Source: Ectothiorhodospira sp. BSL-9 (GTDB taxonomy: Bacteria; Pseudomonadota; Gammaproteobacteria; Ectothiorhodospirales; Ectothiorhodospiraceae). From it: a stretch of DNA of 64,000 nt. The DNA lies in the NCBI RefSeq assembly GCF_001632845.1, contig NZ_CP011994.1, positions 2,986,001-3,050,000 of the forward strand. Reading direction: 5' to 3'. The notes below the pieces were generated by a model. It ran no database searches. It was not told the DNA's origin and was given only the letters and a program-made list of their open reading frames with translations. Position numbers and translations under genes: made by a program. Positions 1 through 64,000 of this stretch are shown one piece after another (within the stretch, counting starts at the first letter, position 1; each line of letters opens with the position of its first letter).

Positions 1-365
1 AGTGAATTCTCTATCAATAGAGGGCACACAAATTAACGAATGAATAGTCAGCTGCGCACCCCAAAAATGCACACTATTTCACATGTGCTTTCTCAACTTC
101 CATCAACATAAACTATTGAGGCATTGAGAGTGATATTCACCATACTAGGCTGCCTCGCGGCACCGCAACCGGAGTACGAATTTTATTGCATCCATATCGG
201 ATTAAGTTTTGTAAAATGTTTCAGGTTTTAAATTCCGATATTGAGACATTTCCCCGGCAGCGGGGACATACCGTCCGAGGATCTCATCATTCAGGGTAGG
301 CTGACTTCAGCCAGAGAGGGCATATCAGAATCGCGCTTCAGCCGGGCGCCAACGCATGCAGCGCG
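1..365. other. Gene-free stretch downstream of the first type I secretion operon
   Basis: No open frame with coding character is visible. The stretch is more AT-rich than the genes to its right. It holds a small perfect palindrome near 9-22 (CTCTAT, 2-nt loop, ATAGAG) and a short GC hairpin near 252-265, neither followed by a T-run in the direction the operon is read. It lies after the last gene of the leftward secretion operon, so it may hold that operon's 3' end. No terminator can be called. Confidence 0.5.
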
Positions 366-1535
366 CTAACGCTCACCAAAGGACTGACTGATGCCGCGGG
401 TAATGGGCTTGGTCAGGAAACCGAGCACGGTATTCTCGCCGGTCTTGATCTCCACCGTTGCCGTCATGCCGGGCTGCACGCGCACCGGATTGGGTCCAAG
501 GCCGACAAGATCCTTGCCCTCCATGACCACGTGAACCCGATAATGGGGTTCCTCATCGCGAGCTCGGTTGGTCTCGTCTTCCAGTGTGTCGGCGCTGATG
601 AACTGGACAGTGCCGGGAAAGGCCCCGTAGATCATGAAGTCGTAGGCATCGAGCTTGACGTTGGCCTCGAGTCCCGGGCGTACATAGGCAATATCCATTG
701 GCCTGACCCGCGCCTCGATCACGAAATCGTCTTCGACGGGTACGATCTGCATGATCTCCTCTCCGGAGCCCACGACGGCTCCACGGGTGGTGATGCGGAC
801 GTTTCGCACCACGCCATCCATGGGGGCAATGATTTCGGTGTTCTGCAGCACCTCGCGATGCTGCACCAGCAGCTGCTGAAGAGCCTCGAGTTGCTCCTGC
901 GCCTGGGAGAGCTCCTGCTGGACCTCCTGGAAATACTGGTGGCGGCGGGTCACGATCTTGCCCCGGGTGTCAGCCCGTTGACGCTGCAGGCGCAGGATCT
1001 CGACCTGGCTGACGTCGCCCGTGGCGCGCAGCGGCTCAGTCAGTTCCAGTTCGTCATCGATGATGGCGAGGATGTCCTGCTGCACCTGGATGTCCGTCGC
1101 GAGGCTCTGCTGGCGGCGCTGAAAAAGATGGCGGTGGTTGGCGAGGATCTCCGGGTACTCGGCCAGCCAATCCGGGAAATCAGGCTCTGTGCCCATGATC
1201 TCGGCGCTCAGCCGGGACACGGCGGCAGTCTGCGCGGCAACCTTGGCTCGGGTTTCGAGAAACAGCGCCTCGGTACGAGTGCGATCCAGTCGCACCAGGA
1301 CATCTCCCGCACGCACCAGGTCGCCTTCGCGCACCAGGATCTCGCTCACGCGGGCGGGATCCATGGACTGGATGACCTGATTGCGGGCGCTGGGTATGAC
1401 CGTGCCCTGTACGCGAGTGATCTGGTCGATGGTGGCCCAGGCGGCCCAGGAAAGGAAGGCAACCAGAGTCGCGGCGACCAAGGGAATCAGCAGCCTTGAC
1501 GACCGGCTGGCGGCAGATGTTTCAAGGGGAGTCAT
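366..1535 (-). CDS. HlyD-family membrane fusion protein of a type I secretion system (set 1)
   Basis: This is the periplasmic adaptor that links an inner-membrane ABC exporter to a TolC-type outer-membrane channel. The 389-residue protein has one N-terminal membrane segment (about residues 14-36), a first lipoyl half near residues 50-90, a long Gln/Glu/Arg-rich coiled coil (about 95-235), the second lipoyl half near 240-270 (PMDGVVRNV), and a C-terminal beta-barrel region with the conserved family motif GMTATVEI. The length is usual for the family. The ATG overlaps the stop of the upstream ABC gene in an ATGA arrangement, so translation is probably coupled. It is the last gene of a TolC-ABC-HlyD operon. 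The exported substrate is not in the window. Confidence 0.93.
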   Translation of the reverse strand: MTPLETSAASRSSRLLIPLVAATLVAFLSWAAWATIDQITRVQGTVIPSARNQVIQSMDPARVSEILVREGDLVRAGDVLVRLDRTRTEALFLETRAKVAAQTAAVSRLSAEIMGTEPDFPDWLAEYPEILANHRHLFQRRQQSLATDIQVQQDILAIIDDELELTEPLRATGDVSQVEILRLQRQRADTRGKIVTRRHQYFQEVQQELSQAQEQLEALQQLLVQHREVLQNTEIIAPMDGVVRNVRITTRGAVVGSGEEIMQIVPVEDDFVIEARVRPMDIAYVRPGLEANVKLDAYDFMIYGAFPGTVQFISADTLEDETNRARDEEPHYRVHVVMEGKDLVGLGPNPVRVQPGMTATVEIKTGENTVLGFLTKPITRGISQSFGER

Positions 1536-3277
1536 GCGACTTGCCTCTTGCTTGGTGCATCGGACACCTTTTTCTTGCTACTCAGATCAGCCATCACCTG
1601 CTCACGCGGTCCGTCCATCACCAGCCGGCCATTGGCAAACACAAGCAGCCGATCCATCATCGGCAACAGGGCGGTCTTGTGAGTGGAGACCACCAACGTC
1701 CTGCCCTGCTCGCCCAGGCCCTCGATCAGCTTGACGACTCGAGCCTCGCTGATCGTGTCCATGGAGGCAGTGGGCTCATCGAGCAGAAGCACATCAGCGG
1801 GCGTGAGCAGCAAGCGTGTGAGCCCGATCAGCTGGCGCTGGCCACCGGAGGTTCCTCGCCCCCCTTCGCTGATGGGCAGTCCCAGGCCCATGGGGTGGCT
1901 GTTGATCAGCTCGATCAGTCCGGTCTTGCGCGCCGCCTCGAGAATCACCTCGTCGCCAGGATCAGGCAAGCCTCGCAGCACATTCTCCCGCAGAGTGCCC
2001 TTGATGAGCCTCAGATCCTGAGGCAGGTAGGTCACCAGTTCGCGCAGGCGCTGCTGCTGGATATGCACCATGTCCAACCCGCCCAGATAGACCTGTCCTG
2101 CCTTGGGCCTGTAAAGCCCCGAGGCAACCTTGAGCAGCGTCGACTTGCCGGAGCCAATGGCGCCGATCACGCCCACCTTCTGACCTGCGGGAATCTCCAG
2201 CCTGGCCAGCTCCAGGGCCAGCTGGGTGTTCTCTCCATAGCTGAACTCGATGCGCTCCAGACGCAGACTGCTCTCGACCACTTCCGGATTGAGGGTGCGC
2301 TCCTGCTCATCCTCCTCATTGGGCAGGCTCATCAGCTGGTCGAGGTTCTTGAGCGCGCTCCTGGCGTGGGACCACTGCACGAGCACCGAGGGGAAGCGGG
2401 CAATGGGACCCAGGGCACGCTGGCTGATGATGCTGCAGGCGATCAGCGCGCCCATGCTGAGCTGTCCCTGCACGGCGAGAATGGCGCCGAAGGCGATCAG
2501 CACCACATAGCTGAACTGCTGCAGCGAGGCGGTGACGTTGGAGGATAACGCTGAGGCGGCCTTGATGCGGTCGTCGTCATCACCTGCCTTGAACAGTAGA
2601 TCTCGCCACTGCTGCTGAAGTCCCGACTCGTTGGTGGTGGCCTTGATGTTCTCGACCCCATCGATGGCCTCCACCAGCAAGCCAGCCTTCTGATTCTGGT
2701 GACCCTGGCTGGCGGCAATGGCGCGTCCGACGCGAAACTGGCAGGCGATACCAATCACCAGCGCCAGCGGCACGAGCACCAGGGGCACGATGGCGAGTGG
2801 TCCACCGATGAAGGCAATCACCCCGATGAAAAACAGGGCAAAGGGCACATCGGCCAGGACAAACAACGTGGAAGAGCCAAGCACCCCGCGCACATACTCC
2901 AGCCCCTTGAGCTGAGCGGCGAGAGTGCCGAGCGAAGGCGGCCTGGCTTCCATGCGAATGTTCTGGGCGCGACGGAAGAACCAGTCCGAGAGCTCGATGT
3001 CGATCCGTGTGCCTTCCTTGTCCAGCAGGTGACTGCGCACCTGCTTGAGCAGCAGGTCAAAGAGCAGCGCCACCGTGACACCGGCGGCGAGCACGAAGAG
3101 GGTCTCGAAGCCGGTGTGGGGAATCACCCGGTCATAAACCTGCATGGTGAACAGCGCGGTGGCCAGCGCCAGCATGTTGATCACCAGCGTGGCAAACAGG
3201 GCGTCCCGGTAGATCCCCTTGCGACGCCCCAGGGTCTGCCAAAGGATGTCGATGGCGCGTCTTGGTTTGTTTGTCAT
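1532..3277 (-). CDS. Type I secretion ABC transporter, fused permease and ATPase (set 1)
   Basis: This inner-membrane exporter energises type I secretion. The 581-residue protein has a six-helix transmembrane domain (about residues 20-300) and a C-terminal nucleotide-binding domain: Walker A GAIGSGKST (372-380), Q-loop Gln near 420, signature TSGGQRQ (476-482), Walker B VLLLDEP (496-502) and switch His near 533. All ATPase motifs are intact. Unlike the second exporter in this window it has no N-terminal C39-like domain, as in the PrtD/AprD-type branch. It overlaps its neighbours by 4 nt on both sides, so the three genes form one translationally coupled operon. Other HlyB-like exporters are the only serious alternative. 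Confidence 0.93.
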   Translation of the reverse strand: MTNKPRRAIDILWQTLGRRKGIYRDALFATLVINMLALATALFTMQVYDRVIPHTGFETLFVLAAGVTVALLFDLLLKQVRSHLLDKEGTRIDIELSDWFFRRAQNIRMEARPPSLGTLAAQLKGLEYVRGVLGSSTLFVLADVPFALFFIGVIAFIGGPLAIVPLVLVPLALVIGIACQFRVGRAIAASQGHQNQKAGLLVEAIDGVENIKATTNESGLQQQWRDLLFKAGDDDDRIKAASALSSNVTASLQQFSYVVLIAFGAILAVQGQLSMGALIACSIISQRALGPIARFPSVLVQWSHARSALKNLDQLMSLPNEEDEQERTLNPEVVESSLRLERIEFSYGENTQLALELARLEIPAGQKVGVIGAIGSGKSTLLKVASGLYRPKAGQVYLGGLDMVHIQQQRLRELVTYLPQDLRLIKGTLRENVLRGLPDPGDEVILEAARKTGLIELINSHPMGLGLPISEGGRGTSGGQRQLIGLTRLLLTPADVLLLDEPTASMDTISEARVVKLIEGLGEQGRTLVVSTHKTALLPMMDRLLVFANGRLVMDGPREQVMADLSSKKKVSDAPSKRQVA

Positions 3278-4689
3278 GACTGGGGATCTCTGGCATCGGT
3301 GTCGGGCGCCAGGAGCAGGGCGGCCGCACTTCCGGTCAGGTCGGCGAGTCGCCAGGTGGCACGGAAGACATCTGAGCGGGCATCCTCGACGGCCAGCCCG
3401 GCGCTGCTGGCCTCGCGTACCGCGTTCATCAGGTCGAGCCAGGACTTCTGGCCGATGGCATACTGACGGTTGTAGGAGGCCGAGACCCGCTCGGCGCTCA
3501 ACCGGGTCTGCTCGGCGCTCTGCAGGCGCAGCTGGGCGGACTCGCGCTGGTGCCAGAGATCCGCAACCTCGCTGCGCAGCTCACGCACGGCCGCCTCGCG
3601 CTCCTGCCCCAGACTCTGCGCCCGTGAGGAGGCAGCCTCAATGCTGGCCACGGTAGAGAAACCGGCGCCGAAGTTGGATTCCAGAACCATCAGCAGTCGG
3701 GTGTCGGAGCGCTCAGTGGCAACGATGTCGCTTCCGCGATTCTCGCGTTGCTCCAGCCTCAACGCCAACGTGGGAAAGTGGGCCGCTCTTTCCCCGCGGG
3801 TATCGGCCCTGGCGGCCTTCTGCTGAAAACCCAGCCGTGCCAGCTGGGGTGAATGATTCAGGGCTTCGCGCTGAGCTTCGTCAAGTTCAGCGACGGAAAT
3901 CAGGGCCCCGCTGACGGAAGCCAGTTGCACTGCCCTCACTTCCTGGCCGGAGAGTTCGGAGAGTTGAGCGAGACTCGACCGCAGCGACTGAGCAATCGCC
4001 GTGCGTTCGGCAATCGCCTGAGCCAGACGCGAGCTGGCAAGCTCCAGATCCGCCTGAGGGCTGGCCATCTGGCGCACTCGCCGCTCGATCATCTGCTGCA
4101 GGCTGCGCAGCTCATCAACATTCCGGGTAGCGATCTCGAGTTGGGCCTTGCGCCGGCTCGCCTCGGCATAGGCATCGATGACCCGCTGCAGGACATCCTG
4201 GCGCACGCCCCCTACCTGCTCCCGTGAGGCTTCCAGGCGTGACTCAGCCGCATCGATGCCCGCCATGATGCGGCCGCCAGTCCACAGCGGCTGCTGCAGG
4301 CTGAGCACGGCCTGAGTAGTGTCGTCGTCACTGCTGGCTTGCAGGCCTGGCGTGGGGAAACGCTGCCAGGCGGCCGCATTGCGATCCGCGCGCGCGGCGT
4401 CCAATTGACTCAGGCTCGCGGTCACGCTTGGGTATTGGCGAAGCGCCGCTTCGGCCAATGCCTCAAATGACCACTGAAACGGCAACTGATCACCGCCGCG
4501 CGGTGAAGCGGCGACTGCTGGAGTCACCGCAAACGTCGTGGCGAAGAAAAAAATACCCGAAAGCAGGGTCAAGGCCTGGCCCGTCCTGCCCGGAATCCGC
4601 CCCACGGCCGCCCGGTCATCTGACATGGCCGTACCAGGCTCGCCACCATGAGCCATACCTATACATTTCGGGAGGAATCGAATAAGCAT
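3274..4689 (-). CDS. TolC-family outer-membrane efflux protein (set 1)
   Basis: Trimeric outer-membrane channel component of the set 1 secretion system. The protein has the two alpha-helical repeats of the OEP family, rich in Ala/Gln/Arg/Glu heptads, and ends in TGSAAALLLAPD. The full frame gives 471 residues. A start at 4626 (MSDDRA) fits better with the hydrophobic stretch (about residues 38-60 of the long form) acting as a Sec signal peptide ending in AVAA. No start has a strong ribosome-binding site, so the start is unsettled. The stop overlaps the ABC gene by 4 nt. It is the first gene of the operon, so the promoter should lie in 4690-4800. Confidence 0.9.
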   Translation of the reverse strand: MLIRFLPKCIGMAHGGEPGTAMSDDRAAVGRIPGRTGQALTLLSGIFFFATTFAVTPAVAASPRGGDQLPFQWSFEALAEAALRQYPSVTASLSQLDAARADRNAAAWQRFPTPGLQASSDDDTTQAVLSLQQPLWTGGRIMAGIDAAESRLEASREQVGGVRQDVLQRVIDAYAEASRRKAQLEIATRNVDELRSLQQMIERRVRQMASPQADLELASSRLAQAIAERTAIAQSLRSSLAQLSELSGQEVRAVQLASVSGALISVAELDEAQREALNHSPQLARLGFQQKAARADTRGERAAHFPTLALRLEQRENRGSDIVATERSDTRLLMVLESNFGAGFSTVASIEAASSRAQSLGQEREAAVRELRSEVADLWHQRESAQLRLQSAEQTRLSAERVSASYNRQYAIGQKSWLDLMNAVREASSAGLAVEDARSDVFRATWRLADLTGSAAALLLAPDTDARDPQS

Positions 4690-4799
4690 GTTCGACCATC
4701 ACTAGCATGTGCGAGTTATAGATAGAGGGCGGGCTAAATCACCAGGGGCGGCAGAATGCGATCTTCACTGACGCAGGAGAGAACGACGCCTCAAACGGG

Positions 4800-4910
4800 T
4801 CAGGCCACAACTGCCTGCACGCCGTGAAATTTCTTCCAGCGCTGGAATCGCTGATCCTTGAGCAGTTCCATGCCGTTCCCGTCAGGCATGGGACGCTTGA
4901 ATGACGACAT
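4800..4910 (-). pseudogene. Internally deleted relic of a REC response-regulator gene
   Basis: A 36-codon frame reads MSSFKRPMPDGNGMELLKD, then RFQRWKKFHGVQ, then a stop. It matches the middle of the intact REC protein at 20096-20629 (LPDGNGMELLKDSRFQRWK, then QFHGVQ). Homology also continues upstream of the ATG: 4911-5000 resembles 20630-20720, sharing the GGCTCTCGGGGG block just before the start codon. So the promoter/leader, start codon and one core segment survive, while about 85 N-terminal codons and the C-terminal third are gone. It is probably the remains of a duplicated copy. A translated micropeptide cannot be excluded, because the start and its leader are conserved. Confidence 0.75.
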
Positions 4911-5162
4911 GGCGGCTCTCGGGGGCAACGATCATACTCGTGTCATTACAACACTCTGCCCAGCCACGGGCCTCAGAGATGGAACCAAAATGGATGCAAT
5001 CATCCGCTGGCGCGATCCCTGGTGAATTGGACCACTTCACGTACTTCATTGGTCAGATTGGCGACGACGACATCAATATCGGGCTTGGCAGTGTCACTGT
5101 AGGCAGCAGCTCGCCTGGCTGTCGCCTGATGAATGATCACCGCTGCAGTTACGGCTGTAGTA
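4911..5162. other. Intergenic region with relic promoter sequence
   Basis: The left part (4911-5000) is a diverged copy of the leader region at 20630-20720. The rest, up to the phosphatase stop, shows no convincing coding frame on either strand. Confidence 0.5.
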
Positions 5163-5603
5163 CTAAGCCGCCACCCAGCGCCGCGACAAGGCCTGGGTGG
5201 CCAGTTCGATCTGCTCCAATGCACGAACGAAGGCGCTGTAGCCACGGCCATAAGGGTCATCCACTTCACCGCCCTGCCAATGCCCCAGGAGGAACACCCG
5301 CCCACGGGCAAAAGGCGCCCGCAGGAAGATATCCTGACGTTGCCAGTGCTCCATCACCAGCACCAGATCCGCGTCACGCAAATCCTCCACCCCAACCCCT
5401 CTGGGCACATGTTGGCGTGGGTCGCCGTAACCATGCTCGACCAGCACCTCCTGCGCCAGCGGATCCATCCCGGACGCCCAGGGCGGCACACGCAACCCGG
5501 CGGAAGTCACGCGGGCCGCCGGCAGCGCGGAAGCCAGCACCACCTCCGCCATGGGACTGCGACAGATATTGGCCGTACAAACCACCAGCACTTTTTCCTG
5601 CAT
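5163..5603 (-). CDS. Low-molecular-weight protein-tyrosine phosphatase (Wzb-like)
   Basis: This cytoplasmic phosphatase removes phosphate from tyrosine, typically from BY-kinases such as Wzc or related EPS regulators. From the chosen start (MQEKVLVV) it is 146 residues. The P-loop is C9-TANIC-R15-SP, the general acid loop is VDDPYGRG near the C-terminus, and the family length is usual. The frame stays open to 5657, but an upstream start would overlap the 3' end of the HlyD gene, and the family begins immediately before this beta-strand. It follows the second type I secretion operon by about 30 nt and may be co-transcribed. That placement, far from wzc, is uncommon. Confidence 0.9.
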   Translation of the reverse strand: MQEKVLVVCTANICRSPMAEVVLASALPAARVTSAGLRVPPWASGMDPLAQEVLVEHGYGDPRQHVPRGVGVEDLRDADLVLVMEHWQRQDIFLRAPFARGRVFLLGHWQGGEVDDPYGRGYSAFVRALEQIELATQALSRRWVAA

Positions 5604-5634
5604 TGCGTCGATCACCCTGTTCAAAGCTGCCATC

Positions 5635-6942
5635 TCAATCACGAAAGGCCCGGTCACGTACTTTCACCACGGGCTCCAGAAGGTAGGCCAGCACGCTGCG
5701 CTGCCCCCCCAGGATATGTACCTCGGCCACCATGCCGGGGATGATGTCCAGCGGACGCTCATCGGCATCGTAAAGGTGCCCCTCGGTGCGCACTCGCACC
5801 GGATAAAGCAATTCATCCATCCCCTGAACCTCCACCGCATCAGCGCCGATGGTGACCAGTTCCCCGTCCAAAGCCCCGTAACGGGCAAAATCGTAGGCGG
5901 TGATCTGCACCCGCACTGGCTGGCCCGGGTAGAGAAACCCGATGTCACGGGGGTGGATATGGGCCTCCACCAGCAGAGCATCATCGGCAGGCACCACGTC
6001 CACCAAGGGATCACCGGGACGCGCCACCCCACCCAAAGTGGACACATGCAACTGGTTCACCACCCCCGCCACGGGCGAACGGATACGGGTACGCTCCACC
6101 TGGTCCGCCTTGGCCGGTAGCACCTTCTCCAGTTCTGAAGCCTCGCCGGTGGCCAGGCTCAGATCGGCCAGCGCCTGGGTCCGAAAAGCCTGGCGCAGGG
6201 CCTGCTTGCGATCGTCCACTTCCTCGATCGACGCCTCCAGACGCTCCAGGGCTGCGCCGATGCGCTCGCGCTCGCCTCGCAGCTCGTTCAACGTGCGACG
6301 GATCTGCAGCAGCGACAGTTCAGGCTCAAGACCCCGCTCCACCAGCGGCTGGATGAGATCCCGCTCCACCTGGGCCAGCAGGATGCCCGACCGCACCGTG
6401 CGCAGCGCCACCTGCTGCTCGGCATACTCCTGTTCACGCTGCCGGCGCTGCCCCGTCAACACCCGCAACTCCGCATCCAGCTCCGCACGGCGCCCCGCGA
6501 ACAAGCGCGTTTCGCTGGCCACCACATCGGCCGCCTGGGACACCACCTGCGGAGTGAATTCAAGCGGCGTATCGACAATCTCCGCGCGCAGCCGCTGCAT
6601 CCTCGCCTGCAACGTGTGATAGCGCTGCAGGCTCTCCTCGTAGCCCCCCTCCAGCACGCCGCCGCCGAGCACCAGCAGCACATCGCCGGCCTCCACCCGT
6701 TCGCCCCTGGCCACGCGAATTTCCTGAACAACCCCACCCTCCAGGCTTTGCACCACCTGCAGACTGCGTGAGGGCACCACCTTGCCCTGGCCGCGAGTGA
6801 CCTCATCAATCTCGGTCACATGGGCCCACACCAGGGCAGTGACCAGAAAAAGCAGGATCACGCCCAGCAGCACACTGCCGCTCAGCGAGCGACCCAGGCC
6901 ACGATCACCCATCAAGCTATCGAAACCATCGCCGCCCGCCAC
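5635..6942 (-). CDS. HlyD-family membrane fusion protein of a type I secretion system (set 2)
   Basis: Periplasmic adaptor of 435 residues. It has one N-terminal membrane segment (about residues 21-42, SGSVLLGVILLFLVTALVW), the conserved GQGKVVPS block that starts the first lipoyl half, a long Arg/Glu/Gln coiled coil (about 110-265), the returning lipoyl half (RSPVAGVVNQL) and a C-terminal barrel ending in PGMVAEVHIL. This arrangement resembles LapC/LssD-type adaptors for large RTX adhesins more than classic HlyD. It starts 1 nt after the stop of the ABC gene, so it is in the same operon. About 30% identity to set 1 is likely but was not measured. Confidence 0.93.
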   Translation of the reverse strand: MAGGDGFDSLMGDRGLGRSLSGSVLLGVILLFLVTALVWAHVTEIDEVTRGQGKVVPSRSLQVVQSLEGGVVQEIRVARGERVEAGDVLLVLGGGVLEGGYEESLQRYHTLQARMQRLRAEIVDTPLEFTPQVVSQAADVVASETRLFAGRRAELDAELRVLTGQRRQREQEYAEQQVALRTVRSGILLAQVERDLIQPLVERGLEPELSLLQIRRTLNELRGERERIGAALERLEASIEEVDDRKQALRQAFRTQALADLSLATGEASELEKVLPAKADQVERTRIRSPVAGVVNQLHVSTLGGVARPGDPLVDVVPADDALLVEAHIHPRDIGFLYPGQPVRVQITAYDFARYGALDGELVTIGADAVEVQGMDELLYPVRVRTEGHLYDADERPLDIIPGMVAEVHILGGQRSVLAYLLEPVVKVRDRAFRD

Positions 6943-6943
6943 G

Positions 6944-9094
6944 CTAAGGAACCCTCACCTTGCTCGGCACGGGGACGGCCGATGCCGTTCGCCCAGTGGT
7001 CAACACTCGCTCCCGGGGCCCGTCAGCCACCACCCGACCTTCATCCAGAACGATCACCCGATCCACCAGTGCCAACAGACTGGTTCGGTGGGTCACCAGC
7101 ACCAGGGTGCGATCCGCCGACAAATCCGCCAGCCGTTCGATCACCCCCTTTTCGGTCTCCACATCCATGGCGCTGGTGGGTTCATCCAGCAACAGGATGC
7201 GCGGATCGCCCACCAGCGCCCGAGCCAGACACACCAGTTGACGCTGCCCCCCGGAGAGGCCCTCGCCGCGCTCTCCCACCACCAGGTCATAGCCCATGGG
7301 GTGCGCGGCCAGAAACTCATGAGCCCCCGCCAGGCGCGATGCCGCCAGAATGCGCGCGTCATCGGCATGAGGGTTGCCCACAGCGATGTTCTGACGCACC
7401 GTGCCGCTGAACAGCCACGCCTCCTGCAGCACGCTGCCCACGTGTCGACGCAGGTCGGCCGGGTCCAGCTGGCGAATATCGTTGCCACCCACCCGCACCG
7501 AGCCCTGGTCGGGCTCGTGAATGCCCAGCAGCAGACGTGCCAGGGTGCTCTTGCCAGACCCCACCCGCCCCAGCAAGGCCACCCGCTCGCCCGGCTCGAT
7601 CAACAGGTTCACCCCCTTGAGGGCTGGCTGGCTCTGACCCGGGTAGGTAAAGCTCACCTCCTGGAACTCGATCCGGCCCTGCAAATCCGGGCGGCTGAGG
7701 AAGCGCCGCCCCACAGGACGCTCACTGGGCAGATTCATGAGCTGGTCGATGGCCCGGTAGGACTGACGAGCCTGGTTGATGCGGGTCATGGTCTGTGCCA
7801 GTTGCGCCAGCGGGGCAAGAATGCGCCCGGTGAGAATCACGGCGGCAATCATGGCCCCCATGGAAATCACCCCGTCGGCAATCAGGAACACGCCGAACAC
7901 AACGATCCCCACCTGGGCACCCTGCTGAGTGAAGGCAGTGGTGTTAAGGGCAAACTGCTGGATCGCCCGGGCACGCCGGCCGGTGCCCGACTGGTGCCAC
8001 ACACTCTCTTCCCAGCGTTCACGCACCAGCGGACCGGCCCCGGTGGCCTTGATGGTCTCCAGCCCGGATACCGCCTCCACCAAAACGCCCTGCTTGTTGC
8101 GACCCTGCTCGAAGGCATCCCGGGAGATGCGCGCCAGGAAGGGCTGCAAGGCCAGCCCCATGAGCAACACCAGCGGCACCGCCAGCAGCGGCACGATGAA
8201 CAGCGGCCCACCAATGAGATAGATCACCCAAATGAACAGGAGGATGAATGGCAGGTCCACCAGGGCCACCAACGAAGCCGAAGCGAAGAAATCGCGCAGC
8301 GTCTCGAACTCCCGCAGGGTGTTGGCAAAACCACCCGCCGAGCCCCGGCGCGCGCTCATGCGCAGATTCAGCACATGATCAAAAATGCGGCGCCCCATGC
8401 GGATGTCCGCCTTCTGGCCGGCCTGCTCAATAAAGGCGGCGCGCAAGGTCTTCACCACAAAATCGAACACCAGCGCAATACCCACCCCCACGGTCAGCGC
8501 CAGCAGGGATTCCACAGCCTCGTTGGGCAACACCCGGTCGTACACCACCATGATGAACAGCGCCGTGGACAGGCCCAGGAAGTTGGTGAGTGCCGCCGCC
8601 AGCATCACCTGCACGTAGGTCCAGCGATTGCTGGACAGCGCACTCCAGAACCAATGCCCGCCGCTGCCCGGCGAGACATCCCCGCCCGCTTCGGCGCGCG
8701 GGCGCGGTCGCAGGGCAATCACCCGCCCATGGCTCAGAGCTTGCAGTTCGGCCAGGCCCCGCTCCACGGGCGTATCGCCGAACAACGGATCGAACACCAC
8801 CCCACGATCACCACCCTGTCGTGACAGCACCACCACAGCGCGCCCCTGCCCTAGCAACACGACCGCCGGCAGGGCATCGGCTGGCAGCGAAGTCAGATCA
8901 CGGCGCCCCACCGCCGTGATCAGCCCAAAGCGCTCCGCAGCCTCCAGGAAGGCCGTTTCATCCATGCCCGGATCCAGGCCCACCTTGCCAGCACGCACCG
9001 CCCCGGCCGACACGGGCATATCGAAGTGGCGCGCCAGGAACAACAGGCACCGCTCCAGGTCCGCGCTGCCAGCCTCACCCACGCACTCAGTCAT
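6944..9094 (-). CDS. Type I secretion ABC transporter with N-terminal C39-like domain (set 2, LapB/LssB type)
   Basis: 716-residue inner-membrane exporter. Residues 1-140 look like a C39 peptidase fold that lacks the catalytic Cys motif, i.e. a C39-like domain that binds rather than cleaves substrate. Six membrane helices follow (about 155-430), then the ATPase domain: Walker A GRVGSGKST (509-517), signature LSGGQRQ (613-619), Walker B ILLLDEP (633-639) and switch His 669. All are intact. Family knowledge: exporters of this build (LapB, LssB) usually move giant RTX adhesins, whose N-terminal retention module is controlled by c-di-GMP. No such adhesin gene lies in the window. Confidence 0.93.
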   Translation of the reverse strand: MTECVGEAGSADLERCLLFLARHFDMPVSAGAVRAGKVGLDPGMDETAFLEAAERFGLITAVGRRDLTSLPADALPAVVLLGQGRAVVVLSRQGGDRGVVFDPLFGDTPVERGLAELQALSHGRVIALRPRPRAEAGGDVSPGSGGHWFWSALSSNRWTYVQVMLAAALTNFLGLSTALFIMVVYDRVLPNEAVESLLALTVGVGIALVFDFVVKTLRAAFIEQAGQKADIRMGRRIFDHVLNLRMSARRGSAGGFANTLREFETLRDFFASASLVALVDLPFILLFIWVIYLIGGPLFIVPLLAVPLVLLMGLALQPFLARISRDAFEQGRNKQGVLVEAVSGLETIKATGAGPLVRERWEESVWHQSGTGRRARAIQQFALNTTAFTQQGAQVGIVVFGVFLIADGVISMGAMIAAVILTGRILAPLAQLAQTMTRINQARQSYRAIDQLMNLPSERPVGRRFLSRPDLQGRIEFQEVSFTYPGQSQPALKGVNLLIEPGERVALLGRVGSGKSTLARLLLGIHEPDQGSVRVGGNDIRQLDPADLRRHVGSVLQEAWLFSGTVRQNIAVGNPHADDARILAASRLAGAHEFLAAHPMGYDLVVGERGEGLSGGQRQLVCLARALVGDPRILLLDEPTSAMDVETEKGVIERLADLSADRTLVLVTHRTSLLALVDRVIVLDEGRVVADGPRERVLTTGRTASAVPVPSKVRVP

Positions 9095-10466
9095 CCCGAT
9101 CCACCAGCGTCACCTCGGGAATCTGGAGCGCACGGAGCAACTGGCCTGCCAGGGCCAGCTGACGAAACCCGGCCAGGTCAAGCTCCAGACGCAAATCCAT
9201 CACGCGCAAGGAGGACTGAAACAAATCCCGCTGAGCATCCAGCAGGTCCGTCAGGCTGCGTCGCCCAATGGTGAACTGATCCTCATAGACCCGAACCGCC
9301 TCCCGATCAGCCTGAAACGCCCGATACTGCGCCTGGAGTTCTGCCTCGAGAGCCTGCACATCGCTCCGGGCGTTTCGCCAGCGGCGCACAAACTCACGCT
9401 CAAGGGCCTGTTGCTCCCAGCGGGACTGCCATTCCCGCTCCCGCGCCTGGGACACACGCGCACCGGGGGCGCCACCACCGTAGAGCGGGTAATCCAGATG
9501 AAAGATCAAGGCCAGGTCCGAATCACCTCGATCACTGCGATCCACGTCGAAGCGACGCCCCTCCAGATTCACGCGCAACTGTGGCCATCGCTCCCCCGCC
9601 AACGCCCGCCCCTCCGCGCGACTGGCCGCGACCCGGGACGCCGCCTCGCGCAGGGCTGGATGATCATCCAGCGTTACCCGCAAGAGATCCGGATCGTGGG
9701 ACAACAGATCAAGACCGGGCGGAGACAAGGTCTTCGCCCGATTGAAGAACCATTCCTCGTAAACAGCGGCCGCGCGCTCCAGGCGACCTTCCAGGGCAAC
9801 CAGACGGGCCCGGGCATCCGCCACGCGACCATCGGCCCTGAGTAAATCGGCCCGTGAACCCACGCCCCCTTCCACCCGTTCCTGCACGCGGTCACGAATC
9901 GCTTGATGACGATCCAGGTTGTGACCTGCAAGGGCCTGCTGAGCCTGGTAACGGGCCAGATCGTAATAAACACCCACGGCTTCCAGGGCCAGCTCCGCGG
10001 TCAGGGCGCGGGCATGCCACTCCTGTGCCGACAGATGTTCGCGGGCGGCCTGCAGATGGCCCGCCGAGGCGCCAAAGTCATACAACCGCTGCGATACGCT
10101 GATCACCGCATCCACCCGCGAGCCGCTATCAAAAGCACGTTGATCAGTGGCCGACAGACTGCTGCGCTGTTCCAGGCCCAGGCGCACACTCGGCAGACGA
10201 TCTGCACGGACCTCGCGCACCCGATGGCTCAACTCCGCCCCACGGGCGGTTTCCCGCCTCAACGCCGGGCGCAACTGCACAGCAGTGGCCACTGCCTCTT
10301 GCAGGACCGCCACTGCCTCGGTCCGGGCCGCCGCCTCTGGCGCATCCGACCATATCCGCACCTGTTCGGACCACCCATCAGGCTCAGCCTGGGTCTGGGC
10401 CGGCAAGGCTGGCAACAGCAACACAACGAGGAATTGAAACCATTTGAGGGGTTTTGGGAAAGCCAC
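9087..10466 (-). CDS. TolC-family outer-membrane protein (set 2)
   Basis: Outer-membrane channel partner of the set 2 exporter, about 459 residues. A GTG start at 10466 is chosen because it has GGGAG five bases upstream. It also gives a clean signal peptide: a positively charged start, a hydrophobic core (FLVVLLLPALPA), then a cleavage region AQTQA. The frame is open upstream to 10559, but that part has no signal-peptide logic. The body has the paired alpha-helical repeats of the family, with TIGRRSLTDLLDAQRD near the end of repeat two. It overlaps the ABC start by 8 nt, so the three genes form one operon. The IS256 element lies just upstream and may affect expression. Confidence 0.9.
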   Translation of the reverse strand: MAFPKPLKWFQFLVVLLLPALPAQTQAEPDGWSEQVRIWSDAPEAAARTEAVAVLQEAVATAVQLRPALRRETARGAELSHRVREVRADRLPSVRLGLEQRSSLSATDQRAFDSGSRVDAVISVSQRLYDFGASAGHLQAAREHLSAQEWHARALTAELALEAVGVYYDLARYQAQQALAGHNLDRHQAIRDRVQERVEGGVGSRADLLRADGRVADARARLVALEGRLERAAAVYEEWFFNRAKTLSPPGLDLLSHDPDLLRVTLDDHPALREAASRVAASRAEGRALAGERWPQLRVNLEGRRFDVDRSDRGDSDLALIFHLDYPLYGGGAPGARVSQAREREWQSRWEQQALEREFVRRWRNARSDVQALEAELQAQYRAFQADREAVRVYEDQFTIGRRSLTDLLDAQRDLFQSSLRVMDLRLELDLAGFRQLALAGQLLRALQIPEVTLVDRDD

Positions 10467-10673
10467 ATTTTCTCCCGGGCACAACACAAGGGCGCTCACC
10501 GGATTGCCGGAGAATGGCTCGCCACCTGAAAACACGACCCTTGAGATTAGAGGATGCAAGACGGGGACTCACCCACAATCCCCTCCATTACGGTTGCATT
10601 GCGCACCCCGTGCCAGGCAACGCATTCAAGTCAGCAAAGCCGCGCTCAGGAAGCACGACATCCCCTGCAAACC

Positions 10674-12056
10674 GAGTTATTGTCAAATCTGGTGTACGGC
10701 GGTCAGGCGGCCTTCCTGTCTGACTGATCGATTACTTGCTCTCCGTCCTGGAACTTGACGTTGTTGACGACCAGTTCCAGTTTCTGGAAATGCTTGATGC
10801 GTCTCCAGCGCTTCTGGGCACTCTGGAGCAGCTTGAATACCATCGCCAATGTCGTCGCCCGGGATCCGCAGCTCCGGCTGCGCTTGGTCCGCAGGCGAAC
10901 CGTGGAGAAGGTCGATTCCACCGGGTTGGTGGTTCGGATGTGCACCCAATGCTCCGCAGGGTAATCGTAAAATGCCAGCAGCTCATCCCGATCCTTTGCC
11001 AGGCAGGCCATCGCCTTGGGGTACTTGGCCTCGAAGCATTTCAGGGTGCGATCAAAGGCCTGGTGAGCCATTTCTCGGGTCTGCGCCATCCAGATTTCCT
11101 GGAGATCGGACTTGACCTTGGGCTGCACCGACTTGGGCAGCTTGTTGAGCACATTCGCTGTCTTGTGGACCCAGCAGCGCTGATGGTCCGTCTGTGGATA
11201 GATCTTGCTCAGCGCTGCCCAGAAACCCATGGCACCGTCGCCCACAGCCAACTTGGGGCCGGTGGTGAGGCCGCGCTCCCGCAAGTGGGTCAGCAGCGCC
11301 TCCCAGCTATCCGCCGACTCACGGAAGCCATCCTCGACAGCCACCAGCTCCTTGCGGCCATGCTCCGTGACCCCGATGATCACCAGCAGGCACAAGCGGT
11401 CATCCATGCGCACCTTGCTGTAGATGCCGTCAGCCCACCAGTAGACGTAGCGGCGGTCTGACAGGTCCTGCTGCCGCCACGCTGTGTGCTCATCCTCCCA
11501 CTGCTTCTTGAGCCGTGAAACCGTGTTGGCCGAGAGCCCCTTGGCCTTCTCACCCAGCAATGCCCTCAGGGCCTCCTGGTAGTCCCCGGTGGAGACCCCC
11601 TTCAGGTAGAGCCAGGGGATCAACTCCTCAACGCTGCGAGCCCGCTTCAGGTAGGGCGGCAGCAGACTGCTGTTGAAGCAGGCGCCACCGCCACTGCGGT
11701 CACGCACCTTGGGCACCTGGACGCTGACATCACCGATCCCGGTCTGCACCGTGCGCTCGGGCAGGTAGCCATTGCGAACCACCGCCTGGCGCCCATCGTC
11801 GAGGCGCTGCTCGGCATACTGCGCCAGGAAAGTGGCCAGTTCGGCCTCGACCGCCTGGGCAATCAGGTCGCGGGCACCCTGGCGCAGCAGCTCGTGCAGC
11901 GGATCCGTGGCCTGCGGTTCTGGTTGTGAAACAGCTTGAAGGGTAGACTTGGTCATGGCGTATCCGCTTTTGTTGATTGAGATCTTGGTCGTGATCAATC
12001 AACAGGATACGCCACCTTCACTTCCTCCCCCCATACACCAGATCTGAGCTTAACTC
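10674..12056 (-). mobile_element. Complete IS256-family insertion sequence with 8-bp target duplication
   Basis: The terminal inverted repeats are 10674-10699 and 12031-12056; 21 of 26 positions match, including the core ATCTGGTGTA. Identical 8-bp direct repeats TGCAAACC flank it at 10666-10673 and 12057-12064. That is the target-duplication length typical of IS256, so this is an unrearranged, probably recent insertion. The element carries one transposase gene. It sits upstream of the set 2 secretion operon. Confidence 0.95.
10703..11956 (-). CDS. IS256-family transposase (mutator type, DDE)
   Basis: 417 residues from the ATG at 11956 (MTKSTLQAV). The frame is open to 11998, but the downstream start fits family length. 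It has the mutator-type layout: an N-terminal helical region with [12 protein letters not shown], the PYLKR segment, a first catalytic Asp in [13 protein letters not shown], a second in VGDGAMGFW, and a C-terminal Glu in [11 protein letters not shown]. No internal stops or frameshifts are visible, so it is likely active. Confidence 0.95.
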
Positions 12057-12375
12057 TGCAAACCTTGCCGCGCATCCAGACTGGACCCTTTCCCATTACG
12101 GGGAAAACGACTGTCTCGATACTCTGGAGGAGAACAAGAGTGTGGGCCCAATGGCCTTCTGCCTCACGCGCTCTCACGAGGGCCTTATCAGGCACGCTCA
12201 AAGAGCGGAACTGTGATCCGTTCCGTACTACCCGCCGAGCAACCCATTAGATTTTCTTCTGCGGGGGCACTTAAGGGGGAGAATGTAAAAATCACCTTTG
12301 GGGAGAAGAGTCTTGATCCTTCAGACTGACATCTCGCCCGAGAAATCTGCTGCTGCACATTAGGCCATTTGGGTC

Positions 12376-12434
12376 TGTGCTGTGAGTTATTGTCAAATCT
12401 GGTGTACGACGGTCAGGCGGCGTTCCTGTGCTGT
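12376..12434. repeat. Solo left end of the IS256 element with its own 8-bp flanking repeats
   Basis: 12384-12426 repeats the first 43 bp of the IS256 element at 10674 with only two mismatches. It is flanked by direct repeats TGTGCTGT at 12376-12383 and 12427-12434. This looks like the scar of an older insertion whose interior and other end were lost by a deletion running to the target duplication. The surrounding 12065-12538 has no convincing gene. Confidence 0.75.
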
Positions 12435-12538
12435 GCGTTCCCTTCTAAATCGCTACGCCAGCCAACTACCCGGAAGTGAGCCGGGACTAAAGTGGAAACC
12501 GAGCAAGTCAACCTCAAAAATTCTCACCAATAGACGGT

Positions 12539-13435
12539 TTAGCTGAGCAAACGGCATTTCGCCATCTGGATGCGTTCAAGTTGGCGAATCATGAGGCTGA
12601 GGCGTCGATCCTGGGGCCCTGTGAGGGGTGTCCAGCGCAGTCCCAGCAGGACGGTGGATGCCTGCTCGCGACGACTCATTCGGGCCAGGTGGGCAGTGAA
12701 TTGTCCTTCAAGCGGACTCCCGCCGTCCGATTCCAGCCAGATCGCCACTCTGATCTCGGCGTGGGTGGGCACATCAGGCATGTGATCCGCTTCCAGTCCC
12801 ATGCCCGTAAAAGACAGGTCCGAAAGCCCGCATGACACATGCCCCAGTCCGGGCAGCCGGATCGTACACCTGGCATCGATCCCGGAGGGCACGCCAATAC
12901 GCACGTATTCGCGCCGCTCCGTCACATGCATCACCCTGGGCGCCAGCAGTGTGAGCTGAGACCTGGGACCGGACCCCGTCGGCAGTGATTGCGCCTGCTG
13001 CACCACGGAGGAAAAAGAGATCGAGCGACCATCCAGTTGCACAAAAACCGCAACCGGCTCCCCCGTGTTGGCAGAAAATCCGTTGGCACCAGAGGCGCCA
13101 TCTTCCAGGCGAACCTGCGCTGAAAACTTGTCCACATTCATCAAGCGCAGGAATCGCATGTTCCCGGCCACGGCCTTGGCGCAAGGCTTTACCCGGGCGC
13201 ATCGACCGCGCGCCCTCCCCTCCCGGCACATGGGACACACCCCCATGCGAACCCCTCGGGCCCAACCTCGTTCCAGTGCAGAAAAAACATCCCTGAACCC
13301 ACGGAGGTGGGTCACACGGGCTGTGTCCTGATGATGCAGAGCTTCCATGTGTTCAATCCGTAGGGTGACCTCGGCGGGCAGAGGGGGTTTATGGGTGGCC
13401 AATTGGCGCTGTGTGGCAACATCAATTCCATCCAA
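12539..13435 (-). CDS. PilZ-domain protein, YcgR-like c-di-GMP effector
   Basis: 298 residues. The C-terminal half is a PilZ domain with both c-di-GMP motifs: RxxxR (R175 to R179, in ERREYVRI) and DxSxxG (D206-G211, DLSFTGMG). Residues about 95-165 look like the YcgR N-terminal beta domain. The first about 95 residues are unusual. They hold four cysteines (C67, C70, C79, C85) in a CxxC-x8-C-x5-C pattern amid many arginines, suggesting a small metal site; this is inference. The ATG at 13435 has only a weak ribosome-binding site, so a shorter form is possible. It lies next to kinases and downstream of secretion genes, fitting c-di-GMP control of surface functions. Confidence 0.8.
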   Translation of the reverse strand: MDGIDVATQRQLATHKPPLPAEVTLRIEHMEALHHQDTARVTHLRGFRDVFSALERGWARGVRMGVCPMCREGRARGRCARVKPCAKAVAGNMRFLRLMNVDKFSAQVRLEDGASGANGFSANTGEPVAVFVQLDGRSISFSSVVQQAQSLPTGSGPRSQLTLLAPRVMHVTERREYVRIGVPSGIDARCTIRLPGLGHVSCGLSDLSFTGMGLEADHMPDVPTHAEIRVAIWLESDGGSPLEGQFTAHLARMSRREQASTVLLGLRWTPLTGPQDRRLSLMIRQLERIQMAKCRLLS

Positions 13436-13532
13436 CTACCAAGGTTACCCGCTAAATCGGGGCATCGGGCCGGGATTGCTCCGAAATGAATCATTTTGTG
13501 ACTGCGGCACAAGCGGCGACTGTTGATGGGGG

Positions 13533-15882
13533 TCAATCCTGAAGCCAGCGCACCAGCAGACTCCGGAGCTCCTTGCGGGTGTAGGGCTTGCTGAGGTGGT
13601 CGTCCATGCCTGCCAGGCTGTAGCCCCGAACGTCTTCCTTGAGCACGGCGGCCGTCAGGGCAATGATGGGAGTGCGCCGTTCGGCGGGTTCCTGCTCACG
13701 GATGCGGCGTGCAGCCTCCAGCCCCGTCATCAGGGGCATCTGACAATCCATGAGGATGAGCTCAAAGCGCTCGGCACTGGCCAGGCGGACCGCGGCCTCG
13801 CCATCGCCCGCGCAGGTGACCCGATGCCCGAACGACTCGAGGGTTTCGCCCACCATCTCCAGAATCTCGGGGTTGTCATCCACCACCAGGATGTGAGCAC
13901 TTCTCATCCTGGCCTTTGTGAGGCTGCCCCCTGGGTTTTCCTGCACGGGCGTTGCAGGTAACCGGGCAACGGGTAACTGCAGTTCCATGGTGAGGGTGGT
14001 GCCCTCCCCCTCCTGGCTCTCCACACGGATCTGACCGTCCAGGGCCTGGATCAGGTTGTGCACGATGGCCAGCCCCAGGCCTGTTCCACCGGGACGCGTC
14101 GGGCCTTGATGAGACTTGTAGAATGGCTCGAACACACGCTCCAGCACCTGGGCACTCATGCCCACGCCCGTATCCGAGACCTGTATGTGGATACGATGTA
14201 ACGCATCGTCGTCACCTTTACGCCGGTCTGCCCAGGCGCGCACGGTGATGCGACCGTGCTCGGTGAATTGGTTGGCATTGCCCACCACGTTCGACACGAC
14301 CTGCCTGAGGCGCAGGGCATCCACCCATACACCTTCGGGTACGGAGGGATCGATATCCACAACCAATCGATTGCCCCGCCCGCGTACCACACCATCCATG
14401 AGTTCCAGGCTCTGACGCAGCAGGCCCGGCAGGTTCACTGCCTCGGGATTGAGCGTGATCTGCCGTCCCGCCTCGGATTCACTGAAATCCAGAATGTCAT
14501 TGATGATGCCTCGCAGCATCTCGCAGCATCTCGCAGGAACGGCGCAGTGCGGTGACATAGCGATGCTGACGCTCGTCCAGGGAGGTTTCCATCAGGGTTT
14601 CGATCAGGCCCAGCATGGCGGTGAGGGGTGTGCGTACCTCATGGCTGGTCATGGCCATGAACAGGCTCTTGGCCTGGTTGGCCCTCTCGGCCTCCTCCTT
14701 GGCCTGCATCAGGGCCAGCTCCGCCTGCTCCAGGGAGGAGATGTCGATGGATACTCCCAGGCTGGAGCCCTGGTCTTCCGGGTCAAAGGAGTAAATGGTG
14801 AGCAAGGAGGGAAAGCTCTCGCCCCCATGACGATTCAGACGCATGCGGCCCCGCCAGGCCTGCCCTGTCCGCAGGGTGGCCAGCATCTCCGGGAAGCGCG
14901 CCACGTCCTCTGGCTGATGCAGCATGGCCACGGGCTGGCCGATCGCTGCATCGCGCGCGTAGCCGAACAGGTTTTCGGCACCGGGGCTGAATTCGGAGAT
15001 GACCGGTTGGCCCATGTCCGGATCGCTGCGGGTGATGATGAAGGCCACATCCTGACTGGCTTGAAAGATGGACTCCAGGGTGACCTGTTTTTGCTTCAGC
15101 TCGTGGATGTCCCGGCCCACGCCCAGGATCTCCACAATCTCGCCCCGCTCATCAAGGATGGCGCTATCTTCCCAGTGAAACCAGCGCCAGCCGTCCACCG
15201 TCATGGCCCGCTGTTCCACCTGGATGCGATGAGGGGGCTGCAAAAGCCCCTCCATGGCCCGGAGGGTGTCGGCGATATCGTCCTCATGAACCAGGGGAGC
15301 GAAGGAATGCCCTAGCAGTTCGTCGCGGGTCTTGCCAAAGGTGCGGCAGTAGGTATCGTTGACGAACAGCAATCGATTCTGGGCATCCACCCGCACGATC
15401 AGATCATGCTGGGACTCCACCAGGCTACGATAGCGCTGCTCGCCCTCTTTGGAGCGATAGCGTTCATACTGTGCCTCCACCAGCAGGCGCAGCGTGGTCT
15501 CAAGGGCGCGCAGCAGAGCCAGAACCCGATCGGCCTCGCCACTGCTCACCGCGCCCCTGCCGTCCAGGTGGGGTAGCTGGGCGATGAGCCAGAGCGGATC
15601 ATCGCCCACGCCCAGTTCCATTCGCCAGCACACCTGTGTGCTGCGGGCCATGGCCTGCGTCACTGCCGACTCGCCCCGGCCCTCCCAAGGACGCCCCCAG
15701 GTCCACTCTATGTTCGTGTTCTCGGGTACGGAGCTGGCCAGAACCCTCGCATCCAGCTCACTCACCAGCGCCAGCCGGACAGAGGCCGCCTCGGCCAGGC
15801 CGGTCAGCACCTCTTTGAGGCGCGCCATGGGCATCAATGACTCAAGACAAAGCCCCTCCAGGGCGATATTGTTCTCCATCAT
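13533..15882 (-). pseudogene. Hybrid sensor histidine kinase (PAS-HisKA-HATPase-REC) split by a 10-bp tandem duplication
   Basis: Two overlapping frames form one gene. The N-terminal frame (14497-15882) holds a leading sensor region, PAS domains (one with SLVESQHDLIVRVDAQNRL) and the H-box MAMTSHEVRTPL. It then runs out of frame after RRSCEMLR. The C-terminal frame (13533-14558) resumes with GIINDILDFSESEAG, the HATPase motifs (VGNANQF, DTGVGM, GGTGLGLAI) and a receiver domain (LILMDCQMPLMTG). The cause is TCGCAGCATC repeated in tandem at 14511-14520 and 14521-14530. Removing one copy restores a continuous frame of about 779 codons, matching its paralogue at 20762-23065. It may be an inactive allele, a reversible switch, or an assembly error. 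Confidence 0.88.
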
Positions 15883-16055
15883 TCAAGGATTCCCGATCAG
15901 CACGTTGGCGAGGCGGCCGTGGTTCATTCATAGGGTCCGACGACAGTGGGGCGAGATGCCCCACGCAAATACAGGGATATCATGCCTTGCGTGCTGTGGG
16001 CGCGGTCAATTGTTCCGAATCGCTCCCGAACTGGAAGCTTTGTGGTCACCCGACA

Positions 16056-16979
16056 CTAGATGTCGAGCAGATGCTCCTGGGCACACTCCTCAAGGAATTG
16101 CTCCATGCGCAGTGCTGCGTCGTCCGTAAGCCAAAGGAACACCCGTCGCCGATCGCTGGGATCCCGCTCCTTGCGCACCAGCCCCCTGTTCACCAGCTCT
16201 TCCACATGCCGCAGGGCCGTCGTGAGGGGAATGCCCGAGCCCACCGCCAGGCTGGAGACGTAGTCAGGCCGCCCGGCCAGACGGGCGATCATCAGATCGA
16301 TCAGGATGTTCCAGGTGGCGCCGTTGCACACATCGGGGTCGAAATAGCGACCGCGCAGCACGCGCGCTTCAGCTGCCCCGCGCAACAGACGATGCGTACC
16401 CGCTTCGGTGTGATCCTGGGCGGCGCGTGCGCCCTCACGGGTCACCGCACCCTGCATCGACTTCTCTCGCCCCGACTCCTGATCCGGGTCCACTTCCTCT
16501 TTCTCGGAGTGCAGGTAACGCAGACGCGATTCGATCTTGTTGAGCTGTCCGCGGGTGAGGTTCAACACCTCCCGGAACTGGCGTCTTTCCAGGTCCCTGC
16601 GCAAGGCTGTGCGAATCGCCTTGACGAACTCCTGCTCGCGAAACGGTTTGAAGAGGAAATCCGTCGCTTCCATCCGCAGCGCATGCTGGACATGATCCCG
16701 CGAGGCATAGCCGCTCATGAAAACAATTTCCACGCGCTCCTCCCCCTGATCACGCGTGAGGGCACGAACCAGATCCAGGCCATCCCAGCCGGGCATGCGC
16801 ACATCCGACACCAGAACGCGGATGTCTCCATCCGCTTTGAGCATGTCCAGTGCCTTCTCCGGATTCACGGTGGTGATGGGAGCGAAACCGGCCCGGGAGG
16901 ACATCGCGCTCAGCTCATCGAGGATGTCCGACTCGTCATCCAGTATGAGGATCTTGCATTCTTCATCCGAGATGGACAT
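16056..16979 (-). CDS. Response regulator with receiver domain and C-terminal MarR-like winged helix
   Basis: 307 residues from the ATG at 16979, chosen because AGGAGG lies 6 nt upstream; the frame runs open further but without a site. Residues about 8-125 are a receiver domain with the acidic pair in ILDDE, the phospho-acceptor in VSDVRMPGWDG, and FKPF at the usual Lys. A coiled linker follows (RGQLNKIESRLRYLHSEKEE). The C-terminal 90 residues resemble a MarR/EPS-type winged helix (IPLTTALRHVEELVNRGLVRK). It is probably a DNA-binding output for the neighbouring kinases, transcribed toward the broken hybrid kinase with about 170 nt between them. Its partner kinase is not proven. Confidence 0.87.
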   Translation of the reverse strand: MSISDEECKILILDDESDILDELSAMSSRAGFAPITTVNPEKALDMLKADGDIRVLVSDVRMPGWDGLDLVRALTRDQGEERVEIVFMSGYASRDHVQHALRMEATDFLFKPFREQEFVKAIRTALRRDLERRQFREVLNLTRGQLNKIESRLRYLHSEKEEVDPDQESGREKSMQGAVTREGARAAQDHTEAGTHRLLRGAAEARVLRGRYFDPDVCNGATWNILIDLMIARLAGRPDYVSSLAVGSGIPLTTALRHVEELVNRGLVRKERDPSDRRRVFLWLTDDAALRMEQFLEECAQEHLLDI

Positions 16980-17365
16980 TTCCAGCCTCCTGCCTTGCTG
17001 CCGAAAAACAACGATGAAACGACCCGAGTGGTCCCTGCCATTGCCGACCGTTATCCCATGGCAGCGGTAACCCAACGACGCCCGTCACCCAAAATCATTC
17101 TGATTGGATCAGTTTAAAGCCGATGAGATGGGCGTTCATAGGCGAAACCGGGGCATTCACTCCAAATTCGAACCTTTTGTCTGAAACTTGAGGTTCACCC
17201 CATCGAAGTGGCAAGCCAGGTGAAAATCGGCATGCCTTTAATCCCCACGCCCGCGCGTACCCCGTCCGAAACGGAACCATTTCACGTTTTTTTTCTCCAG
17301 CCAAAACGGCACCTTATAGGCGGAGAGTGAACGATTCGACTCATGGTGAACAGGGGAGGTGTGTC
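16980..17365. promoter_or_regulatory. Divergent intergenic region between the winged-helix regulator and the Cas3-like operon
   Basis: This 386-nt non-coding gap separates two divergent transcription units, so both promoters should lie here. The ribosome-binding sites for both genes are visible at its edges. No clear -35/-10 pair, sigma-54 site or operator repeat could be assigned by eye. Confidence 0.45.
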
Positions 17366-17623
17366 ATGGACAACGGAGTCCCGCGCTCCATAGAGGTCTA
17401 TCGCGAGGTCAGCGAGATGGCGCCTTCATCAGTCCACGATGGCAGCCAGCCCGTCATGGTGGGCTATATCGCCAAAGTGCCCTATTCGGGTGATCAGGCG
17501 GCCATGCAGCACCTTTCAGAAACGTTGCCAGCACTGGTGACCCTCTGTGTGGTGGCCTTGGTCACCACCCTATCGGCCGCGCTGCTGGTCATTCTCATCA
17601 CAGTCATGACGACGCTGACCTGA
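17366..17623 (+). CDS. Small membrane protein of unknown function, paired with the Cas3-like gene
   Basis: 85 residues from the ATG at 17366, which has GGGGAGG about 6 nt upstream; the frame is open from 17327. The N-terminal about 50 residues are polar. A strongly hydrophobic segment (about residues 53-80, rich in Leu/Val/Ala/Thr) then makes a single C-terminal membrane anchor, with only a few residues after it. No family is recognised. It lies 15 nt before the Cas3-like gene in the same direction, so the two are probably one transcript. It is divergent from the receiver/winged-helix gene, and the shared 16980-17365 gap should hold both promoters. Confidence 0.65.
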   Translation: MDNGVPRSIEVYREVSEMAPSSVHDGSQPVMVGYIAKVPYSGDQAAMQHLSETLPALVTLCVVALVTTLSAALLVILITVMTTLT

Positions 17624-17638
17624 ACCGGAGATCAGACC

Positions 17639-19447
17639 TTGGACGCACTGGCGCTCAACCCCTGTGTACACGCGTCGGATCACCCGGCTGCGGACGAATT
17701 CTTTTATGGCGCCTTTCGCGCGCTGCTGGGTGAAGCCCCCTATCCGTGGCAGTTCCGCCTCTTCGAACAACTCGTTGAGGGCCGCGCCCCCACTCATGTG
17801 GCCATCCCATCAGGCTGCGGGAAGAGTGCCGTGCCCGCTATCTGGTTGCTCGCCGTCAGTTTCGCGGCACTGGTTCACAAAAGCGGACCTGGTCACCACC
17901 TGTTCATCCTGCGTCACACACTGCCCCAATCCGACACCGACTGGCAGGTGGCCAGGTCAACGCTCAATGCCCTGGTCACGGCCAACCTGGCCTTTGGTTG
18001 CAACAACCCCCTCACCCCGGTACTCAAGGGTTTGCAGTCGCTGTGCCAGGAGAATTGCAACACCCCGCTAAAGTTACTGGAAGACGGCCAACCCCTGGCC
18101 GGCAAAACCTCCAGGAACGGCCCCACCATCACCTTGGTCGATGCGCCGCCGATTCATCTGGCCGCGCCGGCGCCGGTCCATGTCCTGCAGACGATTGCCC
18201 GGCAGATCGGGGTGCCCCAGGATGGCTCACTGTGTTTCTGGCCCCAGGGCTACCTCACCCGCGCCTCTGGAAAGGCTCGCGCTGAACCAGGGGCAGACGA
18301 TGCGGTGCTTGCCCTGGACAAGTCGGATCATTCGGACCATCGTCTGTCCCGAAGGCTTCACCCCAGTCGCAGCATCGTGGTGGATCCCACCCACGACGAC
18401 AACTGCGTGCGCACCATGCTGGGTTGGGCATTACAGTTCGAATCCCAGCGCAAATGGGTGCTGATATGCACCACCGATCCCGCCAAGGCGGAGGCGATTC
18501 ACAAGGGCCTCTCAGCCAGTCTCTCGCCGGGCCGGGTGCTGCGCGTGGGCAGCGAACAACGCGCTGCTGAATGCAGCGAGACCTTCGAGTCGTTCCAGGC
18601 TCAGGAATTCTTCATGGGAGCCCGCGGGCTGACCCCAGAAACCGTCTACTTGCTGTGTACGGACGATTACCGCTGGGTGGGTGATATCGATGCGGATGTG
18701 GGCATCTTCGATCACGCCAGTGAAGGCCAGCAGGCATGGCGTGCCTCCCGCGTGAACCGCTCTGCCCAGACCCGGGAGGGGGTGGTGATCCAGCTTGCCT
18801 GCCCCGAGGACGAGGCCATCGGCCAGCGCACCGGTGTGACGCGCCAGCCCATGACCACCGTACTCTGGCGCACCAGCCTGCCATTGATCCAGGATGTTTC
18901 AAGCTGGTTGAACACCTTCCCGGTTCAGCCCCGTGAGCGCTTGCAAACCACACAGGCGAACGTACACCGTTTTCTCAGGAACCACGCGCGCCAGTGTCCA
19001 CACGAGCAGGCCCTGTTGATTCCCCCCGAGTCCGCGCCCGAGTATTTGACCATGGAGAGGATATTGCGTGAACCGCATCGCCTGGAACGCGCCACCCTCA
19101 TCCTGCCCTCACACGCCGGCGGCCTGCGGGGAGGCTTCCTGGCGGCAGAGGCAGAGTATCCGGTCAGGGATCTGGCGGATGTGGACAACATTCGTGAACG
19201 CTGGATCGTTTATCGCAGCGGGCGTTTCTGGCATGGCAGGCGTTTACAGGGCATCGACAGATCCCAGCGCCATGCGCTGGGTGCCGGCCAACCTCGCCAG
19301 GCCCTTTCTGCCCTGGAAAAGAAGACGGGCCTGGAACTTGTGCACGATGTCTTCTCGGAATTCATGTTGCCGACCCACGTGGATGGCACGCCAGAAGCCT
19401 ATCAAACCTGGCTGGTCCATCCAGACATGCCAGACATGAAAGCGTGA
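17639..19447 (+). CDS. Degenerate type I-G (I-U) Cas3-like helicase without HD nuclease
   Basis: 602 residues in one uninterrupted frame. The order of segments follows the Cas3 helicase of type I-G CRISPR systems. There is a PYPWQFRLFEQL lead-in (34-45), a Walker A-like PSGCGKSAVPAIWLLA (57-72), and a strand resembling the motif Ia region (HLFILRHTLPQSD, 87-99). LVDAPPIHL (167-174) sits where DEAH is expected. A second RecA-like half follows, with TVYLLCTDDYRW (335-346) then GDIDAD at the motif V position and WRASRVNR (367-374) at motif VI. A C-terminal block (ILPSHAGGL, then VRDLADVD) resembles the I-G-type tail. Motif II is lost, motif VI is altered and no HD domain is seen, so ATPase activity is doubtful. 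No other cas gene or array is present. The assignment rests on remembered family sequences, not a search. Confidence 0.6.
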   Translation: MDALALNPCVHASDHPAADEFFYGAFRALLGEAPYPWQFRLFEQLVEGRAPTHVAIPSGCGKSAVPAIWLLAVSFAALVHKSGPGHHLFILRHTLPQSDTDWQVARSTLNALVTANLAFGCNNPLTPVLKGLQSLCQENCNTPLKLLEDGQPLAGKTSRNGPTITLVDAPPIHLAAPAPVHVLQTIARQIGVPQDGSLCFWPQGYLTRASGKARAEPGADDAVLALDKSDHSDHRLSRRLHPSRSIVVDPTHDDNCVRTMLGWALQFESQRKWVLICTTDPAKAEAIHKGLSASLSPGRVLRVGSEQRAAECSETFESFQAQEFFMGARGLTPETVYLLCTDDYRWVGDIDADVGIFDHASEGQQAWRASRVNRSAQTREGVVIQLACPEDEAIGQRTGVTRQPMTTVLWRTSLPLIQDVSSWLNTFPVQPRERLQTTQANVHRFLRNHARQCPHEQALLIPPESAPEYLTMERILREPHRLERATLILPSHAGGLRGGFLAAEAEYPVRDLADVDNIRERWIVYRSGRFWHGRRLQGIDRSQRHALGAGQPRQALSALEKKTGLELVHDVFSEFMLPTHVDGTPEAYQTWLVHPDMPDMKA

Positions 19448-19463
19448 TCCAGTCCCACCCCCA

Positions 19464-20099
19464 CTACAGCATCAACGGGGGCAGGATGCGATCCTCCTTC
19501 AGGCAGGCCAACATCTCATTGATATTGCCCTCGGGAATGAGGCCGTATAGCAGTCGCCTGACATCGTCTGCGCTCAAGGGTTGGCTGCGCTCATCGTCAT
19601 CCGGGGTGCATTCCATGACGAATCGGCGTCGTAAACGGGTCAGCCCGCAACTGCGCAAGACCGCATCACGCACTTCGGGCATGGATACGGGCTTGAGTAG
19701 AAAGTCATCCACCTTACGCCGAAACAGGCGTTGCACGAAGTGCTCGTCCGCGCCACCGGTCATGGCAACAACGCCTGGCGGCACCTTGTGCGTGCCCATA
19801 AACCATTGACGCGCCTCATCAATCAACGCAAAGCCATCATTTCCGGCCAACATGATGTCCACCAGAAGACAATCCGGCTCAAACCCCTCCTTGAGCACAT
19901 CCAGCGCCGTGGCCACGCAATCGCAGGCCACGCTCCGGATCCCCAGGCGCTTCAGGTAGTCGTTGACCTCCTGGCAGATTGCCACTTCATCGTCCACCAC
20001 CAGCACGCAGAGTTCATCGCTGGCGCGCGCGCCCAGCGGCAACGCCTGAGTGCTGTGCTCAACGACCTGCTCACGGAAACTGTGGACCTTCGACGTCAC
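19464..20099 (-). CDS. Receiver-domain protein with C-terminal helical extension
   Basis: 211 residues. After about 28 variable residues there is a receiver domain (about 29-150) with the acidic pair in LVVDDE, the phospho-acceptor Asp in CLLVDIMLAGNDG, the Thr in AMTGG and the Lys in LLKPVS. The remaining 60 residues are helical and show no known DNA-binding or enzymatic motif. Its start overlaps the stop of the next receiver gene by 4 nt, so the two are coupled. It converges with the Cas3-like gene, with only 16 nt between their stops. The output mechanism is unknown; a phosphorelay or protein-interaction role is likely. Confidence 0.87.
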   Translation of the reverse strand: MTSKVHSFREQVVEHSTQALPLGARASDELCVLVVDDEVAICQEVNDYLKRLGIRSVACDCVATALDVLKEGFEPDCLLVDIMLAGNDGFALIDEARQWFMGTHKVPPGVVAMTGGADEHFVQRLFRRKVDDFLLKPVSMPEVRDAVLRSCGLTRLRRRFVMECTPDDDERSQPLSADDVRRLLYGLIPEGNINEMLACLKEDRILPPLML

Positions 20100-20629
20100 G
20101 AACAGGCATCCTTCCCCAGCTCCACACCCAATTCGGCATCCCGCCGGCTCAATCCCTCGCGAGTCACGGCCTTGATTTTGCGCAGGGATACAGGCTTGTT
20201 CAAAAACGCCAGGGCACCCTGCCCCACGGCCTCCTCGGCCAACGCCACCGTACCGTGCCCGGTGATGACCACCACCTGCACACCGTGGAATTGCTTCCAG
20301 CGCTGGAATCTGCTGTCCTTGAGCAATTCCATGCCGTTGCCATCGGGCAAACGCAGGTCGAGAAACACAATGGAGGGAGGCGTCTCATCGTCCATGCGAC
20401 GACGCACCTCCCCAAGTTGGCAGGCGTGCCAGCAGAGAATGCCCTGCCGGGATATGGCGGAGGCCAGCTCACTTCGGATCAGTGGGTCATCCTCAACAAT
20501 CAATGCCCAGCGATCAAGCTGGGACGCCGCGGAAGACAAACAGTCGGCCTTGGGCGGGCTTTCTTCCGGCATGCAGCCCAGGAAGTCAAGCTCTTCCTCG
20601 GTCAGGATGGGGTGTCTGGATGTTGGCAT
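20096..20629 (-). CDS. Stand-alone receiver-domain response regulator
   Basis: 177 residues. About 38 N-terminal residues (including LTEEELDFLGCMPEE) precede a receiver domain with the acidic residues in LIVEDD, the phospho-acceptor Asp in IVFLDLRLPDGNG, the Thr equivalent in VITGHGT and the Lys in FLNKPVS. The pattern resembles NtrC/FixJ-type receivers, but no output domain follows. It is translationally coupled to the downstream receiver gene. A deleted copy of this gene, with its leader, survives at 4800-4910. It probably takes phosphate from the kinases encoded just upstream. Confidence 0.88.
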   Translation of the reverse strand: MPTSRHPILTEEELDFLGCMPEESPPKADCLSSAASQLDRWALIVEDDPLIRSELASAISRQGILCWHACQLGEVRRRMDDETPPSIVFLDLRLPDGNGMELLKDSRFQRWKQFHGVQVVVITGHGTVALAEEAVGQGALAFLNKPVSLRKIKAVTREGLSRRDAELGVELGKDACS

Positions 20630-20761
20630 GGTGGCTCTCGGGGGTAGTGATCACGCTCTATTTATTAGACCACTCCCCCTGGACAACCGCTCAGGAAATG
20701 GAACCATCATGGATCTAATGAATGGAAACGCCTGCGCCCAACGGGCATGGATCACGGATTT

Positions 20762-23065
20762 CTAGCCGGATCGAACATGCTTCCCCGGCGCCGGGGGAGC
20801 AGGCAGCCATTTTGTCAACATGCTGGAGAGTTCCTTGCGGGTGTAAGGCTTGGGGAGCCAGTCGTCCATGCCCGCATCGAGGTAAGCCTGGCGTTGATCC
20901 TTGGTCAGGGCCGCCGTCAGGGCGATGATTGGAACCTGGCGGTTCCTTTCATCATGAAGGCGTATTTTCTGGGTGGCCCGAATGCCATCCATCACGGGCA
21001 TCTGGCAATCCATCAGCACCAGGTCGATATCCGCCAGTCCCGGCTGTTCGCAGTATGCCACTGCCTCGGCACCGTCACAGAGCAGCTCCACCCGGCAGCC
21101 CAGCCGCTCCAGGGTTTCCCCCAGCAACTCGCGCACGTCATCGTTATCCTCCACCACCAGGATCCGCGGTGCACGCTGCGCAGTACCAGCAGAGCCCTTT
21201 TCCAGCGACGACCTCCCGCTCGCTGCTTCCTTGAGCAGCAGTGGTGGCAAGGCATTGAAGCTTCCGGTGGCGTCTCCGTCTTCAAGATCGGCGGGCGGTA
21301 ACCACAATCGAAACCATACCCGCGTGCCCATGCCCGGTTCACTCTCCACGCCCATGTCGCCGCCCATGGTGCGCACCAGGCTCTGCACGATCGGCAAACC
21401 CAGACCCGTTCCTCCCGCACGGGCCATACCCACGTTGGGGGCCTGAAAGAACGGCTCAAACAGCCGTTCCTTCACTGCTTCATCCATGCCGATCCCGGTG
21501 TCGCTCACCTGGAACCGCAGCGGGAGCCTGCCTGACTCCAGCGATCGGGAGGCAGGGCGCTCCCGGCTCACACGCACGGTAATCCGCCCACCCTCGGTGA
21601 ACTTGATGGCATTGCCCACCAGGTTCCATAACATCTGGCGCACCCTGAGCGGGTCCACCATCACACCCGCGGGCAGATCATCCGCCAGGACCACTGACAA
21701 GGTGTTCCCCCGGTCTCGTGCCGAGGGCTCCAATAATTGCAGGCTATCCCGCACCAGGCGGTGCAGCGCTGCCGGCTCAGGATGGATGCGCACCCGACCG
21801 GCCTCGATCTCGCTGAAATCCAGAATATCATTGATGATCCCGCGCAAGGCCTCCCCGGATTTGAGCAGCGATCGGGCATGGCGTTGCTGATGCGGGTCGA
21901 GCGGCGAGTCCAGCAGCATTTCGGCCACGCCCATCATGGCGGTGATGGGGGTACGAATCTCGTGGCTGACCGTGGCCAGAAAGCGGGATTTAGCCTCGCT
22001 GGCGGTACTGGCCTTCATGGCCAGCTCCTTGGCCTGGTCGCGGGAGTGGATCAACGCCCGCTGGGCGCGGCGAATCTGCCGCTGCTGGCGCCGACGAATC
22101 TCGGCATTGGCAAACATGTCCGCCATGGTGCGCAGGATGGCAACATCCACGCTACCCCACCCACGGTGCGCCCGGACGGCATCGAAACCCACGAACCCCT
22201 GGCATTGCTCATCTCCCATGATGGGAATGGTGATGTTGCTCTTGATGCCCTGGGGGCCCAGTATCTGGCGCAGTGGGTCATCCTCACTCAAGGCCTGCAC
22301 ATCCGGCACGTTGTAGACCTCACCGGCACTATGAGCCTCTACCCAGGCCTCCAGCCCCTGCAATGGCGTTTGCTGCAGGTTGTCCATCTCGCTGGTGACC
22401 CCTTCGGCGCACCATTCGTGGGTATTGCTGGCGGTGTAGGCCTCCAGATCATAGGTGAACAAAAACGCCCGATCCGCCCTCACCAGGCGGCCAATCCTCT
22501 CCAGTCCCTCGGTGATCAACGGATCCAGCTGGGATTCCCGGGCATTCATGAAGCGCAGCGAAAAATGCGTCAGCAGCCGTTCGAAATGCCCCCACCGCTC
22601 CAGCTCCTGGTTTTGCACGCAGGCCTGGCAGGATTGCGCCAGCTTGTCGGCCACGGCGCGGAATGACTCACAAAAGGAACCAGAAAGCGGCTCCCCGGCC
22701 ACGAGCAGCACCAGCAGCCCGTAACCGGGCAACTTGAACACGTGAAAAGAGTACTTGCCTCGGGTAAACACCGCCATGCCGTCGCCACCCGGTTGTTCCA
22801 GGTGCTGCCACAGCAAGCGCGGCGGATGCGCCACCAGAAAGCCGGCCAGCAGTCCATCGCGCATCATGCGCATCGGCACCGAGCGGGCTATCGACCAGGG
22901 TTGGTCGGGCTCATCCTGCTCGCGGTGGATCACCACTGCCCCCAGACTATTGGTCATCCGCACCATGCTGGAGAGCGCTTCTCCCAGCATGGAATCCAGG
23001 TCCAGGCTGCGACCCACCGACAGGGAGATCTGCAGCAGCACCTGGGTTTCAACGGCCAGGTTCAC
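20762..23065 (-). CDS. Hybrid sensor histidine kinase (GAF-HisKA-HATPase-REC)
   Basis: 767 residues from a GTG at 23065 that overlaps the TGA of the FIST gene (GTGA); the longer upstream frame is the shadow of that gene. There are no membrane segments, so it is cytoplasmic. The N-terminal half contains GAF-like sensing regions (one with RADRAFLFTYDLEAY, another ending IPIMGDEQCQGFVGFD). Then come the H-box FLATVSHEIRTPITAMMG, the ATPase motifs LVGNAIKFTEGG, DTGIGMDE and GGTGLGLPIV, and a C-terminal receiver with LVLMDCQMPVMDG. It is a clear paralogue of the broken kinase at 13533-15882. Coupling to the FIST gene suggests that the two sense together. Confidence 0.92.
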   Translation of the reverse strand: MNLAVETQVLLQISLSVGRSLDLDSMLGEALSSMVRMTNSLGAVVIHREQDEPDQPWSIARSVPMRMMRDGLLAGFLVAHPPRLLWQHLEQPGGDGMAVFTRGKYSFHVFKLPGYGLLVLLVAGEPLSGSFCESFRAVADKLAQSCQACVQNQELERWGHFERLLTHFSLRFMNARESQLDPLITEGLERIGRLVRADRAFLFTYDLEAYTASNTHEWCAEGVTSEMDNLQQTPLQGLEAWVEAHSAGEVYNVPDVQALSEDDPLRQILGPQGIKSNITIPIMGDEQCQGFVGFDAVRAHRGWGSVDVAILRTMADMFANAEIRRRQQRQIRRAQRALIHSRDQAKELAMKASTASEAKSRFLATVSHEIRTPITAMMGVAEMLLDSPLDPHQQRHARSLLKSGEALRGIINDILDFSEIEAGRVRIHPEPAALHRLVRDSLQLLEPSARDRGNTLSVVLADDLPAGVMVDPLRVRQMLWNLVGNAIKFTEGGRITVRVSRERPASRSLESGRLPLRFQVSDTGIGMDEAVKERLFEPFFQAPNVGMARAGGTGLGLPIVQSLVRTMGGDMGVESEPGMGTRVWFRLWLPPADLEDGDATGSFNALPPLLLKEAASGRSSLEKGSAGTAQRAPRILVVEDNDDVRELLGETLERLGCRVELLCDGAEAVAYCEQPGLADIDLVLMDCQMPVMDGIRATQKIRLHDERNRQVPIIALTAALTKDQRQAYLDAGMDDWLPKPYTRKELSSMLTKWLPAPPAPGKHVRSG

Positions 23066-24210
23066 GGCACAGCCCCTGCCTCGGCCCCAGCGAACAGACC
23101 CATGACGACCGACTTGTTGTAGAACTCCAGGCACTCCAGACCACAGTTGGCGATTTCTCCCACCGACAACATCCCCACCAGCGGATAGTCCCGGGTCAGT
23201 ACACGCAATTCCGCGGCGAATCCTTCGTCCATGAACAGGGCCCTGGAAATGCAGTCGCACACCACCCCAAAGTCCGGCGGCATGGGGCCAGGATAGCCCG
23301 CCTGAGCCTGCGATACTGCCCAATCCGCTGCCTTGACCAGATCCCCCGGCACACCGTGCAACAACTCGACGAACATCCCCTCGGGCACATCCGCCACGCA
23401 GGTCAGCGCACCCAGTGCATCCACCGACAACGGGTCACGCACCACCCGCTCGCCACGCAATCGACACATGCCCAGGGGATAGGCGCGCGCCATCTCGACG
23501 AAGTTTTCCTTCGTGATGCGCAGCCCCGAATGGGCCTCAATCAACTCGGCATACACCTCGAACGCCGGGCGGCTGTTCAGGCTCAGTAATCGATTCTGCT
23601 CGGCCCGGGACACCTTCACCGGTTCCGATACGGGCAACCAGCCATGGGCCACACCGATTCCCGCAGGCATGCTCAGCCGGGCCACTACGGCGGCATCCTG
23701 AACCACCCCGCCTGACGTCAGGATGCAGGCACGCCCCGAACCGTCCAGCGCCCCGGCGCCAGCGCCCAGGTAATTGCAATCCAGCCCCACCTGGTCGAAC
23801 AGTGCCGACACCAGATCCGCGATGCGGGTGGAAAAGGCGTCCACAAAGGTGATCAGGGTACATTTGCCGGGACCCTGCGCATCACATGCCAGCTCCGCCG
23901 ACAGCGTATCCATACGGGTCACGGGCTGGCTCAACCCGGTCATCGTGTTGATCATGGGTGCCACCGGTAGGCCGACGACAATGGCCCCCTTGGAGAGCAG
24001 TTCACCATCGGCGATCAGTTTCGGGAACAGGCCGCCAAACAGCGGCAACGTCTGCCGGGTGAGCAGTGCATCCAGGCCGGGAATGTCCACATGATCCTCA
24101 ACGCAGGAGAGGATCATCAAGCCGCGCACCCCGGGCGCCCGGCTGGCCCTCTCCAGGGTGGCGGCCAGCCCTTCCAGGCTGCCCGTACGGTCAAGCCATA
24201 TCGACGGCAT
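23062..24210 (-). CDS. FIST-domain sensory protein (FIST N and C domains)
   Basis: About 382 residues from MPSIWLDR; five extra codons are open upstream. It has the FIST N layout (gGLFPKLIADGE, then GAIVVGLP) followed by FIST C (GMCRLRGERVVRDPLSVD, and a closing segment with GMLSVGEIAN and EFYNKSVVMGLF). Family knowledge: FIST domains are predicted intracellular small-molecule sensors found beside or fused to signalling enzymes. The gene overlaps the membrane kinase upstream by about 20 nt and the hybrid kinase downstream by GTGA, making one kinase-FIST-kinase operon. The ligand is unknown. Confidence 0.9.
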   Translation of the reverse strand: MPSIWLDRTGSLEGLAATLERASRAPGVRGLMILSCVEDHVDIPGLDALLTRQTLPLFGGLFPKLIADGELLSKGAIVVGLPVAPMINTMTGLSQPVTRMDTLSAELACDAQGPGKCTLITFVDAFSTRIADLVSALFDQVGLDCNYLGAGAGALDGSGRACILTSGGVVQDAAVVARLSMPAGIGVAHGWLPVSEPVKVSRAEQNRLLSLNSRPAFEVYAELIEAHSGLRITKENFVEMARAYPLGMCRLRGERVVRDPLSVDALGALTCVADVPEGMFVELLHGVPGDLVKAADWAVSQAQAGYPGPMPPDFGVVCDCISRALFMDEGFAAELRVLTRDYPLVGMLSVGEIANCGLECLEFYNKSVVMGLFAGAEAGAVP

Positions 24211-26245
24211 GTGCCTGTACCTCAACGGCTGGCATCACAAAGGAAAACACCGCACCGCCTGCCTCGTTCCAGCAGTCGATCCGTCCCCCCATGTCACGCA
24301 TGATGCCGTAACTGATGGATAAACCCAGGCCGGTGCCCTGCCCCACCGGCTTGGTGGTGAAAAATGGCTCGAAGAGATGCTCCATCGCATGTCGAGGGAT
24401 GCCCCCGCCATTATCGGACACCTGCATCACCGCCTGTCGAACACCCTTTTCCACTCGCACAAAGGTACGAATCCGCAAACACGCACGGTAATCCGGGTCC
24501 CCTTCGCTGTCGGCCCGGGACACCTGAGTGCGCAGCGCGTCGCGGGCGTTGCTTACACAGTTCAGTAATACCTGCTCCAGGGGCTGCAGTCGACCAAACA
24601 CCACGGCAGGTGGCGAAGCGTGCTCCACCTCCACCTGAACACCGCTCACCGCCAACTGCTGGCCCATGAGGGACAGCACACCATCCACCACTTCCGAGAG
24701 CGTGACGGCATGATCGTCCTCTTCCGCACGCCGGCCAAACACGCGCATGTGGTCGATGATGTCGGCGGCTCGGCGCGCCTGATCGGTGACTCGCCGCAGG
24801 CGGGCCTTGACGTACTCGACGGTCTCTGGAGTCCCTCCTTCCTCTTCCAGGGCCTCATGGGCATTATCCGCCGCCAACTGGATCACCTGCAGGGGCTGGT
24901 TCAATTCATGCGCCACACCGGTGGTCATCTCGCCGAGGGTGGCCATCTTGGCCGCTTGCACCAATTGCGTCTGGCTATACTTGCTCTCACTGATATCCAT
25001 CATCAGTGCCACCACCTCCGGCGTTTCGTCCTCGCGCGCCTCGAGCAGCGTCATGCTCATGTAAATCCATCGATGACGCTCCGGGGAGTCGAGCAAGCGC
25101 AGTTCCATGCTCACATGCCCACGCTGGGCCAGAGTCACCATCATGGAAGACAACCTCTGTGCATCCAGGTCGTGCAAACGGTCCAGCAGCGCCTCCGATG
25201 AGGGAATGCTCTTCATACCGGTGATCTGCTCCACCGCACCGTTGGTGAAGGTGGTCTGGATGCCGCCATCACTCAGCAACTGACCGCACCAGATGGCGAT
25301 GGGAGATCGATACACCAGACGCTCCAGTCGCTGCGTCTGACGCTCCAACTGCTCCCGCTCCACCTTCAGTTTGTGACTCAGACTGACCAGCGCCAGATTG
25401 AGGGCGTCTGGCTCTATCACGCGGCCAGGAATCCTGGGCATGTCAAAAGACTCACGGTTCTTCAGGGCCGCCTCGGCCGTCTCCCTCAAAGGGCGACTGA
25501 AAAGGGCACTCGCGGCAAAGGACAGGAGCAGGCTGACTGCCAACAGGGCCAACGCCGCAACCAGATAAGGCATCAACCGCGCAGCCGGCCATTGGGCAAG
25601 ATCCGGTAGCGGATTGAGATGAAGGTGCATGGTGAGGAAGAGCAAGGGAGGGAGCAGCGTGGCCAGCACCAAGCCGTTGAGAAGGACGGCACGGAAACCG
25701 TAGATACGCGGCGTGAGCGCAGAGCGGATGGCAGAGCGATTGCTCACCAACATCAGCACAACCAGACCGACCGCCGATGCAAAGAGCACCCCGCCAAGGG
25801 CCTGCTTGAACAGCACCACTGCGGCCGTGATCAGGTCCAGTCTTGGATCAGCCTGAACAAGCAACCACCACAGCGGCACGCCCAGCAAGGCCCAGAAAGC
25901 GAACACCGCCAGGGGCAGCTCCACCCGTCGCCGCGAGACAAGCCACGCCACGCACAGCAGTTCCAGCAACAGAATGGGCGGGGCCAGCCAGGTGTTCCAG
26001 AGCCAAAGGGTGGGCAGGCTGGCCAGGGTCAGCCCCACAACGGCATGGGGCAGACCGAACAGAACGAACAGCAAAAGCCCCACCGAGAGGCCGGGTAGCA
26101 GATGCAGATGGAGATCGCCCACGGGCAGGTAGAGCAGCTCCGCCGTCAGGCTGTTGACCAGCAGCGCTGCCGCACCCACACCCAGGCATATCACCCAGCG
26201 CTGCCAGGAGGGAGCCTCCACCCCTAACTTGAACATCCGTACCAC
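24191..26245 (-). CDS. Membrane sensor histidine kinase (multi-TM, HAMP-like, PAS, HisKA, HATPase)
   Basis: 684 residues. The N-terminal about 250 residues form roughly eight hydrophobic helices of MASE-like character. A HAMP-like linker and a coiled coil ([15 protein letters not shown]) follow. Next is a PAS domain (about 310-430, ending [11 protein letters not shown]), then an H-box of the NtrB/PrrB-like class ([14 protein letters not shown]). The ATPase has [25 protein letters not shown] and [12 protein letters not shown]. All catalytic motifs are intact. It is the first large gene of the FIST operon and has no receiver of its own, so the receivers at 19464-20629 are plausible partners. 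Confidence 0.93.
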
Positions 26246-26326
26246 TCACCCCGCATCCTGGACCTGTTGCTCGAGCTTCGCTGGCCCGGGTCATACTGCA
26301 AGAGAACCCCGGGGATAACCCTCAGG

Positions 26327-26428
26327 TCAGGACGGCTCGCCCACATGCAGCATGGCAGCGAACACAAAACCCACGGAGCAACCCACGACCAGACCACCCA
26401 TGGCAGCCAACATATACCCGATTTCCAT
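26327..26428 (-). CDS. 33-residue hydrophobic membrane peptide
   Basis: A short frame encodes MEIGYMLAAMGGLVVGCSVG followed by FVFAAMLHVGEPS and a TGA stop. It is one glycine-rich membrane helix with a short polar tail. An AGGGGG ribosome-binding site lies 7 nt before the ATG. It sits about 80 nt upstream of the membrane kinase in the same direction. The composition resembles small membrane regulators or CydX-like micropeptides, but no family is recognised. Confidence 0.55.
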   Translation of the reverse strand: MEIGYMLAAMGGLVVGCSVGFVFAAMLHVGEPS

Positions 26429-26642
26429 GGACTTTCCCCCTCATCATCTAAGGTAAACACACAGCGCCAAAGCGCCTTCACCTCAGAGACTATAAGCCCA
26501 TGGGCAGATACCGCCCACACGGAAAAGAACCATTCTGGAGGTATTCTACAGGCACGGGCACACGGCACTCCATAGCAAGAGGGCACAATGCGGCTGTCTG
26601 AACCCCGGTGTGATGGGGGTCTATCCGCGGGGCATGGGGGTG

Positions 26643-27836
26643 TTATCGGTGACCGGAGCGCCCCTGCTGGGCCAACGCCAGCGTAGCTGCAGGGAGGGTG
26701 CCGGAGGATGTCATGGCCACCTGTCGAAGCCTCCGGGCGCCCAGCATGGAGACAGGCAGCAGGAGGGCCCAACCCAGCACCATGATTTCCGGCGGAAAGT
26801 GCAGCTGGGCTTGCGCCAGGCCAACCACCACCATCAGGCCATGCACCAGCAGCATGACCGCCAACGCCCTGTTCACGCTGAACCCAGCGCCTTGGAGCAG
26901 ATGATGCAGATGATCATGTCCCGGCTTGAACGGTGACCCGCCACGGGCCCAGCGTTCGACCATGACGCGCAGGGTGTCCACGATGGGCACGCCCAGGAGC
27001 CACAGGGCCGACTCGGGTGGCAACAGTGCCACCCCGGGCTGGCTCAGCACAATCACCCAATAGGCCAGCAACAGCCCCAGGGTGGTGCTGCCAGCATCGC
27101 CCAGGAACACCAGTGCACGCGGGCGGCCCACGCGCAGGTTCAACCACAGGAACCCGACCAGGGCACCCAGCTGGGCGAACACCAGCATGGCGGTGGGTGC
27201 CTGACCGCTCCACATCACCAGCCAAAGCAGCCCCGCGAGGGTCACCGCGCCCAGACCGGCCGCAAGCCCATCCATCCCATCCACCAGGTTGTAGGCATTG
27301 ATGCATCCCACGACCGCCACCAGTGTGATCAGGGAAGCGACCGCGAGGGCCAGCCAGCTCCAGGGCAGAACATCCAGGGAGACGATCCCGATATCGAAGA
27401 TGGCCACCCCCGACCCCAGTAAAACAGCAACCGCCAGAGCCTGCGCCCCAAAGCGGATGCGCACCGAGATCGCCCGGGCGTCATCCCACACCCCAACGGC
27501 CAGGAGCAGCACCATCGCCGCGATCAGCGCGACAGGCAGGGGGCCTTCCAGCAGGCCCTGACCACCCCACAACCCGTGTGCGACCAAGCAACACAGCAGC
27601 ATGGACACAGTGATGGCGATGCCCCCGATCAGCGGTGTGGGATGCCTGTGCGCGCGATGCCCACCGGGGTGATCCACCAGACCGAAATAATCGCCTCCGA
27701 CGCGCAATGCCAGCCTCAGGCACAGTGTGGTCACCAGCACTGCCACGGTCATCAATGAGAAGCCCGTGAGCAAGTCACCAAGGAAGGGTGTTTGTAAAAA
27801 CCACACCCAGCCATACGCGGAGTCGATCAAATTCAT
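26643..27836 (-). CDS. WecA/TagO-like undecaprenyl-phosphate N-acetylhexosamine-1-phosphate transferase
   Basis: 397 residues with about ten or eleven membrane helices. It carries the polyprenyl-phosphate transferase motifs: an early DHPGGHRAHRHPTPLIGG block, NAYNLVDGMDGLA (catalytic Asp region), FLGDAGSTTLG, and the cytoplasmic His motif HDHLHHLL. This family transfers a sugar-1-phosphate from a UDP-sugar to undecaprenyl phosphate to start glycan synthesis. A second, longer homologue is encoded at 48723-50288. The gene is alone at the left edge of the polysaccharide region, so its product could serve this polymer or O-antigen. Confidence 0.92.
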   Translation of the reverse strand: MNLIDSAYGWVWFLQTPFLGDLLTGFSLMTVAVLVTTLCLRLALRVGGDYFGLVDHPGGHRAHRHPTPLIGGIAITVSMLLCCLVAHGLWGGQGLLEGPLPVALIAAMVLLLAVGVWDDARAISVRIRFGAQALAVAVLLGSGVAIFDIGIVSLDVLPWSWLALAVASLITLVAVVGCINAYNLVDGMDGLAAGLGAVTLAGLLWLVMWSGQAPTAMLVFAQLGALVGFLWLNLRVGRPRALVFLGDAGSTTLGLLLAYWVIVLSQPGVALLPPESALWLLGVPIVDTLRVMVERWARGGSPFKPGHDHLHHLLQGAGFSVNRALAVMLLVHGLMVVVGLAQAQLHFPPEIMVLGWALLLPVSMLGARRLRQVAMTSSGTLPAATLALAQQGRSGHR

Positions 27837-28115
27837 AGGTCGGTTCCTGTGTTCGGGCCCGGAGCGATGGATATATCGCCGTGAGATGGATCACAGACCA
27901 GGAGAGAACCCAACCTAACAATGTCGACAGATACCGCGCTGGCCGACCTATTTCATATTGGTTGTATAATTTTTGATAAAAACTAAGATCATCCACTTTT
28001 AATGTGAAGTAACGCACATCGAGAGACGCTCCATGCCTCTCAGTGTGTAATTCGTCACACAAGTCCAACCAATAAGAACCATTTGACAACAGACAAGTAC
28101 TGCGTGCCCCCCACG
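27837..28115. other. AT-richer intergenic region upstream of the WecA-like gene
   Basis: No credible coding frame is seen. The position and base composition fit a promoter region for the leftward WecA-like gene. A TATAAT hexamer is visible near 27963-27968 on the plus strand, but without a good -35 partner. The right limit is the strong hairpin at 28123. Confidence 0.4.
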
Positions 28116-28154
28116 AAAAAAAGGCCCGGTGGGATATCCCACCGGGCCTTTTTT
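28116..28154. terminator. Bidirectional intrinsic terminator
   Basis: A perfect GC-rich palindrome spans 28123-28148 (GGCCCGGTGGGAT / ATCCCACCGGGCC), preceded by seven A and followed by six T. It therefore acts as a rho-independent terminator on either strand. It isolates the WecA-like gene from the gene fragments to its right. Confidence 0.92.
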
Positions 28155-28302
28155 CACTTTCGACACCTTTCCACTTTCACTCAGGACCTGTCAGCCCCAC
28201 AAGAGGGCCCTCTCCTCCTGGGAGAAGTAGGCAGGCAGCGAGCCCTGCAGCCAGCCCTTCTCTCCAATCATCCAACCGAGATCCCTCATGACGGCCTCGT
28301 TC

Positions 28303-28896
28303 TCAGCGGAATGGGTCGCCGAAAGCGCTAGCTGATTCCTCGGCTTTCTGGAGTGCCAAGCGCGCACCAAGAAAATGAATGGCATCGAGATCCAGCGATT
28401 CGGCACTCAGCAGATCCAACAGACTGCTCTCCTTGAGCAGAGGTAATTGCAAGGCAGGTCCAGGCTGCGGAAAACCCGCCCGGCGCCAATCAAGCGCCGC
28501 TCGGTGAAGTGTCGCAATACGCTGCAATGCAGTGCGACGGGGCTCGGCGTCCGCCTGCCAGGCATAAAGCGTTGAGCGGGTTACACCACAAGCGTCAGCC
28601 AAGTGACTTTGATTTAACCCGAACGTCTCGGTGTCGACATAGCCCCTGGCCTTGATCTGCTCCAGCGCCCTGCCCTCGGGGAGTTGCTCCAACACCTTGA
28701 ATTCGAACAGGTAGATGTGGCCACCGAAGTCCACCGTCATGTCCACCTTGCCGTGGTAGCTTGAGTCTTCCACGTTGCCTAATGCCAGGCACCGTGGGAG
28801 CTGGCCTTGCCGGCGGGGCGAGGCATGGCGCCTTCCGTTGGGATGGGGGGCTTGTTGCTCGCGCAATACCAAAAAGGGAGGAGAATGCAGAATCAC
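28303..28896 (-). pseudogene. Chimeric remnant: PD-(D/E)XK nuclease piece joined to an HTH antitoxin-like protein
   Basis: The frame joins two unrelated pieces. Residues about 43-86 (HGKVDMTVDFGGHIYLFEFK, then LEQIKARGY) are the C-terminal PD-(D/E)XK nuclease domain found in AAA-ATPase/DUF1703-type proteins, with the catalytic D and ExK visible. From residue about 92 it becomes an HTH protein (LNQSHLADACGVTRSTLYAW), followed by a C-terminal domain with SLLDLLSAESLDLDAIHF, as in Xre/ParS-type antitoxins. The first about 40 residues are not homologous to either; they cross a REP sequence at 28794. A further in-phase-shifted scrap (about 28191-28300 on the same strand, ending FSQEERALLWG) may be more of the lost locus. 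Both parents appear to be debris. Confidence 0.6.
28794..28815 (+). repeat. REP-like unit (GTGGGAGCTGGCCTTGCCGGCG)
   Basis: A single 22-nt copy of the repeat family found at 30497, 31421, 31451, 32176, 32207, 32379 and 32410. It lies at the broken 5' edge of the nuclease/HTH remnant. Confidence 0.8.
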
Positions 28897-28967
28897 GAGA
28901 CAAGGACAGCCACCAGGGCTGCCCTTTTTGCTGGTCCGATCGGGGGGAGAGACGAAGGGAAAAAGGA

Positions 28968-29861
28968 TCAGTGCCTAAACAGCGTTTCAAGGCTTTCAGC
29001 GAAGAGAATCTCATCAGACCAAGCTTCCAGTTGGTCGACATCCGCCGCCTCCAACTGCTCTGAAACCCAATCGGGCAAGTCCCCAAAGCGCTTGCTCAGC
29101 TGCCGATGCAAAATACGCCGGGCTTCCAGCTGGCGACCCTGACCAACTCCCTGCTCAAGGCCCTGTTCAAGGCCTTGTTCAAGGCCTTGTTCAAGACCCT
29201 GCTGGAGCCCCAGCTGAAGCGCTTTCTCACGCTCAACGCGCTCAATGGTATTCACGTAAGGCATCTTCTTCTCCTCCTGTATGGCAAAGACCGCCTGCAC
29301 AAACCCCGGTTCCAGCTCTCTGGGCAGTTGGATCATCCAGTCGATGATCTTGAACAGTCGCACGATCTGCTCGCGGCCATAGCCCCGTTCGTACAGCAGC
29401 CGGACCAGGGCGATCTTGACCTCCTTGCGCGTGGCACCATCCTTGATGCGCTTGGCCTTGATCTGCGCCATCACCACCAGGGCAAAGACGTTGTCGCTGG
29501 CCTCCAGATCCGCCCAGCGCTCTTCCCAATCGATCAACTTGGCCATCGGGAACGTGAAGGACAGCTTGCAGCCCCAGCGCTCATACTGGAAGGCCGAGGG
29601 CCGGAAGCTCTCGCGAGTGTCCGCCAACACCGCCAGACTCACCACATCCACCCCGTAGCGATCCCGCAAACGGTACTGGTAAGTGTACATCCGCTGGGCA
29701 AATCCTTCCTCCGGCTCGCCCTGGACTTCCACGTGAATCAGCACCCAGGTCTCGCTGCCATCCCGGGCATACACCTGGATCAGCTTGTCCGCATGGCGTC
29801 GACCACTGTTGGCTGCTCCCACAAGGGTTATTACCAAAACCACCCGTCGTGGTAGCATCAT
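28968..29861 (-). pseudogene. Rpn/DUF4351-type PD-(D/E)XK nuclease-transposase relative, N-terminally truncated
   Basis: The frame begins abruptly within the conserved region. From ADKLIQVY (about residue 24) it matches the family of cytosolic transposase-like nucleases, with the catalytic EVQGEPE strand and FAQRMYTYQYRLRDRYG. It ends in the usual low-complexity tail of LEQG repeats (five tandem copies, encoded by a 12-bp repeat near 29155-29205) and the DUF4351-like C-terminus (RQLSKRFGDLPDW). The normal N-terminal about 60 residues are missing. The junction near 29812-29825 contains GCTCCCACAA, the end of a REP unit, so a repeat-linked rearrangement probably removed the 5' end. Confidence 0.7.
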
Positions 29862-29887
29862 TCGCTCGGGATATCTGGAAAATGCTT

Positions 29888-30136
29888 ATGCCTGAAATAT
29901 GCCGATTCTTGGGGATAATCATCACCATGTACTTCGATGAGCATAATCCGCCGCATTTCCATGTACGCTACAATGAACACAGAGCTGTCATGAGTATCCG
30001 CAGCCTCAACATCATTGAGGGTCACCTCCCCGCACGGGTTCGCGGGTTGGTTCAGGAGTGGGGAGAACTGCATCGCAATGAGCTGATGAGCATGTGGGAG
30101 TCGAAAGACTTCCATAAGCTTGATCCGCTCGTATGA
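29888..30136 (+). CDS. DUF4160-domain small protein
   Basis: 82 residues from MPEICRFLGIIIT, the usual beginning of this family. The hallmark HNPPHFHVRY follows, then an acidic C-terminal helix with WGELHRNELMSMW. Family knowledge: DUF4160 genes are commonly followed by a DUF2442 gene and the pair is a predicted toxin-antitoxin-like module without a settled mechanism. Here the DUF2442 gene starts 9 nt after the stop. The pair is oriented opposite to the polysaccharide genes and lies between pseudogenes and repeats, as expected for accessory cargo. Confidence 0.88.
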   Translation: MPEICRFLGIIITMYFDEHNPPHFHVRYNEHRAVMSIRSLNIIEGHLPARVRGLVQEWGELHRNELMSMWESKDFHKLDPLV

Positions 30137-30145
30137 GAGGTGGTG

Positions 30146-30430
30146 ATGATCACTGTAAAGCAAGCAAAATATATCGACGACTTCAAAATCTGGCTGCAGT
30201 TCTCTGATGGTGCGGAAGGCGTGGCCGACTTTGAGCAGTTGCTGGACCGTTACGCGGCAGCGAAGCCATTGAAAGACAAGACCGAGTTTCAGAAGTTCTA
30301 TCTAGACGAATGGCCAACGCTGACGTGGCCATGCGGTTTTGACTACTCGCCAGAGGGTCTGTACTCCCTTGCGACAGGCCGCACATACATCTGGAGCATG
30401 CTGGAAGGCGAAGCCCAAGAACCGTCCTGA
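30146..30430 (+). CDS. DUF2442-domain small protein
   Basis: 94 residues from the ATG at 30146, which has GAGAGG at a 5-nt spacing; two GTG codons upstream are in frame but poorer. The family pattern is clear: a beta-rich N-terminus (ITVKQAKYIDDFKIWLQFSDG), then ADFEQLL, and a closing WPCGFDYSPEGLYSLA. It is a partner of the DUF4160 gene just upstream and the more likely antitoxin-like member, but that role is inference. Confidence 0.88.
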   Translation: MITVKQAKYIDDFKIWLQFSDGAEGVADFEQLLDRYAAAKPLKDKTEFQKFYLDEWPTLTWPCGFDYSPEGLYSLATGRTYIWSMLEGEAQEPS

Positions 30431-30496
30431 AACACACCAAGCAGGCCCCCACCGCACCCTTGACGGCCCCATGCGGCCCAAAACCGCGCCAAACCC

Positions 30497-30566
30497 GTGG
30501 GAGCTGGCCTTGCCGGCGATGCGCTGCGACAGCAGCGCCCTGCCCATGCTAAGTCCCCACCGCCAC
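30497..30566 (+). repeat. REP-like unit with partial spacer
   Basis: This contains the 22-nt repeat core followed by ATGCGCTGCGACAGCAGCGCC, as in the larger copies at 31451, 32207 and 32410, but lacks the converging arm. It lies just beyond the 3' end of the sugar transferase gene. Confidence 0.8.
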
Positions 30567-31244
30567 TGCCCACCTCCCAGGCAAATACCCCCGCAACGCC
30601 TCCGGCGGTGGCGGCAAATCCGGGAACACCCGCCAAAACACCCCACTGCGCGGAAACACCACCACCCACACCGTCAGCACGATCAACAAAAAATAATTCC
30701 GCAACGTGCGATGCTGCACATACCACTCCTCCAGTTGCCCCTTGTACGGCATGATCACCTCGTCATACAGGACATCCGCATTCTCGGCATCGTGCATCAT
30801 CCGCTCCTCCGCCCGGAACACGATCGACCCCACCCCCGACAACCCCGGCGGCACCTTCACAATCTCCCGCTGCGACGACGCAGGAAACGCCGCAAAACAC
30901 CGCAACGTCTGCGGCCGCGGCCCGATCACGCTCATATCCCCCCGGAAAATATTGATCAACTGCGGCAGCTCGTTCAGCTTGGTGGCCCGCAAGAACCTCC
31001 CCATGGGCAGGATGCGCGGGTCATCCTTCAGAGTGATCGTCCCGGTCCCAAGGTTCGGACTGTCCTTGAGCATGGTGGCAAACTTCAGCAACCCGAACGT
31101 CTTACCCCCACGCCCCACCCGCTGCTGCACAAAGAAGATCTCCCCCTCCCCCGTCAACCTCAGGATGATCACCACCGGAATCAACAACGGCGAAAGCACC
31201 ACCAGCGCCAACCCCGAAAACAGCACATCGAATACACGTTGCAT
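30549..31244 (-). CDS. Bacterial sugar transferase (undecaprenyl-phosphate hexose-phosphate transferase)
   Basis: 231 residues from the ATG at 31244 (MQRVFDVLF), chosen because GGAGTG precedes it and the family starts with this helix. It has the signature of the WcaJ/PglC-type fold: an N-terminal re-entrant helix (SGLALVVLSPLLIPVVI), VQQRVGRGG, KFATMLKD, LRATKLNELPQLINIFRGDM and SVIGPRPQ, then PGLSGVGSI. It transfers a sugar-1-phosphate to undecaprenyl phosphate, so it is a possible starter enzyme for the polymer. A C-terminal hydrophobic helix (NYFLLIVLTVWVVVF) is an extra feature. The gene belongs to the leftward polysaccharide cluster. Confidence 0.92.
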   Translation of the reverse strand: MQRVFDVLFSGLALVVLSPLLIPVVIILRLTGEGEIFFVQQRVGRGGKTFGLLKFATMLKDSPNLGTGTITLKDDPRILPMGRFLRATKLNELPQLINIFRGDMSVIGPRPQTLRCFAAFPASSQREIVKVPPGLSGVGSIVFRAEERMMHDAENADVLYDEVIMPYKGQLEEWYVQHRTLRNYFLLIVLTVWVVVFPRSGVFWRVFPDLPPPPEALRGYLPGRWAVAVGT

Positions 31245-31420
31245 GGCCACACTCCGAATCGCAGACACAACAAAACACCACGGCCCCTCGCACCCGGCGA
31301 GCCATGGATTCACTGAAAAAAGAGGAAAGCGACAGCGCATCCGCCCTCAAGGAGGATGCGGCGCCGTCAAGAAATGGCGGGTGTCACGCGAAAGGCGATC
31401 ATCCCCCAGCCCACACCCCC

Positions 31421-31617
31421 GTGGGAACTGGCCTTGCCGGCACCCCTACTGTGGGAGCTGGCCTTGCCGGCGATGCGCTGCGACAGCAGCGCCATGGCCA
31501 TGCCTGGGTGCCCACCGCCTTCGCGGGCGAGGCCCGCTCCCACAAAAAGCCCCTCCCACAAAAAGCCGCCCCTCCCACAAGAGCACCCTCCCACAAGGGA
31601 CTGCCACCTCAACTCAA
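31421..31617. repeat. BIME-like repeat block 1
   Basis: Two forward REP cores (31421 and 31451) are followed about 70 nt later by a converging arm CGCGGGCGAGGCCCGCTCCCAC (31522-31543), then several short CCCTCCCACAA tails. The block is nearly the same as 32176-32368. It fills the space between the sugar transferase and VanZ genes, where no gene is seen. Confidence 0.88.
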
Positions 31618-31666
31618 GAGGGAAAGGTCTCTTCCCCCTATTTGCGAGGTTTCACGCGCAAGCCCA

Positions 31667-32152
31667 TCACCCAACAAAAGGCCTCGTCCTGCGCGGCGTG
31701 AACCACAACAACACAAACCCGATCCCCGCCCCCAGCAGATTGATGCCCACATCCGTCAACGACGCATAACGCCCGTCCACCAGCAACTGCAAACCCTCGG
31801 TCCCGAACGACAACGCCACCAACAGCCCCAGCAACACCCACACCCCCAGATCCGCCCGCCACCAGCACAGCCAGGCCGACACCAGTGCAAACAGGACCAG
31901 ATGCGCCCATGCACTGGTCTGCTGCGTGACCAGATCCGACTCCTGAGACCAGGGCCACCAACTGGACACCAGCCCTGCCCACTCACGGATCACCTCCGGC
32001 GGCAGGGTCATTCCCGCCAGCAGCAAAGTCATCGCCGCCAGAAAACCCAGACGCCAGAACCACGGCATCGGCCGGGCCAGATACCAGGCAGCCAGCAGCA
32101 CACCCGCACAGATTACATACACCAAGAGCATCACCTGATCATCCGCCTGCAA
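31667..32152 (-). CDS. VanZ-family membrane protein
   Basis: 161 residues with four or five hydrophobic helices. It has the VanZ-like core: a helix ending in an acidic residue before LQ (FGTEGLQLL), then RYASLTDVGINLLGAGIGF. Such proteins are often found in exopolysaccharide loci of PEP-CTERM-bearing bacteria, but their biochemical role there is unproven. It is flanked on both sides by BIME-like repeats. Confidence 0.85.
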   Translation of the reverse strand: MQADDQVMLLVYVICAGVLLAAWYLARPMPWFWRLGFLAAMTLLLAGMTLPPEVIREWAGLVSSWWPWSQESDLVTQQTSAWAHLVLFALVSAWLCWWRADLGVWVLLGLLVALSFGTEGLQLLVDGRYASLTDVGINLLGAGIGFVLLWFTPRRTRPFVG

Positions 32153-32175
32153 CCTTTACCATCCCAGCAAACCTT

Positions 32176-32368
32176 GTTGGAGCTGGCCTTGCCGGCACCC
32201 CTATTGTGGGAGCTGGCCTTGCCGGCGATGCGCTGAGACAACAGCGCCATGGCCATGTCTGGGTGCCCACCGCCTTCGCGGGCGAGGCCCGCTCCCACAA
32301 AAAGCCCCTCCCACAAAAAGCCCCTCCCACAAGAGCACCCTGCCACAAGGGACTGCCACCTGAACTCA
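32176..32368. repeat. BIME-like repeat block 2
   Basis: Near-duplicate of block 1 in the same orientation: two forward cores (32176 and 32207), the same spacer with GCCATGGCCATG, a converging arm near 32277-32300, and the same CCCTCCCACAA tails ending GACTGCCACCTGAACTCA. Confidence 0.9.
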
Positions 32369-32378
32369 TACCAGCCCC

Positions 32379-32503
32379 GTGGGAGCTGGCCTTGCCGGCA
32401 CTCCTACTGTGGGAGCTGGCCTTGCCGGCGATGCGCTGCGACAGCAGCGCCATGGCCATGCCTGGTTGCCCACCGCCTTCGCGGGCGAGGCCCGCTCCCA
32501 CAA
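32379..32503. repeat. BIME-like repeat block 3
   Basis: A third copy with two forward cores (32379 and 32410) and the converging arm ending 32503. Its tail runs directly into the short tandem array that follows. Confidence 0.9.
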
Positions 32504-32519
32504 AAGACCCCTCCCCAAA

Positions 32520-32750
32520 AGCCCCCCCTCTCAAGAGCCCCTCTCAAGAGCCCCTCTCACAAGAGCCCCCCTCACAAGAGCCCCCCTCACAAGAGCCCCC
32601 CCTCACAAGAGACCCCCCTCACAAGAGACCCCCCTCACAAGAGACCCCCCTCACAAGAGACCCCCCTCACAAGAGCCCCCCCACAAAAGCCACCTCTAAC
32701 AAAAGCCACCTCTAACAAGAGCCCCTCCCACAAGGCCCCCTCCCACAAAA
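32520..32750. repeat. Tandem array of 15-16 bp units (CCCCCCTCACAAGAG-like)
   Basis: About 14 imperfect units run from the end of BIME block 3 to the stop codon of the epimerase gene. Variants alternate CCCCTCTCAAGAG, CCCCCCTCACAAGAG, ACCCCCCTCACAAGAG and CCACCTCTAACAAAAG. The unit resembles the REP tail CCCCTCCCACAAAAAG, so the array probably grew by slippage from it. There are no spacers, so it is not a CRISPR. Confidence 0.88.
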
Positions 32751-32753
32751 ACC

Positions 32754-33749
32754 TCAGTTCGCCGTCACCCCCCCACTTTCAAACACATGCTCCCGATACC
32801 AAGCGAAGGTCTTCTCAATCCCCTCCCGCAACGACACCTGCGAGGTATACCCGGTCAAAGCAATGGTCTTGCTCATATCCGGCCCCCGCCGCTCCGGCGA
32901 GCCCGGCGGTGGAGGTTCCGCACGAATCACCACCTGCCGACCCACCACCTCATGGCACGTCCGCGCCACCTCACGAATCGTCACCTCCGGATCCTGCGTC
33001 CCCAGATTCAGGGTCTCCCCCTCGCATTCGGGCAGACGCATCATGCGCAACAGCATCTCCAGGGCATCATCCACATAACAAAAGCACCGGGTCTGATCCA
33101 CCGAAGGCACCGGCACCTCATCCCCATCACCGGCATCCCAAGCCTTGCGCAACTGACCCGGCACCACATGCACCGACCCCATCCGCGGACCATACACGTT
33201 ATGCGGCCGGAAAATCGTATAAGGCACACCCGACGCATGGCACAACACCTCGCCCGCAATCTTGGACAACATGTAAGACGTACGCGGCCGGGAAAGCTCC
33301 GTAATCGCCAGCGGCGTATCCTCCGGCGTGGGAATGGGCAGGTCAAAATACTCCAGCGTGCCCGCATACACCTCACTGGTGGACGGGAACAGAAAACGCT
33401 TCAGCCCCGTCTGCCGACGGGCCAGTTCGATCAGATTCCCCAGCATGTTCATGTTATCCAGCAGCACGTGATACGGCCGTTCCATCACATGCACCACACC
33501 AATGATCGCCGCCAGATGGAAGATATAGTCAAAATCCGTGGGCAGCCCAGCCACCGCCTCCCGGTCCAGACAATCCAGACTGGTAAAACTCACCGCCGGA
33601 TGCGCCAGCACCCGCTCCAGATCCGCATCCCGCACCGCCCGGGAAAAATTATCCACCAAGTGCACCTCAAACCCCTCGGCCAGCAATCGATTGGCCAGGT
33701 GCAACCCCATGAAACCGGCACCACCGGTCAGCAAAACCTTCTCACTCAT
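32754..33749 (-). CDS. NAD-dependent nucleotide-sugar epimerase/dehydratase
   Basis: 331 residues of the extended short-chain dehydrogenase family. NAD-binding TGGAGFMG is at residues 8-15, the catalytic Ser/Thr region is PSTSEVY, and the YxxxK motif is in SYMLSKIAGE. It ends in a sugar-nucleotide-binding half (RPHNVYGPRM). Closest in style to UDP-glucose epimerases or UDP-glucuronate decarboxylases; the exact substrate cannot be told. It overlaps the dehydrogenase gene upstream by ATGA, suggesting sequential steps: dehydrogenase, then epimerase or decarboxylase. The stop codon touches the tandem repeat array. Confidence 0.9.
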   Translation of the reverse strand: MSEKVLLTGGAGFMGLHLANRLLAEGFEVHLVDNFSRAVRDADLERVLAHPAVSFTSLDCLDREAVAGLPTDFDYIFHLAAIIGVVHVMERPYHVLLDNMNMLGNLIELARRQTGLKRFLFPSTSEVYAGTLEYFDLPIPTPEDTPLAITELSRPRTSYMLSKIAGEVLCHASGVPYTIFRPHNVYGPRMGSVHVVPGQLRKAWDAGDGDEVPVPSVDQTRCFCYVDDALEMLLRMMRLPECEGETLNLGTQDPEVTIREVARTCHEVVGRQVVIRAEPPPPGSPERRGPDMSKTIALTGYTSQVSLREGIEKTFAWYREHVFESGGVTAN

Positions 33750-35131
33750 TGTCCATCCCCCACACCAATGCTCTCGATTCTCACGCCACGCTCACGGAAG
33801 GCACGCCGCTGGGCGGCATCGAACACCATATAGGCATCCAGCACCACCGTGCGCTCCTTGTCCACCACCCACTCCCCCAGGTCCAATGCCTGATACTCAC
33901 TGTGGGGGATGGCAAACATCACGGCATCAAAACCCGCCGTGCCTGGCAGGGCCTCCGGGATCTCCCTATCCAGTTCCTCCCAGTGGCGCACAAAGGGATC
34001 GTGACAGACCACCTCCGCCCCGCGCTCGGTCAGCTCCCGATACACCGTCTCCGAGGGCGAATAACGGGTATCCGCCACATCCTGGCGATAGCTCACACCA
34101 CACAACAGGATCCGGCGACCCTTCACCGACCCACCCAGCAGCCCCTCCAGCCGCGTCACCCCGTGATGGGGCATCTCCGTCGCCGCCCGCACCGCCAGGC
34201 GGGAAAAGGGAAAATCCAGATCATGACCGAACAACTGCCGCGCCGCCGCCGGCGCAAAGGTAGGATCCTTGGTCAGGCAATATCCCCCAATCCCCAACCC
34301 CGGATAACGGATATTCTGATGCGTGGGCCGCACCTGGATCGCCTTCACCACCTCGAACAGGTCAATACCCACCTTCTCCGCGTAGCGCGTCCACTCACAG
34401 ATAAAGGAGATGTTCACAGCCCGATACGTGTTCTCCATCACCTTGGCCGTTTCCGAAGCCGTGGTGGACGAAAGCCGGGTCAACGGGTAATCCCGCACAT
34501 TGATGATGCTGGCCAGAAAAGCCTCGCAGGCATCCGCCGCCTCCGGCGTGTGCCCGGAATACACCCGCCAGAAATTGATCACCGAATCCAGATACTCCTT
34601 GCCCGGCATCACCCGCTCATAGGAATGCGCCACCCGCAACCCGGTAGCGTCCAGGCCCCGACGCTGCAGTTCCTCCGTCAAACAGGGCACCACCACCTTC
34701 TCGCAGGTGCCCGGCGGCACCGTGGTTTCCACAATCACCAGCGCATCCGGGCGCATGCGCGCACCAATGGTACGAATCGCCTTCTCAAACCCCTCGAACT
34801 GCAGCTGCGGCTCATCGTCCAGAAACGGGATATCCAGATGCACATCCACCACAATGATGTCCGCCTCCGCATACACCGCATCATCCGTGGTGGCCCGCAG
34901 GTTACCGCTGGCATGGGCACTGGCCACGGCCGGATTCAGCTTGGGATCGCTCGTCTCGAAGGGAAAACGCCCTTCGTTGAGAGCCGCCACTCGCTTGAGC
35001 CCGGCATCGGTGGGCAGGTCCACACCCCGCACGTCATAACGCGGGCGACCTTCCTCATCACGCGCCAGGGCAACGGCGGTGGCCATGGCCGAGCCGACAA
35101 AGCCCAGGCCTTGCACACAGACTTTCTGCAT
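33746..35131 (-). CDS. UDP-glucose/GDP-mannose dehydrogenase family nucleotide-sugar dehydrogenase
   Basis: 461 residues from the ATG at 35131 (MQKVCVQGLGFVGSAM), which has AAGGAG 9 nt upstream; a TTG further out is less likely. The N-terminal NAD-binding GLGFVG is present. The central helix with the family signature contains TVPPGTCEKVV and SYERVMPGKEY. The expected catalytic Cys is in GIGGYCLTKDP, and the C-terminal UDP-binding domain is DTRYSPSE. The enzyme oxidises a nucleotide sugar to its uronic acid, in the WecC/TviB branch. It is translationally coupled to the epimerase gene. Confidence 0.92.
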   Translation of the reverse strand: MQKVCVQGLGFVGSAMATAVALARDEEGRPRYDVRGVDLPTDAGLKRVAALNEGRFPFETSDPKLNPAVASAHASGNLRATTDDAVYAEADIIVVDVHLDIPFLDDEPQLQFEGFEKAIRTIGARMRPDALVIVETTVPPGTCEKVVVPCLTEELQRRGLDATGLRVAHSYERVMPGKEYLDSVINFWRVYSGHTPEAADACEAFLASIINVRDYPLTRLSSTTASETAKVMENTYRAVNISFICEWTRYAEKVGIDLFEVVKAIQVRPTHQNIRYPGLGIGGYCLTKDPTFAPAAARQLFGHDLDFPFSRLAVRAATEMPHHGVTRLEGLLGGSVKGRRILLCGVSYRQDVADTRYSPSETVYRELTERGAEVVCHDPFVRHWEELDREIPEALPGTAGFDAVMFAIPHSEYQALDLGEWVVDKERTVVLDAYMVFDAAQRRAFRERGVRIESIGVGDGQ

Positions 35132-35252
35132 CAGGTCATGCTCCTTCAAACAAGGGGTGAACAGTCAGGGAAAGAATGAGAGGGCCGGCCTTCGCACAGG
35201 CCCAAGACAGGCCAGCCGGCGTGAACACCGCATAAGCAGCGTTCAGAACAAT

Positions 35253-36449
35253 CTAAGAGGTGTGGGTATCCACGGGCGGGAGGGCACCATCCGGCACACT
35301 GGAAGGCAGATTCACCAACCTTTCCTCCAGCCAGCGAGCATGCTCCAGACCATCGTGCTGACAGTCCTTGAACATCTCCAGGCGGTGCATCAAGCGCCAT
35401 GCCGGGCGCGTCATCACCCCCTGGGCATTGGTGTACTCCAGAAAGGCATCCCGCTCATCCATGGACCCCAGCACAAAGGCATTGAACCAGAAGTTCGACC
35501 GGGCGCCTTCCGGCTCATTCACGAAATGCCAGTCACGCCCTTCACAAAACGCCGCATACCCCCGCGCCACCTCCCGCTTGGCCGCCAGCATCTCCGGCAA
35601 CCGCTCCATCTGCGCACACCCCAGGGCCGCATTCAGATTGGGCAGGCGGTAGTTGTACCCCACCTCATCATGCACATACTCATAGGCATGGGGCTGCTTG
35701 GCCGTGGTGGTCACATGCCTGGCGCGATGGGCCAGGGCCTCATCGTCCGTGATGATCATGCCCCCGCCCCCGGTGGTGATCACCTTGTTGCCATTGAAGC
35801 TGAGCGTGCCCAAGCGGCCAAAGGTGCCCGTGTGCCGCTCCCCCACCCAACTGCCCAGCGACTCGGCGGCATCTTCCACCACGGCAATGCCATATTCATC
35901 ACACAAGGCCACGATCTCGCGAATCCGGCACGGATGCCCGAAAGTGTGCATGGGCACACAGGCCGCCAGCCGACGCCCCGTGACCCGGTTGTAACACTCC
36001 CCGCCCCGGCGCCGGGCATGGGTCTCCAGGAACCGCCGCAAGGCCTGGGGCCCCATGCCCAGGGTGTCCTGATCCACATCCACAAATACCGGCTGCGCCC
36101 CGCCATAGCGGATGGCATTGCAGGTGGCCACAAAGGTGAGCGCCTGGGTGATCACCTCATCCCCCGGCCCCACACCCGCCACATGCAAGGCCATGTGCAG
36201 GGCCGCCGTGCCATTCACCGTGGCCACCGCAAAGCGCGCCCCGGTAAAGGCCGCCACCCGTTCCTCGAACTCCGTGACCCGGGCACCCACCGACGACACA
36301 AAGTTCGAGTCGATGCACTCCACCAGGTACTGGCGCTCATGGCCCTCAAACACCGGCCGGTGCAGGGGAATGAAGCCCTCGCCATACATGGATCGAACCG
36401 TGGCCACCACGGCCGCGAAATCATCTTGCCCTGTGGGCATAAAACACAC
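35253..36449 (-). CDS. DegT/DnrJ/EryC1-family PLP aminotransferase, LegC-like
   Basis: 398 residues. It has the sugar aminotransferase fold: an N-terminal FEGHERQYLVECI and NFVSSVGARVTEFE, the cofactor-binding NGTAALHMAL and EDAAESLGSW, and the PLP Lys in SFNGNKVITTGGGGM. It transfers an amino group to a keto-sugar nucleotide. The N-terminal region and SFNGNK variant resemble the LegC group involved in legionaminic- or bacillosamine-type sugars, but the other genes of that pathway are absent, so the specificity is tentative. The sense start follows the GNAT gene by about 110 nt. Confidence 0.9.
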   Translation of the reverse strand: MCFMPTGQDDFAAVVATVRSMYGEGFIPLHRPVFEGHERQYLVECIDSNFVSSVGARVTEFEERVAAFTGARFAVATVNGTAALHMALHVAGVGPGDEVITQALTFVATCNAIRYGGAQPVFVDVDQDTLGMGPQALRRFLETHARRRGGECYNRVTGRRLAACVPMHTFGHPCRIREIVALCDEYGIAVVEDAAESLGSWVGERHTGTFGRLGTLSFNGNKVITTGGGGMIITDDEALAHRARHVTTTAKQPHAYEYVHDEVGYNYRLPNLNAALGCAQMERLPEMLAAKREVARGYAAFCEGRDWHFVNEPEGARSNFWFNAFVLGSMDERDAFLEYTNAQGVMTRPAWRLMHRLEMFKDCQHDGLEHARWLEERLVNLPSSVPDGALPPVDTHTS

Positions 36450-36559
36450 CTCATCAAACGGGATAAAAAATCAGCAATCCGGCTCGACCGAGCAGCACAG
36501 GCCCGAAATCTCGGTAAACACGATCCAAGAAAGCAGATAGCCGATTGAGCACCGTGAAC

Positions 36560-37183
36560 TCAGTTCTGCAATACTGGTGGTTGAACTTGTCTGGTCACAA
36601 ATTCGATCATCGAGTAGTCGTTTGGAAGCGACGCCAAAACCCGATAGTCGGCCACGGCTTTATGGGCTCGCACGGACGCCACGTTGTGCTCGCTGATGCT
36701 CGAGCGAGTTCGAAACCCCGCCAGCGAGGCTTGCCAATAAAGATAATGGACGAGAAACCGTCCTAGCCCTCGCCCTTGAAGCTTGGGATCGACCAGCATG
36801 CCGATGAACGCAGACCCTGTCGGTGCAAGCTTCAACAACCCGTAAGCACGCAAATCCCCGTCCACGAAAAGCCCATAGCTCATAAATGCACGCGACCGTA
36901 TAACCCGCTCTACCTCACGCGACTCGAAACCGTGCGGGTGGAAGAACTGCAGATGCTCGGCCGGCATCCCTGCTATGAAATTCGTGAGTAAACCCACATC
37001 AACATCTTCGAGCGGGCGAAGCTCTGCTGGCGATTCGGCAACCGTCCCGATCATACGGGCATATGCCAGTGCCTGCCTACGAACACGACGGAAACGCAAG
37101 CTCGTTATAGCCCGAGCGAGCGCACCAATCCCGCAGAACAAAAATGGGAAACGATGCTTGATCAGGTAGGCAAATTTCTCCAT
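36560..37183 (-). CDS. GNAT-family N-acetyltransferase
   Basis: 207 residues from MEKFAYLIKHR, 4 nt after the stop of the glycosyltransferase gene. The N-terminal 40 residues are basic with a short hydrophobic stretch. The GNAT domain follows, with an acetyl-CoA-binding loop VDPKLQGRGLGRFLV (motif A, Q/R-x-x-G-x-G) and a C-terminal strand carrying SEHNVASVRAHK. It could acetylate an amino sugar made by the neighbouring aminotransferase, as in PglD/WecD-like pathways, but the substrate is not shown. Confidence 0.85.
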   Translation of the reverse strand: MEKFAYLIKHRFPFLFCGIGALARAITSLRFRRVRRQALAYARMIGTVAESPAELRPLEDVDVGLLTNFIAGMPAEHLQFFHPHGFESREVERVIRSRAFMSYGLFVDGDLRAYGLLKLAPTGSAFIGMLVDPKLQGRGLGRFLVHYLYWQASLAGFRTRSSISEHNVASVRAHKAVADYRVLASLPNDYSMIEFVTRQVQPPVLQN

Positions 37184-37187
37184 GTCC

Positions 37188-38336
37188 TCACAACCCCATG
37201 ACCTCAAGCAGCCGTGCATTCACCTTATGGACATCATACTTATCCCGCGCCAACGCTAAACTCGCCAGGGCCATCCGCTCGACCTCCGAGTCCGGTTCCT
37301 CAAGTAACCGGATCATAGCCTCTGCCAACGCATACGCATCGCGGGGCTGAACCAGGAAGCCGTTTTGCCCGTGCACAACCGTCTCACGGCAGCCTGGGGC
37401 GTCGGTGGTAATGACCGGGCGTCCAGTGGCGAGCGCCTCAAGCACCGAGCGTGGCGTGCCCTCTCTGTAGGATGGCAGGACATAGCATCGGCACCCAGCG
37501 AGCGTTGGCTGCACCGGCTGCACATCGCCAAGATACTCCACCACCCCGGAATCAACCCACTCGCGTAACTCTGCAGCTTTAACTCCGGCAGGGTTGGGAT
37601 CCAACCCGCCTCCCAGACGAAATACCGCATCCGGGAAACGCCCCTTCACGAGCCGCGCTGCCTCGACGTACTCCCGCACCCCCTTGTCAGTCACCAAACG
37701 GGAGAGCATCAGAAACACCGGAGCAGCCTCCAGTGGCACGGGAGAAAAGGCCTGCAGATCAACCCCGGAGCCGTGAACGCGCACACTGCGCACCCGCTCG
37801 GGAACCAGCCCCAGATCGCAAAACAAGCGCTCATCGTCTGGATTCTGGAAGAAAACCGCCTCGGCCCCAGCAAGCGAACGCCGATAAAGCGCTTGGACGA
37901 CGGCACGAAGCATCCTTCGCTTGGCCCCTCCCCCTTCAGTAAACGCATACCCCAGACCGGTAATCATTGGAAAGAAGCGAATTCCACCGATTGATGCAGC
38001 GGCTATACCCCCATAAATCACTGGCTTGGCGGTATAGCTAATCAGCACATCTGGCGATACTTTTCGCAACAGTCGTTTCAAAGCCTGAAGCGCATGCCAA
38101 TCGCTTACCGGATTCGTCCCGCTACGTGACAAACACACGGGAAGAAATGGGATATCCCACTTCCCCAAGCGCACAGCGATATCAGCCGCTGAATCATCCC
38201 AAGGTGCCGCCGCAAAAACTTCGTGACCCTCCCGTTTCAAAGACTGCAGCAGAGAACCCCTAAAATTAACTAGCGATTGAGAAAGACTACCAATAATCAG
38301 GACACGGCAAGGTTCTTTTGGTCGGTCCATGATCAT
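37188..38336 (-). CDS. Glycosyltransferase family 4 (GT-B fold)
   Basis: About 382 residues; MDRPKEP two codons in is equally possible as the start. The N-terminal domain has LSQSLVNFRGSLLQSLKREG and ISYTAKPVIYGG, as in N-acetylgalactosaminyl-diphosphoundecaprenol glucuronosyltransferase-like enzymes. The C-terminal half has the nucleotide-sugar-binding segment VLPSYREGTPRSVLEALATG with the E-x7-E motif, then NGFLVQPRD. It adds a sugar to a lipid-linked intermediate on the cytoplasmic face. It overlaps the polymerase-like gene by 1 nt. Confidence 0.9.
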   Translation of the reverse strand: MIMDRPKEPCRVLIIGSLSQSLVNFRGSLLQSLKREGHEVFAAAPWDDSAADIAVRLGKWDIPFLPVCLSRSGTNPVSDWHALQALKRLLRKVSPDVLISYTAKPVIYGGIAAASIGGIRFFPMITGLGYAFTEGGGAKRRMLRAVVQALYRRSLAGAEAVFFQNPDDERLFCDLGLVPERVRSVRVHGSGVDLQAFSPVPLEAAPVFLMLSRLVTDKGVREYVEAARLVKGRFPDAVFRLGGGLDPNPAGVKAAELREWVDSGVVEYLGDVQPVQPTLAGCRCYVLPSYREGTPRSVLEALATGRPVITTDAPGCRETVVHGQNGFLVQPRDAYALAEAMIRLLEEPDSEVERMALASLALARDKYDVHKVNARLLEVMGL

Positions 38337-39517
38337 TACCTCGGCTTGCCACTAAAACGACGAACACGAGACGGCCGCCCAAGGTAAGACATAAACAATA
38401 TCAGCAGCATTGGCAAAAACATCCATTGCTGCCTCAAAGCTATGCCCAAGTTGGCCGTCACGTTCGCCAGGAGAAACCAAGATGCCGAGACAAAGATAAC
38501 AAAAAACACCCAACTAAACGTATCTAGCCTTGACCTTCGCCCTCTGATTACGAGCGTTATCACCACTATCGCCAAACTCAAGATAACCAAATTCTCGAGG
38601 CTGACGACGAGACCGAAGACACCGCTAGCATCAAAGAAAAGTGGGCGGAAGAGGTAAGTAAACAATCGTTCGGGAATAGACATTCCCTGGATGTCAACCG
38701 ACGTGCCACCACCCACATTAACCGCTTGCCGTGACTCAACATATTCCACAACATCCCCAAACTCCGGTGTATCGTGGAACCCAACAAACTCAAGCCCCAA
38801 AGATATGACAAGAAACGATAACGGCACCAAAACACTCACCAGCATCCATTTCTTTACAAAACCAATTCGGGAAGAAAACACAAGTGCGAACGCGAAACTT
38901 GACAACAAAATTGCAGCCATATGTGGCCGAGCCATCAAAAACATTAATACACTTATTAAAACCGCCAAATATCTACGTCTAATATCCATGGCCGCCCAAA
39001 CTGCGAGACCTGCACCCATAAACACAAGCGCATCTTTACCAATGGCCACGCTCCAAAAACTCAAACCGGGCAACAAGATAATAGCGATAGCCAAACGGCG
39101 GAACCGCACCGGAACGTCTCTCGTCACATGAAGCATGGCCGAAGAAAATGCCAGCAGTCCAATAAAACCAATGACATTAAATACTAAGAACGCTCCTCCG
39201 TACGACAGAGACAGACCTTGACTCAAAAGCGATGTAAAAAAGACAACACCAGTCTTATAATCGTATTCTGCCTCATAGTGCAATGACATAAGGTAATAAT
39301 ATGTTGCATCTGCGGGGTTGTTGAGCGAATAGTTAAAGTAGAACAGACAAAAAAAGGTGTGCCAGAGATACAGCAAAAACGCGATTCGGGGCGGCACTCG
39401 AAAGATATTATATTGAGCAATTACCAACCACAGCCCAAGAAAGAAAACAGCCGCATTGGAAGTGACGTGCCAGGCATTGTCCGCAAACGTCAGCATTGAT
39501 AACACCTGATCATGCAA
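38336..39517 (-). CDS. Wzy/EpsG-like polysaccharide polymerase
   Basis: 393 residues with about ten hydrophobic helices and a large loop after residue 240 (FHDTPEFGDVVEYVESRQA). The layout fits O-antigen/exopolysaccharide polymerases, which are too diverse to assign by motif. The context (between glycosyltransferases, with a Wzx-like gene in the same cluster) supports the call. Base composition is clearly lower in GC than the flanking biosynthetic genes, a usual sign of exchanged serotype-type genes. Confidence 0.78.
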   Translation of the reverse strand: MHDQVLSMLTFADNAWHVTSNAAVFFLGLWLVIAQYNIFRVPPRIAFLLYLWHTFFCLFYFNYSLNNPADATYYYLMSLHYEAEYDYKTGVVFFTSLLSQGLSLSYGGAFLVFNVIGFIGLLAFSSAMLHVTRDVPVRFRRLAIAIILLPGLSFWSVAIGKDALVFMGAGLAVWAAMDIRRRYLAVLISVLMFLMARPHMAAILLSSFAFALVFSSRIGFVKKWMLVSVLVPLSFLVISLGLEFVGFHDTPEFGDVVEYVESRQAVNVGGGTSVDIQGMSIPERLFTYLFRPLFFDASGVFGLVVSLENLVILSLAIVVITLVIRGRRSRLDTFSWVFFVIFVSASWFLLANVTANLGIALRQQWMFLPMLLILFMSYLGRPSRVRRFSGKPR

Positions 39518-39663
39518 TAATTCGCCGGTCTATCTCCAGCAATACTCGCCTTCCCAAAAAATACCTCAACCCGGCCGCGGCGACATGATTAACATTCCCA
39601 ACGAAACTCGATCTTCTCACTTGAGACATCCTCTGCAGAGCAGGTCACAATTTGACTGACAGG

Positions 39664-40698
39664 CTAATATGAAACGATGAAATCCAAAATCTCAGCAGGA
39701 GCATCAAGATGGCCTTCTACCAACTCGCCATCTCTTTTCCACAAAACTCCGGCCTTGCTAACAGCACTGTGAGCATATCCGTAGCTCATCTCAATGATTT
39801 TTGACTTGTTACCGGCCTCATCGATCACTATATCGAAGCCCATGCAAACCGACTGCAATCGATCACTAACGTCAAATAACTGATCCCGAAGATCACGATC
39901 AATCAGGGAATGATCGTAAAAAATATCCCCACTGCCTGAAGCCCGAAAGTCACCATGCCTAACGCGACGTGCCAAATAACCAAGTTTTCCGTTAACCACC
40001 ACTACCTTCAGGTCAAAGCCCGCATTTGGAATGAACTCCTGGATATATACATATCCTTTCTCATTCGGGAATTCCCTTGCAGCAAGCCATGTCCTAAAGA
40101 ACTCTGGGACACGTCGTGCACGTTGAAAAAACATCTCGCTGCTCTTTACACTCCGAATGTTAGAAGTACTCTTAAAAAACACAGATGGGTTCGGCTTAAA
40201 TCCTCGGGAAAACATTTTGTTCCCGTATTTGATCGCTGAACCACGATCATGGATCATTTTAACGTTATGAGCTCCCGACCCGGTTCGTAGCTTTGCCACT
40301 ACGGGCCACTCACTATTCTGACTGACCCAGTCCTGCCAATCGCTTTTTCTATAAAATATATTCCACCGAGGAATGCTTGCATCGGCAGCTTCTAGCAGAT
40401 AAGACTGTGCGATCTTGTCATCAAAATGCCAGGAGTCAAAAAAATCAGGGAAAATACGCAAACCTCTTTGCTTTGCAGCATACAAGATAGGCCTCGCATA
40501 GAGCATGTCTCGAACGCTATAATTACTAAAGTGCATGAGCAGCGCATCATGATCCATGATCGTACGAAAAGAGCCTGGATCAAACACATCTAGAATCTTG
40601 TATGGTATTCCTTGTTCTTTGCAATGCGCCTCCCAAGAAAGACTCCAGCTACTGCTGTGGGTCTTCTTATCTGAATCTCGATGTATCACCAACCTCAT
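39664..40698 (-). CDS. ATP-grasp domain protein (RimK-like)
   Basis: 344 residues. The second half has the ATP-grasp pattern: KLRTGSGAHNVKMI (ATP-binding loop after the lid Lys), YIQEFIPNAGFDLKVVVVNG, and a metal-binding end with FDIVIDEAGNKSKIIEMSYG. The N-terminal half carries its own alpha/beta domain (DALLMHFSNY). The family makes amide or peptide-like bonds, so in this cluster it may attach an amino acid to a sugar or modify a precursor; this is inference. It is low in GC like its neighbours. Confidence 0.82.
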   Translation of the reverse strand: MRLVIHRDSDKKTHSSSWSLSWEAHCKEQGIPYKILDVFDPGSFRTIMDHDALLMHFSNYSVRDMLYARPILYAAKQRGLRIFPDFFDSWHFDDKIAQSYLLEAADASIPRWNIFYRKSDWQDWVSQNSEWPVVAKLRTGSGAHNVKMIHDRGSAIKYGNKMFSRGFKPNPSVFFKSTSNIRSVKSSEMFFQRARRVPEFFRTWLAAREFPNEKGYVYIQEFIPNAGFDLKVVVVNGKLGYLARRVRHGDFRASGSGDIFYDHSLIDRDLRDQLFDVSDRLQSVCMGFDIVIDEAGNKSKIIEMSYGYAHSAVSKAGVLWKRDGELVEGHLDAPAEILDFIVSY

Positions 40699-40737
40699 AG
40701 CCCCCCCTACTCATCGTTGAATAATAATTCCTCATAC

Positions 40738-41841
40738 CTAAATAATCTGCTGGTAAACTTGTGCATGTCGTTCGACTGCACTTTCAATGGAGTAGTTGCG
40801 CGCAGTCTCATATGCATTTAAAGAAAACCTCTCACGCAGTCCAGGCTGACTCATTAATCTTTGGATTGCGTCTCGATAGGCTTCAATATCGGAGGATGGA
40901 ACCACGATACCAGACGGGCCAGCTTCGACAACCTCCCTGCAACCGCCGACATCGGTGACTATGCAGGGTAAACCTGCAGCAGTTGCTTCGATCAGTGCGA
41001 TGGGTAATCCTTCCCACTTTGAACTCATGAAAAATAGATCATACTCGTGAAGGATTTTCCGAATCTTTGAGGAACTTCCAAAAAATCGGACTATCTCTGG
41101 ACTAATGCCAGCTTGATCCAGAATCGCTTCACAGGACCGGATAATCTTCGGATCTCCTTCGCCAAAGATATCTATCGTCAAGCGACGTCTATGGTAATCA
41201 GGTAATTTGCTAACGGCTGAAACCAGAAGCTCATAGTTCTTTTGCGGGGCAACTCGTCCTACACAAATGGCTCGCACACACTCAGATGTCAAACCGACAG
41301 ATGGATTTCTCGTTGGAATTTCTGCCAAATCCACACCATTCGGAATACAGTGAATCGTAGTATCACGTCGTAGAAAATGCCGCAGATTGTTTGTACAAAC
41401 TCGCGAAATACCAATGAACCCTGCAGCTCGATACTCGAAATAATCCCAATAAAACTTAGAGAATCTACTTTTCTCACTGTGATGGGTGTAGATCAGAGGG
41501 GTTTGTGGTGCACCTGCGGCAAATATATTTCCATATGCAAGATGGCTGTGGATAAGGTCAATTTTTTTCTCGCGTACAATGGACCTAACGCGCCAAGCAC
41601 CAAGCCATGGCTTCCGGCGCGTCTCATGACCCAAAAAACTATAACTAACACCTTGCTCCCGAAGCCGCCGAAGGAAGTCGCGTTCAAATTCTACGCTACG
41701 CTGGAGGTCAGTAGCACGGTCAATAAACGCAATATGCACTGTGTAACCCATCGCTACGAGTTTGCAGGACAGGCTTCGCACTAGTATCTCGGCACCACCG
41801 GAAGCAGGAGCAGTGATTATTTGAAGAATCGATTTCAACAT
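40738..41841 (-). CDS. Glycosyltransferase family 4 (GT-B fold)
   Basis: 367 residues. The N-terminal glycine-rich loop is APASGGAEILVRSL. The C-terminal half has GRVAPQKNYELLVSA, FFGSSSKIRKIL and SSKWEGLPIALIEATAAGLP with the E-x7-E motif, then DVGGCREVVEAG. It is a typical cytoplasmic retaining transferase for polysaccharide assembly. It lies just left of the IS630 element, which separates it from the sulfotransferase gene. Low GC suggests horizontal origin. Confidence 0.92.
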   Translation of the reverse strand: MLKSILQIITAPASGGAEILVRSLSCKLVAMGYTVHIAFIDRATDLQRSVEFERDFLRRLREQGVSYSFLGHETRRKPWLGAWRVRSIVREKKIDLIHSHLAYGNIFAAGAPQTPLIYTHHSEKSRFSKFYWDYFEYRAAGFIGISRVCTNNLRHFLRRDTTIHCIPNGVDLAEIPTRNPSVGLTSECVRAICVGRVAPQKNYELLVSAVSKLPDYHRRRLTIDIFGEGDPKIIRSCEAILDQAGISPEIVRFFGSSSKIRKILHEYDLFFMSSKWEGLPIALIEATAAGLPCIVTDVGGCREVVEAGPSGIVVPSSDIEAYRDAIQRLMSQPGLRERFSLNAYETARNYSIESAVERHAQVYQQII

Positions 41842-41969
41842 CTTACTCCGGAGATGGCCGAGGGCGTCAATAAGTTTTTTAATATCGCGAATAAGGGAAA
41901 AAGCCGGCGCCTAAAAATAAAATAGAAAAAAAATAATTTAATTTTACGCATTAATTAAAACCTGAAATA

Positions 41970-43071
41970 TTAACCCGGCAATCAAATAGCTACGCATGTG
42001 TTATGCTTTGAGCATGAAACGAGAAGACGCTCGCACACTGCATCCGGCCGCGCAGGAAGAGAAACGCAAGACGGCTGTTTCTCTGTCGGAACGCGGTTTC
42101 ACACGCCAAGAGATTCGTGAAGAATCTTGGGGTCCACCACCTTACCGTGGGGCGATGGTTAAAGAAATACCGTGAGGGTGGCTTGGACGCGTTGCTTGCC
42201 AGGCGGCGTGGTCGACGTCTTGGCTCGGGCAGGCAGTTGGATCCCGAAGATGAAAAATATCTGCAGCAGCAGCTGCGAGACCATACACCTGATCAGTTGA
42301 ATCTGCAGTACGCCTTGTGGACCCGTGAGGCCGTTCAGCAACTGATCCAGGAGGAAACCGGACGGACGGTACCCATTCGCTCGATCACAGAATACCTCAA
42401 GTGTTGGGGGTTCACGGTGCAAAAGCCGAAAAAGCAGGCCTATGAGCAAAAGGCGGCAAATGTTCAGCGCTGCCTTACAGTCGACTACCCCGCGATTCAG
42501 GCGCGTGCCAAGGAGGAGAAGGCGGAGATCCACTGGGGTGATGAGACGGGTTTGAGGTCGGATTGTCAGCACGTGCGGGGTATGCGCCCAAGGGGCAGAC
42601 ACCGGTATTGCGGCAGAACGCCAAGCGCGCATCCATCAATCTGATTTCCACGATCACCAATCGCGGCAAGGTGCGTTTCCGAATTTATGAAGGCACTATG
42701 CATGCGGGTCTTCTGATTGACTTCATGAAGCGTCTGGTCAAGAGCTGTGACCAGAAGATTTTCCTGATCCTGGATAATCTCCGGGTGCATCATGCGTATA
42801 AGGTCAGGGACTGGCTGAGCGACCACAAAGATGAAATCGAGGTCTTTTATTTGCCACCGTACTCGCCTGAACTGAATCCCGATGAATACCTGAATTGCGA
42901 TCTCAAGGCAGGCGTTCATAGCGGTCCGCCTGCGCGCAACAAGGAACAACTGAAGCAGAAGGTAATGTCTCATATGCGCAAGCTGCAGAAACTGCCCAAG
43001 CGGGTTGCCAGCTATTTCCAAGCCAAGGCGATTCAGTACGCAGCGGCGTAGCTATTTGATTGCCGCGTTAA
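41970..43071 (+). mobile_element. IS630-family element with intact ends and TA target duplication
   Basis: The inverted repeats are 41970-41995 and 43046-43071; 25 of 26 positions match. A TA dinucleotide flanks each end (41968-41969 and 43072-43073), as expected for IS630/Tc1-type insertion. Length is 1102 bp. The transposase gene inside is frameshifted, so the copy is probably not autonomous. Confidence 0.93.
42014..43051 (+). pseudogene. IS630-family transposase, two frameshifts
   Basis: Reading in three pieces reconstructs one transposase. MKREDARTLHPAAQEEKRK from 42014 runs to TRQEIREE. It shifts near 42115-42120 to the frame with LGVHHLTVGRWLKKYREGG (HTH region) and HWGDETGLRSDCQHVRG. 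It then shifts again at a G-run near 42575-42580 to GYAPKGQTPVLRQNAKR and the catalytic FLILDNLRVHHA and YSPELNPDEYL. The DDE residues (DE in GDETG, DN, and NPDE) are all present. The second shift is a loss of one G in a homopolymer. Programmed frameshifting is possible for one site but unlikely for two. Confidence 0.88.
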
Positions 43072-43094
43072 TAATGTCTCATATGCGCAAGCTG
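42963..43094 (+). repeat. 23-nt direct repeat inside and just outside the IS630 element
   Basis: The 23 nt at 42963-42985 (from TAATGTCTCATATG) recur exactly at 43072-43094, starting at the right-hand target TA. The second copy lies outside the element, so the element seems to have landed in an older copy of itself at this TA. Between 43095 and 43366 no gene is evident. Confidence 0.7.
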
Positions 43095-43366
43095 ATGGCT
43101 TCTCCCATCAAGACCAAGCCCGCATTGGCGGTGAGGGTGCGGCGAGGGGACTGTTCCAGGCGAGGCGCTTGGCGGGGCATGTGGGTTCACCCAACTGGTG
43201 CAATGGAATGCGCTTATTTTCTCATGCATCTTGTTGTTTTTAAATCGGAATAATGAAACTCACCGAAAATACGTCACGGATTCAGGTTAAACCTACCGCT
43301 CAATACTTGAGAAAAGGTCAGAAACTACAACTCGTACCTAAAACCCCTTTTTTTGCAGTCCACAAC

Positions 43367-44017
43367 CTATTCAAAACTATAATTAAAAACACTGATATCA
43401 TGAGCGTAGAGCTGCTGCACAATATCGATCATCCCGGGATTCAAGTATGCATTCCGAAAGTCGTACCTGCTATCTTGTGTGACATTCGACCTAGGAATCT
43501 TTAATGAGCGGCCTAACTTATTCTCTACTGCCTTTATATCGACTTCGAGATCCTCCATCTTTCCCAAGTAGTCTACAATAATTTCCTGCGTGCAATCAGG
43601 CTCACAAACAAAACGGGTCTGCGGCTGAAACACGAAATCTGCCTTATGCAAATTTTGATAAACGAGCCATTCCTGCAGAAAGCGCTCAAAGGTCGAAAAT
43701 TCGGGTATTTGATACCTTTCAGGATGAGCTATCCCCATTGATTCTGTACGACCAACCTTCGCGAAACGATAGGCAGAAAGTAATCTGTCCCAAGGATTTC
43801 TTACCACAGAAAATACAAATGAACGACTATACAACTTCGGGAATCTTGCCCTAATCTCTACTGCGGTGTAATGCCCGAGGGTGCGCCCATAGAGCGCTTT
43901 ATTGATGCTGGTCCCGGCTGCCTTTGGGACATGCACAAAAACAACTTTCTCACGACGCCAGTAAGGATAGCGACGATATAAATTTAAATTTTTACGTAAA
44001 TACCCCATCATGTGCAT
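43367..44017 (-). CDS. Sulfotransferase (Sulfotransfer_2-like)
   Basis: 216 residues. The PAPS 5'-phosphosulfate loop is FVHVPKAAGTSINKALYG (about residues 27-44) and the 3'-phosphate motif is VVRNPWDRLLSAYR (about 73-86). Both are complete. The family transfers sulfate from PAPS to a carbohydrate, so the polymer made here may be sulfated. The gene is low in GC and isolated between the IS630 and IS5 elements, suggesting that it was brought in or is being lost. A start a few codons downstream (MGYLRKN) is possible. Confidence 0.88.
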   Translation of the reverse strand: MHMMGYLRKNLNLYRRYPYWRREKVVFVHVPKAAGTSINKALYGRTLGHYTAVEIRARFPKLYSRSFVFSVVRNPWDRLLSAYRFAKVGRTESMGIAHPERYQIPEFSTFERFLQEWLVYQNLHKADFVFQPQTRFVCEPDCTQEIIVDYLGKMEDLEVDIKAVENKLGRSLKIPRSNVTQDSRYDFRNAYLNPGMIDIVQQLYAHDISVFNYSFE

Positions 44018-44177
44018 AAGTCAGCCTTTTTTACCTGAAGTGCACCTCGAGAGATTAATCCGCCGGAGCATCACAATGGTGAGCCTCCAACCCTGATGTA
44101 TTTTCTCCATCTAATCCGGATTCCGTGACCTAAGACGCAGTTAAGCCCTGCTGTAGAAGCCGGATGATGCAATTTTA

Positions 44178-45443
44178 GGGAACCTCTATAAATCGTATTT
44201 CCTGAAAAACCCTACCGCTCCGATACGGAAACAGAAATTCATGCTCCATGATCACTCTTGGTAACAAGAAAATTCGGATCTCAAGAGCTCCATTGATGGG
44301 TCTTTCTGGGTCATTATCATCCCATCCCAGGGGCGCCCATGGCCCACCATCGGGCTCATGCGGTGATCCCCTGCAGATAGGTCCAGCGCCTGAGGTTGTA
44401 AACGATGTTGTTCAAAGCGATCTTGACCCGAGCCCGGTCCAGACCGATGGTTCTCACCAGTTGACTACCCATGGCCGCCTGGCTGGCAAAGACGTGCTCC
44501 ACGCGGGCGCGTATTTTGGAGCGGCGCCGGTTGGCGACCTGTTGCCGTTCGTTGAGCGGTCGATTGGCCTGCCCCTTGGTGTGAATGTGGCTGCGATAGC
44601 CCAGAGCGGCCAACGCCTCTTCCCGATCTTTCGATCGGTAGGCGGCATCCCCCCAGAGATCGGCGCTGGTGTTGGTGTCGTCCAGCAAAAAATCCAGCAC
44701 CTGGCTATCGTGGACGCTGGCATCGGTCACCTCGAAATGCCGGACCAGCTTGTGTTTGCGGTCAATGCTGACGTGGTTCTTGTAGCCGTAAAAGGTCTTG
44801 TTGTGCTTCTTGGTCCAGCGGGCGTCACGGTCTTTCTGCCGCAACTGGTGCGGCTTGTCCTCCCAGCCCTCGGGCATCTTCCCCTCCTTGATCGCCTCGT
44901 TCTCCTGGCGGCTGTTACGCTGGCGGGGTGCCTGCACCATGCTCGCGTCCACGATTTGCCCTTGCCGGGCAACAAAGCCTGCAGCCTCGATCTCGCGCAT
45001 CAAGGCACAAAACAGCTCATCCACCAGATCCAACTCCTTGAGCCGTTCCCGAAACAGCCAGACCGTCTTGGCATCCGGCACTCGGCCCTCCGGTTTGAGG
45101 CCCAGGAAACGGCAAAACGAGTAGCGATCACGGATCTGGTACTCCACCTGATCATCCGACAGGTTGTACAGGTGCTGAATCACCAGCACCTTGAACATCA
45201 GCACCACGTCATATGGTTTGCGCCCGGCCTTGCTCTTGCGAGGCTTGTCGTACACCCGGGCCAGAAGCGGCCGAAACGCCTCCCAGTTCACCACCCGGTT
45301 CAGCTTCGGCAGCGGATCGCCCAGCTTCTCCAGCAGGGCGTAGCGTTCGTCCAGGTCAAACAGTCCGGGCATCATGGGCTGCATCGTCACTGTGAGGGCC
45401 TCCCCCTATCATGACGCGGAAGGATGAATTTTTCGAGGTTCCC
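44178..45443 (-). mobile_element. IS5-family insertion sequence with 4-bp target duplication
   Basis: The ends begin with GGGAACCTC at 44178-44186 and its complement at 45435-45443; 14 of the outer 16 positions match. Direct repeats TTTA flank it at 44174-44177 and 45444-45447. Length is 1266 bp with one transposase gene reading leftward. It separates the sulfotransferase gene from the flippase gene. Confidence 0.93.
44356..45390 (-). CDS. IS5-family transposase
   Basis: 344 residues, one frame. The N-terminal part has MPGLFDLDERYALLEKLGDP and RKPYDVVLMFKVLVIQHLYN. The first catalytic Asp is in GQIVDASMVQAPRQRN, the second in LWGDAAYRSKDREE, and the Glu in the C-terminal RARVEHVFA with the Y-x2-R-x3-E-like region of the family. 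There are no internal stops, so it is probably functional. Confidence 0.95.
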   Translation of the reverse strand: MTMQPMMPGLFDLDERYALLEKLGDPLPKLNRVVNWEAFRPLLARVYDKPRKSKAGRKPYDVVLMFKVLVIQHLYNLSDDQVEYQIRDRYSFCRFLGLKPEGRVPDAKTVWLFRERLKELDLVDELFCALMREIEAAGFVARQGQIVDASMVQAPRQRNSRQENEAIKEGKMPEGWEDKPHQLRQKDRDARWTKKHNKTFYGYKNHVSIDRKHKLVRHFEVTDASVHDSQVLDFLLDDTNTSADLWGDAAYRSKDREEALAALGYRSHIHTKGQANRPLNERQQVANRRRSKIRARVEHVFASQAAMGSQLVRTIGLDRARVKIALNNIVYNLRRWTYLQGITA

Positions 45444-45746
45444 TTTAATCGCATGGTGAACTGGTAAGACTTTTGATTACGCTTACCAAGGTTCATGACG
45501 TGATCAACTTTTGAAGATCATTCTTCTCACCAGTGCCGGAGGCAGGATTGTCTTGTGCAACTTGCGACAAGAACTCAAGTAGGTAGTCTGTGACGGCACA
45601 GATATAATGAGTCATGCATTTCCAGTATGTATAGAAAATGGCCTGATGGGATCCGGCATGTGGCACTCCTGAGGACATCATTATCTTTTCATTGAATCTG
45701 CTGCTGATCATCTGCCTCGTCTTCCGTTTCCATATCCGGAATTTTT
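45444..45746. other. AT-rich spacer between the IS5 element and the flippase gene
   Basis: No convincing gene. A 72-codon leftward frame (45493-45711) has a plausible C-terminal-like composition but no recognised similarity or ribosome-binding site. The stretch may be the remains of a gene displaced by the IS. Confidence 0.4.
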
Positions 45747-47126
45747 TTATAAGGTGCGATTTTTAGATGCTCCCGAGTACAAGCCTCTATTGGGGCCGAT
45801 TGCAACACTCTCAATGCCCAGCCTTTTAAACACATAATATCTCAGGATCAGATTCCAGATCAGGAGTGTCATAGCAGTGGAAATTGCCGCACCGTTTAGT
45901 CCGAATGGAGGGATCAGCACAAGATTCATAACAACATTACATACAGCAGCAATCGCCACGCCTCGTACCGTATCTCGCTCGTGCCCAGTCATGTTCAGCA
46001 GCATACCCACTGAACCCATGGCAGCATGAATGAGCTGTCCAATAGCGAGGATACCGAGCGCGAAAACACCAAGGCGATACTCAGCCCCAAACAGCAACTC
46101 TAGCAATGGCCCGCCAAACACTACCATCACGAGGACCGGGGGAAGAGCGAGTAATAGAATAATACGTGCGCTCCTTGTAACTAATCGTTGTAGCCGCGCC
46201 AAGTCATTCTGCGCGTACAAGCGAGCAAAATGTGGTTGCAGTACTTGATTCATGGCGTCCAGGCCGAACACAACCAATGTAGCCACCTGGAGAACAATGC
46301 GGTATACACCGACCTCTTCGTCGGTTCGAATCGTGCCCAGCATGATTATGTCGGTATGGGAATTAATAAGGTGCAGTCCCGCAAGCATAGCGAGCGGCAC
46401 AGCAGCACGGCGCCAATAAGCCGTCTCATACTGGGGCTTCGGGTTTGCGCGTAGCGCTATCGGTCTAGCACGTAGGAGCAATACAACTCCAACCAAAAAA
46501 GCCGCTAACGCCGCTATTCCGTGCAAACCCATTACGCCGGCCGGCGTCAATACCTCTGCGTTCCACCACCACACGACCGCCATAAGCATGGCGAGGAGAA
46601 GCCCGGGGCGCAGTATGCTCTCCGGCAGTTGTCCCAGGACAACACGACGCAGCCCCCTGAGTGCCGCCCCGCGCACATTCCCCAGCGCGATTAATGGCAC
46701 CAGCGCAAACCCTACTACCAAGGTCTGCCAGCGTTGATCACCTAGCCATTCGCTGCCCAGCCAGAATGCCATTCCCCCGATCGTCAACACCACTACAGAA
46801 AAAAAGGTTACAAAGAGGTTGCTCCATCGCCACAGCCCCCGCATGAGTCCCCAGTTAACGTTCGCTTGAGCCTTGGCGGTTTCTCGCACAACAAGCTGCG
46901 GCAAACCAACCTGTGCGGGGATGGCTAGGAGCATGATTAGCGACAGAACGAACGCATAAATACCGTAGCCTTCCGCACCTAAAGTCCTAGCCAGCACGAC
47001 GGCTGTAACGAAAGCTAAGGCTACACTAGCAAGCTTGACACCCATGCTGCCTGCACCGCCTCGGATCAGTTGCTGCCGCAACGTTGCCGTGACAGATTGA
47101 CGTTCGCCCAAGCAATTCTCGTTCAC
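45747..47126 (-). CDS. wzx: Wzx-like oligosaccharide flippase (MATE/MOP superfamily)
   Basis: 459 residues with about fourteen hydrophobic helices. The opening is typical of polysaccharide flippases (GGAGSMGVKLASVALAFVTA, then VLARTLGAEGYGIYAFVLS). It moves the lipid-linked repeat unit to the periplasm before polymerisation. The start is GTG at 47126, overlapping the stop of the truncated ABC gene by GTGA. Its GC is lower than that of the wza-wzc genes. The symbol is by function, since sequence cannot define the substrate. Confidence 0.9.
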   Translation of the reverse strand: MNENCLGERQSVTATLRQQLIRGGAGSMGVKLASVALAFVTAVVLARTLGAEGYGIYAFVLSLIMLLAIPAQVGLPQLVVRETAKAQANVNWGLMRGLWRWSNLFVTFFSVVVLTIGGMAFWLGSEWLGDQRWQTLVVGFALVPLIALGNVRGAALRGLRRVVLGQLPESILRPGLLLAMLMAVVWWWNAEVLTPAGVMGLHGIAALAAFLVGVVLLLRARPIALRANPKPQYETAYWRRAAVPLAMLAGLHLINSHTDIIMLGTIRTDEEVGVYRIVLQVATLVVFGLDAMNQVLQPHFARLYAQNDLARLQRLVTRSARIILLLALPPVLVMVVFGGPLLELLFGAEYRLGVFALGILAIGQLIHAAMGSVGMLLNMTGHERDTVRGVAIAAVCNVVMNLVLIPPFGLNGAAISTAMTLLIWNLILRYYVFKRLGIESVAIGPNRGLYSGASKNRTL

Positions 47127-47509
47127 AGCATGAGGACCAAGGATGAAGCGGGGGCAAGTAACTGCTTGCTGTCGCTGTGGCGGCGCATCTCGATGAAGCG
47201 GTTCATCGCGTAATGGGTGAGGATGCGGAACACGGCGGAGACGAGCATGAGGGTGAACACGGCGCCGCCCAGAGCCATGAGGAAGTTCTGGGTGCTGGTG
47301 AAGCCCAGGCCTTCGTAGAGGCTGGAGAGGACGGCATTGGTGTGCACCACCTCGGGATTACCGAGCACGGCCAGGAAGGGCATGATGGAGGCCACGCCGG
47401 CGGTTTCCAGCAGGGCCATGAGGATGACCATGGCGAGTACGAGGCTGCTGCGGCGGCGTTCTCGGGGGGTGAGTAGGGCCAGGGCCTTGGAGAAGACGGT
47501 GATCAAGGT
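47123..47509 (-). pseudogene. N-terminal fragment of an ABC transporter permease/ATPase (PglK/MsbA-like)
   Basis: About 115 residues are recognisable, beginning near ITVFSKALALLTPRERRR, with two membrane helices (SSLVLAMVILMALLETAGVA and an Ala/Leu-rich one) and the short family motif MRRHS. The frame then ends after SDSKQLLAPASSLVLML. The other membrane helices and the whole ATPase domain are missing. The frame is open upstream to 47989 but that part has no similarity; a REP unit lies at 47551-47574. The stop overlaps the GTG of the flippase gene, so the fragment may still couple translation. The start is probably a TTG or lost. Confidence 0.75.
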
Positions 47510-47550
47510 GTGTGGTCCGGTTTTATTTGGGTTGGGTGCACGCCGCTTTT

Positions 47551-47574
47551 CGCTGGCGGGGCCAGCTCCCACGG
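47551..47574 (-). repeat. REP-like unit
   Basis: CGCTGGCGGGGCCAGCTCCC followed by ACGG is a diverged reverse-oriented copy of the REP family of 28794-32503. It lies between the MarR-type gene and the ABC fragment. Confidence 0.65.
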
Positions 47575-47580
47575 GATCCT

Positions 47581-48000
47581 TTAGGGGGAGGATTTCGGTT
47601 TTGTTTTTACGTCCTCGCCCAGTTCTTTCTTCAACGCTTCGATCTCCCCTTGAATCGCCTCGCATTCCTTTTGCTTGCGCGCCAGGAAGGCGCGGGTGAT
47701 GTGCAGCTTTTCCGTGAGGCCCTTGGGGGTGAGCAGGTAGGCGTAGGCGCGTTTGTTCTGGTTGTTGCGGAAGTTCTCGGCCTTCACCAGGCCCTTGTCG
47801 ATGAGGGCGCGCAGGCTGTAGTGGGTGGCGCCCAGGCTCACGCCCAGCGCTTGTGCCAGTTCCCGCTGGGTGAGCTGGGGGTTGTCGGCCAGCAGGCGCA
47901 GGATCTGCAGGCGAATGGCGTCGCTGGAGTGCCTCAGGATTGGAGCCTTTTGGATGCTGCCTTGCGGGATGTTGCAGTGCTTTGGGCACGCTCCCGCCAT
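47581..48000 (-). CDS. MarR-family EPS-associated transcriptional regulator
   Basis: 139 residues. The winged-helix region (about 25-90) has LQILRLLADNPQLTQRELA and LGVSLGATHYSLRALIDKGL, and is followed by YAYLLTPKGLTEK. A C-terminal coiled coil (EAIQGEIEALKKEL) may dimerise it. This layout matches the EPS-associated MarR subfamily found in exopolysaccharide loci of PEP-CTERM-bearing bacteria. It lies downstream of rfaH and likely controls the locus. Its DNA site cannot be placed by eye. Confidence 0.87.
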   Translation of the reverse strand: MAGACPKHCNIPQGSIQKAPILRHSSDAIRLQILRLLADNPQLTQRELAQALGVSLGATHYSLRALIDKGLVKAENFRNNQNKRAYAYLLTPKGLTEKLHITRAFLARKQKECEAIQGEIEALKKELGEDVKTKPKSSP

Positions 48001-48141
48001 TTCCGCACGTTTTTTTGGGTGCGGATGGAGGCTTGGGTCCGTTCAGGAGGTGAACGGAAGTGTGTTGTGCCCAGTATTGATGGGGGTGGTCGGGATAGCC
48101 AGCGGGTTTAGTTCCAATCTGGAAGTTTTTTTAGGGGGTGG

Positions 48142-48723
48142 TCAAGGGGGATGGGTGACCGTGTGCAGGGGCACAGTCACCGGGTTGTTTTGGCCCAGGA
48201 GGCTCATCATGACGGTCACTCGGTCCTTGGCGCAGCTGGAGATGATGCCGGTCTGGCCGGATAGGGGGCCATCGGCCAGGAGTACGGTGTCGCCGGATTT
48301 GAAGAGGGTGGCCGGGGTGTCGGGGTGCTGCCGTTGCAGGCTGTGTTCCAGGGTGTGGAGTTCCTGGAGGATGTGGGGGGCGATGGTGGCCGGGGTGTGG
48401 CCGAAGCAGATCACCCGGCTCACGCCGCTGGTGCTGCGCACGGGGGCGATGCTCTGCTGGTGGTGCGCGGGGCTGAAGAAGGCGTAGCGCGGGAAGTAGG
48501 CTTCCTGCACGCGGGTCCAGCGGCGCTGGCGGCGTTTCCAGCAGGCCAGCAGGGGCAGGTAGGTGTGGTAGCCCTGCTCTGCCAGGTGGTTGACGGCCAG
48601 GTGTTCCTGGCGGGGCTTGGTTTGCACCACGTACCAGGGGGTGCCGGTGTTGAAGTCCCGGGGTTGGGGGTGGGCATCGCGGGCCCTGGCGGGGGTGGCG
48701 GTGGGGCTTGAGGTCATGGGCAT
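48142..48723 (-). CDS. rfaH: RfaH-like transcription antiterminator (NusG paralogue)
   Basis: 193 residues. The N-terminal NGN domain starts PWYVVQTKPRQEHLAVNHL and includes YLPLLACWKRRQRRW and YFPRYAFF. The C-terminal KOW-like part has FKSGDTVLLADGPLSGQTG. It should travel with RNA polymerase and prevent early termination in long polysaccharide operons. The ATG overlaps the stop of the transferase gene in TGATG. No ops element (GGCGGTAGC) was seen in the leader upstream of wza, so recruitment may use another sequence. Confidence 0.85.
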   Translation of the reverse strand: MPMTSSPTATPARARDAHPQPRDFNTGTPWYVVQTKPRQEHLAVNHLAEQGYHTYLPLLACWKRRQRRWTRVQEAYFPRYAFFSPAHHQQSIAPVRSTSGVSRVICFGHTPATIAPHILQELHTLEHSLQRQHPDTPATLFKSGDTVLLADGPLSGQTGIISSCAKDRVTVMMSLLGQNNPVTVPLHTVTHPP

Positions 48724-50288
48724 CAGGACTCTCCTTCTGTCTTGACGCTTTTCCGTGGGGGCTGGGCCAGCCAGTCCATGTCCCGTTCCTGGCCATCCAC
48801 GATCAGGCCGCGCTGGACGAAGGCGTGGGCCTCGAACACCAGGGTGCAGGCCTTGTGGTTGCGCCGGTCGAGGCGGCGCTGTCTGGCGTGGCTAGCCAGG
48901 CGTTCCTTGCGGGGGTCGTTGTCGTGCTTGCGGACGGTGAGGGCCCGCACGGTGAGCCCCTGGTGGATGCTCAGCTTGATCTTCAGGGCCCGGGTGTAGC
49001 GGGTCACGGCATCGGAGTTGGCTTCTTCGTCTTCCAGGGGGATGTCCACCAGGGCGAAGCGGGTGCCGGCGTCGGGGGTGTCGGGCGCGTGTTCATACAC
49101 CCGCAGGCAGAAGGTTTCGCTGGGGTCCAGTTCCTCGGCCAGGGCGCGCATGAGGGCCCTGGGGTCGCGGGCGGCCTCGTTGCCGATGTAAATGCCGGAG
49201 GTGGTGGCGGGGATGAGCGCCATGCGGGTGTGCAGCCGCCGCAGGGCGGGAATCACCCGCCAGGGGCGCACGGTCAGGTAGAAGTATCCGGCAAACAGCA
49301 CCAGGAAGATCATCAGCATGATCCAGTCCGGCATGCCCATGCCCAGCAGCATCAGGCCGGTGCAGGCCAGGGTGAGGTGCAGCAGGGTGATCACGACCAC
49401 CGCGTGGTCCACCCGGAAGCCGGCCCGTTGCAGCAGGTGGTGCAGGTGGCTGCGGTCCGGCGTGAAGGGGGATTTGCCCAGCCACAGGCGGCGCAGGATC
49501 ACGCTGAGGGTGTCCAGCAGCGGGATGGCGAATAGCCAGACGGCGGCCACCGGCTGGATCACGGCCTCTGGGGCCTGGGAGAGGTCCACCAGGATCCAGG
49601 CGAACAGCAGGCCCAGCAGCATGCTGCCGTTGTCGCCCATGAACACCAGGGCTTGGGGCTGGCCGTTGTGGCGCAGGTTGAAGTACAGAAAACCCGCCAG
49701 CCCGCCCATCAGGCACAGCACCAGCACGTAGTAGGGGGAGCCGCCGTCCAGGGCGATGAGCACGGCGATCAGGGCCATGGTGATGAAGGACAGGGCCCCG
49801 GCCAGGCCGTCGATGCCATCCATCATGTTGAGGGCGTTGATGCCGCCCACGGTGGCGAATACGGTGAACGGGATGGCCATGAGGCCCAGCACCAGCGGGA
49901 TGCCGAACAGCAGCGGGCCCAGGTCGTGGAGGATGATGCCGGCTCCCAGGGTCATCACCAGGGCCACTCCCAGCTGTATGAGCAGGCGGATGCGGAAGTT
50001 GAGGCGGATCAGGTCATCAATGAGGCCGGTCATGAAGAGGGTGAACCCGGCCAGGGCCATGAGCAGCCACTGGGGCCGCAGTTCCGGGTGAGTATGGTCG
50101 AGGATGATCACGCCCAGGGCGAAGGCGCCGAGGATGCCGAAGCCGCCCACGAAGGGGGTGCTGCGTTTGTGCAGCTTGTGGTCTCCGGGGTGGTCCACCA
50201 GGCCGCAGGCCTCCGAGAAGGCCATGGCCAGCCGGATGGCGGCCACGGACAACAGCGCGGCAGCGGCGATGATCAGCAGATCGAGCAC
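48723..50288 (-). CDS. WecA-like glycan-initiating transferase with C-terminal cytoplasmic extension
   Basis: 521 residues. The first about 345 form the polytopic undecaprenyl-phosphate sugar-1-phosphate transferase: DHPGDHKLHKRSTPFVGG, NALNMMDGIDGLA, FMGDNGSMLLG and DRSHLHHLL are all present. The last about 170 residues (from about RVIPALRRLHTRM) are a soluble basic domain with no recognised family, absent from the homologue at 26643-27836. The enzyme would load the first sugar of the polymer. It sits between wzc and rfaH, overlapping rfaH by 1 nt. Confidence 0.9.
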   Translation of the reverse strand: MLDLLIIAAAALLSVAAIRLAMAFSEACGLVDHPGDHKLHKRSTPFVGGFGILGAFALGVIILDHTHPELRPQWLLMALAGFTLFMTGLIDDLIRLNFRIRLLIQLGVALVMTLGAGIILHDLGPLLFGIPLVLGLMAIPFTVFATVGGINALNMMDGIDGLAGALSFITMALIAVLIALDGGSPYYVLVLCLMGGLAGFLYFNLRHNGQPQALVFMGDNGSMLLGLLFAWILVDLSQAPEAVIQPVAAVWLFAIPLLDTLSVILRRLWLGKSPFTPDRSHLHHLLQRAGFRVDHAVVVITLLHLTLACTGLMLLGMGMPDWIMLMIFLVLFAGYFYLTVRPWRVIPALRRLHTRMALIPATTSGIYIGNEAARDPRALMRALAEELDPSETFCLRVYEHAPDTPDAGTRFALVDIPLEDEEANSDAVTRYTRALKIKLSIHQGLTVRALTVRKHDNDPRKERLASHARQRRLDRRNHKACTLVFEAHAFVQRGLIVDGQERDMDWLAQPPRKSVKTEGES

Positions 50289-50308
50289 GTTCTGTCTCCT
50301 TTACAGAC

Positions 50309-52552
50309 TCACGACCGATAGCCGTAGCGATACACGTGGCCGCGATACCCGTAGCGGTAGCGCTGGCGGTTGACGTCCAGGTCGTTGAAGATCACGCCCT
50401 TCACGCTCACCCCGGCCTGGGAGAGGCGCTTGACCGATTGTTCGATCTCCTGAATGGGGTGCCGCCCTGCCCTGGCCACCAGCAGGGTGGCGCCGCCCAG
50501 GTTGCGGGCGATGATGGCGGCGTCGGACACGGCCAGGATGGGCGGGGCATCCACGATGACGATGTCGAACCTGTCCGTGAGGCTGTCCAGCAGGCTGCTG
50601 AACCGCTCGTGCATGAGCAGTTCCGAGGGGTTGGGCGGGATCTGGCCGGTGGTGATCACCTGGAGGCCTTCCTGCGGGGTGTGGCGGATGATCCGCGTCA
50701 GTTCGCTGGTGCCGGCGATGTATTCGGTCACGCCGGGTTCCCGGGCCAGGGCGAACTCCCGATGCAGGTGGCCCTTGCGCAGGTCGGCGTCCACCAGCAC
50801 CACGGTCTTGCCGGACTGGGCCAGGACCACGCCCAGGTTCTTGGAGATGAAGCTCTTGCCCACTTGCTGGGAGGGGCCGGTGATGAGCAGGGAGCCGCGG
50901 GCGGCGTCCAGCAGGGCGAAATGGATGGTGGTGCGCAGGCTGCGCAGGCTTTCCACGGCGTCGTCGTCGGGGTGGGTGGTGGCCAGCAGTTCACTGGAGA
51001 GACGACCCCGGCGCAGTTGCCGGGAGAGGGTTTCTTCGGCCTTGCTGTGGGGCACGGTGGCGTACACGGGCAGGCCCAGCTGTTTTTCGATGGTTTCCGG
51101 GTCTTCCACCACCACGCGCAGCACCCGGATGAGGAACACCAGGCCCAGGCCGGCCATGAGGCCGAGGATGCCGCTGATGAGGATGATGCGGTTCTGGCTG
51201 GGGGCCACGGGGCTGCCGGAGACCACGGCGGAGTCGATGATGCGGGCGTCGCCCACGGTGCCGGCCCGGGCCACGCGCAATTGCTGGGCGCTGTGCAGCA
51301 GGCCGGTGTAGAGGGCGGTGGACACTTCCACGTCGCGGCGCAGGCGCAGGGCGGTCTGCTGGGTGTCGGGCAGTTCGGCCACCTGCCCTTCCAGCTGGGT
51401 GCGTCGGCTGCCGAGGCGCTGGATCTGGGCATCCAGGGCCATCATGCGGGGGTGTTCGGCGGTGAATCGCTGGCGCAGTTCTTCCCTTTGCTGCTGGAGG
51501 CGGATGGTGTCGTTTTCCACCTCGACGATGGAGCTCAGCACGCTGCGGGTTTCCATGGTGAGGTCCACGGAGCCGCGGGTTTGTCGGTAGTTGTTGTAGG
51601 CGGCTTCGGCGGCGTCCAGCTGGCTTTTGAGCAGGGGGAGCTGGGTTTCCAGGAACATCAGGGTGTTTTCCGCCTCGGCGGAGCGGTGTTCCACGTTCTG
51701 GCGCACGTAGGCGTTCATGATCTCGTCCAGCACCGTGGGCAGGCTGGCGCGGTCGGGGCCGCGCAGGGCCAGTTCCAGCATGCCAGACCCTCCCCTGCCC
51801 CGCTCCAGCACTTCGAACTGGCCTCGCAGGGCGTTGATGGCGGCGCCCCGGCTGCGCCGGGTGACGGTGAACTCCGTGCCGGGGCGGGCGTGCAGTTCGG
51901 AGATGAAGATGTGCATGTCGCTGCCGGTGGCGGGTTCTCCCACCCGACCGGTGACCAGGATGCGACCGCTGGCGTCCCGCAGGCTGTAGGTGCCGTTCTC
52001 GCCGGTGATCAGGGTCACGCGCTGGCCGGTGCGCTCGGGGGGCACGTCCAGCCTTTCCACGTGGATGCGCTCGCCGCCCCAGGCGTAGCGCTGCAGGCCG
52101 AACCGGGGGCTGGCCAGGTCGCTGCCGCCGTGGCGGCGGGCGAAGGCGTCGCCGAACACGGGGGGGTATACGGGCTGGGCGTGGATTTCCAGGGCCAGGC
52201 GGTCCACCACGCGACCGAGGATCATGCGCGAGCGCAGGATTTCCAGTTCGGCGCTCACGGTGACGTTGTCGGACATGATGGCCTGTACGTCCTGCAGGGC
52301 GCTGATGCTCTTGCCCTTTTCCTCCACCTGCAGGAGGGCGTCGGCCCGGTAGATGGGGGTCGCGGTGAAGGCGCTGAAGAGGCCGCCGCTCAATGCCAGG
52401 GCGGTGATGGCGGCGATGAGCCATTTGTAGTGCAGGACGGTGGAGATGAGTTCGCCCAGGTCGATGGTGTCGTCATCGTCTTCTGGCGCGGCGGGTGAAT
52501 GGCCCAGGTGGGGGGGTTCGTTGATGGAGGTGGGCGGCGGGGGACGGTTCAT
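50309..52552 (-). CDS. wzc: Wzc-type polysaccharide co-polymerase and tyrosine autokinase
   Basis: 747 residues from the ATG at 52552, which overlaps the wza stop in TGATG; the much longer frame upstream is the shadow of wza. There is an N-terminal Wzz domain with one membrane helix (KWLIAAITALALSGGLFSA), a periplasmic coiled coil, then the second helix near SQNRIILISGILGLMAGLGL. The cytoplasmic BY-kinase domain has Walker A TGPSQQVGKSF (about 558-568), Walker A' VLVDADLRKG and Walker B IVIVDAPP. The tail is tyrosine-rich (RYRYGYRGHVYRYGYRS), the expected autophosphorylation cluster. It sets chain length and export with Wza; the LMW phosphatases in this window are candidate antagonists. Confidence 0.95.
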   Translation of the reverse strand: MNRPPPPTSINEPPHLGHSPAAPEDDDDTIDLGELISTVLHYKWLIAAITALALSGGLFSAFTATPIYRADALLQVEEKGKSISALQDVQAIMSDNVTVSAELEILRSRMILGRVVDRLALEIHAQPVYPPVFGDAFARRHGGSDLASPRFGLQRYAWGGERIHVERLDVPPERTGQRVTLITGENGTYSLRDASGRILVTGRVGEPATGSDMHIFISELHARPGTEFTVTRRSRGAAINALRGQFEVLERGRGGSGMLELALRGPDRASLPTVLDEIMNAYVRQNVEHRSAEAENTLMFLETQLPLLKSQLDAAEAAYNNYRQTRGSVDLTMETRSVLSSIVEVENDTIRLQQQREELRQRFTAEHPRMMALDAQIQRLGSRRTQLEGQVAELPDTQQTALRLRRDVEVSTALYTGLLHSAQQLRVARAGTVGDARIIDSAVVSGSPVAPSQNRIILISGILGLMAGLGLVFLIRVLRVVVEDPETIEKQLGLPVYATVPHSKAEETLSRQLRRGRLSSELLATTHPDDDAVESLRSLRTTIHFALLDAARGSLLITGPSQQVGKSFISKNLGVVLAQSGKTVVLVDADLRKGHLHREFALAREPGVTEYIAGTSELTRIIRHTPQEGLQVITTGQIPPNPSELLMHERFSSLLDSLTDRFDIVIVDAPPILAVSDAAIIARNLGGATLLVARAGRHPIQEIEQSVKRLSQAGVSVKGVIFNDLDVNRQRYRYGYRGHVYRYGYRS

Positions 52553-53748
52553 CACTGACGCCCTCCGAACAGCGGATAACGCACGCCGCTGACGGTGTTC
52601 AGCAGGGTCCAGGTGGGCTGGATGTTGGCGATTACCCGATTGAAACGGACGATGTCGGCCACTTCCACGTAGATGATGTCCCGGGGCTGCAGGTGGAAGC
52701 GTTCCGCCAGCAGCAGGGCGTCGGGGGATTTGGCGTTGAGGTGGAAGAGCTGGGGTTGGCCGCCCTCTTCGTCGCGCATGACGAAGATCCAGCCGGGGTT
52801 GGCGCGGTCCTGGTTGACGAAGCCGGCGTCGCTGAGCACTTCGGCCAGGGTGGCGCGGCGACGGTTCATCACGTAGGAGCCGGGGTTGCGGACTTCGCCG
52901 AGGACGAAGATCTTGTTGAACTGGCTGTCGAGCACGTTGACGATGTCGCCGTGCTCGAGCAGCGGGTTCTGGGTGATGTCGCCGTCTTCGTACAGGGCCT
53001 GCACGTTGACCCGGTAGGTGGTGCCGTCGCGGGTGAGCAGGACGTTGCCGTGGTCGGCCTGATCGCTGAAGCCGCCGGCGCGGTTCACGGCTTCCAGCAG
53101 GGTCATGGGGATGTCGTCGATGGCCTGAATGCCGGGTGAGGCCACCTCCCCCACCACGTAGATGCGCTTGCTGCGAAAGGAGACCACGCGCACGTCCAGC
53201 TGGACCCGTTCGATCACCCGGGAGAGGTGGCGGATGAGCACCTGGCGCAGTTCGCGCACGGTCATGCCGGCCACTTCGATCACGCCCACGTAGGGGTAGA
53301 AGATGGTGCCGTCCTCGGCCACCAGGGTGCCGGCCTGTTCGGCGGAGCGGAAAGAGCCGGCGGGGATGGTGAGTTCGGGGTGGTCCCAGACGATCACGCT
53401 GATGATGTCGCCGGGGCCGAGCCGGTAGTCCTGGTGTTGCAGGCCGAAATCCGGCAGGGCGGCGCCCATCACCTGTGTCTGGGCGGCGGCAGCGCGCCCG
53501 GGGAAGGCGCCGATGCCGTTGTTGAGTTGTTCGATGATCAGTTCGGCGGTGATGGGCTGCACGGCCACGTTGGCGGCGATGAGCTGGTCGTCCTGGATCA
53601 CCGGCAGGGGGGTGGCGGAGCTGTCCCGCATGCCACTGGCGTTGGTGCCGGGTGCCAGGGCGCAGGCGGACAGGCTGATGCTGAGCGCGATCGTGATGAC
53701 GAGGGCGAGCCAGGTTTTCCAGTCCCGACCATGGGTATTCCCGGGCAT
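52552..53748 (-). CDS. wza: Wza-type polysaccharide export lipoprotein
   Basis: About 398 residues from MPGNTHGRDW (53748); the frame is open to 53862 with other ATGs, and no start has a strong site. This start gives a lipoprotein signal peptide with the lipobox LSAC (ISLSACALAPG). It contains the poly_export domain (LGPGDIISVIVWDHPELT) followed by SLBB repeats (VVGEVASPGIQAI; FVLGEVRNPGSYV). It forms the outer-membrane exit for the polymer and is the first gene of the wza-wzc-transferase-rfaH operon. Confidence 0.9.
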   Translation of the reverse strand: MPGNTHGRDWKTWLALVITIALSISLSACALAPGTNASGMRDSSATPLPVIQDDQLIAANVAVQPITAELIIEQLNNGIGAFPGRAAAAQTQVMGAALPDFGLQHQDYRLGPGDIISVIVWDHPELTIPAGSFRSAEQAGTLVAEDGTIFYPYVGVIEVAGMTVRELRQVLIRHLSRVIERVQLDVRVVSFRSKRIYVVGEVASPGIQAIDDIPMTLLEAVNRAGGFSDQADHGNVLLTRDGTTYRVNVQALYEDGDITQNPLLEHGDIVNVLDSQFNKIFVLGEVRNPGSYVMNRRRATLAEVLSDAGFVNQDRANPGWIFVMRDEEGGQPQLFHLNAKSPDALLLAERFHLQPRDIIYVEVADIVRFNRVIANIQPTWTLLNTVSGVRYPLFGGRQ

Positions 53749-54397
53749 GCCCCATGAGGTCGCCGCTTGCCCGGGACAGTGTCTAAGCCACATCCAAGCA
53801 CTCCGCATTGAGATGTTTCCATCAGGCTGATGCAGAACCGCCCCCTGCCCTTCGGAGTCCACCCGGACTTCGGTTCATGCCGTCATTGGCCAGGGCGGAA
53901 GGGCCACTTCCTTCCTTTGCAAGGCGAAATGGCGCGGTGGTTCTTCGGTGAGTTCGGAGTTGTGCACAGCAAAACGCGGGCCATTTTTGGGATTGGCTGA
54001 GGAATTTATAAGTTTTCAGTTATTTAGGTTTTGGTGATGATTTGGAGGGGAAGCATGTTGGGGATGAAGTTTTGATTTTTTGTAAAGTATTTCGACCGTT
54101 ATCTATTTTGTTTTATCTATTTTTAAGGTTTGATGGATCAGTTATGAGTGATGATTTTGCCTCTTTATTGAGCATTGTCAACATATAGCACTTTTCCTGG
54201 ATTATTGTCGATTTGAGGGTGGCATTCGAGTCGGAAATATTTACATTTTTTTACTTTTTGCGCCTGCTTGTGGTGGCCGGATAGGTGGAAAGTGTTTTTA
54301 TTTCAATGCTGGTGGGGCAGTGGTGCATTTTTTGCTTTTGGGCATGCGTGCAAGGTGCTTTGGCTGAATGATCATCAACCAGATAAGGACGAAACTG
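53749..54397. promoter_or_regulatory. AT-rich divergent region between the wza operon and the PEP-CTERM gene
   Basis: About 650 nt without a gene, markedly AT-rich around 53990-54260, dividing two divergent transcription units. Promoters for both must lie here. No clear sigma-54 site, RfaH ops element or long palindrome was seen by eye, and TATA-like stretches are too frequent to single one out. Confidence 0.5.
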
Positions 54398-55174
54398 ATG
54401 AAAAGGCTCTTGACTGCGGCATGCATGACCACCGCCCTGGCCCTTGCGGGCCCGGCATCGGCGGGTTGGATTCCGGTGACGGAGAGTTTGACTGGGAACT
54501 TGGTGATTTCGGAGCTGGGTGGCACACCAGGCTTCAACATCACGGCAACGAATCTTGACGGGGATGTCAATTTTGTTGCCCTGCCGGAGACCCAGTTGAA
54601 GGGGATGTATGTGAGGGGGGAACTGGATTTGTATGCGCCATCCCCATTAACGCAAACAGAGCCGATCTTTCAAGTAACCTCCACTGGCTTCACGAACATC
54701 TTCAAGGGGCTGCTTGGGATTCCGGATGCCGGACTAAGTGGCGTGGAGATTTTTCAGCTATCATTTGGTGCCACTTCAACCCAAAGCGGATTCGGCTCTT
54801 TCGATATTGTTTATGATGGTTTCACAAGCGACGCCTTCATCAGTGCGATCAACAATAGCATCGGGACCACGCTGGTCAATACACAGGGATCAGGGGTCGT
54901 GACGGTTGAATACGGTTACGACGGCAGCTCGGTGAGCATGGGGATTACCGAGTCGTTTGAAGGCTGGATGGGGTTTGAAAGCCTGCTGAATCTTGCGGGC
55001 CAGTCTCTGGCGAACACGCTAGGCGTTGGCGATTTCTATGGAGGCACCATCGCCGGCAGATTCGAGCTGACCAATGCAGACATCAAGTTCGTGCCCGAAC
55101 CTGGCAGTCTGGCCCTGTTTGGCCTGGGCATGGCCGGTCTGGCGGCTGTGGGGATGCGGCGGCGGCGCATGTAG
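54398..55174 (+). CDS. PEP-CTERM sorting-domain exported protein
   Basis: 258 residues from MKRLLTAACM, with AAGGA about 9 nt upstream. A Sec signal peptide ends near GPASA. The body (about 25-225) is a secreted beta-rich region with no recognised family. The C-terminus is textbook PEP-CTERM: VPEPGSLALFGLGMAGLAAVG followed by MRRRR, i.e. VPEP, a membrane helix and a basic cluster. Exosortase would cut at PEP and pass the protein to the surface or polymer matrix. No exosortase gene is in the window, although the EPS genes here are of the kind that usually accompany one. Confidence 0.93.
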   Translation: MKRLLTAACMTTALALAGPASAGWIPVTESLTGNLVISELGGTPGFNITATNLDGDVNFVALPETQLKGMYVRGELDLYAPSPLTQTEPIFQVTSTGFTNIFKGLLGIPDAGLSGVEIFQLSFGATSTQSGFGSFDIVYDGFTSDAFISAINNSIGTTLVNTQGSGVVTVEYGYDGSSVSMGITESFEGWMGFESLLNLAGQSLANTLGVGDFYGGTIAGRFELTNADIKFVPEPGSLALFGLGMAGLAAVGMRRRRM

Positions 55175-55186
55175 GAAGTGTTCTTG

Positions 55187-55278
55187 TGTGGGAGCGGGCT
55201 CTGCCCGGGAATGGGTGGCCAGGATCACCCCATGAGTGCTTCCCGGCATGGCTCTCGCGGGCAGGTCTCGTTCCCACA
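55187..55278. repeat. REP pair between the PEP-CTERM and AttH-like genes
   Basis: A forward arm TGTGGGAGCGGGCTCTGCCC (55187 region) and a converging arm ending TCTCGTTCCCACA (55278) form an inverted pair about 90 nt long. The sequence is related to but distinct from the BIME blocks at 31421-32503. Confidence 0.75.
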
Positions 55279-55298
55279 GGGAGAAGAAAAACAAGCTG

Positions 55299-56465
55299 AT
55301 GACTCAGGAAAGTCGCAAGAACATTCCCCGACGCAGCGGTCGTTCCAGGTATTCCAGAAAGCGCCCTCCCCTCTGGCGGCGATTCCTCGGCCCATTCATC
55401 ACCTTGAGCCTCATTGCCCTGGTCATCATGCTGTACCTGGTCCTGCTGGTTCCGGATTCCAGGATTCAGGTAGGCCATCACCACGATCCCCCCATGCCAC
55501 CAGCAAGGGAACGTACCCTGGATCTGCCACCTCTCGAACTCCCAAGGGATGAGGCCCCCCATGTCAGCGCCACCGAATGGTGGTACTACAGTGGTCATCT
55601 GTTCGGTGACCAGGGCGAGCATTACAGTTTTCATGTCACCGTTTTCCTGCGCGACGGCCTTGTGCGGCATACCGTTTTCCACGGGTCGCTGACCGATCAT
55701 GACAATGGTCAGCGTCATGGCGGCCAGCACCGGACCGCCGGCATTCCATCCTCAGCCAACGCTGAGGGCTTCGACTTCCATTATGCGAACTGGCAGGTAT
55801 CCGGATCGGGTGACGAGCATGTGATCATCATGCAGGAAGAGGATTTCCAGCTGACCCTGGCCCTGACGGATCCCTGGCCGGCCGTCCTTCACAAGGCCCA
55901 TGGTTCCGCCCCCCCCGGCCTGGTGGATTTCGGGGAGGCAGGCATCAGTTATTACTACTCTCGTCCGCGCATGCGGGCCCATGGGCAGGTCCGGGTGGGT
56001 CGGGAGGCGCCGGTCTCGGTGGCCGGTGAAGTGTGGTTCGATCACCAATGGGGAGATTTTGAGGCCTCGAGACTGGGCTGGCACTGGTTTGCCCTGCACC
56101 TGGAAGATGACTCGGAGCTGATGATTTATGTGCTTTATGATCAGCATGGCGAACATCTGACCACGCTGGGCACGCGCTCCCGCCAGGGGCGTTCGGAGGC
56201 GATTGCTTCTGACCAGGTCCGGGTGCGCGGTCGCGGGGAGTGGATCAGTCCCCAGTCGAATCTGCGCTATCCTGCTGCCTGGGACATCGATCTACCGGAA
56301 GGTCGATTACACATCGAGCCCTTGCATCAGGACAGTGAGTTCGACGGCCGGGAGAGCATCTTCACGCTCTACTGGGAGGGCGGGGTGGAAGTCAGTGGGG
56401 CCCTGGAAGGTCTGGGTTTTGTGGAGATGCATGTTCAACCATTTGCTGATCGTCTGTACCGGTAA
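55299..56465 (+). CDS. AttH/CrtC-like lipocalin-fold protein, membrane-anchored
   Basis: 388 residues from MTQESRKN. A basic N-terminus precedes one membrane helix (about 31-52, FITLSLIALVIMLYLVLLV). The exported part has the paired lipocalin-like domains of the AttH/carotenoid-1,2-hydratase family, with the motifs ATEWWYYSGHLF, SFHVTVFLRDG, GEVWFDHQWGDF and GWHWFALHLEDDSELMIY. Family members act on hydrophobic substrates, but this one has no carotenoid gene neighbours, so its activity is unknown. It overlaps the LMW phosphatase gene by 35 nt. Confidence 0.87.
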   Translation: MTQESRKNIPRRSGRSRYSRKRPPLWRRFLGPFITLSLIALVIMLYLVLLVPDSRIQVGHHHDPPMPPARERTLDLPPLELPRDEAPHVSATEWWYYSGHLFGDQGEHYSFHVTVFLRDGLVRHTVFHGSLTDHDNGQRHGGQHRTAGIPSSANAEGFDFHYANWQVSGSGDEHVIIMQEEDFQLTLALTDPWPAVLHKAHGSAPPGLVDFGEAGISYYYSRPRMRAHGQVRVGREAPVSVAGEVWFDHQWGDFEASRLGWHWFALHLEDDSELMIYVLYDQHGEHLTTLGTRSRQGRSEAIASDQVRVRGRGEWISPQSNLRYPAAWDIDLPEGRLHIEPLHQDSEFDGRESIFTLYWEGGVEVSGALEGLGFVEMHVQPFADRLYR

Positions 56466-56868
56466 TATCTGCCGAAGCCCGTTTGCGGAGGCGTGTTTCA
56501 GGCAGCGGTTGCGGGAATCGGGTCGTGATGTCTGCGTTCAGTCGGCGGGCACGGGGGCGCTGGTGGGTCATCCAGCGGATGAGGTCACCCGGCGACTGGC
56601 GGCAGACAGGGGGTTGTGCCTGGAGGGTCACAGGGCGGTCCAGGTGACCGCGGACCAAGCCCTGCAAGCGGACCTGATTCTGGTGATGGAGCCGGCTCAC
56701 CGCCACCATCTGCTGGAGCTCTGCGCCCCGGCCCGCGGCAAGATTTTCCTGCTGGGCCATTGGTCGAACCAGGTCATCGAAGACCCTTACCAGCGCGCCG
56801 AGCCGGTGTACCTGCGTGTGCATGAGGAGATCAGTGAAGCAGCGCAGGAGTGGGTTTGGCGGATGTAA
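56431..56868 (+). CDS. Low-molecular-weight protein-tyrosine phosphatase (second copy)
   Basis: 145 residues from the ATG at 56431; the frame is open from 56203 but that portion is the shadow of the AttH-like gene. The P-loop is C9-TGNIC-R15-SP and the acid loop EDPYQR is near residue 115. The closing segment LLGHWSNQVIEDPYQRAEPV corresponds to LLGHWQGGEVDDPYGRG in the first copy. It has the same likely role as the copy at 5163, counteracting Wzc or a similar BY-kinase. Translation is probably coupled to the AttH-like gene. Confidence 0.92.
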   Translation: MFNHLLIVCTGNICRSPFAEACFRQRLRESGRDVCVQSAGTGALVGHPADEVTRRLAADRGLCLEGHRAVQVTADQALQADLILVMEPAHRHHLLELCAPARGKIFLLGHWSNQVIEDPYQRAEPVYLRVHEEISEAAQEWVWRM

Positions 56869-56877
56869 ACCTGTCAA

Positions 56878-57135
56878 CTAGTGTCCTGATTCAAAAATGC
56901 ACAGATCAAACTGAAGGCGTAGAGTGGATGGTACACCCAGAACCTGGGAGAGTGTCAAAGATCTCCAGGATTCCATCCGCCATTACCTGAAGATCTACAA
57001 CGAGGATCCCAAACCCTTCGTCTGGCACAAGGACGCCGACAACATACTCCAGTCTGTGGGCCGGGCTGCTGACGCTTTGGTGGGGCAGGAGTCGAATAAT
57101 GCTTATAGCTAGTTATTTTTGAATCAGGGCACTAG
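56878..57135 (+). mobile_element. Deleted IS630-family derivative (MITE-like)
   Basis: A 258-bp element bounded by 20-nt inverted repeats (56878-56897 and 57116-57135) that differ at one base and begin with CTAG. Inside, a 62-codon frame (56924-57112) matches the C-terminal end of IS630 transposases (SIRHYLKIYNEDPKPFVWHK). Only the two ends and the transposase tail remain, so it could move only with a helper transposase. Confidence 0.88.
56924..57112 (+). pseudogene. C-terminal remnant of an IS630-family transposase
   Basis: 62 codons: TWESVKDLQDSIRHYL, then NEDPKPFVWHKDADNIL, the typical tail of these transposases. The catalytic core is missing. The sequence is unrelated in detail to the IS630 copy at 41970. 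Confidence 0.85.
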
Positions 57136-57985
57136 GTTCTGTCTGAAAAGTATGATCGGAAGCAAAGGACAACACATGCGAGACAAACCATGGCTCGAAA
57201 GCTCTTGGCAAGCTTGTCGTATCGAGTGCCTATACGCCGCATTTCCTTCATCCAGCCAAAAAGGCGCTCCACAATATTTCGTTGTCGATAGCGTGCCTTA
57301 TCAAAGCCCCGACTCCGGCCACGACGCGGCCGTCTGTGCATCTTCCGGCTGGCAATCACTGGCTTCATGCCGTAGCGATCACAGTATCGTCGGAGCGCGT
57401 CACTGTCATAACCCTTGTCGGCCACGATGTGATCACAGCGTTTTACTGGGCGACCCACAGGTCCGGGCAAATGAACACATTCCATCACTGTCGTGAACCA
57501 TCGGGAGTCCGCATGCTGACCCGGCGACAACTCGAACGCCAGCGGGTGCCCACAGCCGTCGCACACCAGGTGGATCTTGGTGGTCAGGCCGCCTCGACTG
57601 CGCCCCAGGGCATGGTCTACGGGTTCTTCAGACCCCCCTTTTTACCGCCTCCAGAGGCGGCTCGAGTAGCGCGAGTCGATGTCGAATCAAGCATCCAGGT
57701 CCCCAGATCCATCAGGCCATCCTCGCGAAGCCGTAAATGCAGGCGCGCCAGTACCGCCTCGAAAGTCCCGTCATCCCGCCAGGTCCGGAAGCGGTCGTAC
57801 ACAGTTTTCCACGGGCCAAATCGTTCCGGCAGATCACGCCACTTGGCGCCGCTGCACAGAATCCAGAAGATACCATTGAGCATCTGGCGATCATCACGCC
57901 GGGGACGCCCCATGCGCTGTGGTGTTGATACGATATCCTTGACCAGCTCCCACTCTGCATCGGAAAGCTCGTACCGCTCTGCCAT
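57132..57985 (-). CDS. IS5-family transposase in two frames (likely programmed frameshift)
   Basis: The first frame (57617-57985, 122 residues) has SDAEWELVKDIV, GIFWILCSGAKWRDLPERFG and the first catalytic Asp in WMLDSTSTRATRAA, ending GGGKKGGLKNP. The second frame (57132-57566) has VADKGYDSDALRR (second Asp) and RNIVERLFGWMKEMRRI (Glu). Between them the coding strand has AAAAAGGGGGG near 57636-57648. This is a classic slippery run, as used by this IS group to make the full DDE protein. No other damage is visible, so the element may be active. The last codons of the second frame run into the inverted repeat. Confidence 0.87.
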
Positions 57986-58050
57986 GAGTCCTCCTGTACA
58001 GATTCATCATGGTAAAAACTTAGCAAAATCACTTTTCAGACAGAACCTAG
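57132..58050 (-). mobile_element. IS5-family (IS427-like) element inserted at a CTAG site
   Basis: The ends at 57136 and 58046 carry the inverted repeat GTTCTGTCTGAAAAGT (matching outer 16 nt). CTAG occurs at both boundaries (57132-57135 and 58047-58050). The left CTAG is the terminal CTAG of the IS630 derivative, so this element landed exactly at the end of another element. It contains a two-frame transposase. Confidence 0.9.
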
Positions 58051-58054
58051 TGTC

Positions 58055-58204
58055 GTGGTGGGCCTGGCGATGCTCCAGTGGGATTTGTTCCATTCTGGAT
58101 GGGTTTACTCAGACCTGGAAGAACCTGAAACCTCTACGTTCACCCCCGACAGGGTGATCAAGGATGCACTCGAAACAATTCTTGCGGAACAAGACTTTCG
58201 ATAA
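58055..58204 (+). pseudogene. 3' fragment of an unrecognised gene cut by the IS5 element
   Basis: A 49-codon frame runs open from the element edge to TAA: VVGLAMLQWDLFHSGWVY, then SDLEEPETSTFTPD and a helical tail DALETILAEQDFR. It has no start, good coding character and no recognised family. It seems to be the C-terminal end of a gene truncated by insertion or island arrival. Confidence 0.5.
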
Positions 58205-58210
58205 CGGTGA

Positions 58211-60568
58211 CTACCTCCCTTGCTTTTCTTCCGTATGGCAACCGACGTTTATCCTATTTGCATGAACGACCCATTCATTGGCAGATCGTAAAGCATGACT
58301 TTGTATCGGGCCAAGCGTATGCGTATAGGTCAAAATCAGGGTTCTCAGGTTGGCATGCCCTATGATCTTTGCGATATGCACAAGAAATTTTTCTTCACCT
58401 ACGGATGCTTGAGGCTCATAGGTCTCGAATAAGCCGCGAAGACGTTCTAAACAGATATCGCTAAAGATGGCATGATCAGCATGACTCAGGCTCTCTCGTA
58501 TATCGGAGTGATAAGCAGCGTAACCACGTAATACCAACCAGGAAGCTGCACAGTGCCTCAGCCCATGGAAATCGATATCGGCTTGCAAGGCCTGTCTCAG
58601 CACTTGAATGGGTTCTGCTATCACTTCCTGCCAACTGGGCCTACGATTGGCGACAAGGGGCCCGACCATTGGAATTCTTCTCACGCTCGCGCCGCCCTCT
58701 TCCCCCTTGGCGATATCAAAGCGATCACGGCACCAGGACTTGAGGATACGTAGTGTTTCTTCTGGAAGAATCCGGTGAAATGGTACAGATCGTCTCCCGG
58801 CCGGTGTCTTTGTCTGCCGCACGAGCACATAAAACTCGTCGATACCACTGACCACATCCGCAACTGTGAGATTCAGAACTTCTGACGACCGTAATCCGCC
58901 ATAAAACCCCAGAATGAGTACCGCCTGAAGTTCCTGCCTTTTTTCTTTTGTCAAATCCTGACGGTCATCCAATACTCGAAGCACGAAATCAAACTGAAAC
59001 GGCGTAATCAGCGTCCTGCGACCCACATGGATTTCTGGATTATGTTTCTGGTTATCCCATCGCGGCAGGTCGCTGGGCGATATCACGCCGATATCTTCCC
59101 GAGCACAATATCGAAGAAACTGCATCCATTTATCGAGAAACTCTTGCTGTGTCTTGTGGGACCATTTTGGATTTTCGAGTAGCTGCAGCGTAATGTGCTC
59201 GATGAATTCGTCATCCCATGACGCCATGTCGATGCTTTCCGAAACATCAAACAAGCGGGGCTGGAAAAGCCTCCCGACATACGTACGTGCAGTGCTCAGT
59301 CGTATCTCGCGTTTCCCAAGCTTTTCAGCCAGCCAGTGCAGCGCCATATGAAGGACGCTTCGCGTCGATGACTGTAGCCGATCGGCCCTTTTCAGAGCCG
59401 CCAAGACCAAGCTCGCGAACACCTTACCTCTGGACGCGACCAACGGACCTCCCTCCCGATTTGCGCAGCTTTCCTGGGATTGACGGAGAAACCGTTGCAA
59501 TTCAAGGCGAGCAGCGGCGCTCCAATCCCCCAAGGGCTGATCGCCAGAGATACTCAGTTTTGGCAGAGGAGCCGACACCTGCGCAATAGACTCCTCAAGA
59601 TAAGTCTCGGAACCGTATTCAGGGTAGTGGCGCCTTGAAGGAATGGAGTTCGGCGTGCGATGAAGCTCTAAGTCCAGAGGTGCCACTGGTAGTGGGTATA
59701 CGGCAAGAATTTCCAGGACAGCCGGGGGTACACCATGCCGTCGGGCCAACCAGCGCCCCGCCAGGGATACCCCCGTCCAGGTACGAGGTAAGGAGATACC
59801 CATCTCACGCGTCGTCGGTGCGTTTGCGATGACTTTGAGATATTGGTTCAGGATTTTGCGAACGCGCTCATCAAGACATCCGTCCTCTACCTCATCGCCC
59901 CGAAGTGCCTCGTGAAACAACAGCCGCTCGGTACCAGACGACTTAACCCGACGATGGTGCTGTAGCAACAAGTCCTGCAGGGGCCTTGGCGGGTTGAACC
60001 AGTGGCAGCTATCGTAGCCAGCCGCCCCATGGATGGGTGTGAAGATTCTCCCCTTGGTCGGTGGCATCGTATCCACATCGCAGACCCGTAGCCTCGAGAG
60101 GATACCGGCAGCCACTTGACCGCTGGCCCCACAGCGCGTCACCAGCAGCAAGGCTGCCAGAAACAGACAGCCCCGTGGATCCCGGGAGTGGTGGCGCCAT
60201 TCGCGTCTCATCAGACGTTCGAGGCGATCCACCTGAAGGGACTGCGCAGCCAGTCGTTGGCTGGACGGTATGGCAATCGGTCGAGGGGGTTTGATCGGGC
60301 GTGGTGGCAATACACACTGCCAACCTTGTCGATTCAGCGCGGTAAGAAGTTGTCGCAAATGACGGTCGTTGACCGTACCTTTTGTTTTCGGGTTGGCGCG
60401 CCGTAGCGCGTCCAATTCCTCGGCACCAAGCACGTTGTCCTGATTCGCATGTCTCATCACCAGAGACAGGAGGTGACGTTGCCTTTGCAAGACAGTGGGC
60501 GATGTTTTGGACTCCGTAATACCCAACGAGGCGAGAGCGCGATCCAGCTCTTGGTCGCTAACAGACAT
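58211..60568 (-). CDS. Large tyrosine recombinase with complete catalytic set (trio gene 3)
   Basis: 785 residues from the ATG at 60568, which has GGAG 5 nt upstream and overlaps the previous gene by 11 nt. The C-terminal 230 residues are a tyrosine recombinase: R560 (GGLRSSEVLNL), K587 (TKTPAGRRSVP), H668 and R671 (FHGLRHCAASW), H738 (IIGHANLRT) and nucleophile Y748 (LTYTHTL). All are present. A SAM-like core-binding domain precedes it (about 430-520). The N-terminal about 400 residues have no recognised domain. It is twice the length of usual phage or ICE integrases. It is probably active on its own island with the two upstream genes. Confidence 0.85.
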   Translation of the reverse strand: MSVSDQELDRALASLGITESKTSPTVLQRQRHLLSLVMRHANQDNVLGAEELDALRRANPKTKGTVNDRHLRQLLTALNRQGWQCVLPPRPIKPPRPIAIPSSQRLAAQSLQVDRLERLMRREWRHHSRDPRGCLFLAALLLVTRCGASGQVAAGILSRLRVCDVDTMPPTKGRIFTPIHGAAGYDSCHWFNPPRPLQDLLLQHHRRVKSSGTERLLFHEALRGDEVEDGCLDERVRKILNQYLKVIANAPTTREMGISLPRTWTGVSLAGRWLARRHGVPPAVLEILAVYPLPVAPLDLELHRTPNSIPSRRHYPEYGSETYLEESIAQVSAPLPKLSISGDQPLGDWSAAARLELQRFLRQSQESCANREGGPLVASRGKVFASLVLAALKRADRLQSSTRSVLHMALHWLAEKLGKREIRLSTARTYVGRLFQPRLFDVSESIDMASWDDEFIEHITLQLLENPKWSHKTQQEFLDKWMQFLRYCAREDIGVISPSDLPRWDNQKHNPEIHVGRRTLITPFQFDFVLRVLDDRQDLTKEKRQELQAVLILGFYGGLRSSEVLNLTVADVVSGIDEFYVLVRQTKTPAGRRSVPFHRILPEETLRILKSWCRDRFDIAKGEEGGASVRRIPMVGPLVANRRPSWQEVIAEPIQVLRQALQADIDFHGLRHCAASWLVLRGYAAYHSDIRESLSHADHAIFSDICLERLRGLFETYEPQASVGEEKFLVHIAKIIGHANLRTLILTYTHTLGPIQSHALRSANEWVVHANRINVGCHTEEKQGR

Positions 60569-62849
60569 ATCGCTCCATGGGATTTCTTGCGCTGAATCCC
60601 CCTGATTCAACAAATTCGGATAGCACCTGCCGGGTATGCTTCGAATACGGCGTGGAGGTCATTGAGATAGTCGATTCACGAAACCAACCTCCCCCAGAAT
60701 GACCAAGCATGGCATTCAACTCAGACTCTGAAACACGACTGCGCAGGGTGGCGACGAACGTATGGCGCGTAGCACGCGGCGCCAGTCCATAATCAAACCC
60801 AACAGCATCAAAATCCTTTTGTTGCATGCGCCGGGTTCGGATGCCCCCGGACGTTTGCTCCATCCAAAGGGGCAAATCCTGCTCTTTGTCATAACAACTC
60901 TCCTGTCGCATTCGCTTCAGTGAGGGCGCTCGCCGCAGCAGTTCTTCGGTCAGCTGTCGATGCCACAATACCTGAGAGACCACCGACCGTAACGCGGGAA
61001 TCACTCGGCGTTCCTCATAATCAGTACTATCCTTATCCTGAACATGCCAGCAATCATCAATCAAGCGTAGTTGCGTACGCTTAACGATGGGACGAATACC
61101 GGTACTGAACAGCAAAGCCAGGTACGTCAGCCGCGCATGCGTCTGCTGGAGTTTCAGCAGAGTTTCTACGGTGACGCCAGTACTCCCTATCTCCCTGTGA
61201 GTTTGGGCTGCGGCTTTATCCACCTCAGATTCAAGGTGTGCAAACACACTTTGAAAATACTCAGGCGGTAATGCCTTGCTGGACCCCACGAATCCAACTG
61301 GCCCTTTGTCTACAGCCTCCTGATCCGTCACCTGGACGGGGAAAGCTCCCACATCATGTAACCCGTGCGCTTTCGCCAGTTCCCGAAGGTGGCTCGTTAC
61401 CCGTGAAAAGAGAAGACTGAGTTCCCCATCTTCGAGTCGGCGATACGCTGCCGCACCCCTGGATGCATGCCCGAACTCTCCCCTGAGTGCCAGTGCCGCC
61501 GTATTGTCTTGTGCCATACCCTGGATCAGCGCTTCCCCGGTGGATCGGATGCGATTAGCCGTCGGCGGCAACCCTGAATGTCCTTGAAATGCGCGCCGCA
61601 GTGAATGATCAATGTAACCAGGGGTCTGCCTGAATGGATATTGTTGCCCCGAATCCAGCAGGACCGCACCTATTCCAATCGGGATGGCCAGGCGCACCAC
61701 CCGATGCTCGGCACCGACTGGACCGCTCGGCCCGTCAGAAAGATGTATCTCGAGCAAGCCAGTGTGCCGACAATATCGGCAGCTGCTTTCACTCCAGACC
61801 TTGTCGACACCCGCATCCACCACTACCAGCTCCTTGATCCGGCGGGAAGGAAGGCCTGTTGTGCACATCAGCCACGCACAGGCCCACTCGCGCCACTTCG
61901 AAGACCTGTACAAATGATGAATTGCCTGAATCAGCAAGGTGAGTGGGAGCCGGTGGATATCGGCCTCACTACGTACACCGCGTGTTGTCTGAATCCAGGG
62001 AAGAATGGATGCGATGCGCCGATCATCACCCGGAGTACGCAGGTCCGCCACACGGCGACAGTAAGAGACTGGAATATCAGGATCCGACGGTTCAACGCCT
62101 GATAATTCCTTAGTCATATCCTTTAGCGCCTTGGGAGCAAACTCGGGGATATCCAAACCCACTGGATCCTCCTCCCAAACGCTTCTTTTCCCACCCGAAA
62201 CGACTGGATAGGTGTGAAGGTCTGACTGACTCAATGTAGTCGGTCGCTTGATCTTCGCCGTATGTGTGTTCGAGTCATATGCAGTATCTCTTGTCGCCCG
62301 AGGAACACCAGGCACCCTGTCTCCTGTGACGAGTCCACGGGCTCGTGTCCATTCGGCATGAGTCAGAGAATTCAGGGATCCTTCCGTTTGCACGCGTTTT
62401 TTAAATTCATTACGCAGCTGGCCCGGCCATGGAGACGCTCTCAGGATTTCCTTCAGCGCCTTACGAACGACCAAGCAGTCGTTATAATAGGTATCCGGGC
62501 TAGTCAAGTCGACATCTTCCCCAATGGCCTCTCTCCCCAGATAATGAGTAATGACCTCATGCGCCTCAATAACCGGGCCAAAATCCTTACTGATCGCCAG
62601 ATGCGCCGCAAAAAGCGGATACGTCGTGTATAGGGCCGATGGCTGATCCTGTTGGATGTGTGCTAAGCGGTCCACCACTTCATTTAATTCAGCCCCCCTT
62701 CCTGTCCATTCTGTTACCTTTTTCAGACAGGACCGGCTCACGGGGACACCAAAATCGAAAATGAATTCGATTATGATATTTGGTGGATCTTCAAGCTCTT
62801 TCTCCCAGAGTTGCAATACTTCGCTTGGGGTATGGGCGTTAGTGCTCAT
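60558..62849 (-). CDS. Large tyrosine recombinase-like protein (trio gene 2)
   Basis: 763 residues. The C-terminal 190 residues have recombinase features: R586 (TGIRPIVK), a candidate Lys near 606, RATRHTFVATL with R695 (the usual His of HxxR is Arg 692), H717 (MLGHSGGGW) and a candidate nucleophile Y735 (STPYSKH). A central region has two CxxC-like pairs (SSCRYCRHTG). It overlaps its upstream partner by 11 nt and its downstream one by 11 nt. The His-to-Arg change is tolerated in some recombinases, so it may be active or may act as a partner subunit. Confidence 0.75.
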   Translation of the reverse strand: MSTNAHTPSEVLQLWEKELEDPPNIIIEFIFDFGVPVSRSCLKKVTEWTGRGAELNEVVDRLAHIQQDQPSALYTTYPLFAAHLAISKDFGPVIEAHEVITHYLGREAIGEDVDLTSPDTYYNDCLVVRKALKEILRASPWPGQLRNEFKKRVQTEGSLNSLTHAEWTRARGLVTGDRVPGVPRATRDTAYDSNTHTAKIKRPTTLSQSDLHTYPVVSGGKRSVWEEDPVGLDIPEFAPKALKDMTKELSGVEPSDPDIPVSYCRRVADLRTPGDDRRIASILPWIQTTRGVRSEADIHRLPLTLLIQAIHHLYRSSKWREWACAWLMCTTGLPSRRIKELVVVDAGVDKVWSESSCRYCRHTGLLEIHLSDGPSGPVGAEHRVVRLAIPIGIGAVLLDSGQQYPFRQTPGYIDHSLRRAFQGHSGLPPTANRIRSTGEALIQGMAQDNTAALALRGEFGHASRGAAAYRRLEDGELSLLFSRVTSHLRELAKAHGLHDVGAFPVQVTDQEAVDKGPVGFVGSSKALPPEYFQSVFAHLESEVDKAAAQTHREIGSTGVTVETLLKLQQTHARLTYLALLFSTGIRPIVKRTQLRLIDDCWHVQDKDSTDYEERRVIPALRSVVSQVLWHRQLTEELLRRAPSLKRMRQESCYDKEQDLPLWMEQTSGGIRTRRMQQKDFDAVGFDYGLAPRATRHTFVATLRSRVSESELNAMLGHSGGGWFRESTISMTSTPYSKHTRQVLSEFVESGGFSARNPMERYVC

Positions 62850-63657
62850 CTCTTGACCGCCTTCTGCTACTTATCCAAGTAGCCAAGGACATCGCTATGG
62901 ACTTTAACTCTTCAGAGTCCTGCTTATCACACGCATGCTCCCAATACTTATTAGTTAGACGTTCAATCCACTGGTTTTTCTTCTCTTCGAAGATTGTATC
63001 CAGCTCGCCCATAAACTCTTTAAATGAAGGTAGCTTAGGCTCGAAATCTTCCTTTGAATTAAAAATTTTAAGCCTTTCGTAAAGCAAGCGCGCACTTTCT
63101 AAGTTCTTAATACTGGCATCCCTATCCAGCTGCAAGCTTCTTGGGCTAAATCGTCCAAGCATTAATGCGCCAAGGTGTTGAGGTTTTATAACCTTGTCCT
63201 CACTAACTCCACCCAGTACATATCTTCCGACCAATTCCCGGAGCTGCTGATCTGTGAATAGCGGCCTTAATACATAACGGCGACAGTGAGAGTCGAGTAT
63301 TCCAGAGGCGGCTTGAGCGAGATCATGGAGTAAAAATCGGACCATTCTTTCCATACCAGACACATTAAAGAAACTAGTGTCATTGATAACCCAAACGTAC
63401 AATCTATCCGACATAGAAAGACAAGGCGACGGGATGCTGGGAAGCATCCAGTTTAGCTGCTCATCAACCTCATCAATGCGCAAAATAATCGGCGGTGAAG
63501 AGAGTAATACTGGTTCGGGTGAAGGTGGGCGAGATGTATCGATCCATTCCCCTGGAATCCGGCATTCTGCCGCTGAGCGAAGCGCTATCTCTCCAGAAAG
63601 AAATAGCTGTCCAGCAATGTGGATACGTACATTCCCTGATAGCTCCTGCGACAACAT
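62839..63657 (-). CDS. Protein of unknown family, first gene of the recombinase trio
   Basis: 272 residues, no signal peptide or membrane segment. The N-terminal part is beta-rich (NVRIHIAGQLFLSGEIALRS), the middle mixed, and the C-terminus strongly charged and helical (FKEFMGELDTIFEEKKNQWI, then RLTNKYWEH). No domain is recognised. Its stop overlaps the start of the next recombinase gene by 11 nt, so the three genes are one coupled unit. It may be an accessory or directionality protein. Confidence 0.7.
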   Translation of the reverse strand: MLSQELSGNVRIHIAGQLFLSGEIALRSAAECRIPGEWIDTSRPPSPEPVLLSSPPIILRIDEVDEQLNWMLPSIPSPCLSMSDRLYVWVINDTSFFNVSGMERMVRFLLHDLAQAASGILDSHCRRYVLRPLFTDQQLRELVGRYVLGGVSEDKVIKPQHLGALMLGRFSPRSLQLDRDASIKNLESARLLYERLKIFNSKEDFEPKLPSFKEFMGELDTIFEEKKNQWIERLTNKYWEHACDKQDSEELKSIAMSLATWISSRRRSRDEH

Positions 63658-64000
63658 AAATTCTCCCGTAGTTCTCTTGGCTGCCTTCCTTGGCGACTGC
63701 AGTGCTTATTCACGCGAACCCAAGGACACTTGGGCCGGCATTATTACTGAGCAGATGGACCATAATCCTTCCGACGCTAATCATCACCACACCTCATGGG
63801 TGAATATACAGTCAGCGCCAAAATAAATCAAAGCCCGCCGATCGGACGTCGCGGCACCAGTGGCGCGACAAGTATCTTTCCCGCCAACACTCATATCTCA
63901 GCTGCCCCACGATGTGCCACCATGTGGATGGCTGGCACCGATTTATGGGTGAATCATACCTTTCGTCTACGGAATGGACGTCGGCATCGATGCTGAAAGC
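63658..64000. other. Upstream region of the recombinase trio at the window edge
   Basis: No convincing gene. A 66-codon rightward frame near 63796-63996 has no family similarity. The stretch precedes a leftward operon, so its promoter, and possibly an element end, should lie here, but no inverted repeat or tRNA was seen. Confidence 0.4.

Follow-up and report, generated by a model that had tools for sequence, protein, structure and literature searches.

Cas3g, the helicase-nuclease of type I-G CRISPR systems (TIGR02621, cas3_GSU0051), is represented among described proteins by Cas3 of Thioalkalivibrio sulfidiphilus (Tsu). In the accessible part of PMC9638904, Tsu Cas3g mutants in Walker A (K39A) or Walker B (D164A) bind and nick target DNA and do not degrade it. 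Exaptation from CRISPR is known, as far as the available text of PMC8730458 goes, for whole or reduced systems and for crRNAs, and Cas8 is presented in the accessible portion of PMC3150331 as a putative inactivated Cas10. In a different setting, FIST proteins adjoining kinases sense nitric oxide in other bacteria, and NosP/NosK/NosR operons place a FIST protein beside a histidine kinase and receivers (PMC12570481, accessible part). A keyword search of open-access PMC brought up no account of a catalytically dead Cas3 standing alone among signalling genes. The gene described here, which we call pseudo-Cas3, is colinear with Cas3g from the FF...G..P.PWQ lead-in through Walker A and again in the second RecA-like domain, with motifs V and VI and the accessory WR...E...GGL. 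However, it lacks DExH, SAT, motifs Ia/Ib/Ic and the HD domain, its motifs V and VI are altered, and its genome gave no Cas7g or Cas1 match. Like Cas8, it is a CRISPR enzyme minus its active site that appears to be retained in a non-catalytic role, but the inactivated Cas proteins of the accessible text stay in CRISPR effector complexes, whereas pseudo-Cas3 lies in a two-component locus.

The gene belongs to a block of signalling genes in the window, by which we mean the whole 64-kb stretch of DNA that was analysed (Table 1). Its frame is uninterrupted over 602 codons, as the sequence-only reading of this DNA had reported, and its start codon aligns with an in-frame ATG-Asp of a counterpart in E. 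shaposhnikovii. GC content is 58-65% here, so the length of an open frame is by itself little proof and homology carries the weight; an antisense frame of 426 codons lies at 15837-17117. GC content has no clear step at the gene. The sole NCBIfam match of the protein was TIGR02621 (type I-G Cas3; E=1.6e-25), at 90 bits against a curated cut-off of 400 bits, which makes it homologous but places it under the cut-off for members. PADLOC matched it to Cas3g (7.6e-32), and nothing in Pfam was significant (best, DUF5535, E=0.075). The E. shaposhnikovii copy matched the Cas3g profile at 2.8e-31, and a profile-profile comparison (hhalign) of the pair with seven canonical Cas3g gave E=4e-29 and a probability of 99.8%, spanning positions 39-531 of the pair profile and 5-636 of the canonical one. 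The profile searches that the sequence-only reading had proposed as a check thus found the expected Cas3g similarity by NCBIfam, PADLOC and profile-profile comparison alike. We conclude that the frame is a real gene and a descendant of type I-G Cas3.

Table 1 Features of the signalling block and of the cas3-like gene within it (positions in the window).
Feature	Coordinates	Strand	Remarks
Response regulator, receiver + winged-helix (MarR-like; REC-wHTH)	16056..17075	-	divergent to operon; 70-72% identical in two other species
Small protein gene, C-terminal hydrophobic segment	17366..17623	+	85 aa; 15 nt upstream of cas3-like gene; counterparts in E. shaposhnikovii and G003
cas3-like pseudo-helicase gene	17639..19447	+	602 aa, TTG start; type I-G Cas3-derived, without DExH, SAT, HD domain
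P-loop PSGCGKS, retained	17807..17827	+	residues 57-63; alignment; PSACGKS in E. shaposhnikovii copy
Remnant motif V (GDIDAD) to motif VI (WRASRVNR)	18680..18760	+	residues 348-374; alignment
Receiver-domain protein REC1	19464..20099	-	convergent; 16 nt from cas3-like gene end
Receiver-domain protein REC2	20096..20629	-	domain annotation + comparison
Hybrid kinase, GAF - histidine kinase - receiver	20762..23323	-	domain annotation + comparison
FIST-domain protein (FIST_N + FIST_C)	23062..24225	-	NosP-like nitric-oxide sensor, lead only
Second histidine kinase of cluster	24191..26245	-	domain annotation + comparison

Structure prediction, proposed as a further check, gave a weak answer. Two AlphaFold predictions had mean pLDDT of 42 and 47, so no fold claim is drawn from the models. 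With the latter model, Foldseek found no match at E<=0.001; its 50 top rows were nearly all helicases or related motor ATPases by title, at E values of 3.5e-3 and worse and with low TM-scores. VIA-align did match a segment of this model in the second RecA-like domain (244-377) to Cas3 of Thermobifida fusca (Z 8.4, 3.2 A, 127 residues), tied with many helicases, and these structural matches are not independent of the Cas3g homology because Cas3g rows were part of the model's alignment. Sequence searches of the PDB returned no match for the window protein or for the pair profile; the canonical Cas3g profile retrieved solved Cas3 chains.

To define what had been kept and lost, nine canonical Cas3g (two shortened by contig or locus ends, one trimmed) served as the reference for 67 invariant columns, each with 8 or 9 of the nine rows filled. 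The window and E. shaposhnikovii copies both retained 27 of the 67, a few of which (e.g. D168, H173, L174, L183) fall in a badly aligned stretch and may be chance. Kept in both copies are the F..F...G..P..WQ lead-in, the P-loop GK within the Walker A GK[ST] of Cas3g, the aspartate of motif V, three arginines of motif VI and, in the accessory region, W-R, E and GGL. Neither copy has RR at motif Ia, DE at motif II, AT at SAT, E and G at motif V or Q and G at motif VI, and LRG and GSxLLFxGYG are mostly gone. The stretch that holds the HD nuclease in canonical Cas3g is gaps in both copies, which end near the accessory region. A D[ED]x[HDS] string occurs nowhere in the entire window protein and, in E. 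shaposhnikovii, is not found at the aligned motif II place; an S[AT]T string search of the window protein was likewise negative. The window protein is remodelled between Walker A and motif III (roughly residues 80-215), and the alignment there is uncertain, so individual motif replacements are not to be taken literally. We asked whether ILTLDEDD of the E. shaposhnikovii protein might be a relocated Walker B, and dropped the idea because this string falls after the SAT of canonical Cas3g in the alignment, where the window protein reads VLALDKSD.

These results bear on several details that the sequence-only reading had described. It was right that motif III is not visible and that no HD nuclease is present. 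Its whole helicase architecture stands for the lead-in, Walker A, the motif V aspartate and the motif VI arginines, but not for the remodelled stretch, nor with 27 of 67 columns kept. Its replacement of DEAH by DAPP is correct in that DExH is absent by string search, but DAPP itself depends on the alignment: the D falls opposite the GTVD strand, and PP alone lies at motif II. Motif VI, said to have lost its leading QRxG, reads WRASRVNR in the window and WRLARINR in E. shaposhnikovii against QRxGRxNR; in the window Q has become W and G has become S, but the arginines remain. In both copies, the motifs required for ATP hydrolysis (DExH, SAT), motifs Ia/Ib/Ic and the HD nuclease are lost, and the P-loop, domain-2 arginines and accessory region are retained.

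The counterpart in E. shaposhnikovii DSM 243 (NZ_NRSM01000014.1) is full length, 37% identical to the window protein along its length, and sits between the same signalling genes. The order common to the two species is a divergent REC-wHTH gene, the small membrane gene, the Cas3-like gene, then the convergent REC, REC, hybrid kinase and second kinase genes, and it ends with a WecA-like gene (named by eye). The linkage of the Cas3-like gene to kinase and receiver genes is thus conserved in both. The proposed comparison with homologues came out in favour of the sequence-only reading: a second species has an intact syntenic homologue that has lost the same motifs, and the REC genes on its flank and the small membrane gene accompany it. 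The small gene ends where the sequence-only reading had placed it relative to the Cas3-like start. ATG 17366, rather than GTG 17327, is its most likely start, since it matches the counterparts and has AGGGGAGG upstream. The C-terminal segment of the small protein is hydrophobic in all three species that carry it (best mean Kyte-Doolittle 2.2-2.9 over 19 residues), a few N-terminal positions are common to the counterparts, and any two of them share a low identity of 28-30% over 63-81 residues. By eye, REC1 and REC2 have the canonical receiver residues, the acidic pair, Asp, Thr and Lys; their genes are convergent to the Cas3-like gene and lie outside its operon. A related REC-wHTH protein in another genome (G022, 35%) has a different context. 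A promoter scan of 16900-19700 found 0 sigma-70-like sites against 0.8 expected. A stretch like CCAAAT-CGA-CCTTTTGTC at 17160-17188 is common to the divergent intergenic regions of the window and of the locus L052 in genome G003, and is a candidate operator.

G003 carries the same cluster in a different form. There the small membrane gene and a phosphatase-like gene are 1 nt apart with no Cas3-like gene between them, and in E. shaposhnikovii the last 28 nt of the Cas3-like gene are shared with a phosphatase-like gene. Three arrangements are therefore seen: small and Cas3-like (window), small, Cas3-like and phosphatase-like (E. shaposhnikovii), and small and phosphatase-like (G003). The last of these indicates that the cluster can manage without the Cas3-like gene. 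Whether G003 has lost the gene or never had it may be read either way, as the kinship of the neighbours disagrees: E. shaposhnikovii and G003 are closest in REC-wHTH (77% identity), and the window and G003 in the hybrid kinase (65%).

The phosphatase-like protein of E. shaposhnikovii belongs to the LMWPc family by Pfam (1.1e-6) and matches PDB 2cwd (7.3e-6); that of G003 is a 39%-identical relative. The operon partner is thus related by sequence to LMWPc/YwlE (protein-tyrosine/arginine phosphatase), but in both copies it has Thr at what we take to be the place of the nucleophilic Cys and Leu at that of the signature Arg, and no such gene is present at the window locus, a weak match to the E. 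shaposhnikovii protein lying elsewhere in the window genome (E=0.0017). This protein (L016:12271-12831 and L052:10606-11157), which adjoins the Cas3-like or small membrane gene, would be a second disarmed enzyme at the locus.

A FIST gene lies between the kinases in the window, where it overlaps the hybrid kinase gene, and FIST also occurs in G003; NosP-like sensing is possible. The arrangement in the window and G003 resembles that of the NosP/NosK/NosR operons as described in the accessible part of PMC12570481, where a Cas3-like gene is not mentioned, but E. shaposhnikovii has no FIST gene between its kinases. By analogy, nitric oxide as the input of the window cluster is a lead.

Could the gene simply be decaying CRISPR debris, a leftover Cas3g still open by luck? 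Most of its catalytic motifs are gone, G003 has the cluster without it, and the genus does have type I-G systems, as 2 of 10 Ectothiorhodospira genomes (G001 and G008) gave Cas7g matches. However, an intact counterpart at the same place, 37% identical and with silent sites near saturation, contradicts decay, and so do selection tests on the pair. By Nei-Gojobori counting over 560 codons, pS was 0.71 and pN 0.47, giving dN/dS of 0.326, a value that is rough, as are the others given here, because dS is near saturation. For the remodelled residues 80-260 (164 codons) it was 0.23. The five neighbours with an estimate ranged from 0.07 to 0.32, placing the Cas3-like gene slightly above all five; the small membrane gene was saturated in this count. 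Identity of the pair was 49% and 57.5% at codon positions 1 and 2, and 36% at fourfold sites, where six neighbours in the same species pair showed 32-41%. In neutral simulations, 0 of 100 runs remained stop-free in both copies at each of four distances (0 of 400), the two longest of which fit the 34% identity seen at third positions. As two copies are all that is known, conservation is judged from a single pair, 37% identical and with dS close to saturation. The sequence-only reading had asked for dN/dS below 1 and had favoured a repurposed Cas3 descendant over dying CRISPR debris; the profile matches, the syntenic second copy and the dN/dS of about 0.33 uphold this. We conclude that the gene is under protein-level constraint, and we reject decay as highly improbable, given the counterpart in E. 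shaposhnikovii and the outcome of the selection tests.

The surrounding genomes also speak against a leftover. The absence of CRISPR context, noted earlier from the window letters, extends to the whole window genome, which has no Cas1 match, no Cas7g match and no Cas3g match over the cut-off; in control genomes the Cas3g model fired below its cut-off in 14 of 14, the Cas1 model in 9 of 14 and the Cas7g model in 0 of 14. No CRISPR-like array was found in the 64-kb window. The genome-wide search covered Cas1, Cas7g and Cas3g, and the array search covered the window. E. shaposhnikovii has Cas1 matches and no Cas7g match, so that Cas7g is unmatched in both hosts. By comparison, a Cas3g gene adjoins the Cas7g gene in G008, beside a Csb2-like frame (by eye).

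Relatives were sought across genomes that sample successively wider groups; the samples overlap, and most species fall outside them. Among 96 related genomes searched in six frames with protein or profile, five matched: the window genome, E. shaposhnikovii (G002), and G008, G023 and G030, the last three with canonical Cas3g carrying DEAH. The same five matched among 47 genomes of the family and order at E<=1e-3, and four at 1e-8. In 369 genomes of the class, matches came from the window genome and from 6 more, each of these six with a DExH Cas3g. In 398 genomes of the phylum, the window genome and three others matched, of which G733 and G414 have DExH, the latter within a fragment of 208 aa; the match in G585 is a 155-aa frame with a stop. 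Two contig scans, both weak as negatives since they depend on short exact peptides, gave no relative in the first case and, in the second, the copy from E. shaposhnikovii together with a canonical Cas3g of Wenzhouxiangella. Seventeen plasmid records gave partial matches, annotated under the match as cas3u in 11 and as hypothetical protein in 6, and none of the 17 covered 80% of the query. In a tree, the window and E. shaposhnikovii copies formed a group with support of 100/100, to be read with the facts that only 2 rows are labelled and 36 of 500 shuffles scored as low, that the branch to the pair is long (1.83), and that four rows, including that of E. shaposhnikovii, have unusual letter composition. 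The two known copies group together, and pseudo-Cas3 is probably lineage-specific, in one part of the genus Ectothiorhodospira.

This patchy distribution, in 2 of 10 Ectothiorhodospira genomes, together with fast divergence, descent from a defence gene and the presence of type I-G Cas7g in as many genomes of the genus, could suit a protein of defence or counter-defence: a disarmed Cas3 acting as decoy, as phage sensor, or as competitor of Cas3g directed against the type I-G systems that incoming elements carry. We consider this improbable. The gene keeps the same chromosomal position among two-component genes in both species, neither of which has a Cas7g match, and of four neighbour proteins scanned with PADLOC two matched weakly, through their receiver domains only. 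The E. shaposhnikovii protein matched none of 50,697 phage records, the window protein was unmatched in PHROGs, and a short-peptide scan of viral contigs found nothing related to the pair and nothing with three canonical Cas3g; with seven canonical Cas3g as queries, the viral contigs yielded one canonical Cas3g.

Because the same gene stands at the same place in a related species, it has probably been given a new job in the window genome. Descent and constraint rest on computation; the biochemical role is inferred. With no DExH, SAT or HD, the protein should by analogy neither translocate nor cut, and the behaviour of the Tsu Cas3g mutants, as given in the accessible part of PMC9638904, suggests that processive helicase activity should be absent once DExH is missing. 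Because the P-loop and the motif VI arginines are intact, ATP could still bind between the lobes. The simplest reading would be a binding protein or switch in an operon with the small membrane protein. The two would be co-expressed; pseudo-Cas3 would bind ATP between its RecA-like lobes without hydrolysing it, would be tethered by the small protein to the membrane or to a signalling partner, and would neither unwind nor cut but act by binding, with a receiver protein, a kinase or DNA as its target. Membership of the signalling pathway is suggested by position alone.

Binding of DNA or RNA might instead be the whole function, the RecA-like lobes holding nucleic acid without unwinding it, for example at promoters that the adjacent REC-wHTH regulator controls. 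The retained motif V aspartate and motif VI arginines, and the adjoining wHTH response regulator, would fit such a role. Against it stands the loss of motifs Ia, Ib and Ic, through which SF2 helicases contact nucleic acid; we regard a nucleic-acid-binding regulator as unlikely, if somewhat less so than a defence protein. Our preferred reading, which we hold to be the likelier one with reservations, is that part of the genus Ectothiorhodospira captured a Cas3g helicase-nuclease, disarmed it and has retained it as what may be a non-hydrolysing, ATP-binding adaptor or switch of two domains. Pseudo-Cas3 is thus probably a lineage-specific, selected protein exapted from CRISPR and an ATP-binding, non-hydrolysing partner in a two-component module.

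With the disarmed phosphatase-like gene in the E. shaposhnikovii gene run, the operon resembles a set of binding proteins made from disarmed enzymes. A bolder version, which we offer as speculation and think doubtful as a whole, would have Cas3 exapted wholly out of CRISPR as a membrane-linked, ATP-binding, non-hydrolysing adaptor or output of a phosphorelay, possibly responsive to nitric oxide through the FIST protein, in an operon that uses at least two disarmed enzymes, pseudo-Cas3 and the pseudo-phosphatase, as binding modules. If the preferred reading were confirmed, it would mean that a Cas helicase-nuclease can be reduced to a binding or switch protein. It would also provide a small, testable system for the origin of pseudo-helicases, because canonical type I-G systems in the same genus allow comparison.

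Other features of the window were noted in passing. A PAS-containing hybrid histidine kinase at 13533-15882 (minus strand) is split into two overlapping frames. At the break is a 10-nt tandem repeat of 2.7 copies (14510-14536), perhaps the result of a single duplication, perhaps a slippage (phase-variable) site. An open transposase-like frame of 431 aa (10703-11998, minus strand; by eye) lies near the signalling block. Finally, degenerate tandem units of about 16 nt with the consensus CCCCCCTCACAAGAG occupy 32287-32774, with 14.3 copies and 89% matches at 32523-32740, and a shorter, related array is found at 31532-31596.
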